DNA of 64,000 nucleotides from Phlebopus portentosus. Lineage: Eukaryota > Basidiomycota > Agaricomycetes > Boletales > Boletinellaceae. The stretch lies in contig JAYXKI010000012.1 in NCBI GenBank assembly GCA_037892935.1, positions 1,426,001-1,490,000 of the forward strand, read 5' to 3'. Positions 1-64,000 of this stretch are shown one piece after another (positions within the stretch are counted from its first letter, which is position 1; each line of letters starts with the position of its first letter). Both the position numbers and the translations under genes were made by a program. Under the pieces are notes generated by a model. It saw only the letters and a program-made list of their open reading frames with translations, searched no databases and was not told where the DNA came from.

Positions 1-3000
1 TCTCCGCGAATAACTTGGCCCTTTCCTCACGGAGAGCAGACTGGACAAATGTCGCTGACAATCAAAATTTAGTACACTCACCAAAGCAGCCTCGTAATCG
101 CAGGCACTCTTCGCCACTTTGCTCAATTCGGCTAGTAACTCCGCCGATGTCTCTTTCTCCTGGACGGCAACCGCCAGTTGTGTTCTCAACGACTCCACCT
201 CGACATTTGAATCCGATGGTGTCGCCGCTGCGGCTACCTGATTGGCGAGGCGTTCCTTTTCGTCGGACAGGCCCTTGACTTGCCTTCGCAGCTCAGTGAC
301 AGTCTCTTTCAACTTGAAAATATAATGATTCAGTTGCCCGGATCGGTCGCGAGGTTCCTGCCCTAGAGACGAGTATTTCGTTCGGAAGTCGGCGAGTGTA
401 TAACCTGCGTGTCCTCAAACTGTAAGATCAATTGGGCAGCGATGCGTCTGTTCAGAGAGTGTGCCAAACATACAAGTTTAGTCCGTGCATCCTTCTCGGT
501 AGTATAAGCAGCCTTCTCTTCTTCGGCCTTACAGAGATCAATCTGTAAGTCTTCGATCTCGTCTTTGAGAGCTTGGACGTCGTTCGGGCCAATACGATCG
601 TACTAATCGTTATCAATAAGCCTTCAAGTATAAATACTTTAAATACGGATCAGTTCACTTGCCTTCATAAGAAGCTGAGCATTCCGTTCCTTCCATTGAC
701 GGCCCTCGGTTTCAAGCCGTTGAATCTGAGCATTCTTGGCATCAAGCTCAACACGAATAGTCTTTGCGTCTTCTTTGCGTCTTCAATTCCGATTGGGGGC
801 GATTGAGCGTCGTCTCAAGCTGGCGTGCTTTGCGAACCTGTGCTTCACACTCTGCACGAAGCGTCGCGTTGCTTTCACGGAGAATGTTGAGCTGGTCAAT
901 CCTATCCAGCAGTTCGGCATGCTCAGCAGAATTACTGATAGCTTCGCCGCTTCTTCACGCTCCTGCTGGATGAATTACAATGCATGGCAAGGATAAGCAG
1001 AACGGTACAGACTTACATGACAGTGCCGTCCGTGTTTCTTCAAGAACCTGGCTGAGATGGTCAACCTATGTCTTTTGCCGTGCGTTCTCCTGCTTAAAGA
1101 GCTCCAGTTGAAGATCAACAATTTCCTCTCCGCCATACGTCCATCCACATCATCACCGCCACCCGACTCTGGCACGTTCATGTTTGAATACGCAGCTTGA
1201 CGTATACGAGAAGTTGTGAGCTGACGGACTCCAGGTGCTGGTGAAGCAGACTATTCGTGCCACAAGGTCTTTGCGACTGTATTCTCGCTTAGAGATCTAT
1301 GAAGATGTGAACGAAGAGCTGTGTTTACCAAGCTGTGAGATCTGCAATCTCCTTATAAAGAACTTCTTGCTGTTGGTTCCAAGTTCGCCTGAGCAGTCTC
1401 AGCTTGAATCGTCTTCTCACGTAAGAAGCCCGCGCCTCACTGAGCTCCTTCTTGAAAGCGTCTACGACCTCGATCGACTCGGCATGAGCGACAATTCGCG
1501 AGAATATTTCTCTTCAGCAGCCTTTATACAGAGATTAGGTTCATTGATGCTCTTGACATCATAATGGACCCGCCTTGGCATGTTGCATCTGCTCTCGTAT
1601 CTCGTTCTCATGAAATGATTGACCGGTGCGTGATCCCATCTCAGCGTTGGTGATATCAATAACCGTGCCCTCCAGCATCTTTCTGTCCTGAGCGAACACT
1701 TCATGTTCCTTTTCGAGTCTTTGCAGGAAATCGCCGTTCTGCGTACTTAGTCGAGTGATTTCATCCTGCACAGATGATAGTTTCTCCTCAAGCACCTCCG
1801 TTCGGCCTAGATATGATGAAGATCAGCAATCTGAGCTTCGGTCGACGCCTCATACTCATCATGCGTGGCAGACAGTCATTGCAGAGCAGCTTCACTAGCC
1901 TGGAACTGCTACACATGACCGCGTGCAGAGGCAAGATCAGCTTCGGCGACATTCATTGCAGCCCTAAGAGGTACCAAGAAAGTCAATGACCAGTGAATAC
2001 AAAAATACGGTCAAACTTACCGGAGTACGGCAACTTCAACCTTGAGTTCCTGCTCTGAGCCGTCCTCGCCGGCGGGTGGACGTGAAGTGTCAGTACGTCG
2101 CTCATGAATGGCAATCCTTTCAGCATTCATCTGCACCTGCTTAACAAGCTCATCCACCGGTTCTCGTAGGTGTTTCCGACTTGTCTCAGCCTCAACAAGA
2201 GACTCTCTGGCCCTTGGCAAGTTCTCCACCTACCATAGTATTCAGTGACATAGAAGACATTTTCAGAAGAATCTGACTTACGGAGTGATCAATCTTAGTT
2301 CGCAGTTCCTGAGCTTCGATATCCTTCTGCAATTAAATTTGTCGAGCTGTGTCACGCTCGCGGGAAAGCTGAGTTCGAAGATCCTGACTAGAGCATTCAA
2401 AATTGAGTGCTACTACGCCAAAGCAAACGCTATATAGAGGAGCACTTACGCTTTGGCTCTCCAGGTCATGGAATTGGGACTCAAATCTTCCAAATCTTCT
2501 CATCACTTCCGTTCGCCTTGTCAATGTCATTGTCCGTTTTCTGAACCTTGACAATCAAGTCCGTCATGCCAGACCGCTCTAGAGACAGAACCTTGTTCTC
2601 ATCAATTAGTCGAGTCTGCACATTCTATATCTCCAGTTAATATGAATCACAAGACGAGCTAACTAACGGATACGCACCTCCCGGATCTTCTTTTCGCACA
2701 AAAATTGGCGCATTCGTTCTGCAATCGCTCGATCTGGGTATCAGCAGAGGCTAAACCCTCGGCAGCATAGTTGCATACGATATCCAGACGTGTGTACTGA
2801 TCGTGCGATTGTTGGTTTCGTTTCCGAAGATTTTGAGCTTCTCGCTCCTGCAGGATATTCCCGAGCCATGCGATGCCGCTCTGACCCAAATGGTGAGCTT
2901 GACCCGATGAGAACAAAAAGAGAATAAACTCACTCAATCCTCGCGTTAGCCTTCGAGCGCCACACTCGACTGGCTGGATTCATGATGGTACTGAAGAACC

Positions 3001-3095
3001 TCTTTGCGAAGCTTGACAGCATCGACGTCCATTTCCTTTCGGTATGCCTCGAAGGTAGTTCGGATCTCCTCAAGCTCTCTCTCTATACAGTTGGC
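1..3095 (-). pseudogene. TPR/MLP1-type nucleoprotein (nuclear-pore basket) gene, decayed, runs off the window edge
   Basis: Read on the minus strand, short exons give long coiled-coil segments typical of Tpr/Mlp1, the filament-forming basket protein of the nuclear pore. Examples are LEEKLSSVQDEITRLS (about 1795-1745), QWKERNAQLLMK joined to YDRIGPNDVQALKDEIE (about 690-545), and SALREERAKLFAE (40-2). Introns are visible at 41-81 (GT-AG) and 603-662 (GC donor, see findings). The reading frame breaks at least three times: between 363 and 410, near 760-800 where an 11-bp unit (gaagacgcaaa on the minus strand) is tandemly duplicated, and near 930-940. The N-terminal part expected of a protein of roughly 1,900 residues is absent upstream, and the C-terminal end lies beyond base 1. 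I therefore call it a pseudogene. The family is recognised from motif style, so another long coiled-coil protein is possible but less likely. Confidence 0.6.
603..662 (-). other. GC-AG intron in the TPR-like gene
   Basis: Protein continuity (NAQLLMK then YDRIGPNDVQ) requires splicing from AAG|GCAAGT (donor 662-657) to TTAG|TACGAT (acceptor 604-603). The donor is GC followed by AAGT, the usual consensus of rare GC-AG introns. The length is 60 nt, normal for basidiomycetes. Confidence 0.55.
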
Positions 3096-3099
3096 TCGA

Positions 3100-3512
3100 C
3101 AGATCCGTTGACCCGTTACGACGATAGTAGTGGTAGCTGGAAGTGTCCCGCCCCGTGCTTCATGTTCAGACACTTTCCACTGTCTCCTTCCGTAGTCCTT
3201 CTCGGGTCATCTTCCAACGCTGTACGATATGCCACACCAATGAGATACAAGTGTACGCTGAGTTCCTGGGCCATTCCGGTGGTCGCGTTGTTTATTAGTG
3301 TACGTGTCGTTCCCTACATTTGTCGTTGCTTCTTCACACCTCTGTCCTCGACTGCAACAGATAGAGCACGAGGTTCGGGAAAGGTGAGTCGCGTGAAGGG
3401 CTTAAAAGGGACGGATGTGGTGCCCAGTGGACCTTTAACGCTCATTTCAGACGGTGAAGATGTGAGGATTGCTTCTGGCGGGACGACGATGGGTGTGCAT
3501 CCGACGTGTGAG
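3100..3512 (-). pseudogene. mrpl6: mitochondrial ribosomal protein L6 (uL6m) fragment
   Basis: The minus-strand frame reads SHVGCTPIVVPPE, then MSVKGPLGTTSVPFKPF, then LTFPEPRALSVAVED, and after an interruption TLINNATTGMAQELSVHLYL and GVAYRTALEDDPRRTTEGDS. This is the order of segments of bacterial/mitochondrial uL6, a large-subunit ribosomal protein. An in-frame TAG at 3316-3314 sits where the family has Trp (RQMWGTTRT), a single G-to-A change. After GKCLNMKHGAGH the reading ends at a TAA (3118-3116), and a following TTTIVVTG segment is in another frame with the intervening part deleted. The sequence then passes directly into TPR-like coiled coil. It is a non-functional fragment; no mitochondrial targeting peptide was seen. 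Confidence 0.75.
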
Positions 3513-3750
3513 GCGTGTCCCTGACAACGTGTTGATGTATTGAAGAACCGGTGAAGACCTGACGGTGGTCGTTGTATTCGGATGGAGGCTTACACGTACA
3601 TGCACGCGAGTGCAACCAAGGTGGTCACGATGATGAGTGACGTGACTGGGCGGTCATCAAACAAAACGGAACAAAGTGGCGGTGCTTGAAAGCGCAGTTA
3701 CGGGTATACGTAACACGTATGCTGTGCTACAGAGTCTGAGGTAGTCCTTT
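3513..3750. other. spacer without recognisable gene
   Basis: Short stretch between the uL6m fragment and transposon copy A. No coding homology or clear repeat was seen. Confidence 0.5.
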
Positions 3751-5851
3751 GCAATATTACAGCTAATTGCAAAATTGTTGGCAATTTGGAAAATCACGTG
3801 TATTTTTGATGCATAGTGCATCCTGGATGAGCAAAAAAAAAAAAACGAATATCTCAGTCAATACAGCACATAAAAATCTGATATAACCATGTAAAAAACC
3901 TGCTCGAAAATGCGCTCCAGTACATATAAAAATGTCTGGGTTTTGTTGAGTATGTACTTCGCTACTAAAAAGATAGCATCATTGTGCTAAATCCTTGTCA
4001 TGCCCTCCGTTCAGTGTAAAAATCATAGCTTGCCCAACGTCATCCGGAAAAATCTGATTCAAGTTTGATAAATCAGGCCAGCCCAGTGGGCACCTGTACG
4101 CAACTCCTCAAGGCTCCCTGACATGATTGTGGTAGTGAAACTGGGTGGTTTGTTGTCACTCCTGCTCGCAGAAATCTCCCCTACTTCATTACATCTGTCA
4201 TAACTCACGCATTCGGACACCAAAAAATCTGATTGTTTCTGCTAAAAAGACAGCAGCATAGGCGCTTTCAGCCAAGACAGTAGCTGAGCTGAGTTAGGCT
4301 TGGGTGTAGCTACATTACATGTACTATCTACCAATCAGACTTGAAACCACCTCGGTGACCATCCTCTGCTGAAATGTCACCCAAAATCATATCTGGGCAA
4401 GGGCGAACAAGGTCAGCTCAGCCATCATGCACTCCTGCTACAACCAAACTGAGTGTGTCTGCCAGGGCCGCAGAAACATCTCTCAGAGAAACATGAGTGT
4501 ACACACACGACGGTAGTCTTTCGTATGCAGTATCTCCCTGCACAGCAGCTCTCATCACTTGTCCACAGTTCCCTCCTCATCCTCACCAATCCCTCATCAC
4601 CTACAGGCATGAGGGAACCCCCAGTTGCTGGGGACGGACCATCATGAGAGATGAGGCATCACGGCAAAGAGATAGGAGCAGCGACGCATGTGAGGATGAA
4701 GGGTTAACTCACGTGTCGAGTCGCCACTTGATCTCGAGCCATCACCATCTTCACAGTCACCATCTCTACAGCTTATGTTGAGCATTCATTCATGCAACTC
4801 TGGCGATATAGCAGACAGCTGTCCAACAATTTACGGGAATGCATCATCACTATGAACAAGAAACTCAGCGCCTCTCAGATCGCAGCCTTGACCGACATAC
4901 CCAAGACAACAGTTTTCCGGATAATACGAGAGTTCAAGCGCAATGGGACTGTTGCTGCGCATGAACTTGGTTTTCGTGGAAGGTCTCGAGTGCTTGATTA
5001 TATCCACACTGAGGTATGCACATGTTGAAACCTGTCCTGGTAGCTGTTGGTTCACACCACGTAGTTGCTTTTCGGGTCACTAAGCAATCTCAATGACCGT
5101 TACATCGATGAGTTGAGGCTACTGCTCCAGGAAAGATGGGAGAAGGAGGCTTTGGATGCGGCTATACGCAGGTCCTTGCTGTGTGCCAGTTTCACACTTA
5201 AGAAGGTGGCTGTCTCTGTCGCTTTGCTTCCCCACGCAGTCCACGCGAACTGAAATCGTCATGGTCTAGTTATCGAAAAGGGCTCTTGAGTGGAATGAAA
5301 CTCTGCGTGCGTAGTACGTTGCACGTATTGCCTCTCAGTATACAGCAGAACAGCTATTTGTCGATGAGAGTGCTTGCGATCAGCGGGCTTTTCTTTGCAA
5401 CACTGCTTAGGCCCTTGAGGGTCGCCATGCGTGTCGCAAGCAGTTTTTCAATAGGGGGAAACAGTGATTCTGTCTCTTGTGGCGCGTCACAAGCTTCTGA
5501 TTCACTCCGTTAGCTTCTCTGTCTTGCCAGCTATCAGCCTCGATGGGACAATCAACTGCACTATCGTACAGGGCGCATTCAATACCAAATTGTTCACGGA
5601 ATTCATCGCCAGCCTGTTGGACAAAATGCATCCCTTCCCCGGTAATCAATCAGTCATCGTAATGGACAACTGCCCAATACACAAGGCTCCTGAGATTCGG
5701 GAGCTCATCAAATCTTGGTCTGTCTCACTAGCAATGCAAGTCGCAGCATGTACTGACCCCTTTGCTTAGGGGTGTCAGGCTTGAATTTCTTCCTCCTTAC
5801 TCACCAGACTACAATCCTATTGAACTTGCATTCTCCGTAATCAAGTCCAGG
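3751..5851 (+). mobile_element. Tc1-like DNA transposon, copy A (3'-truncated)
   Basis: This 2.1-kb segment is nearly identical to the reverse complement of 21510-23610 (copy B). The 5' end is marked by TTACAGCTAATTGCAAAATT (from about 3757), which both copies share. Similarity to copy B stops at 5851, inside the last transposase exon (after GTCCAGG), so the 3' end of the transposase and the 3' terminus are missing. About 1 kb of AT-rich non-coding sequence precedes the transposase. A and B form a 16-kb-spaced inverted pair. Confidence 0.85.
4792..5851 (+). pseudogene. Tc1-like DDE transposase, copy A, spliced, two nonsense codons and 3' truncation
   Basis: By alignment to copy B the exons are 4792-5013, 5065-5211, 5270-5463, 5514-5717 and 5770-5851, all with GT-AG introns. 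The N-terminus is a helix-turn-helix (LSASQIAALTDIPKTTVFRI). The catalytic segments are VDESA (first Asp), VIVMDNCPIHKAPE (second Asp) and YSPDYNPIELAF (Glu), as in the DDE_3/Tc1 superfamily that cuts and pastes at TA sites. Exon 3 holds TAG at 5312-5314 (copy B has CAG) and TAG at 5408-5410 (copy B has TGG). The end of the protein is deleted after VIKSR. It cannot make active transposase. Confidence 0.85.
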
Positions 5852-6123
5852 CTTTGTGGAATCTGACGAGTTTATTTTATTTCCTCTTGCAGGCAGGGAT
5901 CCGTGCCTAGTTCTATAAAGTACTCAACATTTGCCATCGTCTTCACCATAAGAACATACCGCTTTGACGGAACAACCAATGAGGATACTGGCCGAAAGTT
6001 GATTTTAACGAAATCGACACCAAGTGCATTTGGAATCACTTTTGGCCTTAAATGCTGGTACGTTGACTGTCATAGGAGTATGGCAATGCCTGACGGTTCG
6101 ATAGCCATCGCATTTGATGTACA
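5852..6123 (+). other. junction segment downstream of truncated transposon A
   Basis: The sequence starts where copy A stops matching copy B and leads into a fragment related to the AT-hook gene at 19.4-21.2 kb. It is open in the plus strand from 5903, but no recognisable domain was seen. Confidence 0.3.
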
Positions 6124-6330
6124 ACCGGATAATAGATGCGACCCGTCAGTTCTATCTTACATGCACTTCATGAGAAATCTCGAATGTAAAATTAAGGGAC
6201 AGCACACTCCCAATGAAAGACGATCAATACTCGTTGTTCTAGTTGATGAGGGGTGCACTTTGTGCAAAATGTACATCAAACTGCAACACGACATAATGAT
6301 GTGCGTCAGAACGCCACCTCGCCGTGGTTC
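6124..6330 (+). pseudogene. fragment of a paralogue of the AT-hook/acidic protein at 19.4-21.2 kb
   Basis: The reading RCDPSVLSYMHFMRNLEC, then RRSILVVLVDEG and MYIKLQHDIMMCVRTP aligns with RCDSSVVSYVHFMENLKC, MRSTLVVLVDDG and MNVEPQHSIIDVRQNV on the minus strand at about 20660-20470. Only this internal exon is recognisable. The AT-hook N-terminus and the C-terminal exons are absent. Its position downstream of transposon A mirrors the position of the full gene relative to transposon B. Confidence 0.65.
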
Positions 6331-7199
6331 AAGGAGGTTATCACAATGTTCCATCATGGTACCTCGACTCCAATGAAGGCCTGGGCAAACTTGTTAAAGG
6401 ATATAGCACTGATGAACACGATCAATGAATGATAGGTGTGATTGTTTGCCTTGCCCCTTTCCTTGCATTGTGCACTTATTTGTTCTGATAGGAAGTGTTC
6501 CAAACGCTCAGGAGACGCTTTCACCAGTGCGGCCCATGTAGCTCCAGGGAACCTCAATGCAATGCTCGCATTTTATATGTGTGAGTATAAATAGAGATCG
6601 TTGCCTGCAGAGCCAGAAACAATCAAAGAAGCTCTGATTCTTATTTATGAAGCAGCAGTCACTTTTGGTGAGTTCTTTTGAAGAGTATGCTTCTTTTTGA
6701 TGAAGCATCCGTAAATATCTATTTGGTCTCACGGCATGACTTTGCTTTCCCATGAGATCGAGTCGATTGATCGATATCGATGTCTGTTCCCCTCTGACCA
6801 TGACCGACATGTCTGTCGAATGCCAGGACAGAGATTTATGTGGGTTCTCATCCTCCACTCTCCTTGACATGTTCTAAAATTGTCTTAGACTTATCCGTGC
6901 CCGACAATGATCATAAGTATCTTCTCTTATATAGAGTTCATTCTCATTGTAATATTGGGTATAAGTGATCGCGGTGTGGTATTTTTGGTGGGTCTCTCTA
7001 TCTGAAGGCACTACAGATGTCCGTCCTACTAAGGGAGCTGAATGTGTGAAGAAACCTCCAGAAATGAAGCCTCAAGCTATCAGACTCTAACCACTAACCA
7101 CCTGGCAGGTGCCAAAAACCATCAGAGACGTCAGGGAGTGCCCTAGGGATGCCGAGGTATGAAAGGAATGGAGTAGTAGGTCCGCTGGACAGAAGGGGA
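6331..7199. other. non-coding stretch, nothing recognised
   Basis: Mixed-composition sequence with no coding frame I can support and no clear repeat. Short open frames at 6354-6557 and 6508-6870 (minus) show no family resemblance. Confidence 0.4.
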
Positions 7200-8740
7200 G
7201 GTCACAGGAGTCCGCTGGAGTAGCGCAATCTCAGTAGGGCGAAGCTAGGAACTGTATATGACGAATATGAGGCGTAATATGCGGCGAGTAGGTGAAAAAG
7301 ACGCCGAGGGGGAATACAATGGAAGGCCTGTGTCGCCGGAGGGCCGCCGAGGTCGAATAGGGGGCCGCCGGGGATGAGGGAGCTTGTGCAAATCCGCCGC
7401 GGTAGTGTAAACTGGATAAACAAAAGGGAGGGACCGTATACGATGAATATAAGGGGCAACGTGCGGCCAACAGATGAACAGGACGCCGAAGGGGAATAGG
7501 AAAGGAGGCCTGGGTCGCCGGAGGGCTGCCGAGGTCGAATAGAGGCCGCCCGACAGGTACGATGTAGTGCGGCGGACGTTTGGGGGTAGGTTCCCAGTCC
7601 TAACTCACACACTAAATGTCAGAGGCGCCGAAGGAGAATAGAACGACGAGTCAAGGGTAGTATATAGTCAATGGGGGAGCTCAGTACATGAGGGGGAGCT
7701 CAGAGTGAGGGAATCTCGAACCCTGGCCCTTGGGTGCTGTATAAGCTCTCTATCCCATCTATCTCTCTTGTCTACTGATGAATATACACTCTATATATAC
7801 TCTACTGCTCTCGCCGATGAGTCCTACTGTCTGACAACATCTCCTGAGTCACTGGGCTCGCCAAGGGCCGCCGCCGGAGCTTCTAGGAGGCGTACGGCAG
7901 CGCCAACGTGAGGGGGCTGTCCAATAGTATGATATATTGTGTATCTGCAATAAAACGGGCATCGGCGGAGTCTGGCTTGGCGGCGGCGGTCGGTGGCTTG
8001 GCACGCCACTGTACCACATGCCTGACTGCCATATATGGTCTAGAGTCACCCGCCGCTTGGGGGGAAGTCGGGAAACATCAGGGCCGATGTTCGGAGGCTC
8101 ATATCGCATATATGAGATAGAGGGCACATCAGTCAGGGTCTCTGGGCCGCCCAAGGCCGCCGCCGCACTCAATATATAGTGTAGGCGATCCATGGTAACT
8201 AAGGAGGGCGCCGGAGCGGCGGATCTGCAACTCGCCGCTCGATCGGCGGTGGATTCGTAAAACTGTGGCCTTTAGTGGCATATGAGCAGGGATGATACTA
8301 GATAAATCTATAGGCCTTGGGGGACTGCCTGGTAAGTTGTGGGAGGCCTCGGCGAGGGCACCTGAGGACGCCTGAGTGGCCGCCGGACCAATCTGAGGCT
8401 TGGGGGGCCGCCGCAGGGGTGTCCAAATCCACCTCAAGGCTGTACGTATGAGGAATCGTAATAACGAAGGCCTATAATGATTGGGGGACATCTCCTATGG
8501 TGTCTGGTGCTGGGTAGGAGCCTTCGGCGGATGTGTATGGGTGCCAGGGAGCCAGCGGCGGACTCGTCTGGGCTCTCGGAGGGCACCGCAGGGGGAAGCG
8601 TAGGCTAGAATCCATAGATATGTGCTCGTATGGCCTCTAGAGTGTGGTATGAGTATGCCTTGGTCCTCTGAGGTGTAGGCGGCGAAGGGATATGGTATCT
8701 GAAGTAGGGGAGAGCCATAGTATGAGTGTCCTGGCACAGG
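7200..8740. repeat. GC-rich repeat region with a 182-bp tandem duplication and dense CCGCCG motifs
   Basis: The block 7255-7372 recurs at about 7437-7550 with an offset of 182 bp. Both copies carry GACGCCGA, then GGAATA, then a GTCGCCGGAGGGC segment and GCCGAGGTCGAATAG. The rest of the region is rich in GCCGCCG and TCGCCGG motifs and TATA-containing short stretches. Many frames stay open, probably because of composition, and they give Pro/Arg/Ser-rich translations without recognisable domains. It ends sharply near 8741, where the coiled-coil gene begins. It may be a degenerate element, but I cannot name one. Confidence 0.5.
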
Positions 8741-9962
8741 ACTGGCCAGGGCACTACAGCGGATGATTTAAAAGGCGTAATATACGAGTGGAACAAGGCT
8801 GTACTGAAAGTTGAGGAAGCCCAGGACAGCAATGTCGGTTACATCCGGGGCTATCGGGATGCAGTTGAGCATGTAGCGCCCTGCATCCATGCACTTTTTG
8901 AGGCAAGCGTGCATGCCTCGCAGCTCGCGGATACCCTGTTCGACGAGGTGAAGGAGACCAGAGATTCGTCGAATGACTTGTCTGTCAGGATGACGGAGGT
9001 GAGTTTTAGCACTTTCTTTCAAGGACTTATAGTTGCTTATATTCTCTTAGGAGATGACAGCAGTTCTGGCCATCGGAGGAAGGCTTTCTTTTGATATCAG
9101 CTTAGAGATGTTTGGCCAAATTGGCTCAATACTTGCAGAGATCGGTAGAAAGGATGAAGGCATCCTCAACGACAGTGGCAATGATGCGAGGCTTAGGGCC
9201 TTTGTGACTTGTTTTGACCATTACGGCAAACTCAAGCCATCTACTTTCCTTTCACATTTGGCTTCCTTATTAATCGGACTCAGGGATCTTACAGTGGAGG
9301 AGGGGAAGGAACCAGAAGCAATCCTTATAATGATGGCACTTTTGAATGCCGTATCAACGCGAACCAGTCCTTTGAAGGACTCCCTCGAAACTGTGGCAAT
9401 GAGCCTACGGTCATAGCGCGAAGACCAGGTATGGGCACTAGAGTGCTTCCTGCAGGCCTTCCCGCCTGTAGAAGGGTCCACACGAATTGCGGTCCTTTAC
9501 TTTTTCATTAAAAAGAATCTGATTCGACAATTCGGTAACGATGCAGCGCATCCCTTGGAGATCGGGATGTCTTACTCTTCTATGGAATTTTTGGTGGAGC
9601 AGGTTGACATAAACGCGGAGGATAAGGAAGTTTTGCACCAAATCTCTCACAATATAGAGAAGATTCAGGATGAGTTCAAAGGTCTCAAGTTCGGGTATGG
9701 GTTGAAGGAGCCGAAGAAAGAGAAGGAGAAGGAGAAGGAGAAGGAGAAGGAGAAGGAGAAGGAGAAGGAGAAGGAGAAGGGGAAGGAGAAGGGCGATGTC
9801 ATTTTCAGCCTACTCGGTGACTCGAAAAAATGCTCACCCATAATCCCGACGTGGACTAGCAATACGTTTGTATCAAAGAGGCTGGTCCGCCGAGTACCTC
9901 GACCAAGCGAGCTTGAAGTGCCACTGATCGAATGGAACATAGGAGGGAGTGACAAAGTGTAG
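8726..9962 (+). pseudogene. uncharacterised coiled-coil protein, upstream paralogue, with one in-frame stop
   Basis: Two exons are clear: 8726-8998 and 9051-9962, joined through a GT-AG intron in phase 0 (VRMTE|EMTAVLAIGG). The protein is helical, and a (KE)n tract encoded by about a dozen GAGAAG hexamers lies at 9713-9795. A TAG at 9414-9416 interrupts the frame between AMSLRS and REDQVWALECFLQAFPP. The following segment resembles AEDRFCHLKRALQCFPNDNG of the downstream gene, so both probably derive from one family. The start is uncertain because GC-rich repeat sequence abuts the first exon. I do not recognise the family. Alternatively the protein simply ends at 9416. Confidence 0.45.
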
Positions 9963-10398
9963 TAGAGGGGAAAGACAAAGAGAAGGTGAGGCCGAGTACA
10001 AAGGTGTCAAGTGTAGAGGAAGAGAGGGAAGTGAAGAAGAGGAGATGATTGTGTACTTTACTTTAGTCCAAGCTCTGTGTTCTCTGCTCCAAAAAGATTC
10101 AAAGAAAGCGCACGGTACTAGGCCACACTATATAATAGAGACTAGGTCAGGCGACCTAGATGTTAGTCAGCTGAGTCTTTGTAAGATTCAGCTCGTCTCC
10201 GTATATAAGGGAGCCAGGGATGAATGATCCCTAGTACCCACTTTGCCTCTTCCCACCATCATTGGTAACTCCTCCCCTTTCCTGCACAGATCTCCCCCCA
10301 CTTAAACTCTGTCTGAGCAGTGTCATGCACTCCTCTCGAGCTACCGTTAGGGGCTGTGAGTATCAGCTGTTATTGTTCAAAGCACTGAAAATAACTAA
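9963..10398 (+). promoter_or_regulatory. intergenic region with candidate promoter of the downstream gene
   Basis: TATA-like motifs lie at about 10128 (CTATATAATAG) and 10200 (GTATATAAGG), upstream of the start codon at 10399. No other feature was seen. Confidence 0.3.
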
Positions 10399-10937
10399 AT
10401 GCCTCCACCTAGCCCTGAGTTCCAGAAGAATTCCCCAGCTGGAGAAAGTCAGCCTAGGTACGTTTCCTCGGTTGAATGCTGTAGTATGCACACTCTCGAA
10501 CTCTTTCGATCAGCATCTAAGATAGTAACTTCTGCAAAGTATGTATCTCCAGATGCAGAAGCAGTGAAGAAGAAGCAGGAGGAGGAGGAGGAGAAGGCGT
10601 TTGCAGATGGCATGTGCAAATGTTTTATGTCTATGCACAAGCGAATTGGATCTGGAGTTAAGGATACCGAAGAAAAATTTGCCGCCTTATGTGAGGAATT
10701 GCAAAAACAGAGAGAGCGTTTGAAGAAAGATGAGAGCTACCTCAATTCCATAGGATTCCCCTTTTTTTCGGTATAATGGGAGGTTTGATATGTTATGTTT
10801 AATAGGTACTCCGGACAAAAGCAGACGAGGCAAATCTAGAACTTCTCAAGAGAGCGTTGACCATTGTGTATGATGCAGTTGCCGCTTATGTAGATAGTCT
10901 ACAATTCGCGAACCAGCAGGTTCCTGGGGGTGTCGAC

Positions 10938-10942
10938 TGGAG
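10938..10942 (+). repeat. target-site duplication TGGAG, left copy
   Basis: TGGAG precedes the 5' LTR and recurs at 17587-17591 after the 3' LTR. Five bases is the usual Ty3/gypsy TSD length. Confidence 0.95.
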
Positions 10943-11400
10943 TGTAAGGACTCGAACATTTTCCTTTTCTTTTCTGACGTCATCATTTATTTTAATATTC
11001 TTTTTCTTTTCTTTTATTTTTCTTATGTGCTTATTCATCCTTTTGCCGGAACATTCCACAATGTTCTATCACGCTCACTAATCATCCCATTCCTTGTCAT
11101 GTGACTTCCCATTAGGGTAGACCTTTCCCACGCTCAAAGTCTATATAAGTAGATAGTTTGACTCTTTCGTTCCTTGTCTTTCTATTCTACTTACCTTCAC
11201 TTTGACATAGGTATCTACTCTTGTATTAATAGTTTACTGAATTCTACTTACCTTCACTTTGACATAGCGTTCGACGGTCTGGACTTAAGCCTTGTCTTAG
11301 CTGTCTTGACCTGAGCGACGTGTTTGGGATTATCTCATTCGCGCTTGTTTGTTATTGTGTTGGCCTGCCTCGACTCAGTCCTTGAGCCGTCCGCCTAACA
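10943..11400 (+). repeat. 5' LTR
   Basis: 458 bp, TG...CA termini. It contains a TATA box at 11142-11148 and the inferred transcript start near 11176. Confidence 0.96.
11142..11186 (+). promoter_or_regulatory. LTR promoter and self-primer sequence
   Basis: TATATAA at 11142-11148 is followed 34 nt later by GTCTTTCTATT (11176-11186). That 11-mer is the exact reverse complement of the sequence just after the LTR, so it is probably the RNA 5' end that folds back as primer. Confidence 0.65.
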
Positions 11401-11401
11401 T

Positions 11402-11412
11402 AATAGAAAGAC
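11402..11412 (+). promoter_or_regulatory. primer-binding site for self-priming
   Basis: AATAGAAAGAC lies one base after the 5' LTR and pairs over 11 nt with 11176-11186 of the LTR. No sequence matching a tRNA 3' end (TGG start) is found at the LTR boundary. Self-priming by the first 11 nt of the mRNA is established for Tf1 of fission yeast. Confidence 0.7.
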
Positions 11413-11816
11413 CTACCTCTGGCTCACACCCGATTCCGTTGTCGTCGAGCGCTCGCCTGTGACGTGTCCCCTGAAGTATATCTTCGAAGGACGACATCGA
11501 ACGAAACCCGGTTCCTACCGTGCAGACAACAAACCCCTATCTTGCCCGTCGAAGTCCGATTGACTCCGACGTGACCCGATAGTACCCGAAGTATCAACCA
11601 ATCACATCACCGTGGCGCTCCAAATCACCCTTCTCTGGAACTCCCATCAAACCTTCTCGTGGGTAACGCATAGAGTCCAGTCGTCGACAAGTATCTCCTT
11701 CATTATCTACCTTGGAGCCTTTCGTTTAGTCATCAATTTCAAAGACGAGCCGGTTATCCGAAGTCGGTCCCGCCCGAACAGCATCCCGATCCCCGTTCCA
11801 CCCCCAGCCTATCAAG

Positions 11817-13262
11817 GTGGAGCTAACTGACGAGCAACGAGCGGCCCTCCCTGCGAACTCTAGGTGGAGCGCCTCGCGAGGACATTATATCGTCAGAGCA
11901 GGAAATCAAGTCTTCGGCGCCTGGTGGGACGAGACTGCCAAGAGGTGGTACTCCCAGAGGGAAGGAAGGTCCATCCACTGGAGAGTGAAACAAGAAGACG
12001 ACGTAGACGAGCCCTCACCTCCTACTCCGACGCAACCAACGGCCCCCTTACCAGAACTATCGGGTTCGACCACTCAAGCGTTGGCCCCCACTGTCGAGCC
12101 TTCTCCGGCATTTGGAAAGTTCCGAGAACCAGCGCCGCTTATACCGAGCGAAGAAGACGAAGAAGAAGAAGAAGAACACGAGATGTCATTGTCAAAGGAA
12201 GCGATGACTGATCTCGCAACGGCTGTCGCACTAGCGCTCCAAGCTGCAGGCGAAGGTGCGAACCAAGGATCAAAGGTGTCGAAGAAGGTCCACGTCGCCA
12301 AACCAAGAGACTTTGATGGTGAACACGATTATGTGGACTTCAAGCGAGAGCTGCGCCTCTACATCTACGCATCCGAGTCAGAGTTCAGGACGAACAAGAG
12401 TAAGATTATGTTCGCCCTGTCGTACATGAAGAGTGGTGCGGCGGCTCGCTGGGCAGAGAGTTACACCAGTGGAGCAGTCGATGCAGATGGCAACCTGATG
12501 TTCACGGACGCCTGGGACGCCTTCTTAAAGAAGCTGGACACTTCGTTCGACGACCCCGCCAGGTCTCAGAAAGCTTTCGAACGACTAGATGCAATGTACC
12601 AAGGAGACCTCAACGCCGACGAGTTTTTCAACAAGTTTGACATTTGTCGAGTGGATGCTGGCCTAGCAACAGAGGCACATGACGAATGGTTGATGAGTTG
12701 CCTGAAGAGGGCGCTAAACCCGAAGGTTGTGGAAGGGGTCATGAGATTGCCCAATGAACCAACGTCGTATGAAGAGTTCAAGAAAGCCGCCGTCAAGGTC
12801 GACAGGGTCGAACGCCAAATCAGGGATCTGATGGCCGAACATCGGCGGAAGGCGACAAACTCAACTATGACGAAGCCGGCTCCAGTACCACCACTGCGAC
12901 GCCCAGTGCCGCCTCAACAAGCAGCTCGTCCCTTTGTGCCCCCCGCCCAAGATCGTCGTGATGCAACGGGAGTGACATATGGAGGCTTAGGACAGCCAAT
13001 GGACGTAATGATGAACCAGGCGCGTCGTACACGTGCTTGTTACAAGTGTGGTCAGGTGGGCCACTACATCAGGGAATGCCCGCGAGGCCGTGAAGCGATA
13101 CGTGCCATCATCGCAGCCTTTGTTCCAGAAGACAGAGAAGCGCTCCTCGAAGAACTCGGTCAAGCGAAGGAATCCTCCTTCGAAGAGGTTGAGGTCCGGG
13201 CAGTGCCCACTGAGCTGGAAGAGTTAGTGGACGGTGAGGGTTTTCCAGCAGACCAGGCGTAG
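11817..13262 (+). CDS. gag: gypsy Gag with CCHC zinc knuckle
   Basis: The frame is open from 11730 to the TAG at 13260-13262. No ATG occurs upstream of the conserved-looking LTDEQRAALPANSRWSASRG segment; 11817 is a GTG and the first in-frame ATG is near 12183 (MSLSKEAMTDLATAVALAL). The true start is therefore uncertain (non-AUG, a spliced leader, or a lost ATG). The capsid region (KKVHVAKPRDFDGEHDYVDF and what follows) resembles the Retrotrans_gag domain. The nucleocapsid knuckle CYKCGQVGHYIRECP binds RNA. The product coats the element's RNA in virus-like particles. The frame overlaps pol by about 24 nt. Confidence 0.9.
   Translation: MELTDEQRAALPANSRWSASRGHYIVRAGNQVFGAWWDETAKRWYSQREGRSIHWRVKQEDDVDEPSPPTPTQPTAPLPELSGSTTQALAPTVEPSPAFGKFREPAPLIPSEEDEEEEEEHEMSLSKEAMTDLATAVALALQAAGEGANQGSKVSKKVHVAKPRDFDGEHDYVDFKRELRLYIYASESEFRTNKSKIMFALSYMKSGAAARWAESYTSGAVDADGNLMFTDAWDAFLKKLDTSFDDPARSQKAFERLDAMYQGDLNADEFFNKFDICRVDAGLATEAHDEWLMSCLKRALNPKVVEGVMRLPNEPTSYEEFKKAAVKVDRVERQIRDLMAEHRRKATNSTMTKPAPVPPLRRPVPPQQAARPFVPPAQDRRDATGVTYGGLGQPMDVMMNQARRTRACYKCGQVGHYIRECPRGREAIRAIIAAFVPEDREALLEELGQAKESSFEEVEVRAVPTELEELVDGEGFPADQA
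13238..13244 (+). promoter_or_regulatory. candidate -1 ribosomal frameshift site GGGTTTT
   Basis: In the gag frame the bases read G GGT TTT, an X XXY YYZ heptamer. The pol frame (-1) first opens here, right after a TGA at 13235-13237, and gag stops at 13260. A -1 slip at this heptamer fuses Gag to pol. Confidence 0.7.
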
Positions 13263-16200
13263 ACGTCGGAACGACTGGTCGGTCTCCTAAAGGACTCTTT
13301 TCGTTGGACTCGTTAAAATATAATCGTCCTGTTGTACAATATCAAGATGCGAATACCAGTGACGGTTTCATCCTTCGAAAGATCCTTACCGACGTACTGC
13401 CAGATGAATCTGAAGATGACAACGATGACTTCGAAGTCTATGAAGATTTATTTGTTAGAAGAACAGATGCGCAAGCAGGCGAATTGAGAGAGGAAGAGCG
13501 GAATCAAACCGCTATAAAAAATGAGGTTGTGGCGGAAGCACCTTACCGCGAGAACGTTGTTGCTCAGGCGAACGTCACTGAAGCAGTGTGGGATGTAGTA
13601 GGCAGACGCGCGGCTGAGGTATGGCGCGAGGGCATTGCGGACGCAGATCAGTTCGTGCGACGGGCGGGAGGAAAGGAGTTAGACGCCTTTGTTAGCATCG
13701 TACACCCAAAGGTAGCAGGTGATGACGAAGTAGACTTGTCGAACCCCCTACTCGAAGAGGAAAACTTCATTGATGCTCATGCACTGATCGACTCAGGGTG
13801 CACGGGCTCATGCATCGACGAAGGTTTTGTCAAACGGTATGGTTTCCCCACCCAAAGGTACATTCGGCCTAGACCAGTCTTCAATGCTGACGGGACAAGC
13901 AACGAGGCTGGATTGATCAAGGAATATGTAGTCGTACGAATGTTCTTTGGGAAACACGAGGAAGAGATTCGACTGGCAGTGACATCCTTAGCGTCAAGCA
14001 ACATCTTCCTCGGACATGACTGGTTGACGAAGCATAATCCTGAGATTGATTGGAGGTTAGGAACAGTTAAGTTCACCCGTTGCCCTGATGAATGTGAGTC
14101 GCCACTGTCGAGCGAGGAGATAGATGAAGAGTTTGTGAGGAATGTGCGGATGAAGGAAGCGGCAAGATGGCCACCTTACCTGGAGGAATACGCCGACGTC
14201 TTTAGTGAGGAATCGTTCGAATGCTTACCAAACCACCGAACGTGGGACCACGCTATTGACCTGAAACCGGATTTCAAACCCAGCGACTGCAAGGTTTACC
14301 CGTTATCGCCAAAAGAACAAGAAGCGATGAGGGAGTTCATTGAGGAAAACCTAGCATCAGGACGTATCCGACAGTCGAAGTCTCCAATGGCGTCACCATT
14401 CTTCTTTATCAAGAAAGAGGATGGGAGCTTACGAGCAATCCAAGACTATCGAAAGCTCAATGAAGGAACGGTCAAGAACAAATACCCGTTGCCACTGATA
14501 AATGAGCTCATCGACAAGGTTAAGGATGCAAGGTACATCACGAAGCTCGACGTTCGTTGGGGATACTACAACATCCGGATTCGCGAGGGAGACGAGTGGA
14601 AGGCAGCGTTCCGGACAAATCTAGGCTTATTCGAACCCACAGTCATGTTCTTCGGCTTGTGTAATGCGCCAGCGACGTTCCAAGGCTTTATGAATGACAT
14701 CTTTTGGGAGCTAATTCATGAGGGTATCGTCATCATTTACCTTGATGACATTCTCATCTTCTCGAATGACCTAGAAGAACACCGCAGATGCACCAAACGA
14801 GTCTTTGAGATCCTTCGCCAAAACGGACTTTTCCTAAAGCCGCAGAAGTGCGAGTTCGAAGTTGATACAGTCAAGTACCTCGGGCACATTATTGGCAATG
14901 GCGAAGTTCGAATGGATCCCAAGAAGACGGCGGCAGTACAGGACTGGCCAGTTCCAAGGAACGTCCACGAACTGCAACAATTCCTGGGATTAGGAAATTG
15001 GTTGCGACGTTTTGTTAAGGATTACAGTTCGGTCGTCAAACCCTTGACTACCCTAACGGGTAAGGTGGAATGGAAATGGGGCGAAGATGAGCAGGCAGCG
15101 TTCGAGGAATTGAAGCGTCGTTTGAGTAGTCCTCCCGTGTTAGCGATACCCAACAACGAGGACCCTTTCCGTGTAGAAGCAGATGCGTCGGACTTTGCGA
15201 CTGGTGGAGTCCTTCTCCAGAAACAAGACGGTAAATGGAAGGTGATCGCTTATCGGTCGTCAACATTCCTAGAGGCAGAGCGAAACTATGAGATTTACGA
15301 CAAGGAAATGCTCGCCATCGTTCAAGCCCTAAAGGAATGGCGACAATATCTCCAGGGAGCTAACCAACCTTTTGAGGTATGGACAGACCATGCAAATCTA
15401 ACGTACTTCCGATCGCCGCAGAAGTTAAATCGTCGACAAGCTCATTGGCGACTCGATTTAGCCGAGTTCGATTTCACGCTAGTCCATAAACCCGGAAAGA
15501 CGTTGGGAAAAGCTGATCTGTTGTCACGCCGGGCGGATTATGACAAGGGCGAGCGCGATAATGAAAATGTGATTTTCATCAAGAAGGAATGGCTGGTTAG
15601 AGGAATGGTTCAGACGTCAAGAGAAGTACTCGTTGAAAAGGTCGTGGAAGCGCAGAAACAAGAGGATGAGGGAGTGAGGCCGAAGGACGTCGAGAAGAGA
15701 GGTGACATGTAGAGAAAGGGCCACCGACTATATGTACCAGCGAGCATCAGAGAGGACGTCATGAAGGAACACCATGACTCGACCCTGGCAGGACATCCGG
15801 GAGCAACAAAGACGATCCAGCTGATAGCACACAGGTACTGGTGGCCGAGGATGAGTGCAGATGTGCGGGTGTACGTGCGGGGGTGTGATCGTTGTCAGCG
15901 GACGAAGGCTCTAAGGACAACGAGAGCAAAGGTTTTGCACCCTAATGAGGTGCCGGAGGCGCCATGGCAGATTGTCACGGTCGACCTAATCGGAGAGTTG
16001 CCAGAATCGAATGGGTTCAATGCGATTTGCGTAGTGGTCGACCGCTTTAGCAAACAGATCCATGCAATTCCAACAACAACAAAGTTAACGGCGGAAGGCA
16101 TGGCTAGGATCTACAGAGACCACGTCTTCCGATTACATGGACTACCACGGAAGATCATTCATGACCGAGGGGTGCAATTCGACGCAAAGATGATGAAGGA

Positions 16201-17128
16201 GTTGTACAAGCTCCTCCACATTGAAGGCAACCCATCGACAGCGTATCACCCACAAACTGACGGACAGACAGAGCGGGTTAATCAGGAACTAGAACAATAC
16301 CTGCGGCTATACGTCAACCATCGGCAGTCGGACTGGGCGGACTGGCTAGCTCTCGCAGAATTCGCATACAACAATCGTGAACATTCAGCGACGAAGCTAT
16401 CTCCCTTCTTCGTCAATACAGGAATGCACCCCTTAGACTTCACGGGGGTTGGAACGGCATCATCGAACCTGTCAGCAGAAGAATTTGCCAAACATGTCAA
16501 GGAGGTGCACGAACTCGCTCAAGGTAACCTAACCCAAGCAAACGAAGACATGAAGCGTTTCTACGACCGCCATGCTGGGAAGTCCATTACCTATGAGGCA
16601 GGACAGAAAGTCTTCTTAGATGGATGAAATATCAAGACGATCCGACCGATGAAGAAGATGGATGATAAATGGTTCGGTCCCTTCGAGGTAGTGGAAAAGG
16701 TTGGCGCAAGCGCATACAGACTCAAACTACCGAAGACCTGGAAGAAGGTCCATCCAGTTTTCAACGAGATCTTGCTCAAACCAGCCGTCCAACCGTCCTT
16801 CGAATCGCAGAAGAAACCACCTCTACCACCGCCAGTGATCATTGATGAGCAGAAAGAGTACGAGGTTGAAGAAATACTCGACTCGCGTCTGCATCGAGGC
16901 AAACTCCAATTCCTGGTCAAGTGGGTTGGATATGAGGAAGCGACTTGGCAGCCAGAATCCGACGTCAAGGATAATGCGCAGGAGTCAATTCAAGAATTCT
17001 ACCGCAAACATCCTGGAGCTCCAAGGAAGTTAACGATACCTCGACAAAGCCTGCGAGCGCTGTACAAGTTCACGTCCTCAGAAGGCTTATCTGGTTGGTC
17101 GGGACGCCCAACCTTGAAGGGGGGGTGA
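13238..17128 (+). CDS. pol: gypsy Pol: protease, RT, RNase H, integrase, chromodomain (two in-frame stops)
   Basis: The frame runs from the gag overlap to the TGA at 17126-17128. Domains in order: aspartic protease (ALIDSGCTGSCID, about 13782-13820), reverse transcriptase (KLDVRWGYYN and YLDDILIFS at about 14740-14765), RNase H (VEADASDFATGG), and integrase with an HHCC finger (HHDST...GCDRCQRTKA) and D,D,E residues (VDLIGELPE, HDRGVQFD, GQTERVNQELE). A C-terminal chromodomain follows (YEVEEILDSRLHRGKLQFLVKW with bases 16860-16925, then TWQPESD), which in this group targets integration through histone marks. TAG at 15710-15712, between RNase H and integrase, and TGA at 16625-16627, after integrase, both lie in frame and would truncate the protein. 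Confidence 0.93.
17116..17125 (+). promoter_or_regulatory. polypurine tract
   Basis: GAAGGGGGGG lies three bases before the 3' LTR, separated only by the pol TGA codon. It is the expected plus-strand primer. Confidence 0.85.
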
Positions 17129-17586
17129 TGTAAGGACTCGAACATTTTCCTTTTCTTTTCTGACGTCATCATTTATTTTAATATTCTTTTTCTTTTCTTT
17201 TATTTTTCTTATGTGCTTATTCATCCTTTTGCCGGAACATTCCACAATGTTCTATCACGCTCACTAATCATCCCATTCCTTGTCATGTGACTTCCCATTA
17301 GGGTAGACCTTTCCCACGCTCAAAGTCTATATAAGTAGATAGTTTGACTCTTTCGTTCCTTGTCTTTCTATTCTACTTACCTTCACTTTGACATAGGTAT
17401 CTACTCTTGTATTAATAGTTTACTGAATTCTACTTACCTTCACTTTGACATAGCGTTCGACGGTCTGGACTTAAGCCTTGTCTTAGCTGTCTTGACCTGA
17501 GCGACGTATTTGGGATTATCTCATTCGCGCTTGTTTGTTATTGTGTTGGCCTGCCTCGACTCAGTCCTTGAGCCGTCCGCCTAACA
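17129..17586 (+). repeat. 3' LTR
   Basis: 458 bp, identical in length to the 5' LTR and differing at one base (A17508 against G11322). Followed by TSD TGGAG (17587-17591). Confidence 0.96.
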
Positions 17587-18306
17587 TGGAGACTGGAGGA
17601 AGCAAAGACTTCCGACGGACGTATTAATGCCGAGATTCTCACGCAGAAGCTCCGGGAATTCCTCAAACTCGAGCACGATCCCATTCAGAGAACAGAATTG
17701 GCATGGTTATCACAGTGTTTCTGCCGAAAGCTGGTTGATTGGGCTAAACTTGCAGAAGATCAGCTCAAAAGTACCAAGGAGTGTGGCGCCTTCAAGCTGG
17801 ATATAGATCTGGCAGAGGATCGATTTTGTCACCTAAAGCGGGCGCTTCAATGCTTTCCGAACGATAATGGCTCAATTAAGATCCTATCCTTTCTGGTTTT
17901 TGTGCCGGAGACCTCTGGTAGTGAGACTGAACATAAAGTGGTTGCGATGAAGGATCCACATGATTCCCATCGGTACCGAGGAGATGCGCACGACTTTAAG
18001 GTGAGGCACGATGACGAGCATGGCAATGAACTGATTGAAGTGAAGATGCGTTTTCAGTCTTTTGGTCAATCTTCAGCATTCGCAATTCTGCAGGATCGGG
18101 TCAGGCGGGCCGAATCCGACGACCAGATATTGGACGACCGGAATCGTAGTTCTCTCATTCTCACTCAAGCGAACACGGATGGTGATTCGGATGATGGTTC
18201 TGATGGTTCTGATGGTTCTGATGCCAAGACTTCTGACATGTATATGAGCGACGAGAGTGAATCCTCAACGTCGCACGGTTCTTCACCGGAGGCGAGCTTT
18301 GTATAA

Positions 18307-19371
18307 ATTCTTAAGGTATTTGGGCCTCCACACCATTTTTCATAGTCGTAACTGACATGATCTAGGTTCACTCCTTGCGTTTGGGCCTTGAGTTCGTGTA
18401 ATTTTTAGAAATTGACTTGTTCTCGTTTTGTTATGGCGGTTCGTTTGATTTGCATACCAGTTTTTCGATAGGAATTTCCGGGAACATTATTGATTTCGGA
18501 TCGTCTTCAGCCAGGAGTTTGTTCCCGCTTCCTTTCTGTACCCTTATTTATTGTGCGCATGACTGTATGTAACACATATCATGTTTACTATTGAATGTGA
18601 TTGTCTTTGTCGTTCAGCCAATGTCCTCCTGGGCATAGAAAAGCATGGCGGATGCAAGCCCGTGCGTGATGTGAACACCCGACTGTGACGCCATTGAAAT
18701 CAATTCGTCGGTTGTCAACCCAAGTAGAATTAGGTTGATGCGCGGATATCCATTACATTTCAAAACATCGGGGTTGTTAGGACCGGCGTTTTCAGACGAG
18801 GTGGCTAGTCCGAGCGTACCGGAACAAGTCCCTGCTTCCTCCTTCTGACAATGTGTGATTGGAGAGTATAGTAGCAAAGGTTAGATGTACTACTTAAGAA
18901 GCGAGCTATAGGCTCAAGCTTAACTTAGCAGTAGAGCAGAGGTTCAATTAAAGGGGTACAGTTATGATTGAAGGTACAAAATAATTTTGCTGAGGGACAA
19001 CACCCCGCTCAGCTGGCGCCTTAAATAAAGTTTCTACTGAATACTACCGACTACCAAATACTACCGACCCTGCCTCGCCATTGGTTAGGACAATATGTTT
19101 CAGCTGGTTTCACCACCACTTTCTTGCGTCGGTGGTACTACTGACAACTCTGGTGGTGCTACCAAAACTCCTGGTAGCACCACCGCCTACTCCCTTCCCA
19201 ATTAGGCAGGCCCTATTCTTCCTCCGTTCCGAAGAAGCTTCCCCATACTTCTATCAATCTCCATTCCTATCACATGTTAATCCTTAACGCCAATCCTCCC
19301 ACAAGAGACTTCTTTCCTGTGCCGCGATCTTGCTTCGCCGGCGCTTCGTTACTCCGGCCGAGCTTCTGCCG
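18307..19371. other. intergenic, nothing firmly recognised
   Basis: It contains the 3' flank of the split gene. A minus-strand frame at 18614-18877 has no recognisable homology. A short repeated phrase (ACTACCGACTACCAAATACTACCGAC) lies at about 19043-19069. No promoter or RNA gene was identified. Confidence 0.4.
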
Positions 19372-21242
19372 TTAGTCTTCCATCATGGGGCTGACCGTTA
19401 TTTCGGGATTCGGGATCGGCAACCCCTGCCGATCTTTGGAGATTAACCTTGGCGGCTGTGTAAACTTGGCAGATACCCTTCTATGCCTTGCCGCTATATC
19501 GATGTCGGAGAATTGTAGTCCAGTTCCCGACGTTAACCTGTATCTTCTTCCCAGGTGATTTGTCTCATGCCATTCGTCGACTGTAATAACCCCTTCTTCC
19601 GATCGTTCCCATGCTTCTAGCATTCGATCCGTTGCTTCATCGATAAGACTTTCGACGTCCGATGGTGCCGACCAATATATTGGCCAATCGACTTCCACTG
19701 CAGTGTTTCGACAGAGTGTCTGGTGACGATGCTGATTGATCCAAGCTCTCACGCAGACCTTCAGTGCATAGATGTCTCTATCGGTGAGCCATACTGATAC
19801 CTCATGATTGTATGCGCTCATTCCGCGGTTCGGCATTGGTTGGTCAAACATTCGTTCCGAGGGTCCAGGCTTATGTCGAATCTTGACATCGGCTGCCTCC
19901 CTGGTTACTAAGCGCTCCACAAAGTTCTTGAGGAGCCACTCCGAAAGAACCCAACTCCTTTGGTATGCCAAATAGCAGTTTGCACAGACCAGGCCTTCGT
20001 GAACAAAGCGTCTGGTTGCTCCTCATCGATATCGCCTCTTCTGCAGGAGTTCTACGTATCTTGCGATGTTCCGTTCTTCCATGTCCACGTAGCTTCTCTC
20101 GGGTGGAGGAGTGTGCCCGATATGCATTCTAGCTAGTCCTTCCTGCAAATCGTATGGGTCCTCCCTCTCGTCACATTCGTCTTCGTAATATCGTCGATCG
20201 GGTTCCTCTTGCATATCTTCCACAGCGACCTCCCCAGGTCCTTGCTGTGCTAGTGGGCAAGAATCGCCTCCACTATTCTGTCCTTGAAGCCTTTCGAAGT
20301 GTTCCTGATTAGGCTGCATGATTCGGTGTGTAAAGTGTCTGATTCCACGCCGCATTGTATATCCACAATTTTCGTAACAGGGGTTGAATCTTCGTCCCAA
20401 TCTTCTTAAACCACGGACCGGTGTAGCCTAGTGTAACCGAGGTGGGATAGCACTGAAGAATACTTGCCACGTTCTGACGCACATCAATTATGCTGTGTTG
20501 AGGTTCAACGTTCATTTTGCGCAAAGCCCGCCCATCGTCAACCAGAACGACAAGTGTTGATCGCATTTCTTTAGGAGCTTGCTGCTCCTCTTTTTCACAT
20601 TTGAGATTTTCCATGAAATGCACGTAAGATACAACTGACGAGTCGCATCTATACTCTTGGTCCGAATTGTCAGCGTAGTCTATTAAATCATTAGAGACTG
20701 ACAAACTCCTATAATGGTCTATGCACTGGCTGCAAGCAATAGATTATCAAAGTCCCAAGGATCACCAGTACCGACTCTGTTGGTATCTGACTCTTGACCC
20801 GGATCGTCATTAGCCATTCGGGCAATATCAAGTTGTGATGGTTCTTCATCATAGGGCTCTTCATATTGATACGTCAGGTCCTCGTCAGCAGCTCTCCGGC
20901 CCCTTGCTTTTGTCATGGCGGGCTCCACTTCCATGTTTTTCTGTTATGAAGTATGACTGCAATACCAGAAGACAAGACTATCAGTACTACCATCTCTTTA
21001 ACACCGTTCTTGTTGACAGCAGGCTGCTCTGCCTTCCTTGGCCGGCCTCGTTTCCATGGTCCTTCAGCAATGACATCTGCATTTTGAGAGTTCGAATGAG
21101 GGCCATTTGCTCGCTGGGGCTCCAGGGCCGTTGCTGCTTTTTTGGGAGAGGAGTTTCTTGTGACGGCAGATGCCTGCTTCGTCCCGGCAGTCTTACGAGC
21201 TGCAGTCTTGCGAGCTGCGAGTTTTCTAGGGGTGGGACTCAT
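19372..21242 (-). CDS. AT-hook protein with acidic middle and long C-terminal domain, multi-exon, unknown function
   Basis: Exon 1 is 21242-20991: a Lys/Arg/Ala-rich start (PRKLAARKTAARKTAG) and a canonical AT-hook core in PWKRGRPRKAEQP, which binds the minor groove of AT-rich DNA. Exon 2 starts at 20940 and gives an acidic stretch (YQYEEPYDEEPSQLDIARM). A short intron then leads to RCDSSVVSYVHFMENLKC, MRSTLVVLVDDGRALRKM and VTLGYTGPWFKKIGTK, which could be a small ubiquitin-like fold (guess). Later exons contain CYENCG and a long C-terminal region to 19372 (AYQRSWVLSEWLLKNF; ITVDEWHETNHLGRRYRL). The splice between about 20400 and 20310 is unresolved, so exon borders there are approximate. 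I do not recognise a named family. A related fragment lies at 6124-6330. Confidence 0.5.
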
Positions 21243-21378
21243 GATGGTAAGAGATAAAAAAAAAGTGATGTGGCAATGAAGGTAGCTGCTTATAAACGTG
21301 TTCCCAGCTCGCTTACTAGCCCTCCGGAGATTGACGATCCAAAGTCCGCAAATATACACTATCTTCAGATTCAACAGC

Positions 21379-22570
21379 CTATACAAGCACATCATAGCGA
21401 CAGTGGCGAAAGAAGGAATAACTATCCAAAGAATTAATGGAATACACCTGCCTGCAGAGTTGCTTAACAACTGAAGTGTCATCCTGAGGACCGGGACCCT
21501 GCCGTTTTAACCTGGACTTGATTACGGAGAATGCAAGTTCAATAGGATTGTAGTCTGGTGAGTAAGGAGGAAGAAATTCAAGCCTGACACCCCTAAGCAA
21601 AGGGGTCAGTACATGCTGCAACTTGCATTGCTAGTGAGACAGACCGAGATTCGATAAGCTCCCAAATCTTGGGAGCCTTGTGTATTGGGCAGTTGTCCAT
21701 TACAATGACTGATTGATTACTGGGGAAGGGATGCATTTTGTCCAACAGGCTGGCGATGAATTCCGTGAACAATTTGATATTGAATGCGCCCTGTACGATA
21801 GTGCAGTCGATTGTCCCATTGAGGCTGATAGCTGGCAAGACGGAGAAGCTAACGGAGTGAATCAGAAGCTTGTGACGTGCCACAAGAGGCAGAATCACCA
21901 TTTCCCCCTATTGAAAAACTGCTTGCGACACGCACGGCGACCCTCAAGGGCCCAAGCAGTGTTGCGAAGAAAAGCCTGCCGATCGCAAGCACTCTCATCG
22001 ATAAATAGCTATTCCGCTGTGTACTGAGAGGTAATACGTGCGACGTACTGCATACGCAGAGTTTCATTCCGCTCGAGAGCCCTTTTCGATAACTAGACCA
22101 CAACGATTTCAGTTCGCGTGGACTGCGTGGGGAAGCAAAGCGACAGAGACAGCCATCTTCTTAAGTGTGAAACCAGCACACAGCAAGGACCTGCATATAG
22201 TCACATCCGAAGCCTCCTTCTCCCATCTTTCCTGGAGCAGTAGCCTCAACTCGTCAATGTAACGGTCATTGAGATTGCTTAGTGACCCGAAAAGCAACTA
22301 CGTGGTGTGAACCAACAGCTACCAGGACAGGTTTCAACATGTGCATACCTCAGTGTGGATATAATCAAGCACTCGAGGCCTTCCACGAAAACCAAGTTCA
22401 TGCGCAGCAACAGTCCCATTGCGCTTGAACTCTCGTATTATCCAGAAAACTGTTGTCTTGGGTATGTAGGTCAAGGCTGCGATCTGAGAGGCGCTGAGTT
22501 TCTTGTTCATAGTGATGATGCATTCCCGTAAATCGTTGGACAGCTGTCTGCCATGTCGCCGGGGTTGCAT
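21379..22570 (-). pseudogene. Tc1-like DDE transposase, copy B, five exons, one nonsense codon
   Basis: Exons on the minus strand: 22570-22349, 22297-22151, 22092-21899, 21848-21645, 21592-21379. Together they are 981 nt (326 residues), a normal length for a Tc1-type transposase. Every intron is GT-AG and every join restores the family sequence, for example IHTE|LLFGSLSNL, FFNRGK...FSVLPAISLNG and ELIESR|GVRLEFLPPYSPDYNP. Catalytic residues lie in FIDES, VIVMDN and NPIEL, and the C-terminus ends FFRHCRYDVLV. A TAG at 22011-22009 replaces the CAG seen in copy A, so this copy too is inactive as written. Confidence 0.88.
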
Positions 22571-23610
22571 GAATGAATGCTCAACATAAGCTGTAGAGAT
22601 GGTGACTGTGAAGATGGTGATGGCTCGAGATCAAGTGGCGACTCGACACGTGAGTTAACCCTTCATCCTCACATGCGTCACTGCTCCTATCTCTTTGCCG
22701 TGGTGCCTCATCTCTCATGATGGTCCGTCCCCAGCAACTGGAGGTTCCCTCATGCCTGTAGGTGATGAGGGATTGGTGAGGATGAGGAGGGAACTGTGGA
22801 CAAGTGATGAGAGCTGCTGTGCAGGGAGATACTGCATATGAAAGACTACCATCGTGTGTGTACACTCATGTTTCTCTGAGAGATGTTTCTGCGGCCCTGG
22901 CAGACACACTCGGTTTGGTTGTAGCAGGAGTGCATGATGGCTGAGCTGACCTTGTTCGCCCTTGCCCAGATATGATTTTGGGTGACATTTCAGCAGAGGA
23001 TGGTCACCGAGGTGGTTTCAAGTCTGATTGGTAGATAGTACATGTAATGTAGCTACACCCAAGCCTAACTCAGCTCAGCTACTGTCTTGGCTGAAAGCGC
23101 CTATGCTGCTGTCTTTTTAGCAGAAACAATCAGATTTTTTAGTGTCCGAATGCGTGAGTTATGACAGATGCAATGAAGTAGGGGAGAGTTCTGCGAGCAG
23201 GAGTGACAACAAACCACCCAGTTTCACTACCACAATCATGTCAGGGAGCCTTGAGGAGTTGCGTACAGGTGCCCACTGGGCTGGCCTGATTTATCAAACT
23301 TGAATCAGATTTTTCCGGATGACGTTGGGCAAGCTATGATTTTTACACTGAACGGAGGGCATGACAAGGATTTAGCACAATGATGCTATCTTTTTAGTAG
23401 CGAAGTACATACTCAACAAAACCCAGACATTTTTATATGTACTGGAGCGCATTTTCGAGCAGGTTTTTTACATGGTTATATCAGATTTTTATGTGCTGTA
23501 TTGACTGAGATATTTGCTATTTTGTTTTTTTTTGCTCATCCAGGATGCACTATGCGTCAAAAATACACGTGATTTTCCAAATTGCCAACAATTTTGCAAT
23601 TAGCTGTAAT
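21379..23610 (-). mobile_element. Tc1-like DNA transposon, copy B (longer copy)
   Basis: It is the reverse complement of copy A, nearly identical over about 2.1 kb, and it also contains the transposase 3' end that A lacks. Its 5' terminus (on the plus strand, about 23590-23610) reads as the complement of TTACAGCTAATTGC. I could not find the matching inverted terminus beyond the transposase stop, so the other end is undefined or eroded. Confidence 0.85.
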
Positions 23611-23890
23611 GTGCAATATTGAGTGAGCAATTGGCCATTTTGTTCATTTTTGCCTTTCGAGAGCATGACACAAGTGAAAAATCATGTGATTTTGGCTTTT
23701 CTCATTACTTTTGCAAATGGCTATAATAAAAGCCCTTTCAAAGAGATGAATTTAGCAACTTAGATGATGTGAAACCGTTGAGTTTTGGGTGAGATATGAT
23801 TTTATTTGTGTTTTGAGGCTCTTGTGACAGAAGAAGTGACGAAATCACATGATTCCCAATAATTTTGCAATTAGCTGTAAATAACTGGTA
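23611..23890. repeat. transposon-terminus-like repeat fragment
   Basis: The motif TTTTGCAATTAGCTGTAA, which ends copy B at about 23592-23609, recurs in the same orientation at about 23864-23881. Between them lies a segment (about 23735-23840) repeated at 36960-37070 and 43800-43910 in this window. Confidence 0.6.
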
Positions 23891-23927
23891 AATGCCTGTA
23901 GTTCGCTGATCCTTGATCTGATTTGCG

Positions 23928-24344
23928 TTGACAGTCAGAAATGAAATTGTCCACACTGCAATCGCACAGAAGGCTTCCTCTGGCCAAAATGGAGAGAGTG
24001 CGACCACTGATGCACCTCAGAGCATCACAAGAAGGAAACAAAGATACGACTCACAGGAAGATACCGACAAGGAGATCAAGAGACTCCGACCCAGAGTTCG
24101 AGAGCTTGAAACAGAGCTCCAAACTTCTCGAGCTGCAGCAGAGGCGGCTCAAGTCCATGAGGTTCTCATGCGGCGCGAACGTAAAAGGCTACAAATGAAG
24201 AAGAATAAGTCGCAAAAGAAGAAAAGCCATCGATTCGTATCTAAAGCCAGTGTGCTTACCTCGGAGGATGGTCTCAAGGAACGTGAAGAAAAAGGGAGGA
24301 AAAGAAGGCAAAGGAGGCGGCCGAAAAAGAGGCATACGATATGA
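23928..24344 (+). CDS. hypothetical Lys/Arg-rich coiled-coil protein, possibly a fragment
   Basis: The frame contains a coiled coil (DTDKEIKRLRPRVRELETEL; AAAEAAQVHEVLMRRERKRL) followed by a strongly basic tail (KEREEKGRKRRQRRRPKKRH). No domain was recognised. It starts next to transposon-related repeats, so it may be the 3' part of a broken gene. Confidence 0.3.
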   Translation: MTVRNEIVHTAIAQKASSGQNGESATTDAPQSITRRKQRYDSQEDTDKEIKRLRPRVRELETELQTSRAAAEAAQVHEVLMRRERKRLQMKKNKSQKKKSHRFVSKASVLTSEDGLKEREEKGRKRRQRRRPKKRHTI

Positions 24345-24512
24345 AGGCAAAACAGAGGGACGAAGAGCGAGCCGCAACAGCAGCGATCGGTATTTTCATC
24401 GGTGCACTATCTTCAACATCCAAAGATCAGCTTGAAGATCTTTCTGTCGCACTTGAACTACCTCACTAAGGAACAAAAGTAGAACCCACCAAACGAATTA
24501 AAGACTACACCA

Positions 24513-24677
24513 ATGACCACTCCAAACGCACCTGCTCTCCAACACCAGCAGCAACAATCACAGCAACCACAACAATCACAACAGCTACAACCGCCGCCGC
24601 CCCTACAAGCACCACAACAGCAACAACAGATGTACGCAACTATACGTGGGGATGCTGCGCCATGTACTACTCTGTAA
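24513..24677 (+). CDS. short Gln/Pro-rich open frame, possibly an exon
   Basis: A 54-codon frame reads MTTPNAPALQHQQQQ followed by Gln-Pro-rich runs and ends at about 24677. CAG/CAA interruptions give a low-complexity tract. It may be an exon of the preceding basic protein or may not be translated. Confidence 0.2.
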   Translation: MTTPNAPALQHQQQQSQQPQQSQQLQPPPPLQAPQQQQQMYATIRGDAAPCTTL

Positions 24678-24728
24678 CTCAAATTCCTTCGTTTACTGCC
24701 ATCTATCCACCTGCCTTCTGAGCACACG

Positions 24729-25195
24729 TTATGAATGCCACGAGAAGATCTCGGACTTCTTCGTCCGGACGGTTGTATACTCTGCGTTAGAGAGCATTTG
24801 CCCACGTTCATCGCGTGCGTTGTGAATCCCTGACACATCATCCCCACACAGTTGCGCTATCCGCGGCATTGAAATTGGGATAGCGATGTTGAAGTAGTCT
24901 CCGCCATATCTGAAGTACGTAGGCACCCTTTGAGGGTAGAAGATCTCGGCTTTGTGGGTCGCCCGAAAGATTATGTACGTGTTGACGCCGATGTTTGGGT
25001 TTGAGTCTGTGTGGCATAGGCATCGTAATTAAATCCGCATAATGTCATAAACGATGTATATACCTTCTTGTTCTTGCGCTTGATCTCCTGAGCGAACTGG
25101 TTCTACGAGACGGTCACCAGAAGAGAGTCGTCTCCCTTATCGGGATCTACATCAACGCAGCATCGCCTATGAGGCGGTCAATGTGGAAGGTACGG
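24729..25195 (-). pseudogene. Hsp70 remnant (second Hsp70 copy in the window)
   Basis: Three short Hsp70 matches lie in order on the minus strand: DRLIGDAA (about 25170), NQFAQEIKRKNKK (about 25115-25078), and TTVRTKKSEIFS (about 24775-24740). The middle one aligns base by base with the Hsp70 pseudogene at 39510-39560, apart from a 1-nt insertion after CGTCTCGTA. It is followed at the same codon by an intron donor (GTATAT here, GTATGC there). Most of the protein between the motifs is deleted or replaced. Segments such as VPTYFRYGGDYFNIAIPI are not Hsp70 and are unassigned. Confidence 0.55.
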
Positions 25196-25409
25196 ATGCA
25201 GAAAGAAGCTCGAGACTGTACGGGCTTTTTGCGATGATCTCTACTCGGTCGTGTTGCCAGCGACATGATGGTTGTGTGACAACATCGAGTGGTGATGAGC
25301 AGAAGATATGCAGTGCATGCGCAGTGATGTCGGAGTTTTACTTGTAGCTTTATTCGAATCATGGCTGATCTCACGGTATACGGTGAACTGCAGTACAGCC
25401 ATAGAACTA

Positions 25410-26884
25410 CTAGTACAAGTCTTTCACCCAAGGGTAGCCATGCGGTAGGATCTCGACATACACATCGTCCACAATCCTAAAGGTTTCGCGAACTATTGTT
25501 CCAGCGGTCCCAAGATCAGGAATTCCATCAAAATTGACATCCAGCCTACACAACCATTCATCCCCTGTCACAAACAAAGAATCTAACTTCGGAAGGTATC
25601 GCATCCAAAATGCACAAGCCGCCTGGCTCAAAGCAAATTAAAATTGAATCCAATAAAGCCATAACGGGGCGAACTGACCGTTTGGAGTCTCTGTTGAAAT
25701 TCAATCGAGCTGCCTTCTTCAAGGCGTATAGTTAATGACTCTATGCATCGGGATCCCGCCCATTTTGTTTCTCGAGCCCCGCGAAGTAGCCTCAGGCCGA
25801 TCTCTAACGGTATTTCGAGTTCTCGTATCCCAAAGGAAGATGCCACGGTGACTATGTTCTGTACGTCCGTCCCCCCTAAAAGACATGTATCATTTCGTAT
25901 GCACATGCGACTGAGTGCAGGCATCTCGGCCTCGGCAGAAAACAGAACATGAAGTAGCGCCATCGGAGCCGCCAGGCTTCTCAAATATACAAATTCGATA
26001 TGAGACCTCATTGTTCCTTCTGGCGATCCGTACAATTTCGCGATGGCAACTGACTTCAAAATGCCCGAGTGTCTGACAAGAAAAGACACTGCCGAGTCGA
26101 GATAAAAATGATCGTCGAATTCGAAGTGCTGTAGGTTGGGAAGAACAAGAGTACTGAATATCATGGTCAGAGCGTCTTGGTGAAGGCCGGAATTGGACAG
26201 CTTCACGCATTGAAGGAATGGACTCGTGAGTGCAGAAATACTCCATGCTTGACAGGTGCTTCTCAGTAGCCTAGAAGTTCCGAGTAAACATAGCGTCTCT
26301 ATCGCCACGTCAGAATGGCTTATTTTCCATTCGTCAATATCCTGCAGAGAGCGATCATGATCAGAAAGAAGAGTCGCGGCATGAGTGGCACCTACTGTTT
26401 GCCTCGGCTCATCAGGCTGGAACGAAACCGTGCCTTTGATTAATATCCTCCTACAGCCGGTTTTGATTATAGCATGGAGCAAATCTGAAACAATTTTAGA
26501 ATCCGGACACTCGTGATCGTATTCGATGTGCAGTTCATCAAAAAACCTCTTTGAGGGATGGATGGCGAATAGGAACGATGTCATTATCCTCGTCTCCAAG
26601 GTCGCCTCGTCCCGGTGGTCAACAAATTTGATTGCCAGCAAATTAATGGGCTGCATACACGCTTCGTACCAAACTGGCAAGGCCTTCACGCTGGCAGTAG
26701 TTTCGAGCCTCACGGACGTCATCAACGAAACCGGATCTCGCTCGACGCGAAGTCCTGCCTTTTTTAGATAGTGTTGAGTAGCCAGGCCACCTAAACGTCC
26801 TCCGCTCTGTACCAGAGAACGTATGTCCTCGAGGTTAACAACCCCATCAATAATGTCCAGCAGGATCTCATTAGGGCAGTTCAT
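25410..26884 (-). CDS. F-box-like protein of Agaricomycete type, two exons, apparently intact
   Basis: Exon 1 is 26884-25679 and exon 2 is 25622-25410. The 56-nt intron has a GT donor (25678-25677) and an AG acceptor (25624-25623), phase 0, giving 472 residues. The N-terminus MNCPNEILLDIIDGVVNLED looks like the short fungal F-box start that recruits Skp1 for ubiquitin ligation. The rest has alternating hydrophobic segments of leucine-rich-repeat style (LQCVKLSNSGLHQDALTMIF; LPNLQHFEFDDHFYLDSAV; MPALSRMCIRNDTCLL) typical of substrate-binding regions in the large Agaricomycete F-box expansions. There are no stops or frameshifts. The F-box call rests on pattern only. Confidence 0.7.
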
Positions 26885-27059
26885 CTCCTTGCAATCAAAT
26901 CAGAGCGAGTACGACGAGAGTAGAATCTAAAGAAATCTGATTCATGAATAGAGACTTACTTGAAGCAGTGTAAATGATAACTGATCGTTCCAGCTACTGC
27001 CAGTCCAGAGAATGATGCAAAGTTAAACAATTAAATATATTTATACTCGCCAAAGGTCA
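26885..27059. other. F-box gene 5' flank
   Basis: Non-coding. It precedes the first copy of the mosaic repeat. Confidence 0.3.
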
Positions 27060-27650
27060 GGATTAGGGTTTGGCAGCGCATATTTACGGTTACAGTCTGA
27101 TCATATGTGGGTACGCGCCGCTCTCATCAATTTTTTGTAATGAGAAACACAGCTTCCTAATGTACAGGCCGTCTCCGCAACTGAAGATTCCCACCCGGCC
27201 CTGTGGAAGAGATCAGCACACAAATTCGGCTTCGGTGGACATAATATGCACGGAGTCATCAATACCACAAGTTTAAAGTCCGTAAATGCAAGAAATTATA
27301 CAAAGAGGTATATAGACTCAAGAAATACCATCCGTCGGCATAATCAAAGCAACCGTGACCATTTACGTACGCTGCGGAACCCTATAGCTAGTAGTTAGAA
27401 TTCACAGAAGCGACCCTGAGATGAGCAGCTCCAGAAGATACGTACGCCACGAGAGACAAGCAGGATTTGGTACCGGCAGCTAGATACCACCCTGATGTTC
27501 CGACATATCGGATATCGAAGTGTCCATCTGGGCTTCCACGGGAGGTCACTCTCTGGCTGAGAATGCCGATCATCGCCCAGGGCCAGCTCCCTAGTGTATT
27601 GACTACCTTAGCACGGAAGTCACGGAAGCTGTTCGAAGGTCTCGTCTGGA
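27060..27650. repeat. mosaic dispersed repeat, copy 1 (module A inverted, B direct)
   Basis: Module A (about 27085-27260) is in the orientation opposite to that at 34060-34240 and 43046-43250. Module C (AATGCAAGAAATTATAC, about 27283) follows. Module B (CCACCCTGATGTTCCGA, about 27488-27610) is in the same orientation as at 33276 and 43538. Coding potential is broken in all copies. Confidence 0.7.
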
Positions 27651-28977
27651 ACTCGTCTGGAACAGGACCCCGGCAATCTCACCAGATGTCTGTTTTGGAA
27701 ATCGACCATTTTATCCGAGAACAGCCATCTGTTGGGCGTTGGGATTGCCGGGGCTCCTTCCGTAACTCGTCTGGAGGTGTTGTACATACGTATATACTAT
27801 AATATAGTATTACGTTATACTTATAGTCGTCAGTCGTTCTCACAATTCTCCAGCAGTCAGCAGTCTTACATTACCGTCATACTTACGAAGTATATGTCAG
27901 TCATCCCCGGGCTCCTTTGCTTTGATTTCCATTTCTCGCTTCGCTTTCTTCTCTCCCCTCAGGGCCAAGTCTACATCTCGCGCACCTACCCGACGCGCGG
28001 CCCTGTCTTGTCTAATTATTTCACGTCCTACACTTTTTCACCGGCGTGTCAAAACCGCATATGTATTAAACACCCGCATTTTCTCACTCAATTCTGCATG
28101 TTTTCATCTCGAGCAACTCGATTATATACTGTAGTTTTCAATGCAGTAAACGTTACTAGTTGCCTCCCAGCTCGTCGAAATCAGTCCAAACTTTTCGTAT
28201 CATGCATAATTTAATTTATGCATATGTAAACTTCAATTAGGTGTTCAACACACCGGTGAAACACTAGTACTGTATTTCATCATGAATTCTGATGCATTTC
28301 GCTAATTGCGCAGCGGGACTATTTTCTTGAAAGAAGCTCACAGGGACCAAACCCCTATTTCCGAACCTGAAATTTTGATCCGTGATTGCAATTTTTTAAG
28401 CAGGCTCAGAAACATAATTCTGCCCTCTGTGTTAGGCGGACGCGTAAGTCTAGCGGGTGATGTGATTGAAGACCAGTATCCACTCAGGATCGGGCAAAAC
28501 CGCCCACTAGAGGTCTTTTGCTATTAAGCGGTGTCTGATAGCGACCGTTTTGAAATTCCGGGCACACCGTTTGAACAACGCACGCGAGAGATCATGTCAA
28601 AGACTTAAGCGACACCTTGCCGTAACGCGGTTCTGACCTGATTGGTAATTCTTTTGTCTCCACAACCTTCAAGTCAAAATAAAATTCTTTTCGTGATTAA
28701 AGCTCTGGTTCGAGGAAATATATACTACAAGAGCACATACTCGATGTGAATACAATAGCATGAATTTGTCAGATTATTCTCATCTCCTACTCCTTGAACG
28801 AGGAAGAGTTAGACCAGTTGATCGGCATTCCCAAAACTAGACGATGTGACTTCTGTGACAGAGCCCTTGCTCGTGGAGTTTCGACACCTGTCTGTCTCTC
28901 GTCCGTCCGATTGTGCTATATACAGTATATACAGAAGGCTATAAAAATGTCAACGTACATGCCACTCAATTCCCTCA
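27651..28977. other. non-coding stretch
   Basis: AT-rich sequence with short open frames lacking homology. No repeat shared within the window was recognised. The 3' end is the 5' flank of the seven-exon gene. Confidence 0.35.
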
Positions 28978-31312
28978 ATGCTTCCTCGATTTTTCACCCC
29001 GGACCACACTTCCACAGTCCCAATTAAATCCGGCAATGAATCCTCACCTCTCTTTCCCGTCAACTCGACAAGATCACACGATTGCGCAGAACCTGTACCG
29101 GGTGCATTCAGAGCTGCTAGTCTGGCAAGCGTCGTGGCATACCCCGACGAGGATGTGGATATGGCCTTGACGGTGAGTTGACCTGATTGGCTATGGTCAG
29201 CGGACCAGACGGACTGACAGACCCAAAACTTAAAAGGAGCAAGACCTCGAAATGATAGTCCCTGTGTCATCTGTTAGACCTCGCTGTCATTCGATAAGTT
29301 CCCACATGTGCGACTGATGGGCTTTACACTTAGATGTCTCCTGGGGCGGGCGAAAGTAAGCGTATACAGTCGAATTTACGGGACGCGAGTACAGTTTCGA
29401 AGGTGAGATTTCCATCATCTCTCGTTTCAAGCCTGGATTTATGAGAATAGCGATCAACATCGAGTAGTCCGTCTGAGTCATCGCAGGCCATAATCAGCCG
29501 TGTCTCGCAACTGGCGATGCAGTTAGAACAACTTAGTACCAGTCAAGCACAGCTGATGGAAATCCTCCGACAGAAGGATGTCCGAATCAATGGCCTCGAA
29601 GTTGAGCTGATGAATTTGGTACGCTTTACTTCTTTTCTTCCTGGTATTCAAGTTCTGATCCATTCTCATGCATTTATCTATAGCGTCTCGACGGTGAGAC
29701 AATGCGAACAGAGGCTTCGTGGCGACAGCGCGGTGACGACCTGCTTCTTCAAAGTCTCCCCACGTCGCTTGAGGTTGACAAGCGCCAGTTGTTGACTCTC
29801 CCAGTTCGTCAGATACTGCTCGCTTCCGAATCATCTCCGCAGACTCTACTTGCTAACTCATCAGAAATCACGACATCAAAAGATAGAATTGACGTACGGT
29901 CGCAGAGGGGAAATGCAGCGGGGCGAACGGTGCAGACACCAACGCAGGAGAAACAAGGCGAGAGCGGTCTTAAAAACAAGGCATCAAGCCGGAGAACTGC
30001 GAAGTGCTCGGGGGTTGTGATGAGTCCGAGACACGAAACGTCGGTGAGAGGACTATTCTTTGACATATAAGTGTTGAGCTTCATTCACAAACGTTTTAGA
30101 ATCAGAGATGGACAGCTGAGGAAGAGGAGGACTTCATCATGGTTGACAATAGCAACGATGATGGCTACGATGCTGACGATCAAATAGAGCAGCACGGGGC
30201 GGAGCTTGGCGATGAAGACCACTTCGACCTCGATCAGACCGACAAAGACGAAACAGACGAAGAAAATGTCCCGAAGACAAAAGCACAGAGTCGTTGGTCC
30301 GGAAAGCGAATCAAAGACAAGAAAAATGTCAGCGCATAAAAGTTGAACCATTTTTTTTTTGGCTGATGATCCCTCAGCGTATCATCAGAAAGGTCATAAG
30401 GGAAACTTATAATGTGACGACGGTCCTGGATTTTCTTTTCTGTGCCACTGCCGACCCCATTCTAGTCGAAACCTTCAATCGTACCGGTGCAGGTGGTCCA
30501 GACGAGGCCCGACCCCTTGTCGACATGCGCGACACCCTTGCCTCGGAATGGAACAAAGAGGTCATCCGAATTCTGGTTGACAAAGTCATGAGGAGGGAGA
30601 AAGCGATAAAGCTAGGGGTTACGAAGTCCGATTGGGTTCGGTCTATCAAGAATAGGCTCAGGAATATCCGTGCCCAATGGAAGAACGGACAAGCTCAGCC
30701 TAAATCCGACGGCGAGTCATTTGAAACGTCGAAGGAGGTGGACGACAGGGTGACAAAGCACTATACCGAAGGATTGACGAGAGCTAGGCGGAACTCCAGA
30801 CGACACAATGTGAGTACTGATTTTCTGGTTATTCCGATTATGTGTTAATCACCCTACAGAAATATAGGTCACGACTGCGCATCGTCGAGGCAAAAGTCAG
30901 GCAATGTGAAAGGTTGAACGATGAGGAAGAGAGCAGGAGGTGGAAGAAAACGCAGGACGTGCTCGAGAAATTGGGGCCGGCGGGTATGAGTTCTGACGAA
31001 AGTGACCCTGACGACGGATTTTCCGGTACACGAGTCAAGGCGATGCCCTGGCGGAGAAACATTCGCACTCTCTTGGTTCACATTGACTCCCATAGGTCTG
31101 ACCGTACCATCTACTCCAGACGGGGAGCGAAGCCTGTATTAAGGGAAAGGCGAGGCTACAAAGAGACTTCTCGCGAGCCGGTCCTGAATCTTCCGCTCTC
31201 CTTTTATAACGACAATTGGCTCAGTGTCCAGGGTCCTGCTCAGAGGACAGTTCTTTTTCACCTCGCTGAGGAAGATTTTGATTGGTCATGCATAAATATG
31301 TGGATACAATAG
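28978..31312 (+). CDS. seven-exon uncharacterised protein of a family common in Agaricomycetes
   Basis: Exons: 28978-29172, 29334-29402, 29451-29618, 29684-30043, 30100-30327, 30378-30809, 30860-31312. They give 634 residues with no stops, and all six introns are GT-AG and phase 0. The N-terminal part is Ser/Pro-rich with a coiled coil (VSQLAMQLEQLSTSQAQLME). The middle has an SANT-like start (NQRWTAEEEEDFIMV) and an acidic stretch (DLDQTDKDETDEEN). The C-terminal half (ASEWNKEVIRILVDKVMRR; GMSSDESDPDDGF; VKAMPWRRNIRTLLVHIDSH; YSRRGAKPVLRERRGY; SREPVLNLPLSFYNDNWL) matches my memory of an expanded, unnamed basidiomycete family. Role unknown. The first exon and start codon are the least certain parts. 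Confidence 0.7.
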
Positions 31313-32206
31313 AAATGACCGGGTCTTATCAATAGAAGTATGAGCTTTGCGCGATATCTCCATCAAACTTAATGGCGGTGTCATCTCAGTACCGCCATAT
31401 TGTTTTGTTGTCTGGTTGTTCTTGATGGGAAAGCAACAACGTCCGTATGCGATTAACCCCTCATATAGTCCGCAACAGCCCACGACTTGTTCTTATGCAA
31501 GATGGTGACATCGCAATTGACGGTATTGGGATGGCACTGGATATTGTTAATAAACAAATCCTTCTTGAATAGATCCAAGAAAATGTCATCTAAGTGGACG
31601 ACCCGATGACTGGGTGCAAGTCCATGATAGGATCTACCTTCTTTCATGACACGGTCGATTTCACTTATCACTTAAGCCTTGCGTTCTGCCGGTAAAATTG
31701 TTCTTACAAACTCAGAGAAGCGCATTACTGCGCAATACCTACAACTATGCAGAGAGCTCTATGAGGATCAAAGTATTTCAGCGGAGAAGTTACTAAGTTG
31801 GGGGTGTCTCTTTTGCAATTACCGCGAGGCAGAGCTTTTTAGTTCTTATTTCATCTTTCTTAAAACATCCACACTTCAGCAATGCAGGTTCCTTTGACTC
31901 GCAATCTCTGGGAAATTTAAGAGGATATTAGGTGGGAATATGGTTGCACAGCCACATACAATCAACTGCGCGCGCAGTTGATTGCTTGCCTACAAGGCCG
32001 TCATTCCCATGATCAACTGGACTATGTAATTGAATCTATTTATTAATATTGTGAATATCGGATTTCTGGGTCGAACTCAAGAACATCGTGTATATGTCTT
32101 CCGCCACATTTTGTTGTAGAAAGCGGGCATGAATGGACTGTGTGATTGTTCCTACAGTGTTCCTACAGTAATTCAAATGTGAGATATGACCTTACAGTGG
32201 CTAACA
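31313..32206. other. intergenic, nothing firmly recognised
   Basis: Minus-strand frame 31453-31671 (HRVVHLDDIFLDLFKKDLF) and plus-strand frame 31679-31897 have no recognisable homology. Confidence 0.3.
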
Positions 32207-32262
32207 GGTGGTTCCCCTAAGTCTTCGTCACCCCCGTTTGTGGAAGGTGATCGGCACATGCC
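32207..32262 (+). repeat. short dispersed repeat, also at 59845-59905
   Basis: The stretch with CTAAGTCTTCGTCACCCCC occurs at both places with matching flanks (ACAGGTGGTTCC before it). Most of about 55 bases are identical. Confidence 0.6.
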
Positions 32263-32310
32263 GCACCCAACTCTTACAGCGCGCGCTTTGGCATTTTCTG
32301 TTCGTTATGT

Positions 32311-32760
32311 ATTGGATGCTTATCCGTAATATATATATAATTATAAGGGATCTGGTGCCAGCGATGGGTTGAAACTCCGCTGAATTTGCATCTGGGACAG
32401 GACCTAGCTGTTGCAGCAACTACTAGGGACAGAACCCGGACCAGTCCTAGATTTTCTGACCTAATGTGATATTGATTACCAAATTTCTCTATGTAGAAGC
32501 ATTGATCGATGTGAACAATCGATCGTGTGATCTCATTTTTCGGACATAATAGCCCATTTAAGGAAGGAGGACCCTGTTGCCTGGCGCTCGCTCTGAGTCT
32601 GGCAAGGGGGTTCCTCACTGGTCCTACCCAGATCACTCCAGTCTGGCGCCGTCTGAGGCTACCGAAAATTCGGCTCGACCTCTCGGGCAGCGTCGGACCG
32701 GTGGTTTAGGTTTGGCACCGTCGCCAGATCCCTTACGGATAAGCGTCCAGTGTATCGGAT
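32311..32760. repeat. inverted-repeat (MITE-like) segment
   Basis: TTGGATGCTTATCCGTAA and GGGATCTGGTGCCA (32309-32366, interrupted by a 16-nt AT insertion) are inverted at 32713-32760 (TGGCACCGTCGCCAGATCCC then TTACGGATAAGCGTCCA). The arms enclose about 350 bp without a gene. Confidence 0.5.
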
Positions 32761-32894
32761 TTGAGGTTGATCGTATGCTCATTCAGAGCCAGATGACTCT
32801 TACATTTTCAGTCCCTTGTGTAAATGTCGGCTGTATGCGATGCACTCTATCACATAGTACAGTATGTGCGTATTTGGCTTGATTCCTGTGCTTT

Positions 32895-34260
32895 TCAGAA
32901 CGTAGTGTAAAAGTAATAGGCAAGCGTCGCTAGATAGAGAAGTGAAATTTTACTGTCTCAGAGATTAACGACGGGCTGGCCAATCTGCAGGATTCTTCGC
33001 ACTATCCCCTTGAATTCTGTCGAACACGGAAGATGAGTCCGTCTGGTACCGGGTAAGAGCACTACTCTCCCACCCGATGCTGCATAAGGCTAGTCTGCCA
33101 ACTTTCTCCTTGGCGGGATACACGAAGAGACTTCTTCTTGATGTCTGACAGTCAGTAAACTGCCGTTGCCTGTTTGCAAGTCGAGAGAACAATTAGAAAC
33201 TCGCAGGAGCCCACGACAAATTGAAAATGCACGCCATTTGGCAAATACCGCACTGTAGGGTACCGACAGCCAGACACCACCCTGATGTTCCGATATATCG
33301 GATATTGGCGTGTCCTTCTGGACTTCCACGGGAGATCAGCAAGTTCTCCCCGGTTGAGAATGCTGGTCATCGCCCAGGTTCAGTTTCCTAGTGTATTGAC
33401 CATCTCAGCACTGAAGCTATTCGAAGCTCTCGTCTGGAGTGAATTTAGTGTTGTATGTTATAGTCCGTGAATGCAAGAAACTTTACAAACAGGAATGGGC
33501 TGGCATAACATACGATCCGTCAGAAAAAAAAGCATAGATTTGACTCGCAACCATTTACACTACGCCGCACAACCCTTAGGGAGAGTGTGAGCAACCCTGA
33601 GCGCACTTTACGCATCCCATGAACGTCTTCAAATTCAACGGCTCCGCGCTGTACGAAGGAACTAATCCTGCTGAAATCGGATCTGCGTCAATGATCTGAC
33701 TCCGCATTAACCGGCTCAGACAGAAACATCCGTCGCTAACACGCCGGCTGTATTAAAGAGAACGAGAAGTAGCCGAAGGGACATCAAATTAAGGGTGTCA
33801 GAGCATCGTGTCAGGTAGGTGTACGCGATGTTGCGAACGGACTTGGCGAGAAGGTGGGGAGAAACGGACATCAAATCCAAGGAATCGTGTCGGGTAGTCG
33901 TACGCGATGAAGGCTTGACCTTGAGGGGACGAGAAGAAAACGGGAAATGGAAATCAAAGGAAAGGAATCCGTCGACGGATGATATTGTAAGACGATCATG
34001 TGACTGACATCTACCAGTATCGGTATTATCTTTCAGCTTTGTATTGGATGACTCTGTGCATATTTGTCCACCAGAACCGAATTTGAGATATCAGGTGAGG
34101 ACAAGCACATTGTGAAGTGTGCTGATCTCTTCCACACGGCCGGGTGGGTATGGTCATATTTGCCCCATTCAGTTGCGGAGACGGCCCGTGCATTAGGAAG
34201 CTGTGTTTCTCATTGCAAAGAACTTGAAACGAAAGTGGCGTGTACACGTGTACAGACAAC
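32895..34260. repeat. mosaic dispersed repeat, copy 2 (order D-B-C ... A)
   Basis: Module D at 32901-33025 matches 42756-42880 (shared TATCCCCTTGAATTCTGT). Module B at 33070-33430 matches 43335-43640. Module C at 33463-33560 matches 27276. Module A at 34060-34240 matches 43046-43250 in direct orientation. About 500 bp of unrelated sequence separates C and A. Confidence 0.7.
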
Positions 34261-34407
34261 CCGTAACCGTACTTTGCTTAGAACGCTACTTTCCGTAGCC
34301 TCCGACGTTTCTGGTTTGTTTCTAATTGATCGATATATCCGATTAGTTAAATAGATCTGTATCGCTTTGTTGGATTCCTAAAATTCGTCGTACTCATCCA
34401 GTGCAGT

Positions 34408-35830
34408 ATGGTGTTCTTCTGGAGCAGACCGCACTTTGTTCTCGTTGGCCGCCTTTACGGACACTCAGAGGGAATTAATTCCCTCTCTATATCAAACGAC
34501 GGCACAGTCCTCGCTAGCGGGGGTACGTTTCCTCCGTCTGGAACTGAGTCCACTGAGAACAGTTTTTATAGGCTCGGATACACTGCGTCTGTGGGACATA
34601 GTAGCCTGTAAAGAACTGCGACCACCATTTCGTCCGGACCACAGGGTTAATGTCCGTGGCCAAGTCACTTGCACCTCGTGGCTACCCACCAGTGACTGGA
34701 GAAAAACCCTGATTTTTGCGACCTCCGTTGGCTACCTAATCGTTTGGAAAGAATCCGAGTCGGTGAGATATCCCTCGTATTTCCTTAGCTTGCGCTGACC
34801 TACTGCCAGGGAGCTTTTAAGGAGCTGTCCGCACACCGCGTTGGAACCCCCGAGCAAGTGATCAGCCTCTCCGTCTCGAAACCGGACACCAAGTCCTTCC
34901 GTGTTGCGCTCGGCACGTACGAACGCTGGGTCCGCGTCTTTATGTACGATGACGAAATTCCTGGGACTCCCACAGCTGTCTTTTCGGTACAGCTCGCTGG
35001 AACGATTCCGAAGTCCATTGCCTTTGCCGATAACGTGAGAGCCGACCTCATTATATTTGGGATGATGGACGGGCGAATGTAACAGTTCCGCGCTTCTTAA
35101 ACTTTCTTTAAGTAATGACCAGAATTACCCAGCCTTACTGTTCACGGGCAGAGGGGTAACATTCTAAGGTCAACAAATGCCTTCTCGCAAATTTGGTGAG
35201 ACCTTCGGCATAGTCTGCGACTGTTTCATTGACTCAATGGCGATGCAGTGGCTACGCAGCATTTTGTCCTGGTCGCAGGTTAGCGGTCATTGATAATTCC
35301 GAGGATGGCTTTAGCGTCATCGATGTCGCTACGGGTAGCTTGGTCCGCGCTCTGCCTTGTCCTGTAAATAAGACCGTGCCCAAGCAAGTAGCTTGGGCTC
35401 ACCACCAGAAGCTAATAATTGGAGGGTCCGATCATGGAATGCTTTACGTCTACAATGCGGAGACGGGGCAAGTCACTCAGAAGCTGCAGCATGAGAGTTC
35501 TGGTTTCGTCCAGACGGTGGCCGTGCGCATCAATATGCTCAAAACTATCAAAGCTGAAATATTCTTCTTCAGAGTTTCGACGGGTCGACAGAAACGCTCG
35601 TCATGGGTGGTTCATCAACGAACTACGGGTCTTCAAAACCGTACATTTCATTCTGGCGGATGACACACTCGAGAAAGTATCCGCGAACCTCTTGGGGTTG
35701 GCTTGATATCCTTACTCTTGCGCATGCAGCATTCGTCCTCGCATTCTTAGTGGCATTGTTACAGCCTCATGTCTCTCGAGTAAGAACCACTTGTCGCGTT
35801 TTAATTCTAAGCGCCTTGCAGGATGACTGA
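34408..35830 (+). CDS. WD40-repeat protein with C-terminal transmembrane anchor (Agaricomycete family)
   Basis: Clear exons are 34408-34522, 34572-34762, 34810 to about 35078, 35249-35522, 35573-35779 and 35822-35830, joined by GT-AG introns. WD40 blades read GHSEGINSLSISNDGTVLAS + GGSDTLRLWDIVACKELR, then VRGQVTCTSWLP, FATSVGYLIVWKE, FRVALGTYERWVRVFMYD, VIDNSEDGFSVIDVATGSLV, KLIIGGSDHGMLYVYNAETG, GSSTNYGSSKPYISFWR. A hydrophobic segment near the C-terminus (LTLAHAAFVLAFLVALL) predicts membrane anchoring, and the last exon encodes only DD and the stop. The part between about 35079 and 35248 is not resolved and may hide a small exon or a lesion. Partner proteins are unknown. Confidence 0.75.
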
Positions 35831-36600
35831 CGATACACCTGTAGCGCTTAGGCTTATTGCTTTCGAGTAGTCTTACGAATATCGACGATTCTGGCGACTC
35901 TACTCCAAATGCTCAACACGAGCTTCGTGCGGTACGTGCGGAACTCGAGCAAATGAGACATTTAGTAGACGGCATGCCCAGGGGCGGTAGATAGGAAGGA
36001 GGCTCGGATGAAGCATATTACCGTGATAGCTTCGGTTTTCTTCAGAAGTCTTGAGACACGATACATTCCCAATTTCGGCCCCTGTGCCTCAAATCACGAA
36101 ATATAAGTCATATCCCGATGAACAGTGCACTTGCCCGTTTTGTGTGATCTAGCCTTCTCTTCATGAGTCCTGCGACGCATGACATTTTGCCCAAATCCGT
36201 GGCACAACTCACAAGGAGCAATCGTCGGCCGCAAGATAACTCTCGAAATCCATGGAGGTTTTAAATCTCGTCGAATACGCAGGAACGTATTCAAAGTAAG
36301 CTCCTTAGTTCCCTCTCTCCTTTCGTCCCATCTTTTTCCCAATGTTGCATATTTTCATGTCACCTTTCCGCACCCTGCTTTTTTCCTTTCATTCCGTCTT
36401 GTGATCACTATCATTCCATCATTTGGCGCCTTTTATTTGTGTCATCACTGAAGCCCTCGCCGCCTCTAGATCTGGCCAAGCCAGAGTCACAACCTGTGTA
36501 GTCTTCAATCATTTGACTCTATAAAAGCAATGCGGACTTCAACATCTGAGGCATATAGCAGCATCCCAGTCAGCATCTTCCCAGCTCACCAGCTGAGTCT
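35831..36600. other. intergenic with possible Cys-containing remnant
   Basis: Around 36105-36260 a plus-strand translation has a CTCPFC motif and basic residues, in broken frames. Nothing firm. Confidence 0.25.
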
Positions 36601-38560
36601 GGAGCCCTGAACGATGCTCATATATAATCTAGTGCAATTATCATGATTTTATGTGTATGAATCTGGCCAGGAAACTGCTTCTCTTGGTCCAGGGAGCTTA
36701 GGGGGAGATGTGCAGTTTTCAGCAACTCAGGCATGCCACAGGCTGACAATTCCAGTACACATTTCAGCTCAAACTCAATATTTAAACTCATAATAAAGTC
36801 ATATTATCATTTAGGACTGGTCTGGGGAGCTGTACAGCCAGGTTTGAGGTCAGGAAATTTTGAGAAAGTCAGGGTTGTATGCAAAATTGACAGTTTGCAA
36901 CGTTTTGGGGTCAATTTTGCACCAATTTCCCTTGCTCAAGTTTTAATATGAAACCCACAATCAATGATGAATTTAAAAACTTAGATCATGCAAAACGGTT
37001 AAGTGTTGGGTGAGATATGATTTATTTTGTGTTTTGAGGTGTAGGAGGGCCAAAATATGTCACATGTCTAAATTACTAGTGTATTATGGAATGCCCTAGA
37101 AATCAGGCCACGCTTAGAGCAGGTGAGACTATACTCAGCTAGGATCTATCAAAGGTACTTACTTGAGTCTCGAACATCTACACAGGTCAAGCAACACTTG
37201 CAGAAATTGATCTGCTCATCACAGCTCATCATTTCATCACAGGCAAAGCCTCATGAGGCCACCCTGGATGGAAATAAGAATTGGAATTGCCCCAATGCAA
37301 TTGAAGCTATTTAAACCCTTATTACTGAAAAGAGGCTGCTAGAACTAGAGGCCCTTTTCAGGGCCTTCTTGACTGTGCACTATCTACCTGGGAGTGCTTT
37401 TCATCAGAATTTAATGATGATGAAGCAATTGTAGCACTTACTGAAGCAGAGAAGGAGCAGGCTTGGATGCCTGCAACAAATGATGCAAATGAGGGAGCAC
37501 TTGGCTCCCTCAGGCTTTTTGCCTGCAAAAATCCAAGCAGATCTTTGTGACTATTCAATTCAGTATTTAGATATCGACACAACGACATAGAAGAATTTAT
37601 TGAAACTGTACTCACCAGTGAAGAAGACCAAAAGTTTTTGCGTGTGCAGGCACGTGCCGAGGATTCAAGCGGCCTGGAGAGGAAATGGCAGCATGAAGTT
37701 ACTGCAAAAAAGGATCAGGAACATGCTGCAAAAAAACTGAAGACCGACCTACTTATGCAGAAGAAGAAGGACTGAGATGAACACATTGAATTGGTCTCTA
37801 TGGAGCAGGACAGTTCCACTGTCGAGCGAATGACCATCCCTATAATGAAAATTCAGCTTGTGAAATTAAAAAAAATTTATCCAGCTGACGTGCCTGCTGA
37901 GAAGACAATGTCAAAGAAAGCTGAAAAGCAAGCAATTTTGCTTGCTTTAGTTGCCAGGTACAATGTGGAACATCAAGAAGAATAACGATTCATTGTATAT
38001 TTTTGTACTCCATACAAATTTGCTAGCGGATGATGATCTTGTTTGTCTCATTCCAGTGAACATCAAATGTGTCCATATCTCTGTACAAACACCAAACCTG
38101 AAGCTACAAGACTATGCACTCACCTTGATCTGCAGCAGTATGAAACTGGTGAAGCTTGCATCTGTCGCAGACAAAAAGGACAAAATCAAAGGATAATATA
38201 TGCACAATGAACTGGGCTGCTTCATGTCACTTTCCATGTTCAGAGAGGCTTGGAGCTGTTGTCTTTTGGGCTTGCATGTATGCATATAGAGCTAATGTGA
38301 TAAATTTATTCTTGTCCGCAGTTCAAATTAAGTGGCGTACGTACTTTGGGAGAGTAGCGTCTAAGGTATCTACATGCCACAGCCTTGATTCAGATGATAA
38401 GAGGAAGAGGATTCCATTTGTCTTAGGATCTTTGTAGTAATTTGTCTGCATTCGTTTTCAGAGAGTGGACATTGCAGTGGACTGCTGTATCATTTGGCGG
38501 GCCTCGGTAATTTTTTGATGCAATAAACTTTCCTGTTCAAGGTTGGATGATCATCTTAGA
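36601..38560 (+). mobile_element. degenerate transposon-derived region
   Basis: A plus-strand reading from about 37395 gives AWMPATNDANEGALGSLR, then FRYRHNDIEEFIETVLTSEE, DSSGLERKWQHEVTAKKDQE and MTIPIMKIQLVKLKKIYPAD. This ANEGALG-plus-SAP-like ending is familiar from transposon-linked proteins in mushroom genomes. A TGA near 37549 and another after QKKKD (about 37776) break the frame. Upstream (36800-36950) there is simple repetitive AT-rich sequence, and 36960-37070 is a dispersed repeat. I cannot name the superfamily. Confidence 0.4.
36960..37070 (+). repeat. dispersed repeat (also 23735-23840 and 43800-43910)
   Basis: All three share GATGAATTTA-like starts, GGGTGAGATATGATTT-like cores and TTTTGTGTTTTGAGG-like ends, at 70-85% similarity by eye. 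Confidence 0.6.
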
Positions 38561-38789
38561 ACTTAGAAGGTCAAACATAAGATTTGCGTGTGTTGCGAGG
38601 CACTCCACAAGTATCCGAGGCCGACCGAACAAGATCTAGCAGATAGATTCCAGAAGCAACGTGTAAGTGTGTGTGAAGTAAAAGTGAGACATTGTGATCG
38701 ACGCTAACTACTACAACAGGCAGGTATTTGAACTCCGACAGAAAAAAAACGTGTACGCGGCAACCTTCGGGATTGCCAGTCCGTAACAC

Positions 38790-39060
38790 ATACCTGTGTA
38801 GCCGTACGTACCTAAGATAAAAAAATCTACGCAAAAATCTGTCTCACATCACACAGAAAATTTGTGTAGAACAAGATACATTAGGAACACAGATATACGC
38901 ATTTCTGTGTAGATCACGCAACACAAAAGTCTGTATAGTTTTGTCTAGCTGACGTGGTGCTTGATTAGATTTTGAGAGTTGATATATAAGAACTAGACTA
39001 GATTTGTATAATCGAACTATGTAAATCTACACAGAATCTACACAGATCTCTACGCGTGCG
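38790..39060. repeat. subterminal-style repeats, left of the Hsp70/RPB1 mosaic
   Basis: Multiple CTACACAGA / TCTGTGTAGA words in both orientations. Similar words recur at 41280-41345 on the other side of the Hsp70 pseudogene. Confidence 0.5.
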
Positions 39061-39204
39061 AGTGACGAGTGTCAGACGAACTTAGATGCATTTTGACGTG
39101 TCGTCCTCTTTGTCTCTTGCCACCACTAGTACTGTCATGCCACTCTATCCACCCCCAGCACCTACAAATCATCTCCGTCCCTGCTTCATCCACCTCATTC
39201 ATGA

Positions 39205-41160
<1,956 letters not shown>

Positions 41161-41269
41161 GCGTTGTCTGTACAATGACAAGATGGCCTTCAAAGAATGT
41201 TTTCGATAATTGCCTAATAAAGCTATAAATTTGCACAAATAGAAATCGGATTTTTGAATACTGTGCTAG

Positions 41270-41350
41270 AGCATGAATACACAGGAAATATAAGACAAAC
41301 TACGCAGAACTACACAGTGATGTACACGAAACTACACAGATGGTCTTTTT
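41270..41350. repeat. CTACACAG-type repeats, right of the Hsp70/RPB1 mosaic
   Basis: ACTACGCAGAACTACACAGT and ACTACACAGATGG words mirror those at 38790-39060. Confidence 0.45.
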
Positions 41351-41394
41351 AGTAGAGCTATAACGGTCCGTGTTATTGTAGTATACCCTGATTT

Positions 41395-41540
41395 GGTAGA
41401 GTTACGGAACCTTCGTATACGCCGTATTCCCGTAAACGGGTGTTCCGTATCCGTATGAGACCTTGACCACCATATACGGTCGTATCCGTGTAAAGCTCGA
41501 GTTATACGGCCGGATCCGTATACGATACGGTCGGTACCTA
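41395..41540. repeat. cluster of CCGTATACGG-like palindromes
   Basis: At least eight CCGTAT/ATACGG half-sites occur within 150 bp, several forming near-perfect palindromes. A second cluster lies at 58313-58470. Confidence 0.7.
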
Positions 41541-41671
41541 GACTGAAAAGTACACATTTTAGACAATTTATGCTGTAACCTCCATCAATTCATTTGATTT
41601 TTTTTTCTGCTGTAACATCATGATGATAGGTACGTGTCTAATGTGTTTTTCGCATTGAAAATGTAAATGTG

Positions 41672-42674
41672 CTACATATTTGGTGGGGTGGCGCAAGGAC
41701 CGGTCCATGACTGTACTAGAGGAGCAAAAAAGGACCGGAGAAAGTTCCATAGACCAAGGGACTCTCCACCGTTCTCCATCCTAGGCGCAGACTGTTCCAA
41801 GCGGTCAGACTCGTCCAGAAGGAAGGACGACGTGCGTCTGACAGAAATAACTTGTTCAGGCCGCTCGTCGGGCCAGTTTACTTCATGGTCATGTGTAAGA
41901 GGGATGAGTTGCACTGCGCTAGCCGTCGATAAAGCCTGCGACTCGCGGTTTCGCTGCCTAAGGGGCAGAACGGGTAGTCCGTTGCGCACGTCCGAGGCGA
42001 TGGAGGCCATTGCGGTGTATGAAGGAGGTGGCTCCGTCTGAAGCTGAAGGCTCAACCGCTGGTCTGACCTTCTTGAATCCACGACAGGCGAAGGATTGTA
42101 GATCTTTGACAATAATCTGTGAACTTATGAATACTACTGTGGAAATGCTACTCACCTCCCGGTGAGGCTGCGCCGCTTCACCTGTCGACCGAGAAAATTG
42201 CTCAAGTAAGCAAGCTAATCTTGCTGGAGCCACGCCCGGCGCATACCAGGCCACGCTTCTCGGATCCTCGACTTCAGTTGCGTCGAAAGCGAGGATGATG
42301 ACCTGCACTGCTTCTCGATTTTTGAGCGTCTCGGCCTGAGAATGATGAATGTGTTGGCACGAAGCGGAAGACAGTATTAAATTATGACTTACGAGACCGA
42401 TGAGAGCCTTGAGGAGAGTGACTCGGCTCGAGTTGAAGATCTCGCTCAATGTGAGTCGCGATCCTACCACGCTCGATGAGAGAGCTTTTGCTCGATTGAA
42501 GGCACATAGTAGATAGCCAAGGAAACCATGGTCTTCCTCAGGATTGAGAGGCGGCATGCGTGGTGCATGGACTACCCTGTGGTCATAGCCCAAGTCTTCG
42601 ATCATGTCCACTGCATGCGGGAAGGACTTGTAACCATAAGGATGAGGCGGTGTGCTTGACGTGGCTGAGTCCAT
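41672..42674 (-). CDS. three-exon uncharacterised protein, apparently intact
   Basis: Exons: 42674-42393, 42335-42156, 42103-41672, joined by GT-AG introns in phase 0 (ALIGL|AETLKNREAV; QPHRE|IYNPSPVVDS), 297 residues. Exons 1-2 form a compact helical region (PYGYKSFPHAVDMIEDLGYD; HGFLGYLLCAFNRAKALSSS; VIILAFDATEVEDPRSVAWY). Exon 3 is Ser/Gln-rich with a PPPSYTAM motif. The last splice uses AAAG as acceptor, the only choice I found that keeps the frame. No family was recognised and no signal peptide or membrane segment was seen. Confidence 0.6.
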
Positions 42675-42749
42675 CTTGGGGGAGGGAAGGACACTTTTGA
42701 ACTACTTTTATGCCATATAGACGATGCGGGCCACGTCAGCTGTGCTTTT

Positions 42750-43700
42750 AGAACGCCGTACAAATGCAACAAGCAAGCATCGCTAGATAGTGGAGTGAAA
42801 ATCCACTGTTTCAGAGATTTACGGCAGTTCGAGTAGTCTGCAGGGTCCGCTTCCCATTATCCCCTTGAATTCTGTTTAACATTGAAGTAAGATTCTGGAA
42901 CATACGTAAACTTGAATGATCACGAGTGAAATTTATGCTTCGACTATGCTGATGGAGCGCACTTTTTTGAGCCCATATTCCTGTTCGTATAATTTCTTGC
43001 ATTTTTGGACTGTAAGTTTATGGTACTGATGACTCTGTACATGTTGTGTCCACCAGAACCGAATTTGAGATATCAGGTGAGGACAAGCACATTGTGAAGT
43101 GTGCTGATCTCTTCCACACGGCCAGGTGGGTATGGTCATATTTGCCCCATTCAGTTGCGGAGACGGCCCGTGCTTTGAGAAGCTGTGTTTCTTTTTGCAA
43201 AAACTTGATGCGAAAGCGGCGCGTATCCACATACGAATGGTCCATGACCGTGGCTTAATGCATTGCGGGACCCTACACGGAAGATCTCGCCTGCCCGATG
43301 TTTCTGCGGGTGAAGATTAATCCTCCAAATAATCATTGCGTAATGCTAGTCTGCCCATCTTTCTCCTCGGAGAAGGTACACGAAGAGACTTCTCCTTGAT
43401 GTCGGACAATCAGTTACAAACTGCCATAGCCTGTTGCAAGTCGAGAGAACAATTAGAAACTCGTAGGAGCCCACGACAAATTGAAAATGCGCGCCATTTG
43501 GCAAACACCGCTCCATAGGGTACCGACAGCCAGATACCACCCTGATGTTCCGACATATCGGATATTGCGTGTCCTTCTGGACTTCCACGGGAGGTCGGCA
43601 ATTAGCATGGAAGCTGTCCGGAGCTCTTGTCCAGAGCGAAAATTTGAAGCACTGTACGTTATAGTTGTTAGTTTGAAACAGATGAACAGTAGTAGCTTCT
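42750..43700. repeat. mosaic dispersed repeat, copy 3 (order D-C-A-B)
   Basis: D 42756-42880, C inverted (about 42955-43015), A direct (43046-43250), B direct (43335-43640). The C-A block is the exact inverse orientation of the A-C block in copy 1. Minus-strand translation of A gives FLQKETQLLKARAVSATEWG and similar, with stops, so an ancestral coding role is possible but unproven. Confidence 0.7.
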
Positions 43701-43799
43701 CCGTCAGTCTCACCTGGTCGCAACTCGCCGTCCGAGTCACGTTTTTTTTTGCAATATTATTCCCGGTCCAGCGCGCCATTTACTCTTATTCAAGCTGAA

Positions 43800-43910
43800 A
43801 TATGATCAAAGCATGATTTTAACACTATGACCACGCAGAACGGGCGAGTATTCTTTGAGAGATGATTTATTTTGCGTTCTGAGGTGCTTCAGGTGGCTAA
43901 AACAACCCAA
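43800..43910 (+). repeat. dispersed repeat (third copy)
   Basis: Diverged copy of the segment at 36960-37070, with GAGAGATGATTTATTTTGCG and TTCTGAGGTGC. Confidence 0.5.
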
Positions 43911-44790
43911 TCACGCAATGCCAATACATAGAGAAGACTGGCGCTATATACTGTAAACATTGAGCGTGCTCATATCTCGCGTGTTAATCACAAACACTCA
44001 CAACAAAGTGAGCCTGAAGACGCAGACGCAATGTTCTCGAGCTAGACCTAGAAATCCTTGCCAACGTTCCAAATCTATCTACTAAATTAAGTACATACTA
44101 TTACGTGGGTACAAAAAGTATTCACCCCCCCCCCCCCCCCCCCTACTATTTTCATGCTTTATAAGGATTGGATACAACTTCGCCAACTTGCTCATGTCGG
44201 CAAAGACGGGAGATGCCCTTGATTCAAGTTGTTTCCCAAGAAAAGACATGCAATCCATCTTCCAAATTCGGGTGTGGAACACTTTATATCCGACTGTATT
44301 TCCGACTGAGGATCATGTGGGATAGTCACAGTCACATGCAATCAACAGTGCGCTCAGTTGACTGCCTGCGGCTGTGCAGCCATCAGAAAAAAATGGAAGG
44401 CCAGAATACATTGAATTACATGTAGTTCCACTGTAATTTGACAGAATTCAGAAGTTTCCAGGGATCTTCCATTACAACTAGATTCATTATGACCGGTTCG
44501 CAGTTTGAAGGGATTTGGGAAATTACAAGAGGATTCAGAGAGAGATTTGACCGCATTCAATACCTTCATTTTAGGCTTTTACTTTGCACAAGTATATACA
44601 CTTGCAATGACCCATGCATATCAGTTCCAAGATCACTTTATATTATATAGCTATGAAAAACATCACAAAACAATGCACGGGCAGCAATGGCAGAGGTAGC
44701 TGTGTGGGAATAGAAATTGATGCTGAAGAGATCGACGCCAAATGGACACTTGCTGCGGTTCCAAGTGAACCTGCAACTGTAGGCTTCACG
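43911..44790. other. non-coding stretch with a poly-C run
   Basis: A run of about 19 C residues begins at about 44125. Short open frames on both strands have no recognisable homology. Confidence 0.4.
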
Positions 44791-44799
44791 CGTCGTTGC

Positions 44800-46330
44800 C
44801 CGCGATCACGATCACAAATCTTGGGAACGCGCCGGGCGACGAACTAGGTGACTTGTTCACACGGTCGCGAAGATCCTGCACGACCGGATCTATGTTGCTG
44901 TTGCACAAATGGAGGCGTCAGGTAGGTACGGCTCGTCCCATTGCGTGTCCGTTTACCAATGACAGACAGCGTCGGCTCAGCAGCAGAATGCAAGTAGCTA
45001 TTTGGCAAATGGAGAAGCCAAGTTTGCTGAGATACTGGCGCTGAGCCTCAAGTTCGAATGCTAGCGTAGTCAGGGTGCTATCGCTCAACACCATACAACT
45101 ACCGTCTGCATACCAGCTAAGGTCCATAATCCGTCTCCCAAAGACCTCCTTTGCAACACTGATCGGTCGCGTGCTTCTCGTCCGCCAGAAGTTGATGGAG
45201 CGGCCGTCTGAGCCCAGAGCGACGACGCCGCATACGTTGGATGTTACGACCGGCATCTGCGGATCGCGCAGGAAGATGTGCGGGTTGTAGCAAGCGACCT
45301 CGACAGTATTCTCATGACCGACAAGACTAATGTCGGGCGTCCGTGTATTGTGAGAGCTGACGGCTGCAGTGAACCCGTATCCATTGTTGTTTGTTGCGTT
45401 CGACGCTTTTATGTGCGCACCATCGGGACCAGCTGAAGCAAATCCTATGAGCTGGAAATTGAGAATATGATAAATGTAGACGCACCTCAGCCGACGGAAG
45501 GACGTGCCACCGGGCGAACGTTAAAGAGGTTCTGTGACTGTCGCCTCCAGACACTAGTTAGTGATCCTCTACATGTGCACAGTGCGGTCGTCAGACTGGC
45601 TAGGGAGGAATTCGCCCACAGGGTCCCGGCACACATCCTTTACGAAACCCTGGTGCATGTCGAGTTTGGTGAGTTGTTCCAAGTTGTAACCGCACCAGAT
45701 CATGATTTAAGAATAAAGACCAGTCGAGGCAAGGAAACGGTCCTCAGGAGCCCAAGCGAGATCTGTTACATCTAATAAATCGATAAAGGCAATGAAAATA
45801 ATGTTGAGCATGATTATAATTCATACCACTTTCATGGCCTGGGAGACGCTTGGGAGGCTTCCATCCTTCAGCGTTGACTCCGTCCGAGCTCCAAACCTTT
45901 CTAGAACCTGTTCTGGCACCATCCATGAGCGCGGAATTCGTTCTAATGCGAAAGCAGAAAAAAATATCCCACGGACGGGTCGAGATCCCGGATCATGATA
46001 ATCTCGTCGTCGCTGCGACTTGAAAGCCAGCGCTCTGAGTATGCCCAATGGACAGCAAGAACGGGGCCAGTGTGCACTGTGAGCGTACAGAGCGACTTAG
46101 GCGGCCTGTTCACTGCATCGGCTGCCTCGTTGAGAAGAGGTTTCGTGATCCATATGTAGATCTTCGCGTCGAGTCCGCATGTAGCTATGCGGGAGCCGTC
46201 TGGGTAGACGTGGACCGAGAATATCGATAGCTGTCTGCACAAAATATTAGAACACACACTGGTTGCTTGTGCGTACGGACACGAGCCTTGATGCATCACC
46301 CAGGATAGCTTTATGAACTTTATCTAATCG
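44800..46330 (-). pseudogene. HIR1: HIRA/Hir1 histone-chaperone pseudogene (N-terminal WD40 part)
   Basis: Minus-strand segments follow the HIRA propeller in order: LSWVMHQ (about 46305), SIFSVHVYPDGSRIATCGLD and KIYIW (46235-46150), PPKSLCTLTVHTGPVLAVHW (about 46100), RSDDEIIMIRDLDPS, VWSSDGVNAEGWKPPKRLPG, VTDLAWAPEDRFLASTG, GFVKDVCRDPVGEFLPSQSD, ASNATNNNGYGFTAAV, DISLVGHENTVEVACYNPHI and RSTRPISVAKEVFGRRIMDL. HIRA deposits H3-H4 independently of replication. Stops interrupt the frame near 45737 (LYS*IMIW), and three more lie within about 45590-45525. Homology stops near 44900, so the C-terminal half is missing. Introns are retained. Confidence 0.8.
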
Positions 46331-48321
46331 CACCTGCTTGAGAGCAATGGCACCAACAACGATAAAATACAAGCCAGAAACTGAGGAAAATACGTCGAAG
46401 GTGCTTTATCTTTGTCAGCGAACGACAGATGAAAATATTAAAAAAAATACGCACGGCGTAAAGAAAACATGATCACACCTGACACTGCTCAGTTCAGGTA
46501 TCCGTCCGCGTCCTGGTCAAGGCATAATGGGCATCTGTAATCGCTGTCATCTCGCTTAGGTAGGGTGGGTCGATTGTCAGGATCTGGTTCGCTGGTAAGA
46601 GTGTCGGAGAAAGAGGATTGCAATTGAATAACGCTCCGGATGCGAATGTGGACGTTTGTTGCCGAGAGACCGAGTCATGGGACGAACTCGATCATAGTCG
46701 ATGATCTGGACAGGTACGCTGGGAATGATGTCGACTAGCGAAGACTCGGAATCGATGTCCGTGCCAGTAGTTTTCGTTTGGGTTGCTTGATCTGCGGGTT
46801 TTCGTAGGCTCACGTGCTTGTATTTGAACAAAGTGATGTCATAGATGTTGAGGGTAACAAAGAAACAGGGACACTTGAGCGACTACGGCCAGTGCATGGG
46901 ACTCGACCGAGAACTTGTGTGTGTGCGTGTGGGGACTGGCAAAGGCGGAGCTCAAATTGTTGCTTTTTTTGGATAACTCACGCCGATCTCACTGTGTCAC
47001 TTCTCAATTTACCACAATAAAAGAAATTTAAAGCAAATAGTCATGTATAATAGTTGTGCGTGGCTGTATATTATCATACTATATGTATTTAATGAAGTTT
47101 TTCTGTCTTGAATTATTATTGTTTGTTGAGTGCTTCTTCATTCTTTATAGCATATATCTAACATCTCTTCAGTATGCATATTGCAGTACTAGTTATCCTC
47201 AACACCAAAAGTTGATTACATGCAAATGGGTCTGAAGACTTCCTGTGACAGAAATGATGTCTTTGTAGAGAAGTCAGTGGTATTGGTGCCCATTTGAGGG
47301 AGATATATTGAAACAGAGCATTCCCAGACTCTTTTTAAGTTCTTAAGCTTCAGGCCTTCCACATTTACAAATTTCTTCTGTATAAAGTGCACAATATGTA
47401 TTTTTACATGATTTCTTCAATTGTATTAAAAACTATTTTTATTGGTCATTGCCAACAAGATTTTGTTATATTTTGACCGATTTTCTATAGAAATTTTCAA
47501 AAAGCAGATAACAAGTTCATACAAGTAAGATTACATATACTTAACACTTTCCTACTATATTTTATGTGATGTGGGTGACTTGACAGCCAGTTAAAAAGGA
47601 TTCAAAGTGACTCAAGCCTACGTTAATCACTGGCATGACATGGCATGGCTTGTAGGAATGCATGCGATGGCACCACCAATGTTGCAAGACCTTATAGTTA
47701 ACATCTGCATATGACTTGCAGCCAGAGATCAAAAATGTGCCCATATATAGAAAGTCACTTAGGAATAATGTACACTACTTCACTCTCAACTACAATCTTG
47801 TGCATGCTCTCTCAATGAAACTCTAGGCTTGTTTTTATAGGAATTTGAATCTGTTTGAGTCCATTCTGATATAATCTTCAGAAAAGAATTTTTTTGAATA
47901 ATAAGCTTTGTTTTTACACTCAGTGCCATGAAAAGCTAGTCTTCTGCCATCTGAGATGGCAGATATCTACTCCACAACAGCACAAAAATTTATCATTCTT
48001 GTTGCAGTAGCAAGGGTTTTGGATGCAAATGATTCATTCTCTGGATTTATAATTTCAAGTTTTGTACTCAATCCTAAGATATGCACACTGTAATCTTTTA
48101 AATCAGCTATATAAATTCTAAATTCAAGTTGTTTGAAAAAATAAATCTGCAGCCATATAGGAATGAATATAGATATACTATTTTACAAGTTTCTTTTGTT
48201 GATATCAAGTTGTGCAATGCAGGGATAGAGGTTAAAGAAACTGGTATAAAGTGCATTCAATCTCCAACATTTCATGAGGCTAACTGAGAGTGTGGGAATG
48301 AACGCACGCAAATCACAAACT
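46331..48321. other. mostly AT-rich non-coding stretch
   Basis: From about 47000 the sequence becomes strongly AT-rich with frequent stops in all frames. A minus-strand frame at 46577-46831 has no homology. It forms the left flank of the nested TIR elements. Confidence 0.45.
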
Positions 48322-48324
48322 ACA
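48322..48324 (+). repeat. TSD ACA, left copy, of TIR element E1
   Basis: ACA at 48322-48324 and at 55289-55291 flank element E1. Confidence 0.6.
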
Positions 48325-49040
48325 TACAGCAGGCAAAAACTAGTTTTGGCAGTGCTGCAATAACGGTTGAAAGTAGGAATGAAATTAATAATTGCATCAA
48401 TGATTGTGTCAGGGTTGTGACTTATTATGGCAATGTGCCTCTCGACTTTGTTGAGACAATAAATTGTGTAACCAGTTGCGAAAGGGGTTTCAACCCATCT
48501 GAGATTACAAATAGCAATGTGTTTGTCACAGAAAGGGAAATTTGAAATCTCGGCAAGGTCACGATTTGTTATGTCACACACAATTTCCCTCTTTGTGAGA
48601 TTTCAAATGTCACAACTGACGTAATTAGTAATTTCGCTACTGGTTGCACTCAGGTGAGCGATCAGTGGCTGCTCAGCAGGCCGTTCAGCGGGCAATCACT
48701 GCATTTGGTGGGTGATCTGTGGGCGATCCATGGGCTGTTCAGTGGGCGATCAGTGTGAGTGAGCGGGCAATGAGTGGAAAGAATTTTATTATATATAATC
48801 TCATCTCAACTTCTTTCATCGACGGTCATTTTTGTGCTAGGTATTTCCTTTGCCCTTCGCTGTCTTCTCTTCTATTTGCCGTTCGCGTTCGCATTGCATT
48901 GATCATCACATTCACTCCGTATGCCCATTTTATGTTGTGGAATTCGTACAAGCTACATATTGTTATTACATTTATGATTATGACAGTGAGGGTTGATATA
49001 ATAAATAGAGTGCGTGGTGATACAGCTGAGTTCGTGGCAA

Positions 49041-51240
49041 TCAATCTTCATATTGCATGAGCTGAGAGAGAAACTCTTTGTTAGTTTTGCGAGTGGTACG
49101 ATAGAAAGTCACTTACGTCTAATGTTAAGGAGCTAGAGTTATTCACCTCCTGATCACGGTAGATACCTACCAATGAGTTACCTCCTCCGCACAGAGAATT
49201 CTTCAAGCTAACGACCACAAACTGGAACTCGCCAGACGCTCGAGAACGGATGTAATTAGCGACCTTGGCGACATTCATATTGGCGAGTGCTGCATCAACC
49301 TCATCAAGAACAAAGAAAGATATACCTGTGAATAGCGAAAAGCAATGCGAGAGCAGCGACGGTCTTCTCTCCTCCCGGGAGCTGCTCCATATCTCTAAAT
49401 CGCTTCATCGTAGGCTTCGTATGGTATTTGATGCCAGCAGCAAATGATTCCTGCATGAAAAGCTTAGCAAATATCTCTTTCTGATACAAAACTTATCGAC
49501 TAACCCCACTGTCTTCCAGGCTCAGATACGCAACACTACCCATTGGCGCAGCCTTCCCTTTCGTAAGGTCTTTGTAGATCTGGTCAATGCACTCCGAAAT
49601 ATGAGTGAAAGCTTTGTTGAAAAGATCGCATCTGCAGAATCAGGTCATCATAAGCAAGATTAAGCTTCGCCACGTCACAATATTTACCTTCGCTTTCTCA
49701 TTTCGTTAAATTCGTCTCGAGCGCGTTTCGATTCTTTGCGGGCTTTCTCAGCCTCTTTCTCCGTGTCCAGCAGCTTGGTTTGAACATCGTCCAGTCTACA
49801 TCCGGATGTTAATGAATGTTCTTAATAAAGAACCAGATTTATCTGACCTCTCCATCACCTTCATGTTCGGTGCCATGCGCTCAATCTCTGTATTAAGCTT
49901 GGTGATGGACGAATCATACGTTGATCCCATCTCTGCTGATCCATCCTGAACGATTTCCGTCAGTGTCACTGTTCATACACGAAAAGGACTTGACAGTACT
50001 GACTTCTCGCTTCTCGTCGTCCAGTAAGTCAAACTCGACCTCAATACCGTAATCAGGGACACGTCGAGGCCTCTGTGTACCGTCTTCGTCGTCAATGTCC
50101 ATTGCCACCTCTTCTCGAAGATTCTGCATTGAAGTGAGTGACATAAAGCAGTGAGAACTGATTGTACGATGGGAAATCGAGCTAAAGCTCACCTCTTCAA
50201 TCGGAACGTTCTTTAAGCTGCATGATCTGAGAGGAAGTTTGATCCCTTCCAACCGACACCTTCGATAGATGGACAATCTTTCCAGAGCAAGTTTTTCAAT
50301 CTCATCATTCTATATCCACATGATTAGATGATGTTATAGGAAACGGATGCTTATTCAATTTCCTTTAGGGCATGGTCAAGGACTTTTGACGCTCTAGCGG
50401 TGTTCTTCTTGACGGCATCAAGTTCCTTCGTCTTAGTCTCTAAAACCTCGTTGAGTTCCTTGAGCTCCTCTTGAAGCTCGAGGATAGACCCTTGAAGTTG
50501 ATCAATTTCTTCCTGGTCTGCTTGCTTTTCGGCTTCATGCTTCTTAATAGCTGCACGCTCGGTATTTATAGCGGTGTCAAGCATTGCAAGGCGCTCCTGC
50601 AGCGTTGCCAGTTGCTATTCCTCGAATTGCGATCTGGGGGCGTTGCTCAATGCGTCTGATCTTCACGGCGAACTGTAAAAAAAAGGAACTTACTGATGGG
50701 TAAGACGTGCAATTTGTGTATCGAAACGCCTACGGGCTGCGGCCTCCTTGCTCGCGGCTTTCAGCTGCCGCAATTCGTATTCCCGAATGTTTTCCACGCC
50801 GATTTGTGCACAGAATCGTGCGAATATTCCATTCTCCTCTTCGTTGACGACTGCTGACAGAACTTCTATCCTTTCGACCAGAGCAGCGTGATTCGCTTTG
50901 GCCTGTAAATTCTGTTTCAATACCTCCAAAATGGCATTGTGTCACAAGGCGCGAACCTGCTTCAATTCTGGCGTCTACTTTTTCATTTCGCTCTTGATGT
51001 GTTGCAGCTCATCCTGCTTGCCTTTAAGACTTGAGGTTAAAGCAGCCTGTGATATAAATAGTCACTCCTTAGTACCCTGACAAAAGAGCCGACTTAAGCA
51101 TACCAAGTCATCTTTCGCTAGAGTCAGGGACGATTCTATGCGTGTGATCTCGGCCACTAGATTCTCATCTGCTGTACTTCGTGGCCTTGATTTGTTCAGG
51201 TCGCGCAGTTGCTTAATGTTGCGGACCATTAAAGTAAGCA
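49041..51240 (-). pseudogene. SMC1: cohesin SMC1 C-terminal half inside element E1
   Basis: Minus strand, introns retained. It starts at NIKQLRDLNKSRPRSTADEN (about 51230) and reads through coiled coil (AKANHAALVERIEVLSAVV; FARFCAQIGVENIREYELRQ; LDTAINTERAAIKKHEAEKQ), the acidic linker [38 protein letters not shown], a C-motif changed to LPGGEK (family LSGGEK), Walker [12 protein letters not shown], and ends LMQYED with TGA at 49043-49041. A deletion around 49318 removes the intron and SYQPS codons before Walker B and shifts the frame. SMC1's N-terminal half (Walker A, hinge) is absent. Confidence 0.9.
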
Positions 51241-51657
51241 GGGACAATGAAAGAAGACAGGGTGGAGGATGATGGTGGTAAGAAGACAAGAAGTTGACGC
51301 ATCCCACCCATCGCCCGCTCACTCACACTGATCGCCCACTGAACAGCCCACTGCACAGATCGCCCGCAGATCACCCACCAAATGCAGTGATCGCCCGCTG
51401 AACGGCCCGCTGAGCAGCCACTGATCGCTCACCCGAGTGCAACTGGTAGCAAAATTACTAATTGCGTCAGTTGTGACATTTGAAATCTCACAAAGAGGGA
51501 AATCGTGTGTGACATAATAAATCGCGACCTTGCCGAGATTTCAAATTTCCCTTTCTGTGGCAAACACGTTACTATTTGTAATCTCAGATGGGTCGAAACC
51601 CCTTTCGCAACTGGTTACGCAATTTATTGTCTCAACAAAGTCGAGAGGCACGTTGCC

Positions 51658-51660
51658 ATA
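51658..51660 (+). repeat. TSD ATA, left copy, of element E2
   Basis: ATA precedes E2 and recurs at 55185-55187. The uninterrupted sequence is seen in the mirror arm of E1. Confidence 0.8.
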
Positions 51661-54600
51661 CACAGCAGGCAAAGGTCGGTTTCGGCAGGGCCGCGATAAC
51701 GAGCGAAAGTAGAAACGAAATTAATAATTGCGCCAATGATTGCGGCAGGGTCGTGACTTATTAATGCAACGTGCCTGTCGGCTTTGTTGAGACAATAAAT
51801 TGCATAATTGATTGCAAAAGGGGTTTCGACCTATCTGAGATTACAAATTGCAACATGTTTGCCACAGAAAGGGAAAATTTGAAGTTGCGTCACGGTGGCA
51901 ATTTATTAAGTCACTCGCGATTTCCCCCTTTGTGAGATTTCAAATGTCACACTTGACGCGATTTGTAATTTCGCCACCGGGTGGGCGATCAGTGGGCGAT
52001 CAGCGGGTGATCAGCGGGCCGTTCACTGCATTCAGTGGGCGATCAGCGGGACATTCAGTGGGCGATCTGCAGGTGATCTGCGGGTGATCACTGGGCGATC
52101 AATGTGGCGGGCGATGAACGGGCGGAAAGAAATTTATTACATATAATCTCATCTCAACTTCTTTCATTGCTGGTAATTTTAGTGCTAGTTGTTTCCTTTG
52201 TTCTATGCTGTCTTCTCTTCTATTTGCTGTTCACGTTCGCATTGCATTGATCATCACATTTACTCCGTATGCCCATTTTATGTTGTGGAATTCGTACAAG
52301 CTACATATTGTTATTACATTTATGATTATGACAGCAAGGGTTGATAGAATAAATAGAGTGTGCGGTGATTCAGCAGAGTTCACGGCAATCAGTCATCATA
52401 TTGTGTGAGCTGAAAGAGAAATTCCCCATTAATTTTGCGAGTGGTATGATAAAAAGTCACTTACGTCTAATGTTAAGGAGCTGGAACTGTTCACTTCCTG
52501 ATCACGGTAGATACCTACCAACGAGTTGCCTCGTTCGTACAGGGAATTCTTCAAACTAATGACTATAAACTGGAACTCGCCAGACGCCCGGGAACGGATG
52601 TAATTAGCGATCTTGGCGACATTCGTATTGTCGAGTGCTGCATCAACCTCATCAAGAACGAAGAAAGGGACTGGTTGATAACTAGAGTGACGGGTGAAAA
52701 GAGTGTAAGGAAAAGTTCGTGAGAACAATGAAGAAAGGGATACCTGTGAATAGCGAAAAGCAATGCGAGAGCAGCGACAGTCTTCTCTCCTCCCGAGAGC
52801 TGCTCCATATCTCTAAATCGCTTCATCGGAGGCATCGCATGGTACTTAATGCCAGCAGCAAACGGTTCCTGCGTGCAAAGCTTAGCAAATAACTTCTTCT
52901 GATACAAAATTCATCGACTAACCTCGTTGTCTTCCAGGCTCAGATAAGCAACACCGCCCATTGGCGCAGCCTTCCCTTTCGTAAGGTCTTTGTAGATTTG
53001 ATCAATGCGCTCCGAAATATGAGTGAAAGCTTTGTTGAAAAGATCGCATCTGCAGAAGACAAGTCATTATAAACAAGATTGAGCTTCACCACGTTACAAT
53101 ATTTACCTTCGCTTTCTTATATCATTAAATTCGTCCCGAGCGCGTTTCGACTCTTTGCGGACTTTCTCAGCCGCTTTCTCCGTGTCCAGCAGCTTGGTTT
53201 GAACATCGTCCAGTCTACATCCGGACGTTCGTGAATGTCCTTAATTAAGAACTAGATTTACCTGACCTCTCCATTGCCTTCATGTTCGGTGCCATGCGCT
53301 CGATCTCTGTATTAAGCTTGGTGATAGACGAATCGTACGTTGATCCCATCTCTGCTGATCCATCCTGAACGACTTTCGTCGGACATTGTTCATACATGAA
53401 AAGGACTTGACTGTACATACTTCTCGCTCCTCGTCGTCCAGTAAGTCAAACTCCACCTCAATACCGTAATCAGGGACGCGTCGAGGCCTCTGTGTACCGT
53501 CTTCGTCATCAATGTCCATTGTCACCTCTTCTCGAAGATTCTGCATCGAAGTGAGTGACAGAAAGCAATGAGAACTGATTGTACGACGGGAAATCGAGCC
53601 AAAACTCACCTCTTCAATTGGAACGTTCTTTAAGCTGCCTGATCCGAGACGAAGTTTAATCTCTTCCAACCGACACTTTCGAGAGATAGACGATCTCTCC
53701 AGAGCAAGTTTTTCAATCTCGTCATTCTAGATCCATATGATTAGACGATGTTATAGGGAACGCATGCTTATTCCAACCTTCGAAGCAATTTCCTTTAGAG
53801 CATGGTCAAGGACTTTTGACGCTCTAGCGGTGTTCTTCTTGACGGTATCAAGTTCCTTCGTCTTAGTCTCTAAAACCTCGTTGAGTTCCTTGAGCTCCTC
53901 TTGAAGCTCGAGGATAGACTCCTGAAGCTGATCAATTTCTTCCTGGACTGCTTGCTTTTCGGCTTCATGCTTCTTAATAGCTGCGCGCTCGGCATTTATA
54001 GCGGTGTCAAGCATTGCAAGGCGCTCTTGCAGCGTTGCCAGTTGCTGTTCCTCGAATTGCGACCTGAGGGCGTCACTCAGTACGTCCGATCTTCACGGCA
54101 AACTATAAAAAAAAGGAAACTTACTGATGGGTAAGACGTGCAGTTTGTGTCTCGAAACGCCTACGAGCCGCAGCCTCCTCACTCGCGGCTTTCAGCTGCC
54201 GCGATTCGTATTCCCGAATGTTTTCCACGCCAATTTGTGCGCAGAATCGTGCGAATATTTCATCCTCCGCTTTGTTGACGACTGTGGACAAAGCTTCTAT
54301 CCTTTCGACCAGAGCAGCGTGATTCGCTTTGGCCTGTAAATTCTGTTTCAATACTTTCAAAATGGCATTGTGTCACAAGGCGCGAACCTACTTCAATTCC
54401 GGCGTCTTCTTTTTCATTTCGCTCTTGATGTGTCGCAGCTCATCCTGCTTGCCTTTAAGACTTGAGGTCAAAGCAGCCTGGGGAATTGGAGGTCACCCCT
54501 CAGTACCCTGACAAAGGAGCCAACGTTAAGCATACCAAGTCATCTTTTACTAGAGTCAGGGATGATTCTATGCGTGTGATCTCGACCACTAGGTTCTCAT

Positions 54601-55184
54601 CTGCTTTACTTCATGGCCTTGATCTGTTAAGGTCGTGCAGTTGCCTAATGTTACGAGTCGTTAAAGTAAGCAGGGACGGTGAAGGAAGACAGGATGGAGG
54701 ATGACGGTGGCAAGAAGACAAGAAATTGATGCGTCCCATCGCCCGCAGATCGCCCACTGAATGTGGTGATCGCCTGCTGATCACCCACTGAACGGACCGC
54801 TGATCGCCCACTGGATGCGGTGATCGCCCGCGGAACGACCCGCTGATCGCCCACTGATCGCCCACCCGGTGGCGAAATTACAAATCGCGTCAAGTGTGAC
54901 ATTTGAAATCTCACAAAGGGGGAAATCGCGAGTGACTTAATAAATTGCCACCGTGACGCAACTTCAAATTTCCCTTTCCGTGGCAAACATGTTGCAATTT
55001 GTAATCTCAGATAGGTCGAAACCCCTTTTGCAATCAATTACGCAATTTATTGTCTCAACAAAGCCGACAGGCACGTTGCATCAATAAGTCACAACCCTGC
55101 CGCAATCATTGACGCAATTATTAATTTCGTTTCTACTTTCGCTCGTTATCGCGGCCCTGCCGAAACCGACCTTTGCCTGCTGTG
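51661..55184. mobile_element. TIR element E2 carrying an SMC1 fragment, inserted in the right TIR of E1
   Basis: 3,524 bp. Both ends read CACAGCAGGCAAAGGTCGGT (inverted), and the arms are almost identical for about 340 bp before diverging in the GGGCGATCAG minisatellite (about 51975-52110 and 54735-54865). It is flanked by ATA (51658-51660 and 55185-55187). Removing E2 and one ATA rebuilds the E1 TIR reading GCCATAATAAGTCAC, exactly the reverse complement of E1's left arm. Non-autonomous: no transposase. Confidence 0.88.
52389..54660 (-). pseudogene. SMC1: cohesin SMC1 C-terminal half inside element E2, nearly intact exons
   Basis: Starts at NIRQLHDLNRSRP (about 54650) and ends LTQYDD with TGA at 52391-52389, the native SMC1 terminus. 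Nine or so GT-AG introns are intact, and exon joins give continuous SMC1 sequence: [108 protein letters not shown]. The ABC signature LSGGEK and Walker B are preserved. Two nonsense codons (TGA 54613-54611; TAG 54390-54388) correspond to CGA and CAG in the E1 copy. Without the N-terminal ATPase half it cannot act as SMC1, though a C-terminal head fragment could in principle be made. Confidence 0.92.
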
Positions 55185-55518
55185 ATAATAAGTCACGACG
55201 CTGACGCAATCATTGACGCGATTATTAATTTCATTCCTACTTTCGACCGTTATCGCAGCACTGCCGAAACCGGTTTTTGCCCGCTGTGACAATACCATTG
55301 CCGACCACCACCACCAATATGCGTTCCAGAGTTCCTCAGTCAATCTGTTCCAGCAATATACCCGCCTTATCACTCGCCGTCCCCCGCGCCGGCTTTCGGG
55401 ATACATCTACGGTGACCTTGTAGCGCTCTCGTATCGATCGGCTTGCTGATGTCTACGAGAGGTGGCCCGAATTGTATGTAAGCTCTTGCGCTGCGCAGTA
55501 CGGGTATGTGATGATCTA

Positions 55519-56987
55519 CTATATAAACCCGGTCCTGTGTCTTTTCATTTCTGTTCCTATTTTGCCCTTGATCTATCGCAAATGAACTTTGATGAAGGCG
55601 CAGACGCCTTCTCCACGGGCTTGCCAACGATTGCCGATGAATGGCCAGGGCAGACGTTCGATCCTCAGGCTGTGGGTAAGCATTGACTATCGTCGCGACG
55701 CGGACTTGCCCTGAGCTGACTCACCCGTCCGTGTATATGATTTCCGTCAGATGCCAGTGAAGATTCTATGCTCAACGCTCAGTGTATGAGGCCTTTCAAG
55801 GATTGGCTGCCGCCGCTGCCAGAATGTATGTTCATTGGCATACGGTGTTAGTCGACCATTAACGCGTTATGCATGCAGCACTTGGACTCAGTTTTGCGAA
55901 TGGTTCGTTCGTATACAGCTCGCGCTTGCTTGAATCCTCTCTTTATCATCATCTACTATTAGAGGAGGCAATTGCGCAAAACGATTCTGGGGTCGATTTC
56001 TTTGCCCAATACGTGGACCTTGATGGAAGTACGCTACAGGGTTCGTCCAACAGAAATTATCCTCACTGGGCAACACTGATTACCTCTTTTATCGTTTCCG
56101 GCGTTGTTAGATACATCAAATGGATGCTCTGGCGAAGGAACTGGTGAGACTGCTGGTGAGAAAGGCGCCACCAGTCGTCAATACCGCGAATACGAGGAAG
56201 TCACGGTCGAAGCATCTGCCGATCCCGCTGCTGAAAATGAAAGCACCGTAGGACGTCGTTCTCGTGAGTATTTCGTATCGACTTTCTGTCACGATGTGTC
56301 TGATCCTTATCATCGCATACGGAACGCCAGTTGCTTTCGAAGAACCGATGGCGATTCCGGGACCCTATAAAAACAGAGAAGAAGAGATCTTGTCACGGAT
56401 CGCCGAAATTACTAAGAAGGATAGATATCAACATGATATCTACAAACAAAGTCTCGCTCATATGCCCGGACGTAAAATGACTATGACGTTATGGAGCGCG
56501 ATCGCCAAGGAAGAACCCATCTGTCACTGCTGCACCGCCCACAAAAAAACTGATACGGGGAGAGACGTCGCCTGCGGATGGGCATACATGACCTGCAAAA
56601 CATGCAAGAGACATTACTGCGCGGAATATTTCCACCGTTGGTATGTCCGTCTCGTTTATTTGTTTGACGGGTCATTTTTCTCCTTCTCACGCCTCTGATA
56701 GGAAGTTCGCCTCGTGCAGAAAAGTCATATTCAAGGATGTCGACGGTAAGGAACCACCTCGTAAAAAACGTTACTCGACGCCTCGATCTTCCTTCACATT
56801 CCGTCATGGAGAAAGCTTCGTATGCAGTCTGTGTGACACTAAGCGTTGTTCCTGCCGAGAGTGCCCTGGAAAGGAAGAATCGACTAAAGCTGGCCCTAGA
56901 GACTTACCATGCTCTCCGAAGTGGATCGAGATGTCCGACTACGTCTTCTATGTGTACGGCCACCACGCAGTGAAGTTCCTTTTTTGA
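55519..56987 (+). CDS. multi-exon Cys-rich protein (4CXXC/CDCA7-like cluster), exon structure partly resolved
   Basis: TATA-like CTATATAAAC at about 55519 precedes ATG 55582 (MNFDEGADAFSTGLPTIADE). Introns follow after QAV (donor GTAAGC, about 55675) and after LPPLPE. Later coding includes REEEILSRIAEITKKDRYQH and a Cys cluster: CHCCTAHKK, CGWAYMTCKTCKRHYCAEYF, intron 56641-56700, KFASCRKVIFK, SFVCSLCDTKRCSCRECPGK, to a stop at 56987. The spacing C-x2-C ... C-x2-C-x4-C ... C-x2-C-x4-C-x-C-x2-C resembles zf-4CXXC_R1 (CDCA7-type) DNA-binding clusters, which is an inference. The middle exons (55850-56250) are uncertain and may contain lesions. Confidence 0.45.
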
Positions 56988-58312
56988 TTATCTCGCGCTG
57001 TCTCTTTTTACGTACTGCGTATTCTGGAAATAATACGCCACAATTTGTGTATGGCGACGAACAGATGAAACAAAGTCTTTACAGTAAGATTACATTTGTC
57101 CTGCTTACTATTTGGTTTATCTTCGATATTACCAGTCTTCTTGTTATTGTTTATGTGTAGTCATCTTGGCAATTTGTTGCTACTGTTGCTCTTCTTCTCT
57201 TCCCTCCTCATATATCGCCTCCTTTCAGTTTCCGCCATTGCCAACGCGGTCGTTGCTTCTTACCTCTATGCCTGCCCTCCAGTAGGTGAGGCGACAGTTC
57301 ACTTAACATGTCACCCGCAGGTTCCTTTATAATACGGCCTTTACTTCATCCCTTCCGGTATCTTGCTCAGCTGTAGTCCGAGCATTTCAATGATCAACCG
57401 CATGCAGAAGAATGGCAGGATCTCACCGAAGTTTATGCTGAATACGCCAGGACCCAAGGTGAATTGGAAATCTTGATTGTGCTCTTGCTGGAGTTCTTGC
57501 TGAACTTGAAGATATAATTTTGGCGTTGTCCAATTTGAACGCCAGCCCTCGCGCATCAAAAAGCAAACCGAGCGAGTTCAAGCCTACTGATCAGTTCGCA
57601 ACTCAGCTTTCCAAATCACTTACCAAATGTGACGTTCCCCTAGTCGAGCCTAAAAAGACGAAGAATGTCGAAGCGAACCTGAAGGAAGAGAACGCCTTAC
57701 AAAAGCGGTATTCGGCCTGCAATCAAGGGTATCTGAACTGAGTCAATTACAGGAGACAGCGCTACCTCCAGATGAAGATCTACAGGCCATTCAACTGACG
57801 TCAACAGTATTATAAGCAATCTTATCTTCTTATAGTCGAATTCGGAGCCATAGAAGAACATGACTCTATTAGATCCGGTCCGTGAGATACCAGCAAGTAT
57901 CGAAAATGCCGAGCGAGAGTGCAGGGTACGAACGCAGAACGGGTCTATTCGAGGGGCACGTGAGGCAATCACGACGATCCAGGATCCATTCGAGAGCACC
58001 TAGCCAACCATCAGCTGACGATCCAGGTTTATATCAAAGATATGGATACACCTGATCGTGATGAAAGGGGCGAACTTCCGGGAAGCATTGCTGCTAGTGC
58101 GAGGCAAACGGGCCAGTCAACGCCATAGATCAACGACATTGTTCGGGTGCCAATCAACCAGGGAAGGCATGAGGAAGTCTGAAGCAATCTCGAGGCATGC
58201 TCTATGAGCGTTGATATCGTTCCTGGGTCGCGCATGCTGATGCTTGAGATGGTGAGCTTGATTTGATAAACAAGCAAAGAGAATCATCTCACTATTAGGA
58301 GCCGGCTCTGGC
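56988..58312. other. region of short unassigned open frames
   Basis: A plus-strand frame 56909-57160 ends in a hydrophobic stretch (LLTIWFIFDITSLLVIVYV). A plus-strand frame 57520-57741 is Lys-rich. A plus-strand reading near 57390 gives EEWQDLTEVYAEYARTQGEL, possibly a coiled-coil exon remnant. Minus-strand frames 57697-57999 and 58029-58277 have no recognised homology. Confidence 0.25.
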
Positions 58313-58470
58313 CGTATGCGTATAATCCGTATACGGGCTGTCCGTATACGGATGGGGCCGTATCCGTATGATCCAATAAGAGCAAAATATACGGGTCGTA
58401 TATATACGCCCGTATCCGTATACAAAGGTCTGAAATTTTGACGTTTACGGCTTATACGCCATATACGGAG
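58313..58470. repeat. second cluster of CCGTATACGG-like palindromes
   Basis: Seven or more CCGTAT/ATACGG half-sites, including TCCGTATACGG and GTATACGG palindromes, as at 41395-41540. Confidence 0.7.
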
Positions 58471-60443
58471 CTAAGGGCCCGTGCCTCCCGGTGACACAGA
58501 ATTAAGTATATTTCATACCATTTTGGTGATTTGGTAGATCTCTTACTTGAAATTTAGATTCCTGGGCCTGCCCCATGTTCATCAATACAGTGCATAACAA
58601 GAAAAGGTCATGAAGATGCATAAAATCATCTTTGATTCTTCACAACAGGCAAAACCTACGTGGAATTGTACTGTAGAAGTGCAGTAAGACTCTAAACCGA
58701 GCTGAAGCACGCGACGATCACCTTCCTAAAATGAAGTATTTCGATCGCGAAATATTCTTTGATATTACATAAACTAAGGTGCATGAATTTGGACTAGAAG
58801 GACTAGGCAGTACTATTTGTACTATTCGAGATAAAAGTAAGCAAGATTAATCTCTGGTGATGCATGCAGCAAGCAAAAAGGATACACCGTGGAAAGCAGG
58901 GAGAATCGATACAAGCAAGCTCTTTAAGGATAACTTTGTATGCTGAACAATCGTCATGTCCATAGCATGTCCGTGAACTGCAAAGCTCTTGTGTCAGGAT
59001 TGGCAGGCAAGTTCAGCGAAAGTATTACCTTTAGAAAATGTGTCTCCTCATACCATTTCTCTGCTTTCTTCTACTTGGTGCAAACATAGTAAGCTCTTCA
59101 TGAGTGGATACGCGGATGCAAGAAAGTGTCCGATGGTTTGGAAGAATCTTGAGCAAAAACGACCATAACCGTAGAAGCTGCTTTCGTCATTGTCGTTTGG
59201 TGTATGTACCGACTCCATTTATCTGGAGACAATAGGTGCAACGTGGCTGTTAACACGAATCGAAACGAATAAATGCATAGGACTTCCGTACTAACGGATC
59301 AACGTGACGACTAGAGCGCGTGTCAGATGCCGCCGTTGGTGAAATGAAATGTATCTTGGAGCTTCGAGTTGTTGACGGTGGGAGAATACAAGAATATGAA
59401 GCAGATCGGGAGATGAAAAAGCAACAGTGCAGTGCAGTACGTTAAGCAATCACAGCAAGGGAATGAAGTCGATAGATTTCCTCATTGAGCTCTCAACGTC
59501 GATCAGAACATATATGGTCACTTGCTACGCAACACAGATCATGTCGAGGAAAGGGATTTGGTGTCGATTATGTGACCCTTTCACCCCATCTTCATTGGCA
59601 GTGGGGTATTTTAACGTCCAAGAAGCATCCTGGTTTCGTGCTTCTGTCATCCCGGTTCGAATTTGGGTCCGTGGTCCCAACACGTCCGGTGTTCGGGAAG
59701 AAGATGGACATCCGTCGCGTGACCTTCACTTTTCCAAGTTCGTCGCCACGATTGGGTCACGTGCATCGGGGACAGACAGGAAGCAACAAGATGCCAAGGT
59801 TGAAATTAGCTAATGCCTTCGAACATGTAATCAAGCTATTATTACAGGTGGTTCCTCTAAGTCTTCGTCACCCCCATTTTGGGAAAGTGATTTGCACACC
59901 ATCTAAGGAAAGTAAACATGCCGATCTGAACCACCCCCTGTACAACTGGCAGTGTTGCTCTCGACAAAGTCGGCCTTCCACAAAGATGTTGAAAGTATCG
60001 TCGATGGGGTCTGAATAGCAAGAACGCAAGCTGCAGGCCTAGCGGCCTGGTCCAAGTCCAAGCCCAGTGAGAAAATGAGTGATTCTCATGTTGATGTGGT
60101 GTTGACGACATTGCTTTTAGACCTGGCGCTTCATCCGGCGGCTCACGGGGCCAGCTTGTTGACGACAAGAGTCTCTTTGGCCTGTGAATGTGTTTCGACA
60201 GGGAAGAGTATTCTTGTCGACTCGACGGAAATACGAGGACTGGACTACGAGGAATGAGAACATCGTTCCGTTCAGAACGGATCGCTGACACCGATGAAGA
60301 TATCTGGAATTTTTTGAGACGAAATGAAAATTAAAAATGAAACAACGTAAGCATTTTCTTTCCTTTTCGACAGCTTTAAATTTCCTTATGTATTTCTCCC
60401 TCAACTTCGCTCCAAATCTTTAGATTTCCAACTTCCCCTTATT
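58471..60443. other. non-coding or unassigned stretch
   Basis: It is AT-rich to about 59400. Overlapping plus-strand frames at 59427-59813 and 59485-60018 have no recognisable domain. A short repeat shared with 32207-32262 lies at 59845-59905. A minus-strand frame at 59857-60291 is unassigned. Confidence 0.35.
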
Positions 60444-61383
60444 TCATTCTTGTTGTCCGCTTTTTGCTATCTGTGAGACTCGCGAAAACCCATCCTGGGC
60501 CCCTTTGTACAATCCCTCATTTTTATTGGACAAACTATTTCGTAGAGTGGGTGACGTGATGAGCCCTGTTCTTGTAGTGCGAGCGTTTTTGATCGAAGAC
60601 GAAGAGACAAGTATTACGTCATTTCTCTCGAAAGCCTTCTCTCCATTACGCTCCGCCTGTTGGCCAGTCATTGCGTCCGAGTGAAAAGCTGATGACTGAA
60701 AATTGGCTTCGTCGCCTTCAAATGATTCTTGCTCCGTGATATGGGACACCAAGCCCTGCTCCTGGCGATCATCCATGCCATTCGCGTGAGGACGCAATGG
60801 ATGAGGTATCTCCTCTGCCACCAGAAGATAGCATAACCAGTCGACCCGGTATCTCACGGCAATGACTTTAGCAAGACTAGTTACAGGAACAACCAGAAGG
60901 GCCATCGCCGAGATCTGTCCTGGGCCCCAAACGAACTGTCGCATACCCACAGAATAGTTCCGTGTAATAGTTAGCTCAGTATTCATGACGAGAATCGACC
61001 AAACGATGACTATAGCGGAAATATTCGCGATCCACTCAGATCTATTGGCTTGCCCTCCAGCGTGCGGAGCGTTCCTGCTTCTTTGTCGAATTACGAGAGG
61101 CCTGTCTGCGAGTCTCTGCTGAGCCGTATCACGCATTCCCATATTACCAGCCTCTCTCCTCCTCGCTCGCCTAAACATCTGAGATGCGGACCCAAAAATT
61201 CGATTCCGGCGCTCGCAGATTCCATAGTCATACAACGTGATCGAGAGAAATGCCACCAGCTGCACGATGAGAAGGATGATCTGTTGGAATCCAAATCGAT
61301 GAAATCCCGACCCAGAGATGCTTCGGGCACGTGTCTCGGATTTATATTTGATGCGTTTAATGTTTTTCTTGAACTCGCAAGGA
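60444..61383 (-). pseudogene. multi-pass membrane protein, C-terminal half, truncated at the copia junction
   Basis: The minus-strand frame carries at least three hydrophobic segments: IILLIVQLVAFLSITLYDYG (about 61285-61225), ISAIVIVWSILVMNTELTI (about 61030-60970) and ISAMALLVVPVTSLAKVIAV (about 60920-60860), followed by a long polar tail to the stop at 60444. WSILVMNTELTITRN and the next helix recall a fungal membrane-protein family with this C-terminal arrangement, which I cannot name. Upstream of about 61383 the frame is antisense to copia integrase, so the N-terminal part is missing and the apparent 343-residue frame is chimeric. Confidence 0.5.
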
Positions 61384-62270
61384 ACTGAACAGAAACTCGC
61401 CAAACATGACACGCCCGAACACAGCGGTGTTGCGGAACGTTTGAACAGGACCACTGGGGAGAAGGCGCGAACCATGCTACACGCAAGCAGCTTTCCGAAT
61501 AATTTATGGGCCGAATGCGTGAAGCATCCTATCTGGTTGAAGAGCAGACCGTCAACAAAGAATTTAGGCGGCGAAACTCCTTATGAGGCACCCACCAATC
61601 AGAAACCCAATCTTGCAGACTTGCAAGAATGGGGTACAAAGTGCTGGGTACACGACAATACCCGTTCGAAGCTTGATAAACGCACTTGGGAAGGTCGACG
61701 GCTTGGTTACGACCTTAGCACGAACGGCTCTACTGCCCCAAAGGCAAAAGCGTATCTGTTGGAAGAAGTGTCTATTTCTCACCTGAAGCCGCCGAGTTAG
61801 AGCTTTTTGAGGAGGAGCAAGAGCAATTGCCATAACATCAAACAGATTGCGAAATTCCGAACCAATTGATGCTCACCAAGACAAAGCGGCCCCAACTCAG
61901 CCAGACGACAGTGCTCAGCGCGAAAAGAGTAAGGCGAGTCATGGCTGGCGGTGGTGAACTCCCGAGAGCAATGCGAACGAACACCGTTACAGTGACCGAC
62001 GAGAGGGAGGATGACTTTGATGAGGAATGCGCCCTCGCCGCAATGATGGACCTTGAGGAACCTGTTGAACCGAGGACGATTCAGGAGGTTAGAGAACTAC
62101 CAGAATGGCCCCTATGGGAGAACGCTATAAAATAGGAGCTAGGAGCTGAGAGCTTTGGAAGCCGCTGAAATGTGGGAAGTTCGACACGTACTTAAGAGAG
62201 TCAATGTCGTTGGTTCGAAGTGGGTTTTCAAGGTGAAGAAGGGCTCTACAAAACTGTCGATGTGAATGTA
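61384..62270 (+). mobile_element. Ty1/copia retrotransposon remnant (integrase end to RT start)
   Basis: The plus-strand reads the end of a copia integrase: HDTPEHSGVAERLNRTTGEK (the GVAERLNRT motif includes the catalytic Glu), ARTMLHASSFPNNLWAECV, NLADLQEWGTKCWVHD. Then, after a stop at 61798, an acidic linker (DDFDEECALAAMMDLEEPVE) and the start of reverse transcriptase (LPEWPLWENAI; a frameshift; NVVGSKWVFKVKKG at about 62205-62245). LTRs, gag, protease and the RT core are absent. It lies directly against the truncated membrane-protein gene. Confidence 0.85.
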
Positions 62271-62325
62271 TTACAGGCCCAACGTCAGTCACGAAGAAAT
62301 TGCATGAAAGGCATATAACTCCGAG

Positions 62326-63200
62326 TCACCAAGCAGCTCCTTCGAGACGTTGAGGATTTCTCCGTAAGTCCTTCCGAGGTCCTGGAAGAAGTGTATAGCC
62401 GGGCCCGAGTCCTTCTTTTTGAGTCTCCAGCGAAGTGAGCCACGACTGCTCGGTTATTATACGCTCGAACATCGCCTTGGCCAGAATAGAGTCGCATCGG
62501 TATCCGGGATCCGGTTCCAGCGTGTCGTCCAGTAGAGATTCCAGGAAGTTCAATTTCCTGTATTTTCGGATCTCATTCCGTGACCGTTGCATGTAAAGAC
62601 GGATTACACACCTTCAGAAACTCTTTTCTGATCAAATTTCCGATGATGAAGATGACCGTCAAGAACGGGTCGTATGACACGCTTACAATATCTCAGGTAC
62701 CTCTGGTCCTGTCCCAACGTCCCGGCGTCGCTTCGGAGTGCGATCTTGGCGCCAGATGCGTCGAATGTGGGATGAAAGCCTTTCGGATACAATGGATAAG
62801 CATCCATCATGTCATTCAGTCTGTAAAACTCTCGGTCAGTTCCGGAGCAGCAGATTCAACGCTGCCAGAGTTATGCGGTTGGATAAAACGTCGGTTTGGA
62901 CTGACATTTTTGTAAAAGCTGCCCAAGAAAGTCCACAACCTCGTCAACGAAGTGAAATTCCGGTCCAAAGCAGTTTTGCAACAAAGGAAGAACCATATAG
63001 GTGAAGCTTGGATCCTCGTCATCAGCTACTGCATCAAGGAGAGGCTCTGTATAGTTGTGTGGATCCTTAAGTTTGTCTGGTTGCGAGAAGAAGCAGTGAA
63101 TGTCAATTTCATCGCTGTCGGACCGCACCCGATTAAGGAAGACCCTTCGGCCATCCGCAATTATCATGGGGAAACCCATTATGGGGCATTCTTTTATCGA
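62326..63200 (-). pseudogene. FunK-like protein kinase remnant
   Basis: Minus-strand segments resemble the Agaricomycete FunK kinase-like family: HNYTEP LLDAVADDEDPSFTYMVLPL (about 63060-63000), FHFVDEVVDFLGQLLQ (about 62950-62905), MMDAYPLYPKGFHPTFDAS (62810-62755), and a C-lobe end FLESLLDDTLEPDPGYRCDS (about 62555-62500). The stretch that should hold the HRD catalytic loop between the N-lobe and MMDA is missing or out of frame, and the DFG region is not seen. Probably a degenerate kinase. Identification is by family style only. Confidence 0.45.
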
Positions 63201-64000
63201 GGCAGAAGTCAGCGAGTATTTCCCAATACAAAATAGTACTCACAATACACCAGCGGTAGTCTTCGTAGCGAAACGATGCTCCTTTCATCGAAAATCAAGA
63301 GTGTCCAGTTGGGTTTGTACGGCTGACGGAGACGATATCCACAAGATTCAGACATCGCATATTGGTCTTTCCATACAACTACCGTGACGAGCAAAGGACT
63401 TGTATTTTCGCATGATTCAGAAGTGGCCATGTCGGACTTGAATGATGGCAAATTTCTACTTAACCAGGAACTCGTGTGACCGGGATCAGATTTTATTCAG
63501 GCACTCAGTTTATGTGCCGCAAAGGAGGCCCGAAGGCGATGCTACATCGACAACAAAAGGCTGGCGGGCCAATGTGTCCAGGTCCTTTCTTTCCTGGATC
63601 TTGAATAGACAGATGAGTTCGGTGTCATACAGTAGTCGTCCTTGTGAGGACTAGAGGACGTACCATTTCGAACTAGATACATAACTACAGCATTCGTGTA
63701 GCAGGCCGTGACGGACAGAACAGTGTCGACATTACATAACAGGCGGCTCGGAGGTAGGGGTATTGTAATCCAATACCGAGCTTTCTTTACTTTGTCTTGG
63801 TATCCCATGAAAGCAATCACACACATTATCCTTGTCCAAGAGGGATCACCTGATAGCACACGGCACGACTGTCGAAGTCCACGTCCTCGAGAAAGAACAG
63901 AATGAATGATGATGCACGAATAAACGAACAAGGGAGGGATAACGGAGAGGATAAGGTTCCAAAAGAAGGAAAGGAAAGGGTACGTCTTAGGAAAAGTGCA
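63201..64000. other. unassigned end of window
   Basis: Minus-strand frames 63209-63451 and 63542-63931 show no recognised homology. The first could be an upstream exon of the kinase-like gene. Confidence 0.3.

Follow-up and report, generated by a model that had tools for sequence, protein, structure and literature searches.

The window (the 64,000-nucleotide stretch of DNA analysed here) contains a nested pair of transposable elements, E1 and E2, each of which encloses the 3' half of the gene for SMC1, a cohesin ATPase. It is very probable that an EnSpm/CACTA-type element captured part of SMC1 and was mobilized in trans, that E1 was spread in blocks and became a mosaic, and that the cargo is a decaying passenger. 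In the proposed history, the interior of an EnSpm/CACTA-type element of a wood-decay mushroom near or in Sanghuangporus would have been replaced by a single SMC1 segment, and the resulting element would have been moved by a transposase supplied in trans, presumably of the type encoded on contig C2. The single capture would have given rise to two subfamilies, E1 and E2, of which E1 would then have been multiplied by block duplication, and a stretch of the E1 cargo would have been overwritten by, or exchanged with, native SMC1; the mosaic itself is observed, and its direction we infer. The copies would have decayed through C-to-T changes, largely at CpG, and through the accumulation of stops.

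Structure of the nested pair and its parent gene

E2 (51661-55184) is 3,524 bp long, starts with CACAG and ends with CTGTG, and interrupts the right arm of E1, which is thus divided into two parts (48325-51660 and 55188-55288). E1 is preceded by the left copy of its target site duplication (TSD) ACA (48322-48324), a flank that is the same at all ten E1 loci in the genome. It comprises a left terminal inverted repeat (TIR) with subterminal repeats (48325-48785, plus strand), ending here in TACAG, a cargo consisting of the SMC1 3' half (48786-51212, minus strand), with the native stop at 49041-49043 and DNA downstream of it, and a right subterminal region with the inner right arm up to the E2 insertion (51213-51660, plus strand). 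E2 is flanked by its TSD ATA (left copy 51658-51660, unduplicated in five E2-free E1 copies; right copy 55185-55187) and comprises a left TIR with subterminal repeats (51661-52133, plus strand), a cargo of SMC1 residues 671-1212 (52134-54644, minus strand), with the tested splice sites intact and the native stop at 52389-52391, and a right subterminal region with TIR (54645-55184, plus strand). The outer end of the E1 right arm (55188-55288, plus strand) and the right copy of ACA (55289-55291) follow; none of the TSD copies has a strand. The two arms are 92.3% identical in E1 and 92.8% identical in E2, over 457 columns in each case. The content of the pair consists of termini and SMC1 cargo, with stop-to-stop ORFs of at most 148 aa.

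The initial annotation had placed E2 within the right TIR of E1, which the sequence confirms, with the TSDs ATA and ACA both present. Five E2-free copies elsewhere in the genome (L022-L025 and L027) match, from end to end, the E1 that it rebuilt by deleting E2 and one ATA (98.8-99.1% over 3,436-3,437 bp). Both elements were likewise found, by comparison with the gene model described below, to enclose the same SMC1 segment, from after the hinge to the native stop and with introns retained. The CACAG ends that had been claimed are present at both ends of E2, but the left end of the window E1 is TACAG; among the five E2-free copies, the left end is CACAG in L022-L025 and TACAG in L027.

The parent gene is retained on C7 as a complete SMC1 gene without TIRs (L021), encoding 1,212 aa in a splice model that was built by script and by hand, not from RNA, and that is 27 residues shorter than the Sanghuangporus baumii protein, at three places before the cargo. 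The closest full-length SMC1 proteins among the matches listed are those of S. baumii and S. vaninii (93% identical), followed by those of Fomitiporia (85%), Coniferiporia (80%) and Schizopora (72%). These matches place the host within or close to Sanghuangporus, a genus of the Hymenochaetaceae. The first and last exons of the native gene match Pfam SMC_N, and one coiled-coil exon is not recognized; in a PDB search, the head exon matches SMC1 structures best (6yuf, E 4e-28), and one coiled-coil exon gave no match. The captured segment (L021:3200-5692) starts mid-exon at residue 671, keeps the introns and includes the native stop together with ~240-255 bp downstream. Its start is C-terminal to the hinge, located at 528-644 in S. 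baumii SMC1, and the cargo has no N-terminal head, falling short of a functional SMC1.

Copies, insertion sites and a candidate transposase

The genome searched (38.4 Mb, 23 contigs) yielded 22 matches to a 341-bp mid-cargo probe, a count that copies without that part would escape. Of these, 20 are element copies, one is a fragment of a split copy, and one is native SMC1 on C7. SMC1 matches lie on eleven of the contigs. The element copies are five nested E2, five nested E1, five E1 without E2, and five further E2-type copies, located on C4, C6, C15 and (two) C8; L017 has lost the last 84 bp at one end. All 20 of the extra SMC1 copies detected genome-wide by this probe lie inside TIR elements, and none was detected outside one.

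The ten E1 loci share their flanks: in all nine of the others, the left 275-280 bp match the window at 98.9-100% and the right 700 bp at 99.9-100%, which indicates that E1 represents a single insertion multiplied by block duplication. Nine of the ten lie within ~150 kb of a contig end, the exception being C12:803k. E2 is present in five of these loci, and the remaining five constitute its empty site. The further E2-type copies have unrelated flanks, and the flanking repeats at the SMC1 sites are ATA, ACA, TAT, CAA, CAT and CAA (3 bp) and AATG (4 bp, L026). There are thus seven independent insertion sites, and the window elements represent two of the seven events. The two separate insertions proposed at the outset are therefore distinct events, but the ten E1 copies count as only one of them; that the cargo moves with the TIRs is upheld by the seven independent sites with their matching flanking repeats.

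Ordinary tandem or segmental duplication of SMC1, with the inverted repeats being incidental, would account for the E1 locus and its flanks, which are truly present ten times. This explanation is refuted by the TSD on each of E1 and E2 and by the E2-free E1 copies, which are empty sites for E2, and it is also contradicted by the five additional copies with unrelated flanks and matching 3-4 bp repeats, and by the probe having revealed no extra SMC1 beyond the TIR elements; we give it virtually no chance. The same holds from the side of the element termini. A 28-base terminal pattern (≤3 mismatches) has 61 matches genome-wide and 0 for a reversed control. Judged by position, SMC1 elements account for 39 of these ends and the C2 interval described below for another 2; two pairs with a spacing of 229 bp, on C1 and C5, contribute 4, and the remaining 16 are other ends. 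With 39 of 61 ends bounding SMC1 elements, the outcome named in the initial annotation as contrary to its reading (TIR copies lacking SMC1, and SMC1 copies arising by tandem duplication without TSDs) did not materialize.

Several loci share the right end of E2 but not its cargo. The right 540 bp of E2, of which ~100 bp are non-TIR, are common to L028, L029, L031 and L033, which have ~2 kb of interior DNA in common and contain no SMC1. Two ORFs of L028 match C2H2 zinc fingers over the cut-off, and the one ORF of L029 tested for a C2H2 zinc finger is below it. A multi-locus region of L028, considered as HSP70 cargo, is really a ~270-bp dispersed repeat, which lies between HSP70 fragments in the window.

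The search for a transposase-bearing relative, which had been recommended as a check, led to a same-ended, TSD-flanked interval on C2 (C2:2575957-2605672). This 29.7-kb interval, which was read outside its middle 19.5 kb, has two ends, with the 200-bp ends 98% like those of E2, and the TSD AAG on both sides. It contains a match to Transposase_21 (PF02992) at 2589834-2590253 (E 2.8e-11, over the cut-off) with one in-frame TGA. The gene likely belongs to the same-ended element; it may be dead, or may be part of a nested element. Two long ORFs of L030, near the left end of the interval, have no Pfam match, and genome searches with PF02992, PF18758 and PF18759 gave no match in the window. Plavaka and KDZ transposases were also considered as the partner and rejected, having no match within a two-ended interval; the nearest match inward of a single end is a KDZ match 32 kb from the end at C11:1599052.

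These data agree with the CACTA/CMC affinity first proposed from the ends and TSDs. Copies with two ends start with CAC and end with GTG, save for the E1 left end, which is TAC at six of the ten E1 loci; 3-bp TSDs are exact at six of the seven SMC1 sites and at the C2 interval; and the PF02992 match is enclosed by the same ends and by a TSD. As in Pack-TYPE (Pack-CACTA) elements, E1 and E2 have no transposase and carry a host-gene fragment, the parent of which is located on C7. The assignment of E1 and E2 as a non-autonomous EnSpm/CACTA element with a transduplicated part of SMC1 is supported.

Fungal DNA transposons can take up housekeeping genes, a process termed transduplication, as described for histone H3 in hAT elements (PMC3538342, PMC6710886). 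In Pseudocercospora fijiensis, the H3 copies are reported to have been inactivated by mutation of the C>T type (RIP), with the original gene retained. As with E1 and E2, a host housekeeping gene was captured and multiplied in a fungus. The hAT case, as presented there, involves an 8-bp TSD, the H3 coding sequence and a CpA context, whereas the present one involves an EnSpm element, the SMC1 3' half with introns and a CpG context. Pack-CACTA and Pack-TYPE elements are documented in plants (PMC8903248), and resemble E1 and E2 in their CACTA termini, lack of transposase, host-gene fragments and movement in trans; the set in that study is from plants, in contrast to the single cargo of the SMC1 subfamilies in a fungus. 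Fungal EnSpm elements with 5'-CAC..GTG-3' termini and 3-bp TSDs are reported in PMC12730594, including elements that share with E1 and E2 the termini, the TSD length and the presence of a captured gene, which encodes a TET/JBP dioxygenase instead of SMC1. A Tet_JBP search of the genome gave no match, and its controls were likewise silent.

Among the open-access papers listed in the literature search, none dealt with SMC1 capture or with SMC1 in Sanghuangporus. The initial suggestion that an element carrying a cohesin fragment is undescribed holds within that search for the SMC1 cargo, but transduplication of housekeeping genes in fungi is known; to hAT and histone H3, the present case adds an EnSpm/CACTA element of a basidiomycete with a cohesin ATPase gene as the source of its cargo. 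A single assembly holds the parent gene, the empty sites and the same-ended, transposase-bearing interval. The mosaic of the E1 cargo and the cross-species resemblance of the E2 cargo, described below, are uncommon by-observations.

Probable single capture and mosaic E1 cargo

The chimeric junctions between element and SMC1 are identical in E1 and E2, adjoining element bases included, with little or no microhomology and apparently a short filler at the left one. The shared junctions indicate one capture, from which two subfamilies descend. The relationship of the two cargoes to the native gene is uneven along their length. In alignment columns 600-2250, 24 of 1,617 positions (1.5%) distinguish native SMC1 from E1 (L022), with 1-4 differences in each 150-column window, exons and introns mixed; in columns 2250-3000, the count is 64 of 661 (9.7%). 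The divergence of native SMC1 from E2 is 3-11% in every window. A step this sharp inside a single captured segment suggests that native SMC1 and E1 underwent gene conversion or recombination with each other. In that stretch, changes at invariant sites number 5/259 in host SMC1, compared with 7/261 and 4/258 in two Sanghuangporus proteins. An excess of changes over the captured half of native SMC1 was tested for and is absent; on these small counts, the native gene was probably the donor. A transposon copy and an essential gene thus appear to exchange sequence, and a feedback on the parent gene is testable.

Between E1 (L022) and the window E2, the terminal regions diverge by 16.7% and 20.0%, the cargo introns by 12.2% and the downstream piece by 8.2%. 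The terminal excess does not fit a single capture with even rates, and may be explained by faster decay of the arms or by cargo exchange. Separate uptake of SMC1 by E1 and by E2 would accommodate this excess, together with the E1 cargo being much nearer to host SMC1 than the E2 cargo is over part of its length; it is nevertheless very improbable, because both junctions and their adjoining element bases are the same and because the nearness to the host gene is limited to one side of the sharp step.

Fate of the cargo and resemblance to Sanghuangporus genes

Premature stops at residues 682 and 737 are common to all six E2-type sequences examined. Beyond these, the frame is open from 738 to the native stop, with intact splice sites, in the window E2, L017 and L018, but not in L019, L020 or L026. 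Each of the three E1-type sequences examined has a stop at 731 and has lost splice sites through two deletions, one of 71 columns (a splice acceptor and 13 coding bases) and a second that takes a splice donor and 9 coding bases. The window E1 has one stop more than the other examined E1 copies, with stops at 731 and in the 814-815 region. In five of the six E2-type copies, C-to-T changes at CpG account for more than half of the differences from the majority sequence of all six (23/36, 22/38, 32/54, 36/53 and 146/195), and in the window E2 for 3/13. The CpG observed/expected ratio is 0.36 in L020, compared with 1.01-1.07 in three other E2-type cargoes measured; native SMC1 has no CpG depletion over the captured half (1.14, compared with 1.12 in the other half). 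The CpG bias of the decay suggests that the host methylates or mutates the copies, and this, along with the many copies and long inverted arms, would suit a cargo from which small RNAs arise and silence SMC1 or related genes. Such a role is very unlikely, given that the SMC1 part is located in the loop and not in the arms, and that the captured half of the native gene is not depleted in CpG.

Divergence between native SMC1 and E2 is 2.6% at codon positions 1+2 and 10.5% in introns. The former value is below long-neutral expectation, and fits either capture from another species or past constraint. Summed over five E2-type pairs, which are non-independent and mixed (from 0.007 vs 0.003 to 0.010 vs 0.029), there are 105 differences among 5,372 sites at codon positions 1+2 and 73 among 3,031 intron sites, a ratio of ~0.8. 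The simplest reading of the two comparisons is that the sequence evolved as a gene for a long time and has been a passenger for a short one; the cargo is most likely a passenger. A working cargo, in which the E2-type TIR-SMC1 chimera (coiled coil and C-terminal ATPase half) interferes with or helps cohesin, would be consistent with the three of six E2-type sequences that are open and spliceable from 738 to the stop, with the two chimeras of 600 and 513 aa annotated in S. sanghuang, and with the low native-E2 divergence at codon positions 1+2. We consider it unlikely in view of the two stops near the cargo start in six of six E2-type sequences, the broken E1 cargo and the ratio of ~0.8 among E2-type pairs; furthermore, the annotated gene models may step round stops.

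The S. sanghuang proteins concerned, which come from an assembly other than the one studied, are TIR-SMC1 chimeras and represent transposon cargo. The first 83 residues of SMC1_3 (600 aa) agree at 80/83 positions with a translation of the right end of E2, corresponding to the last 83 residues of a minus-strand ORF (54651-55037) that overlaps this end, and are followed by cargo. SMC1_1 (513 aa) starts with a 30-residue piece of the same TIR-derived N-terminus (23/30). S. vaninii has a 365-aa SMC1_3 fragment with no visible TIR sequence, and in a comparison of the TIR-derived N-terminus with all proteins, the query itself was the sole match among 78 candidates.

In two regions compared, the majority sequence of four E2-type cargoes has 8/340 and 0/135 residue differences from S. 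vaninii SMC1, and 18/340 and 2/135 from host SMC1. At sites where exactly one of the three is odd, E2 agrees with S. vaninii at 16 and with the host at 4 (14 and 4 in the first region, binomial 0.03); with S. baumii in place of S. vaninii, E2 agrees with S. baumii at 12 and with the host at 20. This protein comparison suggests that the E2 cargo was derived from an S. vaninii-like gene, but the same picture could also result from lineage sorting or from a conversion event in S. vaninii. Possible, if somewhat doubtful, is a scenario in which the SMC1 element was built in an S. vaninii-like lineage and entered by hybridisation or horizontal transfer, its cargo then recombining with the resident SMC1. 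If true, the mobile element would be a two-way channel for cohesin-gene variation, with TIR-SMC1 chimeras as a by-product. For annotation, caution is warranted, as the names SMC1_1 and SMC1_3 in S. sanghuang cover transposon cargo.

CSE1/exportin-2 fragments and a same-ended interval

At two of the numbered loci read from the genome, L038 (21-2438) and L031 (13-992), a right end of the TIR family (EnSpm/CACTA-type elements with CACAG...CTGTG ends) has fragments of CSE1/exportin-2 on its inner side. PF08506 was matched in four of the five L038 ORFs tested and not in the single L031 ORF tested; L031:13-992 is tied to the CSE1/exportin-2 fragments through DNA similarity. Given their placement beside these right ends, the fragments may be candidates for capture by the TIR family.

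A 29.7-kb interval with the same ends (C2:2575957-2605672, covering L030 and L029) contains a Transposase_21 match (PF02992) and two ORFs without a Pfam match, of 418 and 350 aa. Relatives of the 418-aa ORF occur at three other loci, two of which have another Transposase_21 match about 9 kb away.

Altered SMC1 elements on contig C8

One SMC1-carrying element (C8:1556614-1578220, L032 and L019) is divided in two by some 18 kb of inserted DNA, part of which is gypsy-like retrotransposon sequence. Another (L020, C8:1506735-1511344) has lost most of its CpG sites through C>T change, with a cargo CpG o/e of 0.36 and no such loss in the other cargoes measured, and one of its arms carries an insertion of some 1.1 kb.

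Other repeats in the window and genome

HSP70 gene fragments occupy window 39086-40930 (forward strand; PF00012 in three ORFs). A dispersed repeat, some 270 bp long, appears to interrupt them near 40368-40641. A search for TIRs around this stretch found none. The repeat has at least 36 partial matches, counting the window copy (40 of 49 candidates scored). Long forward-strand ORFs at window 11730-16624 resemble, by eye, a gypsy-type retrotransposon polyprotein. Paired matches to the TIR-family terminal pattern, 229 bp apart, are present at C1:1872920-1873148 and C5:2006797-2007025, and from their position are MITE-like candidates.
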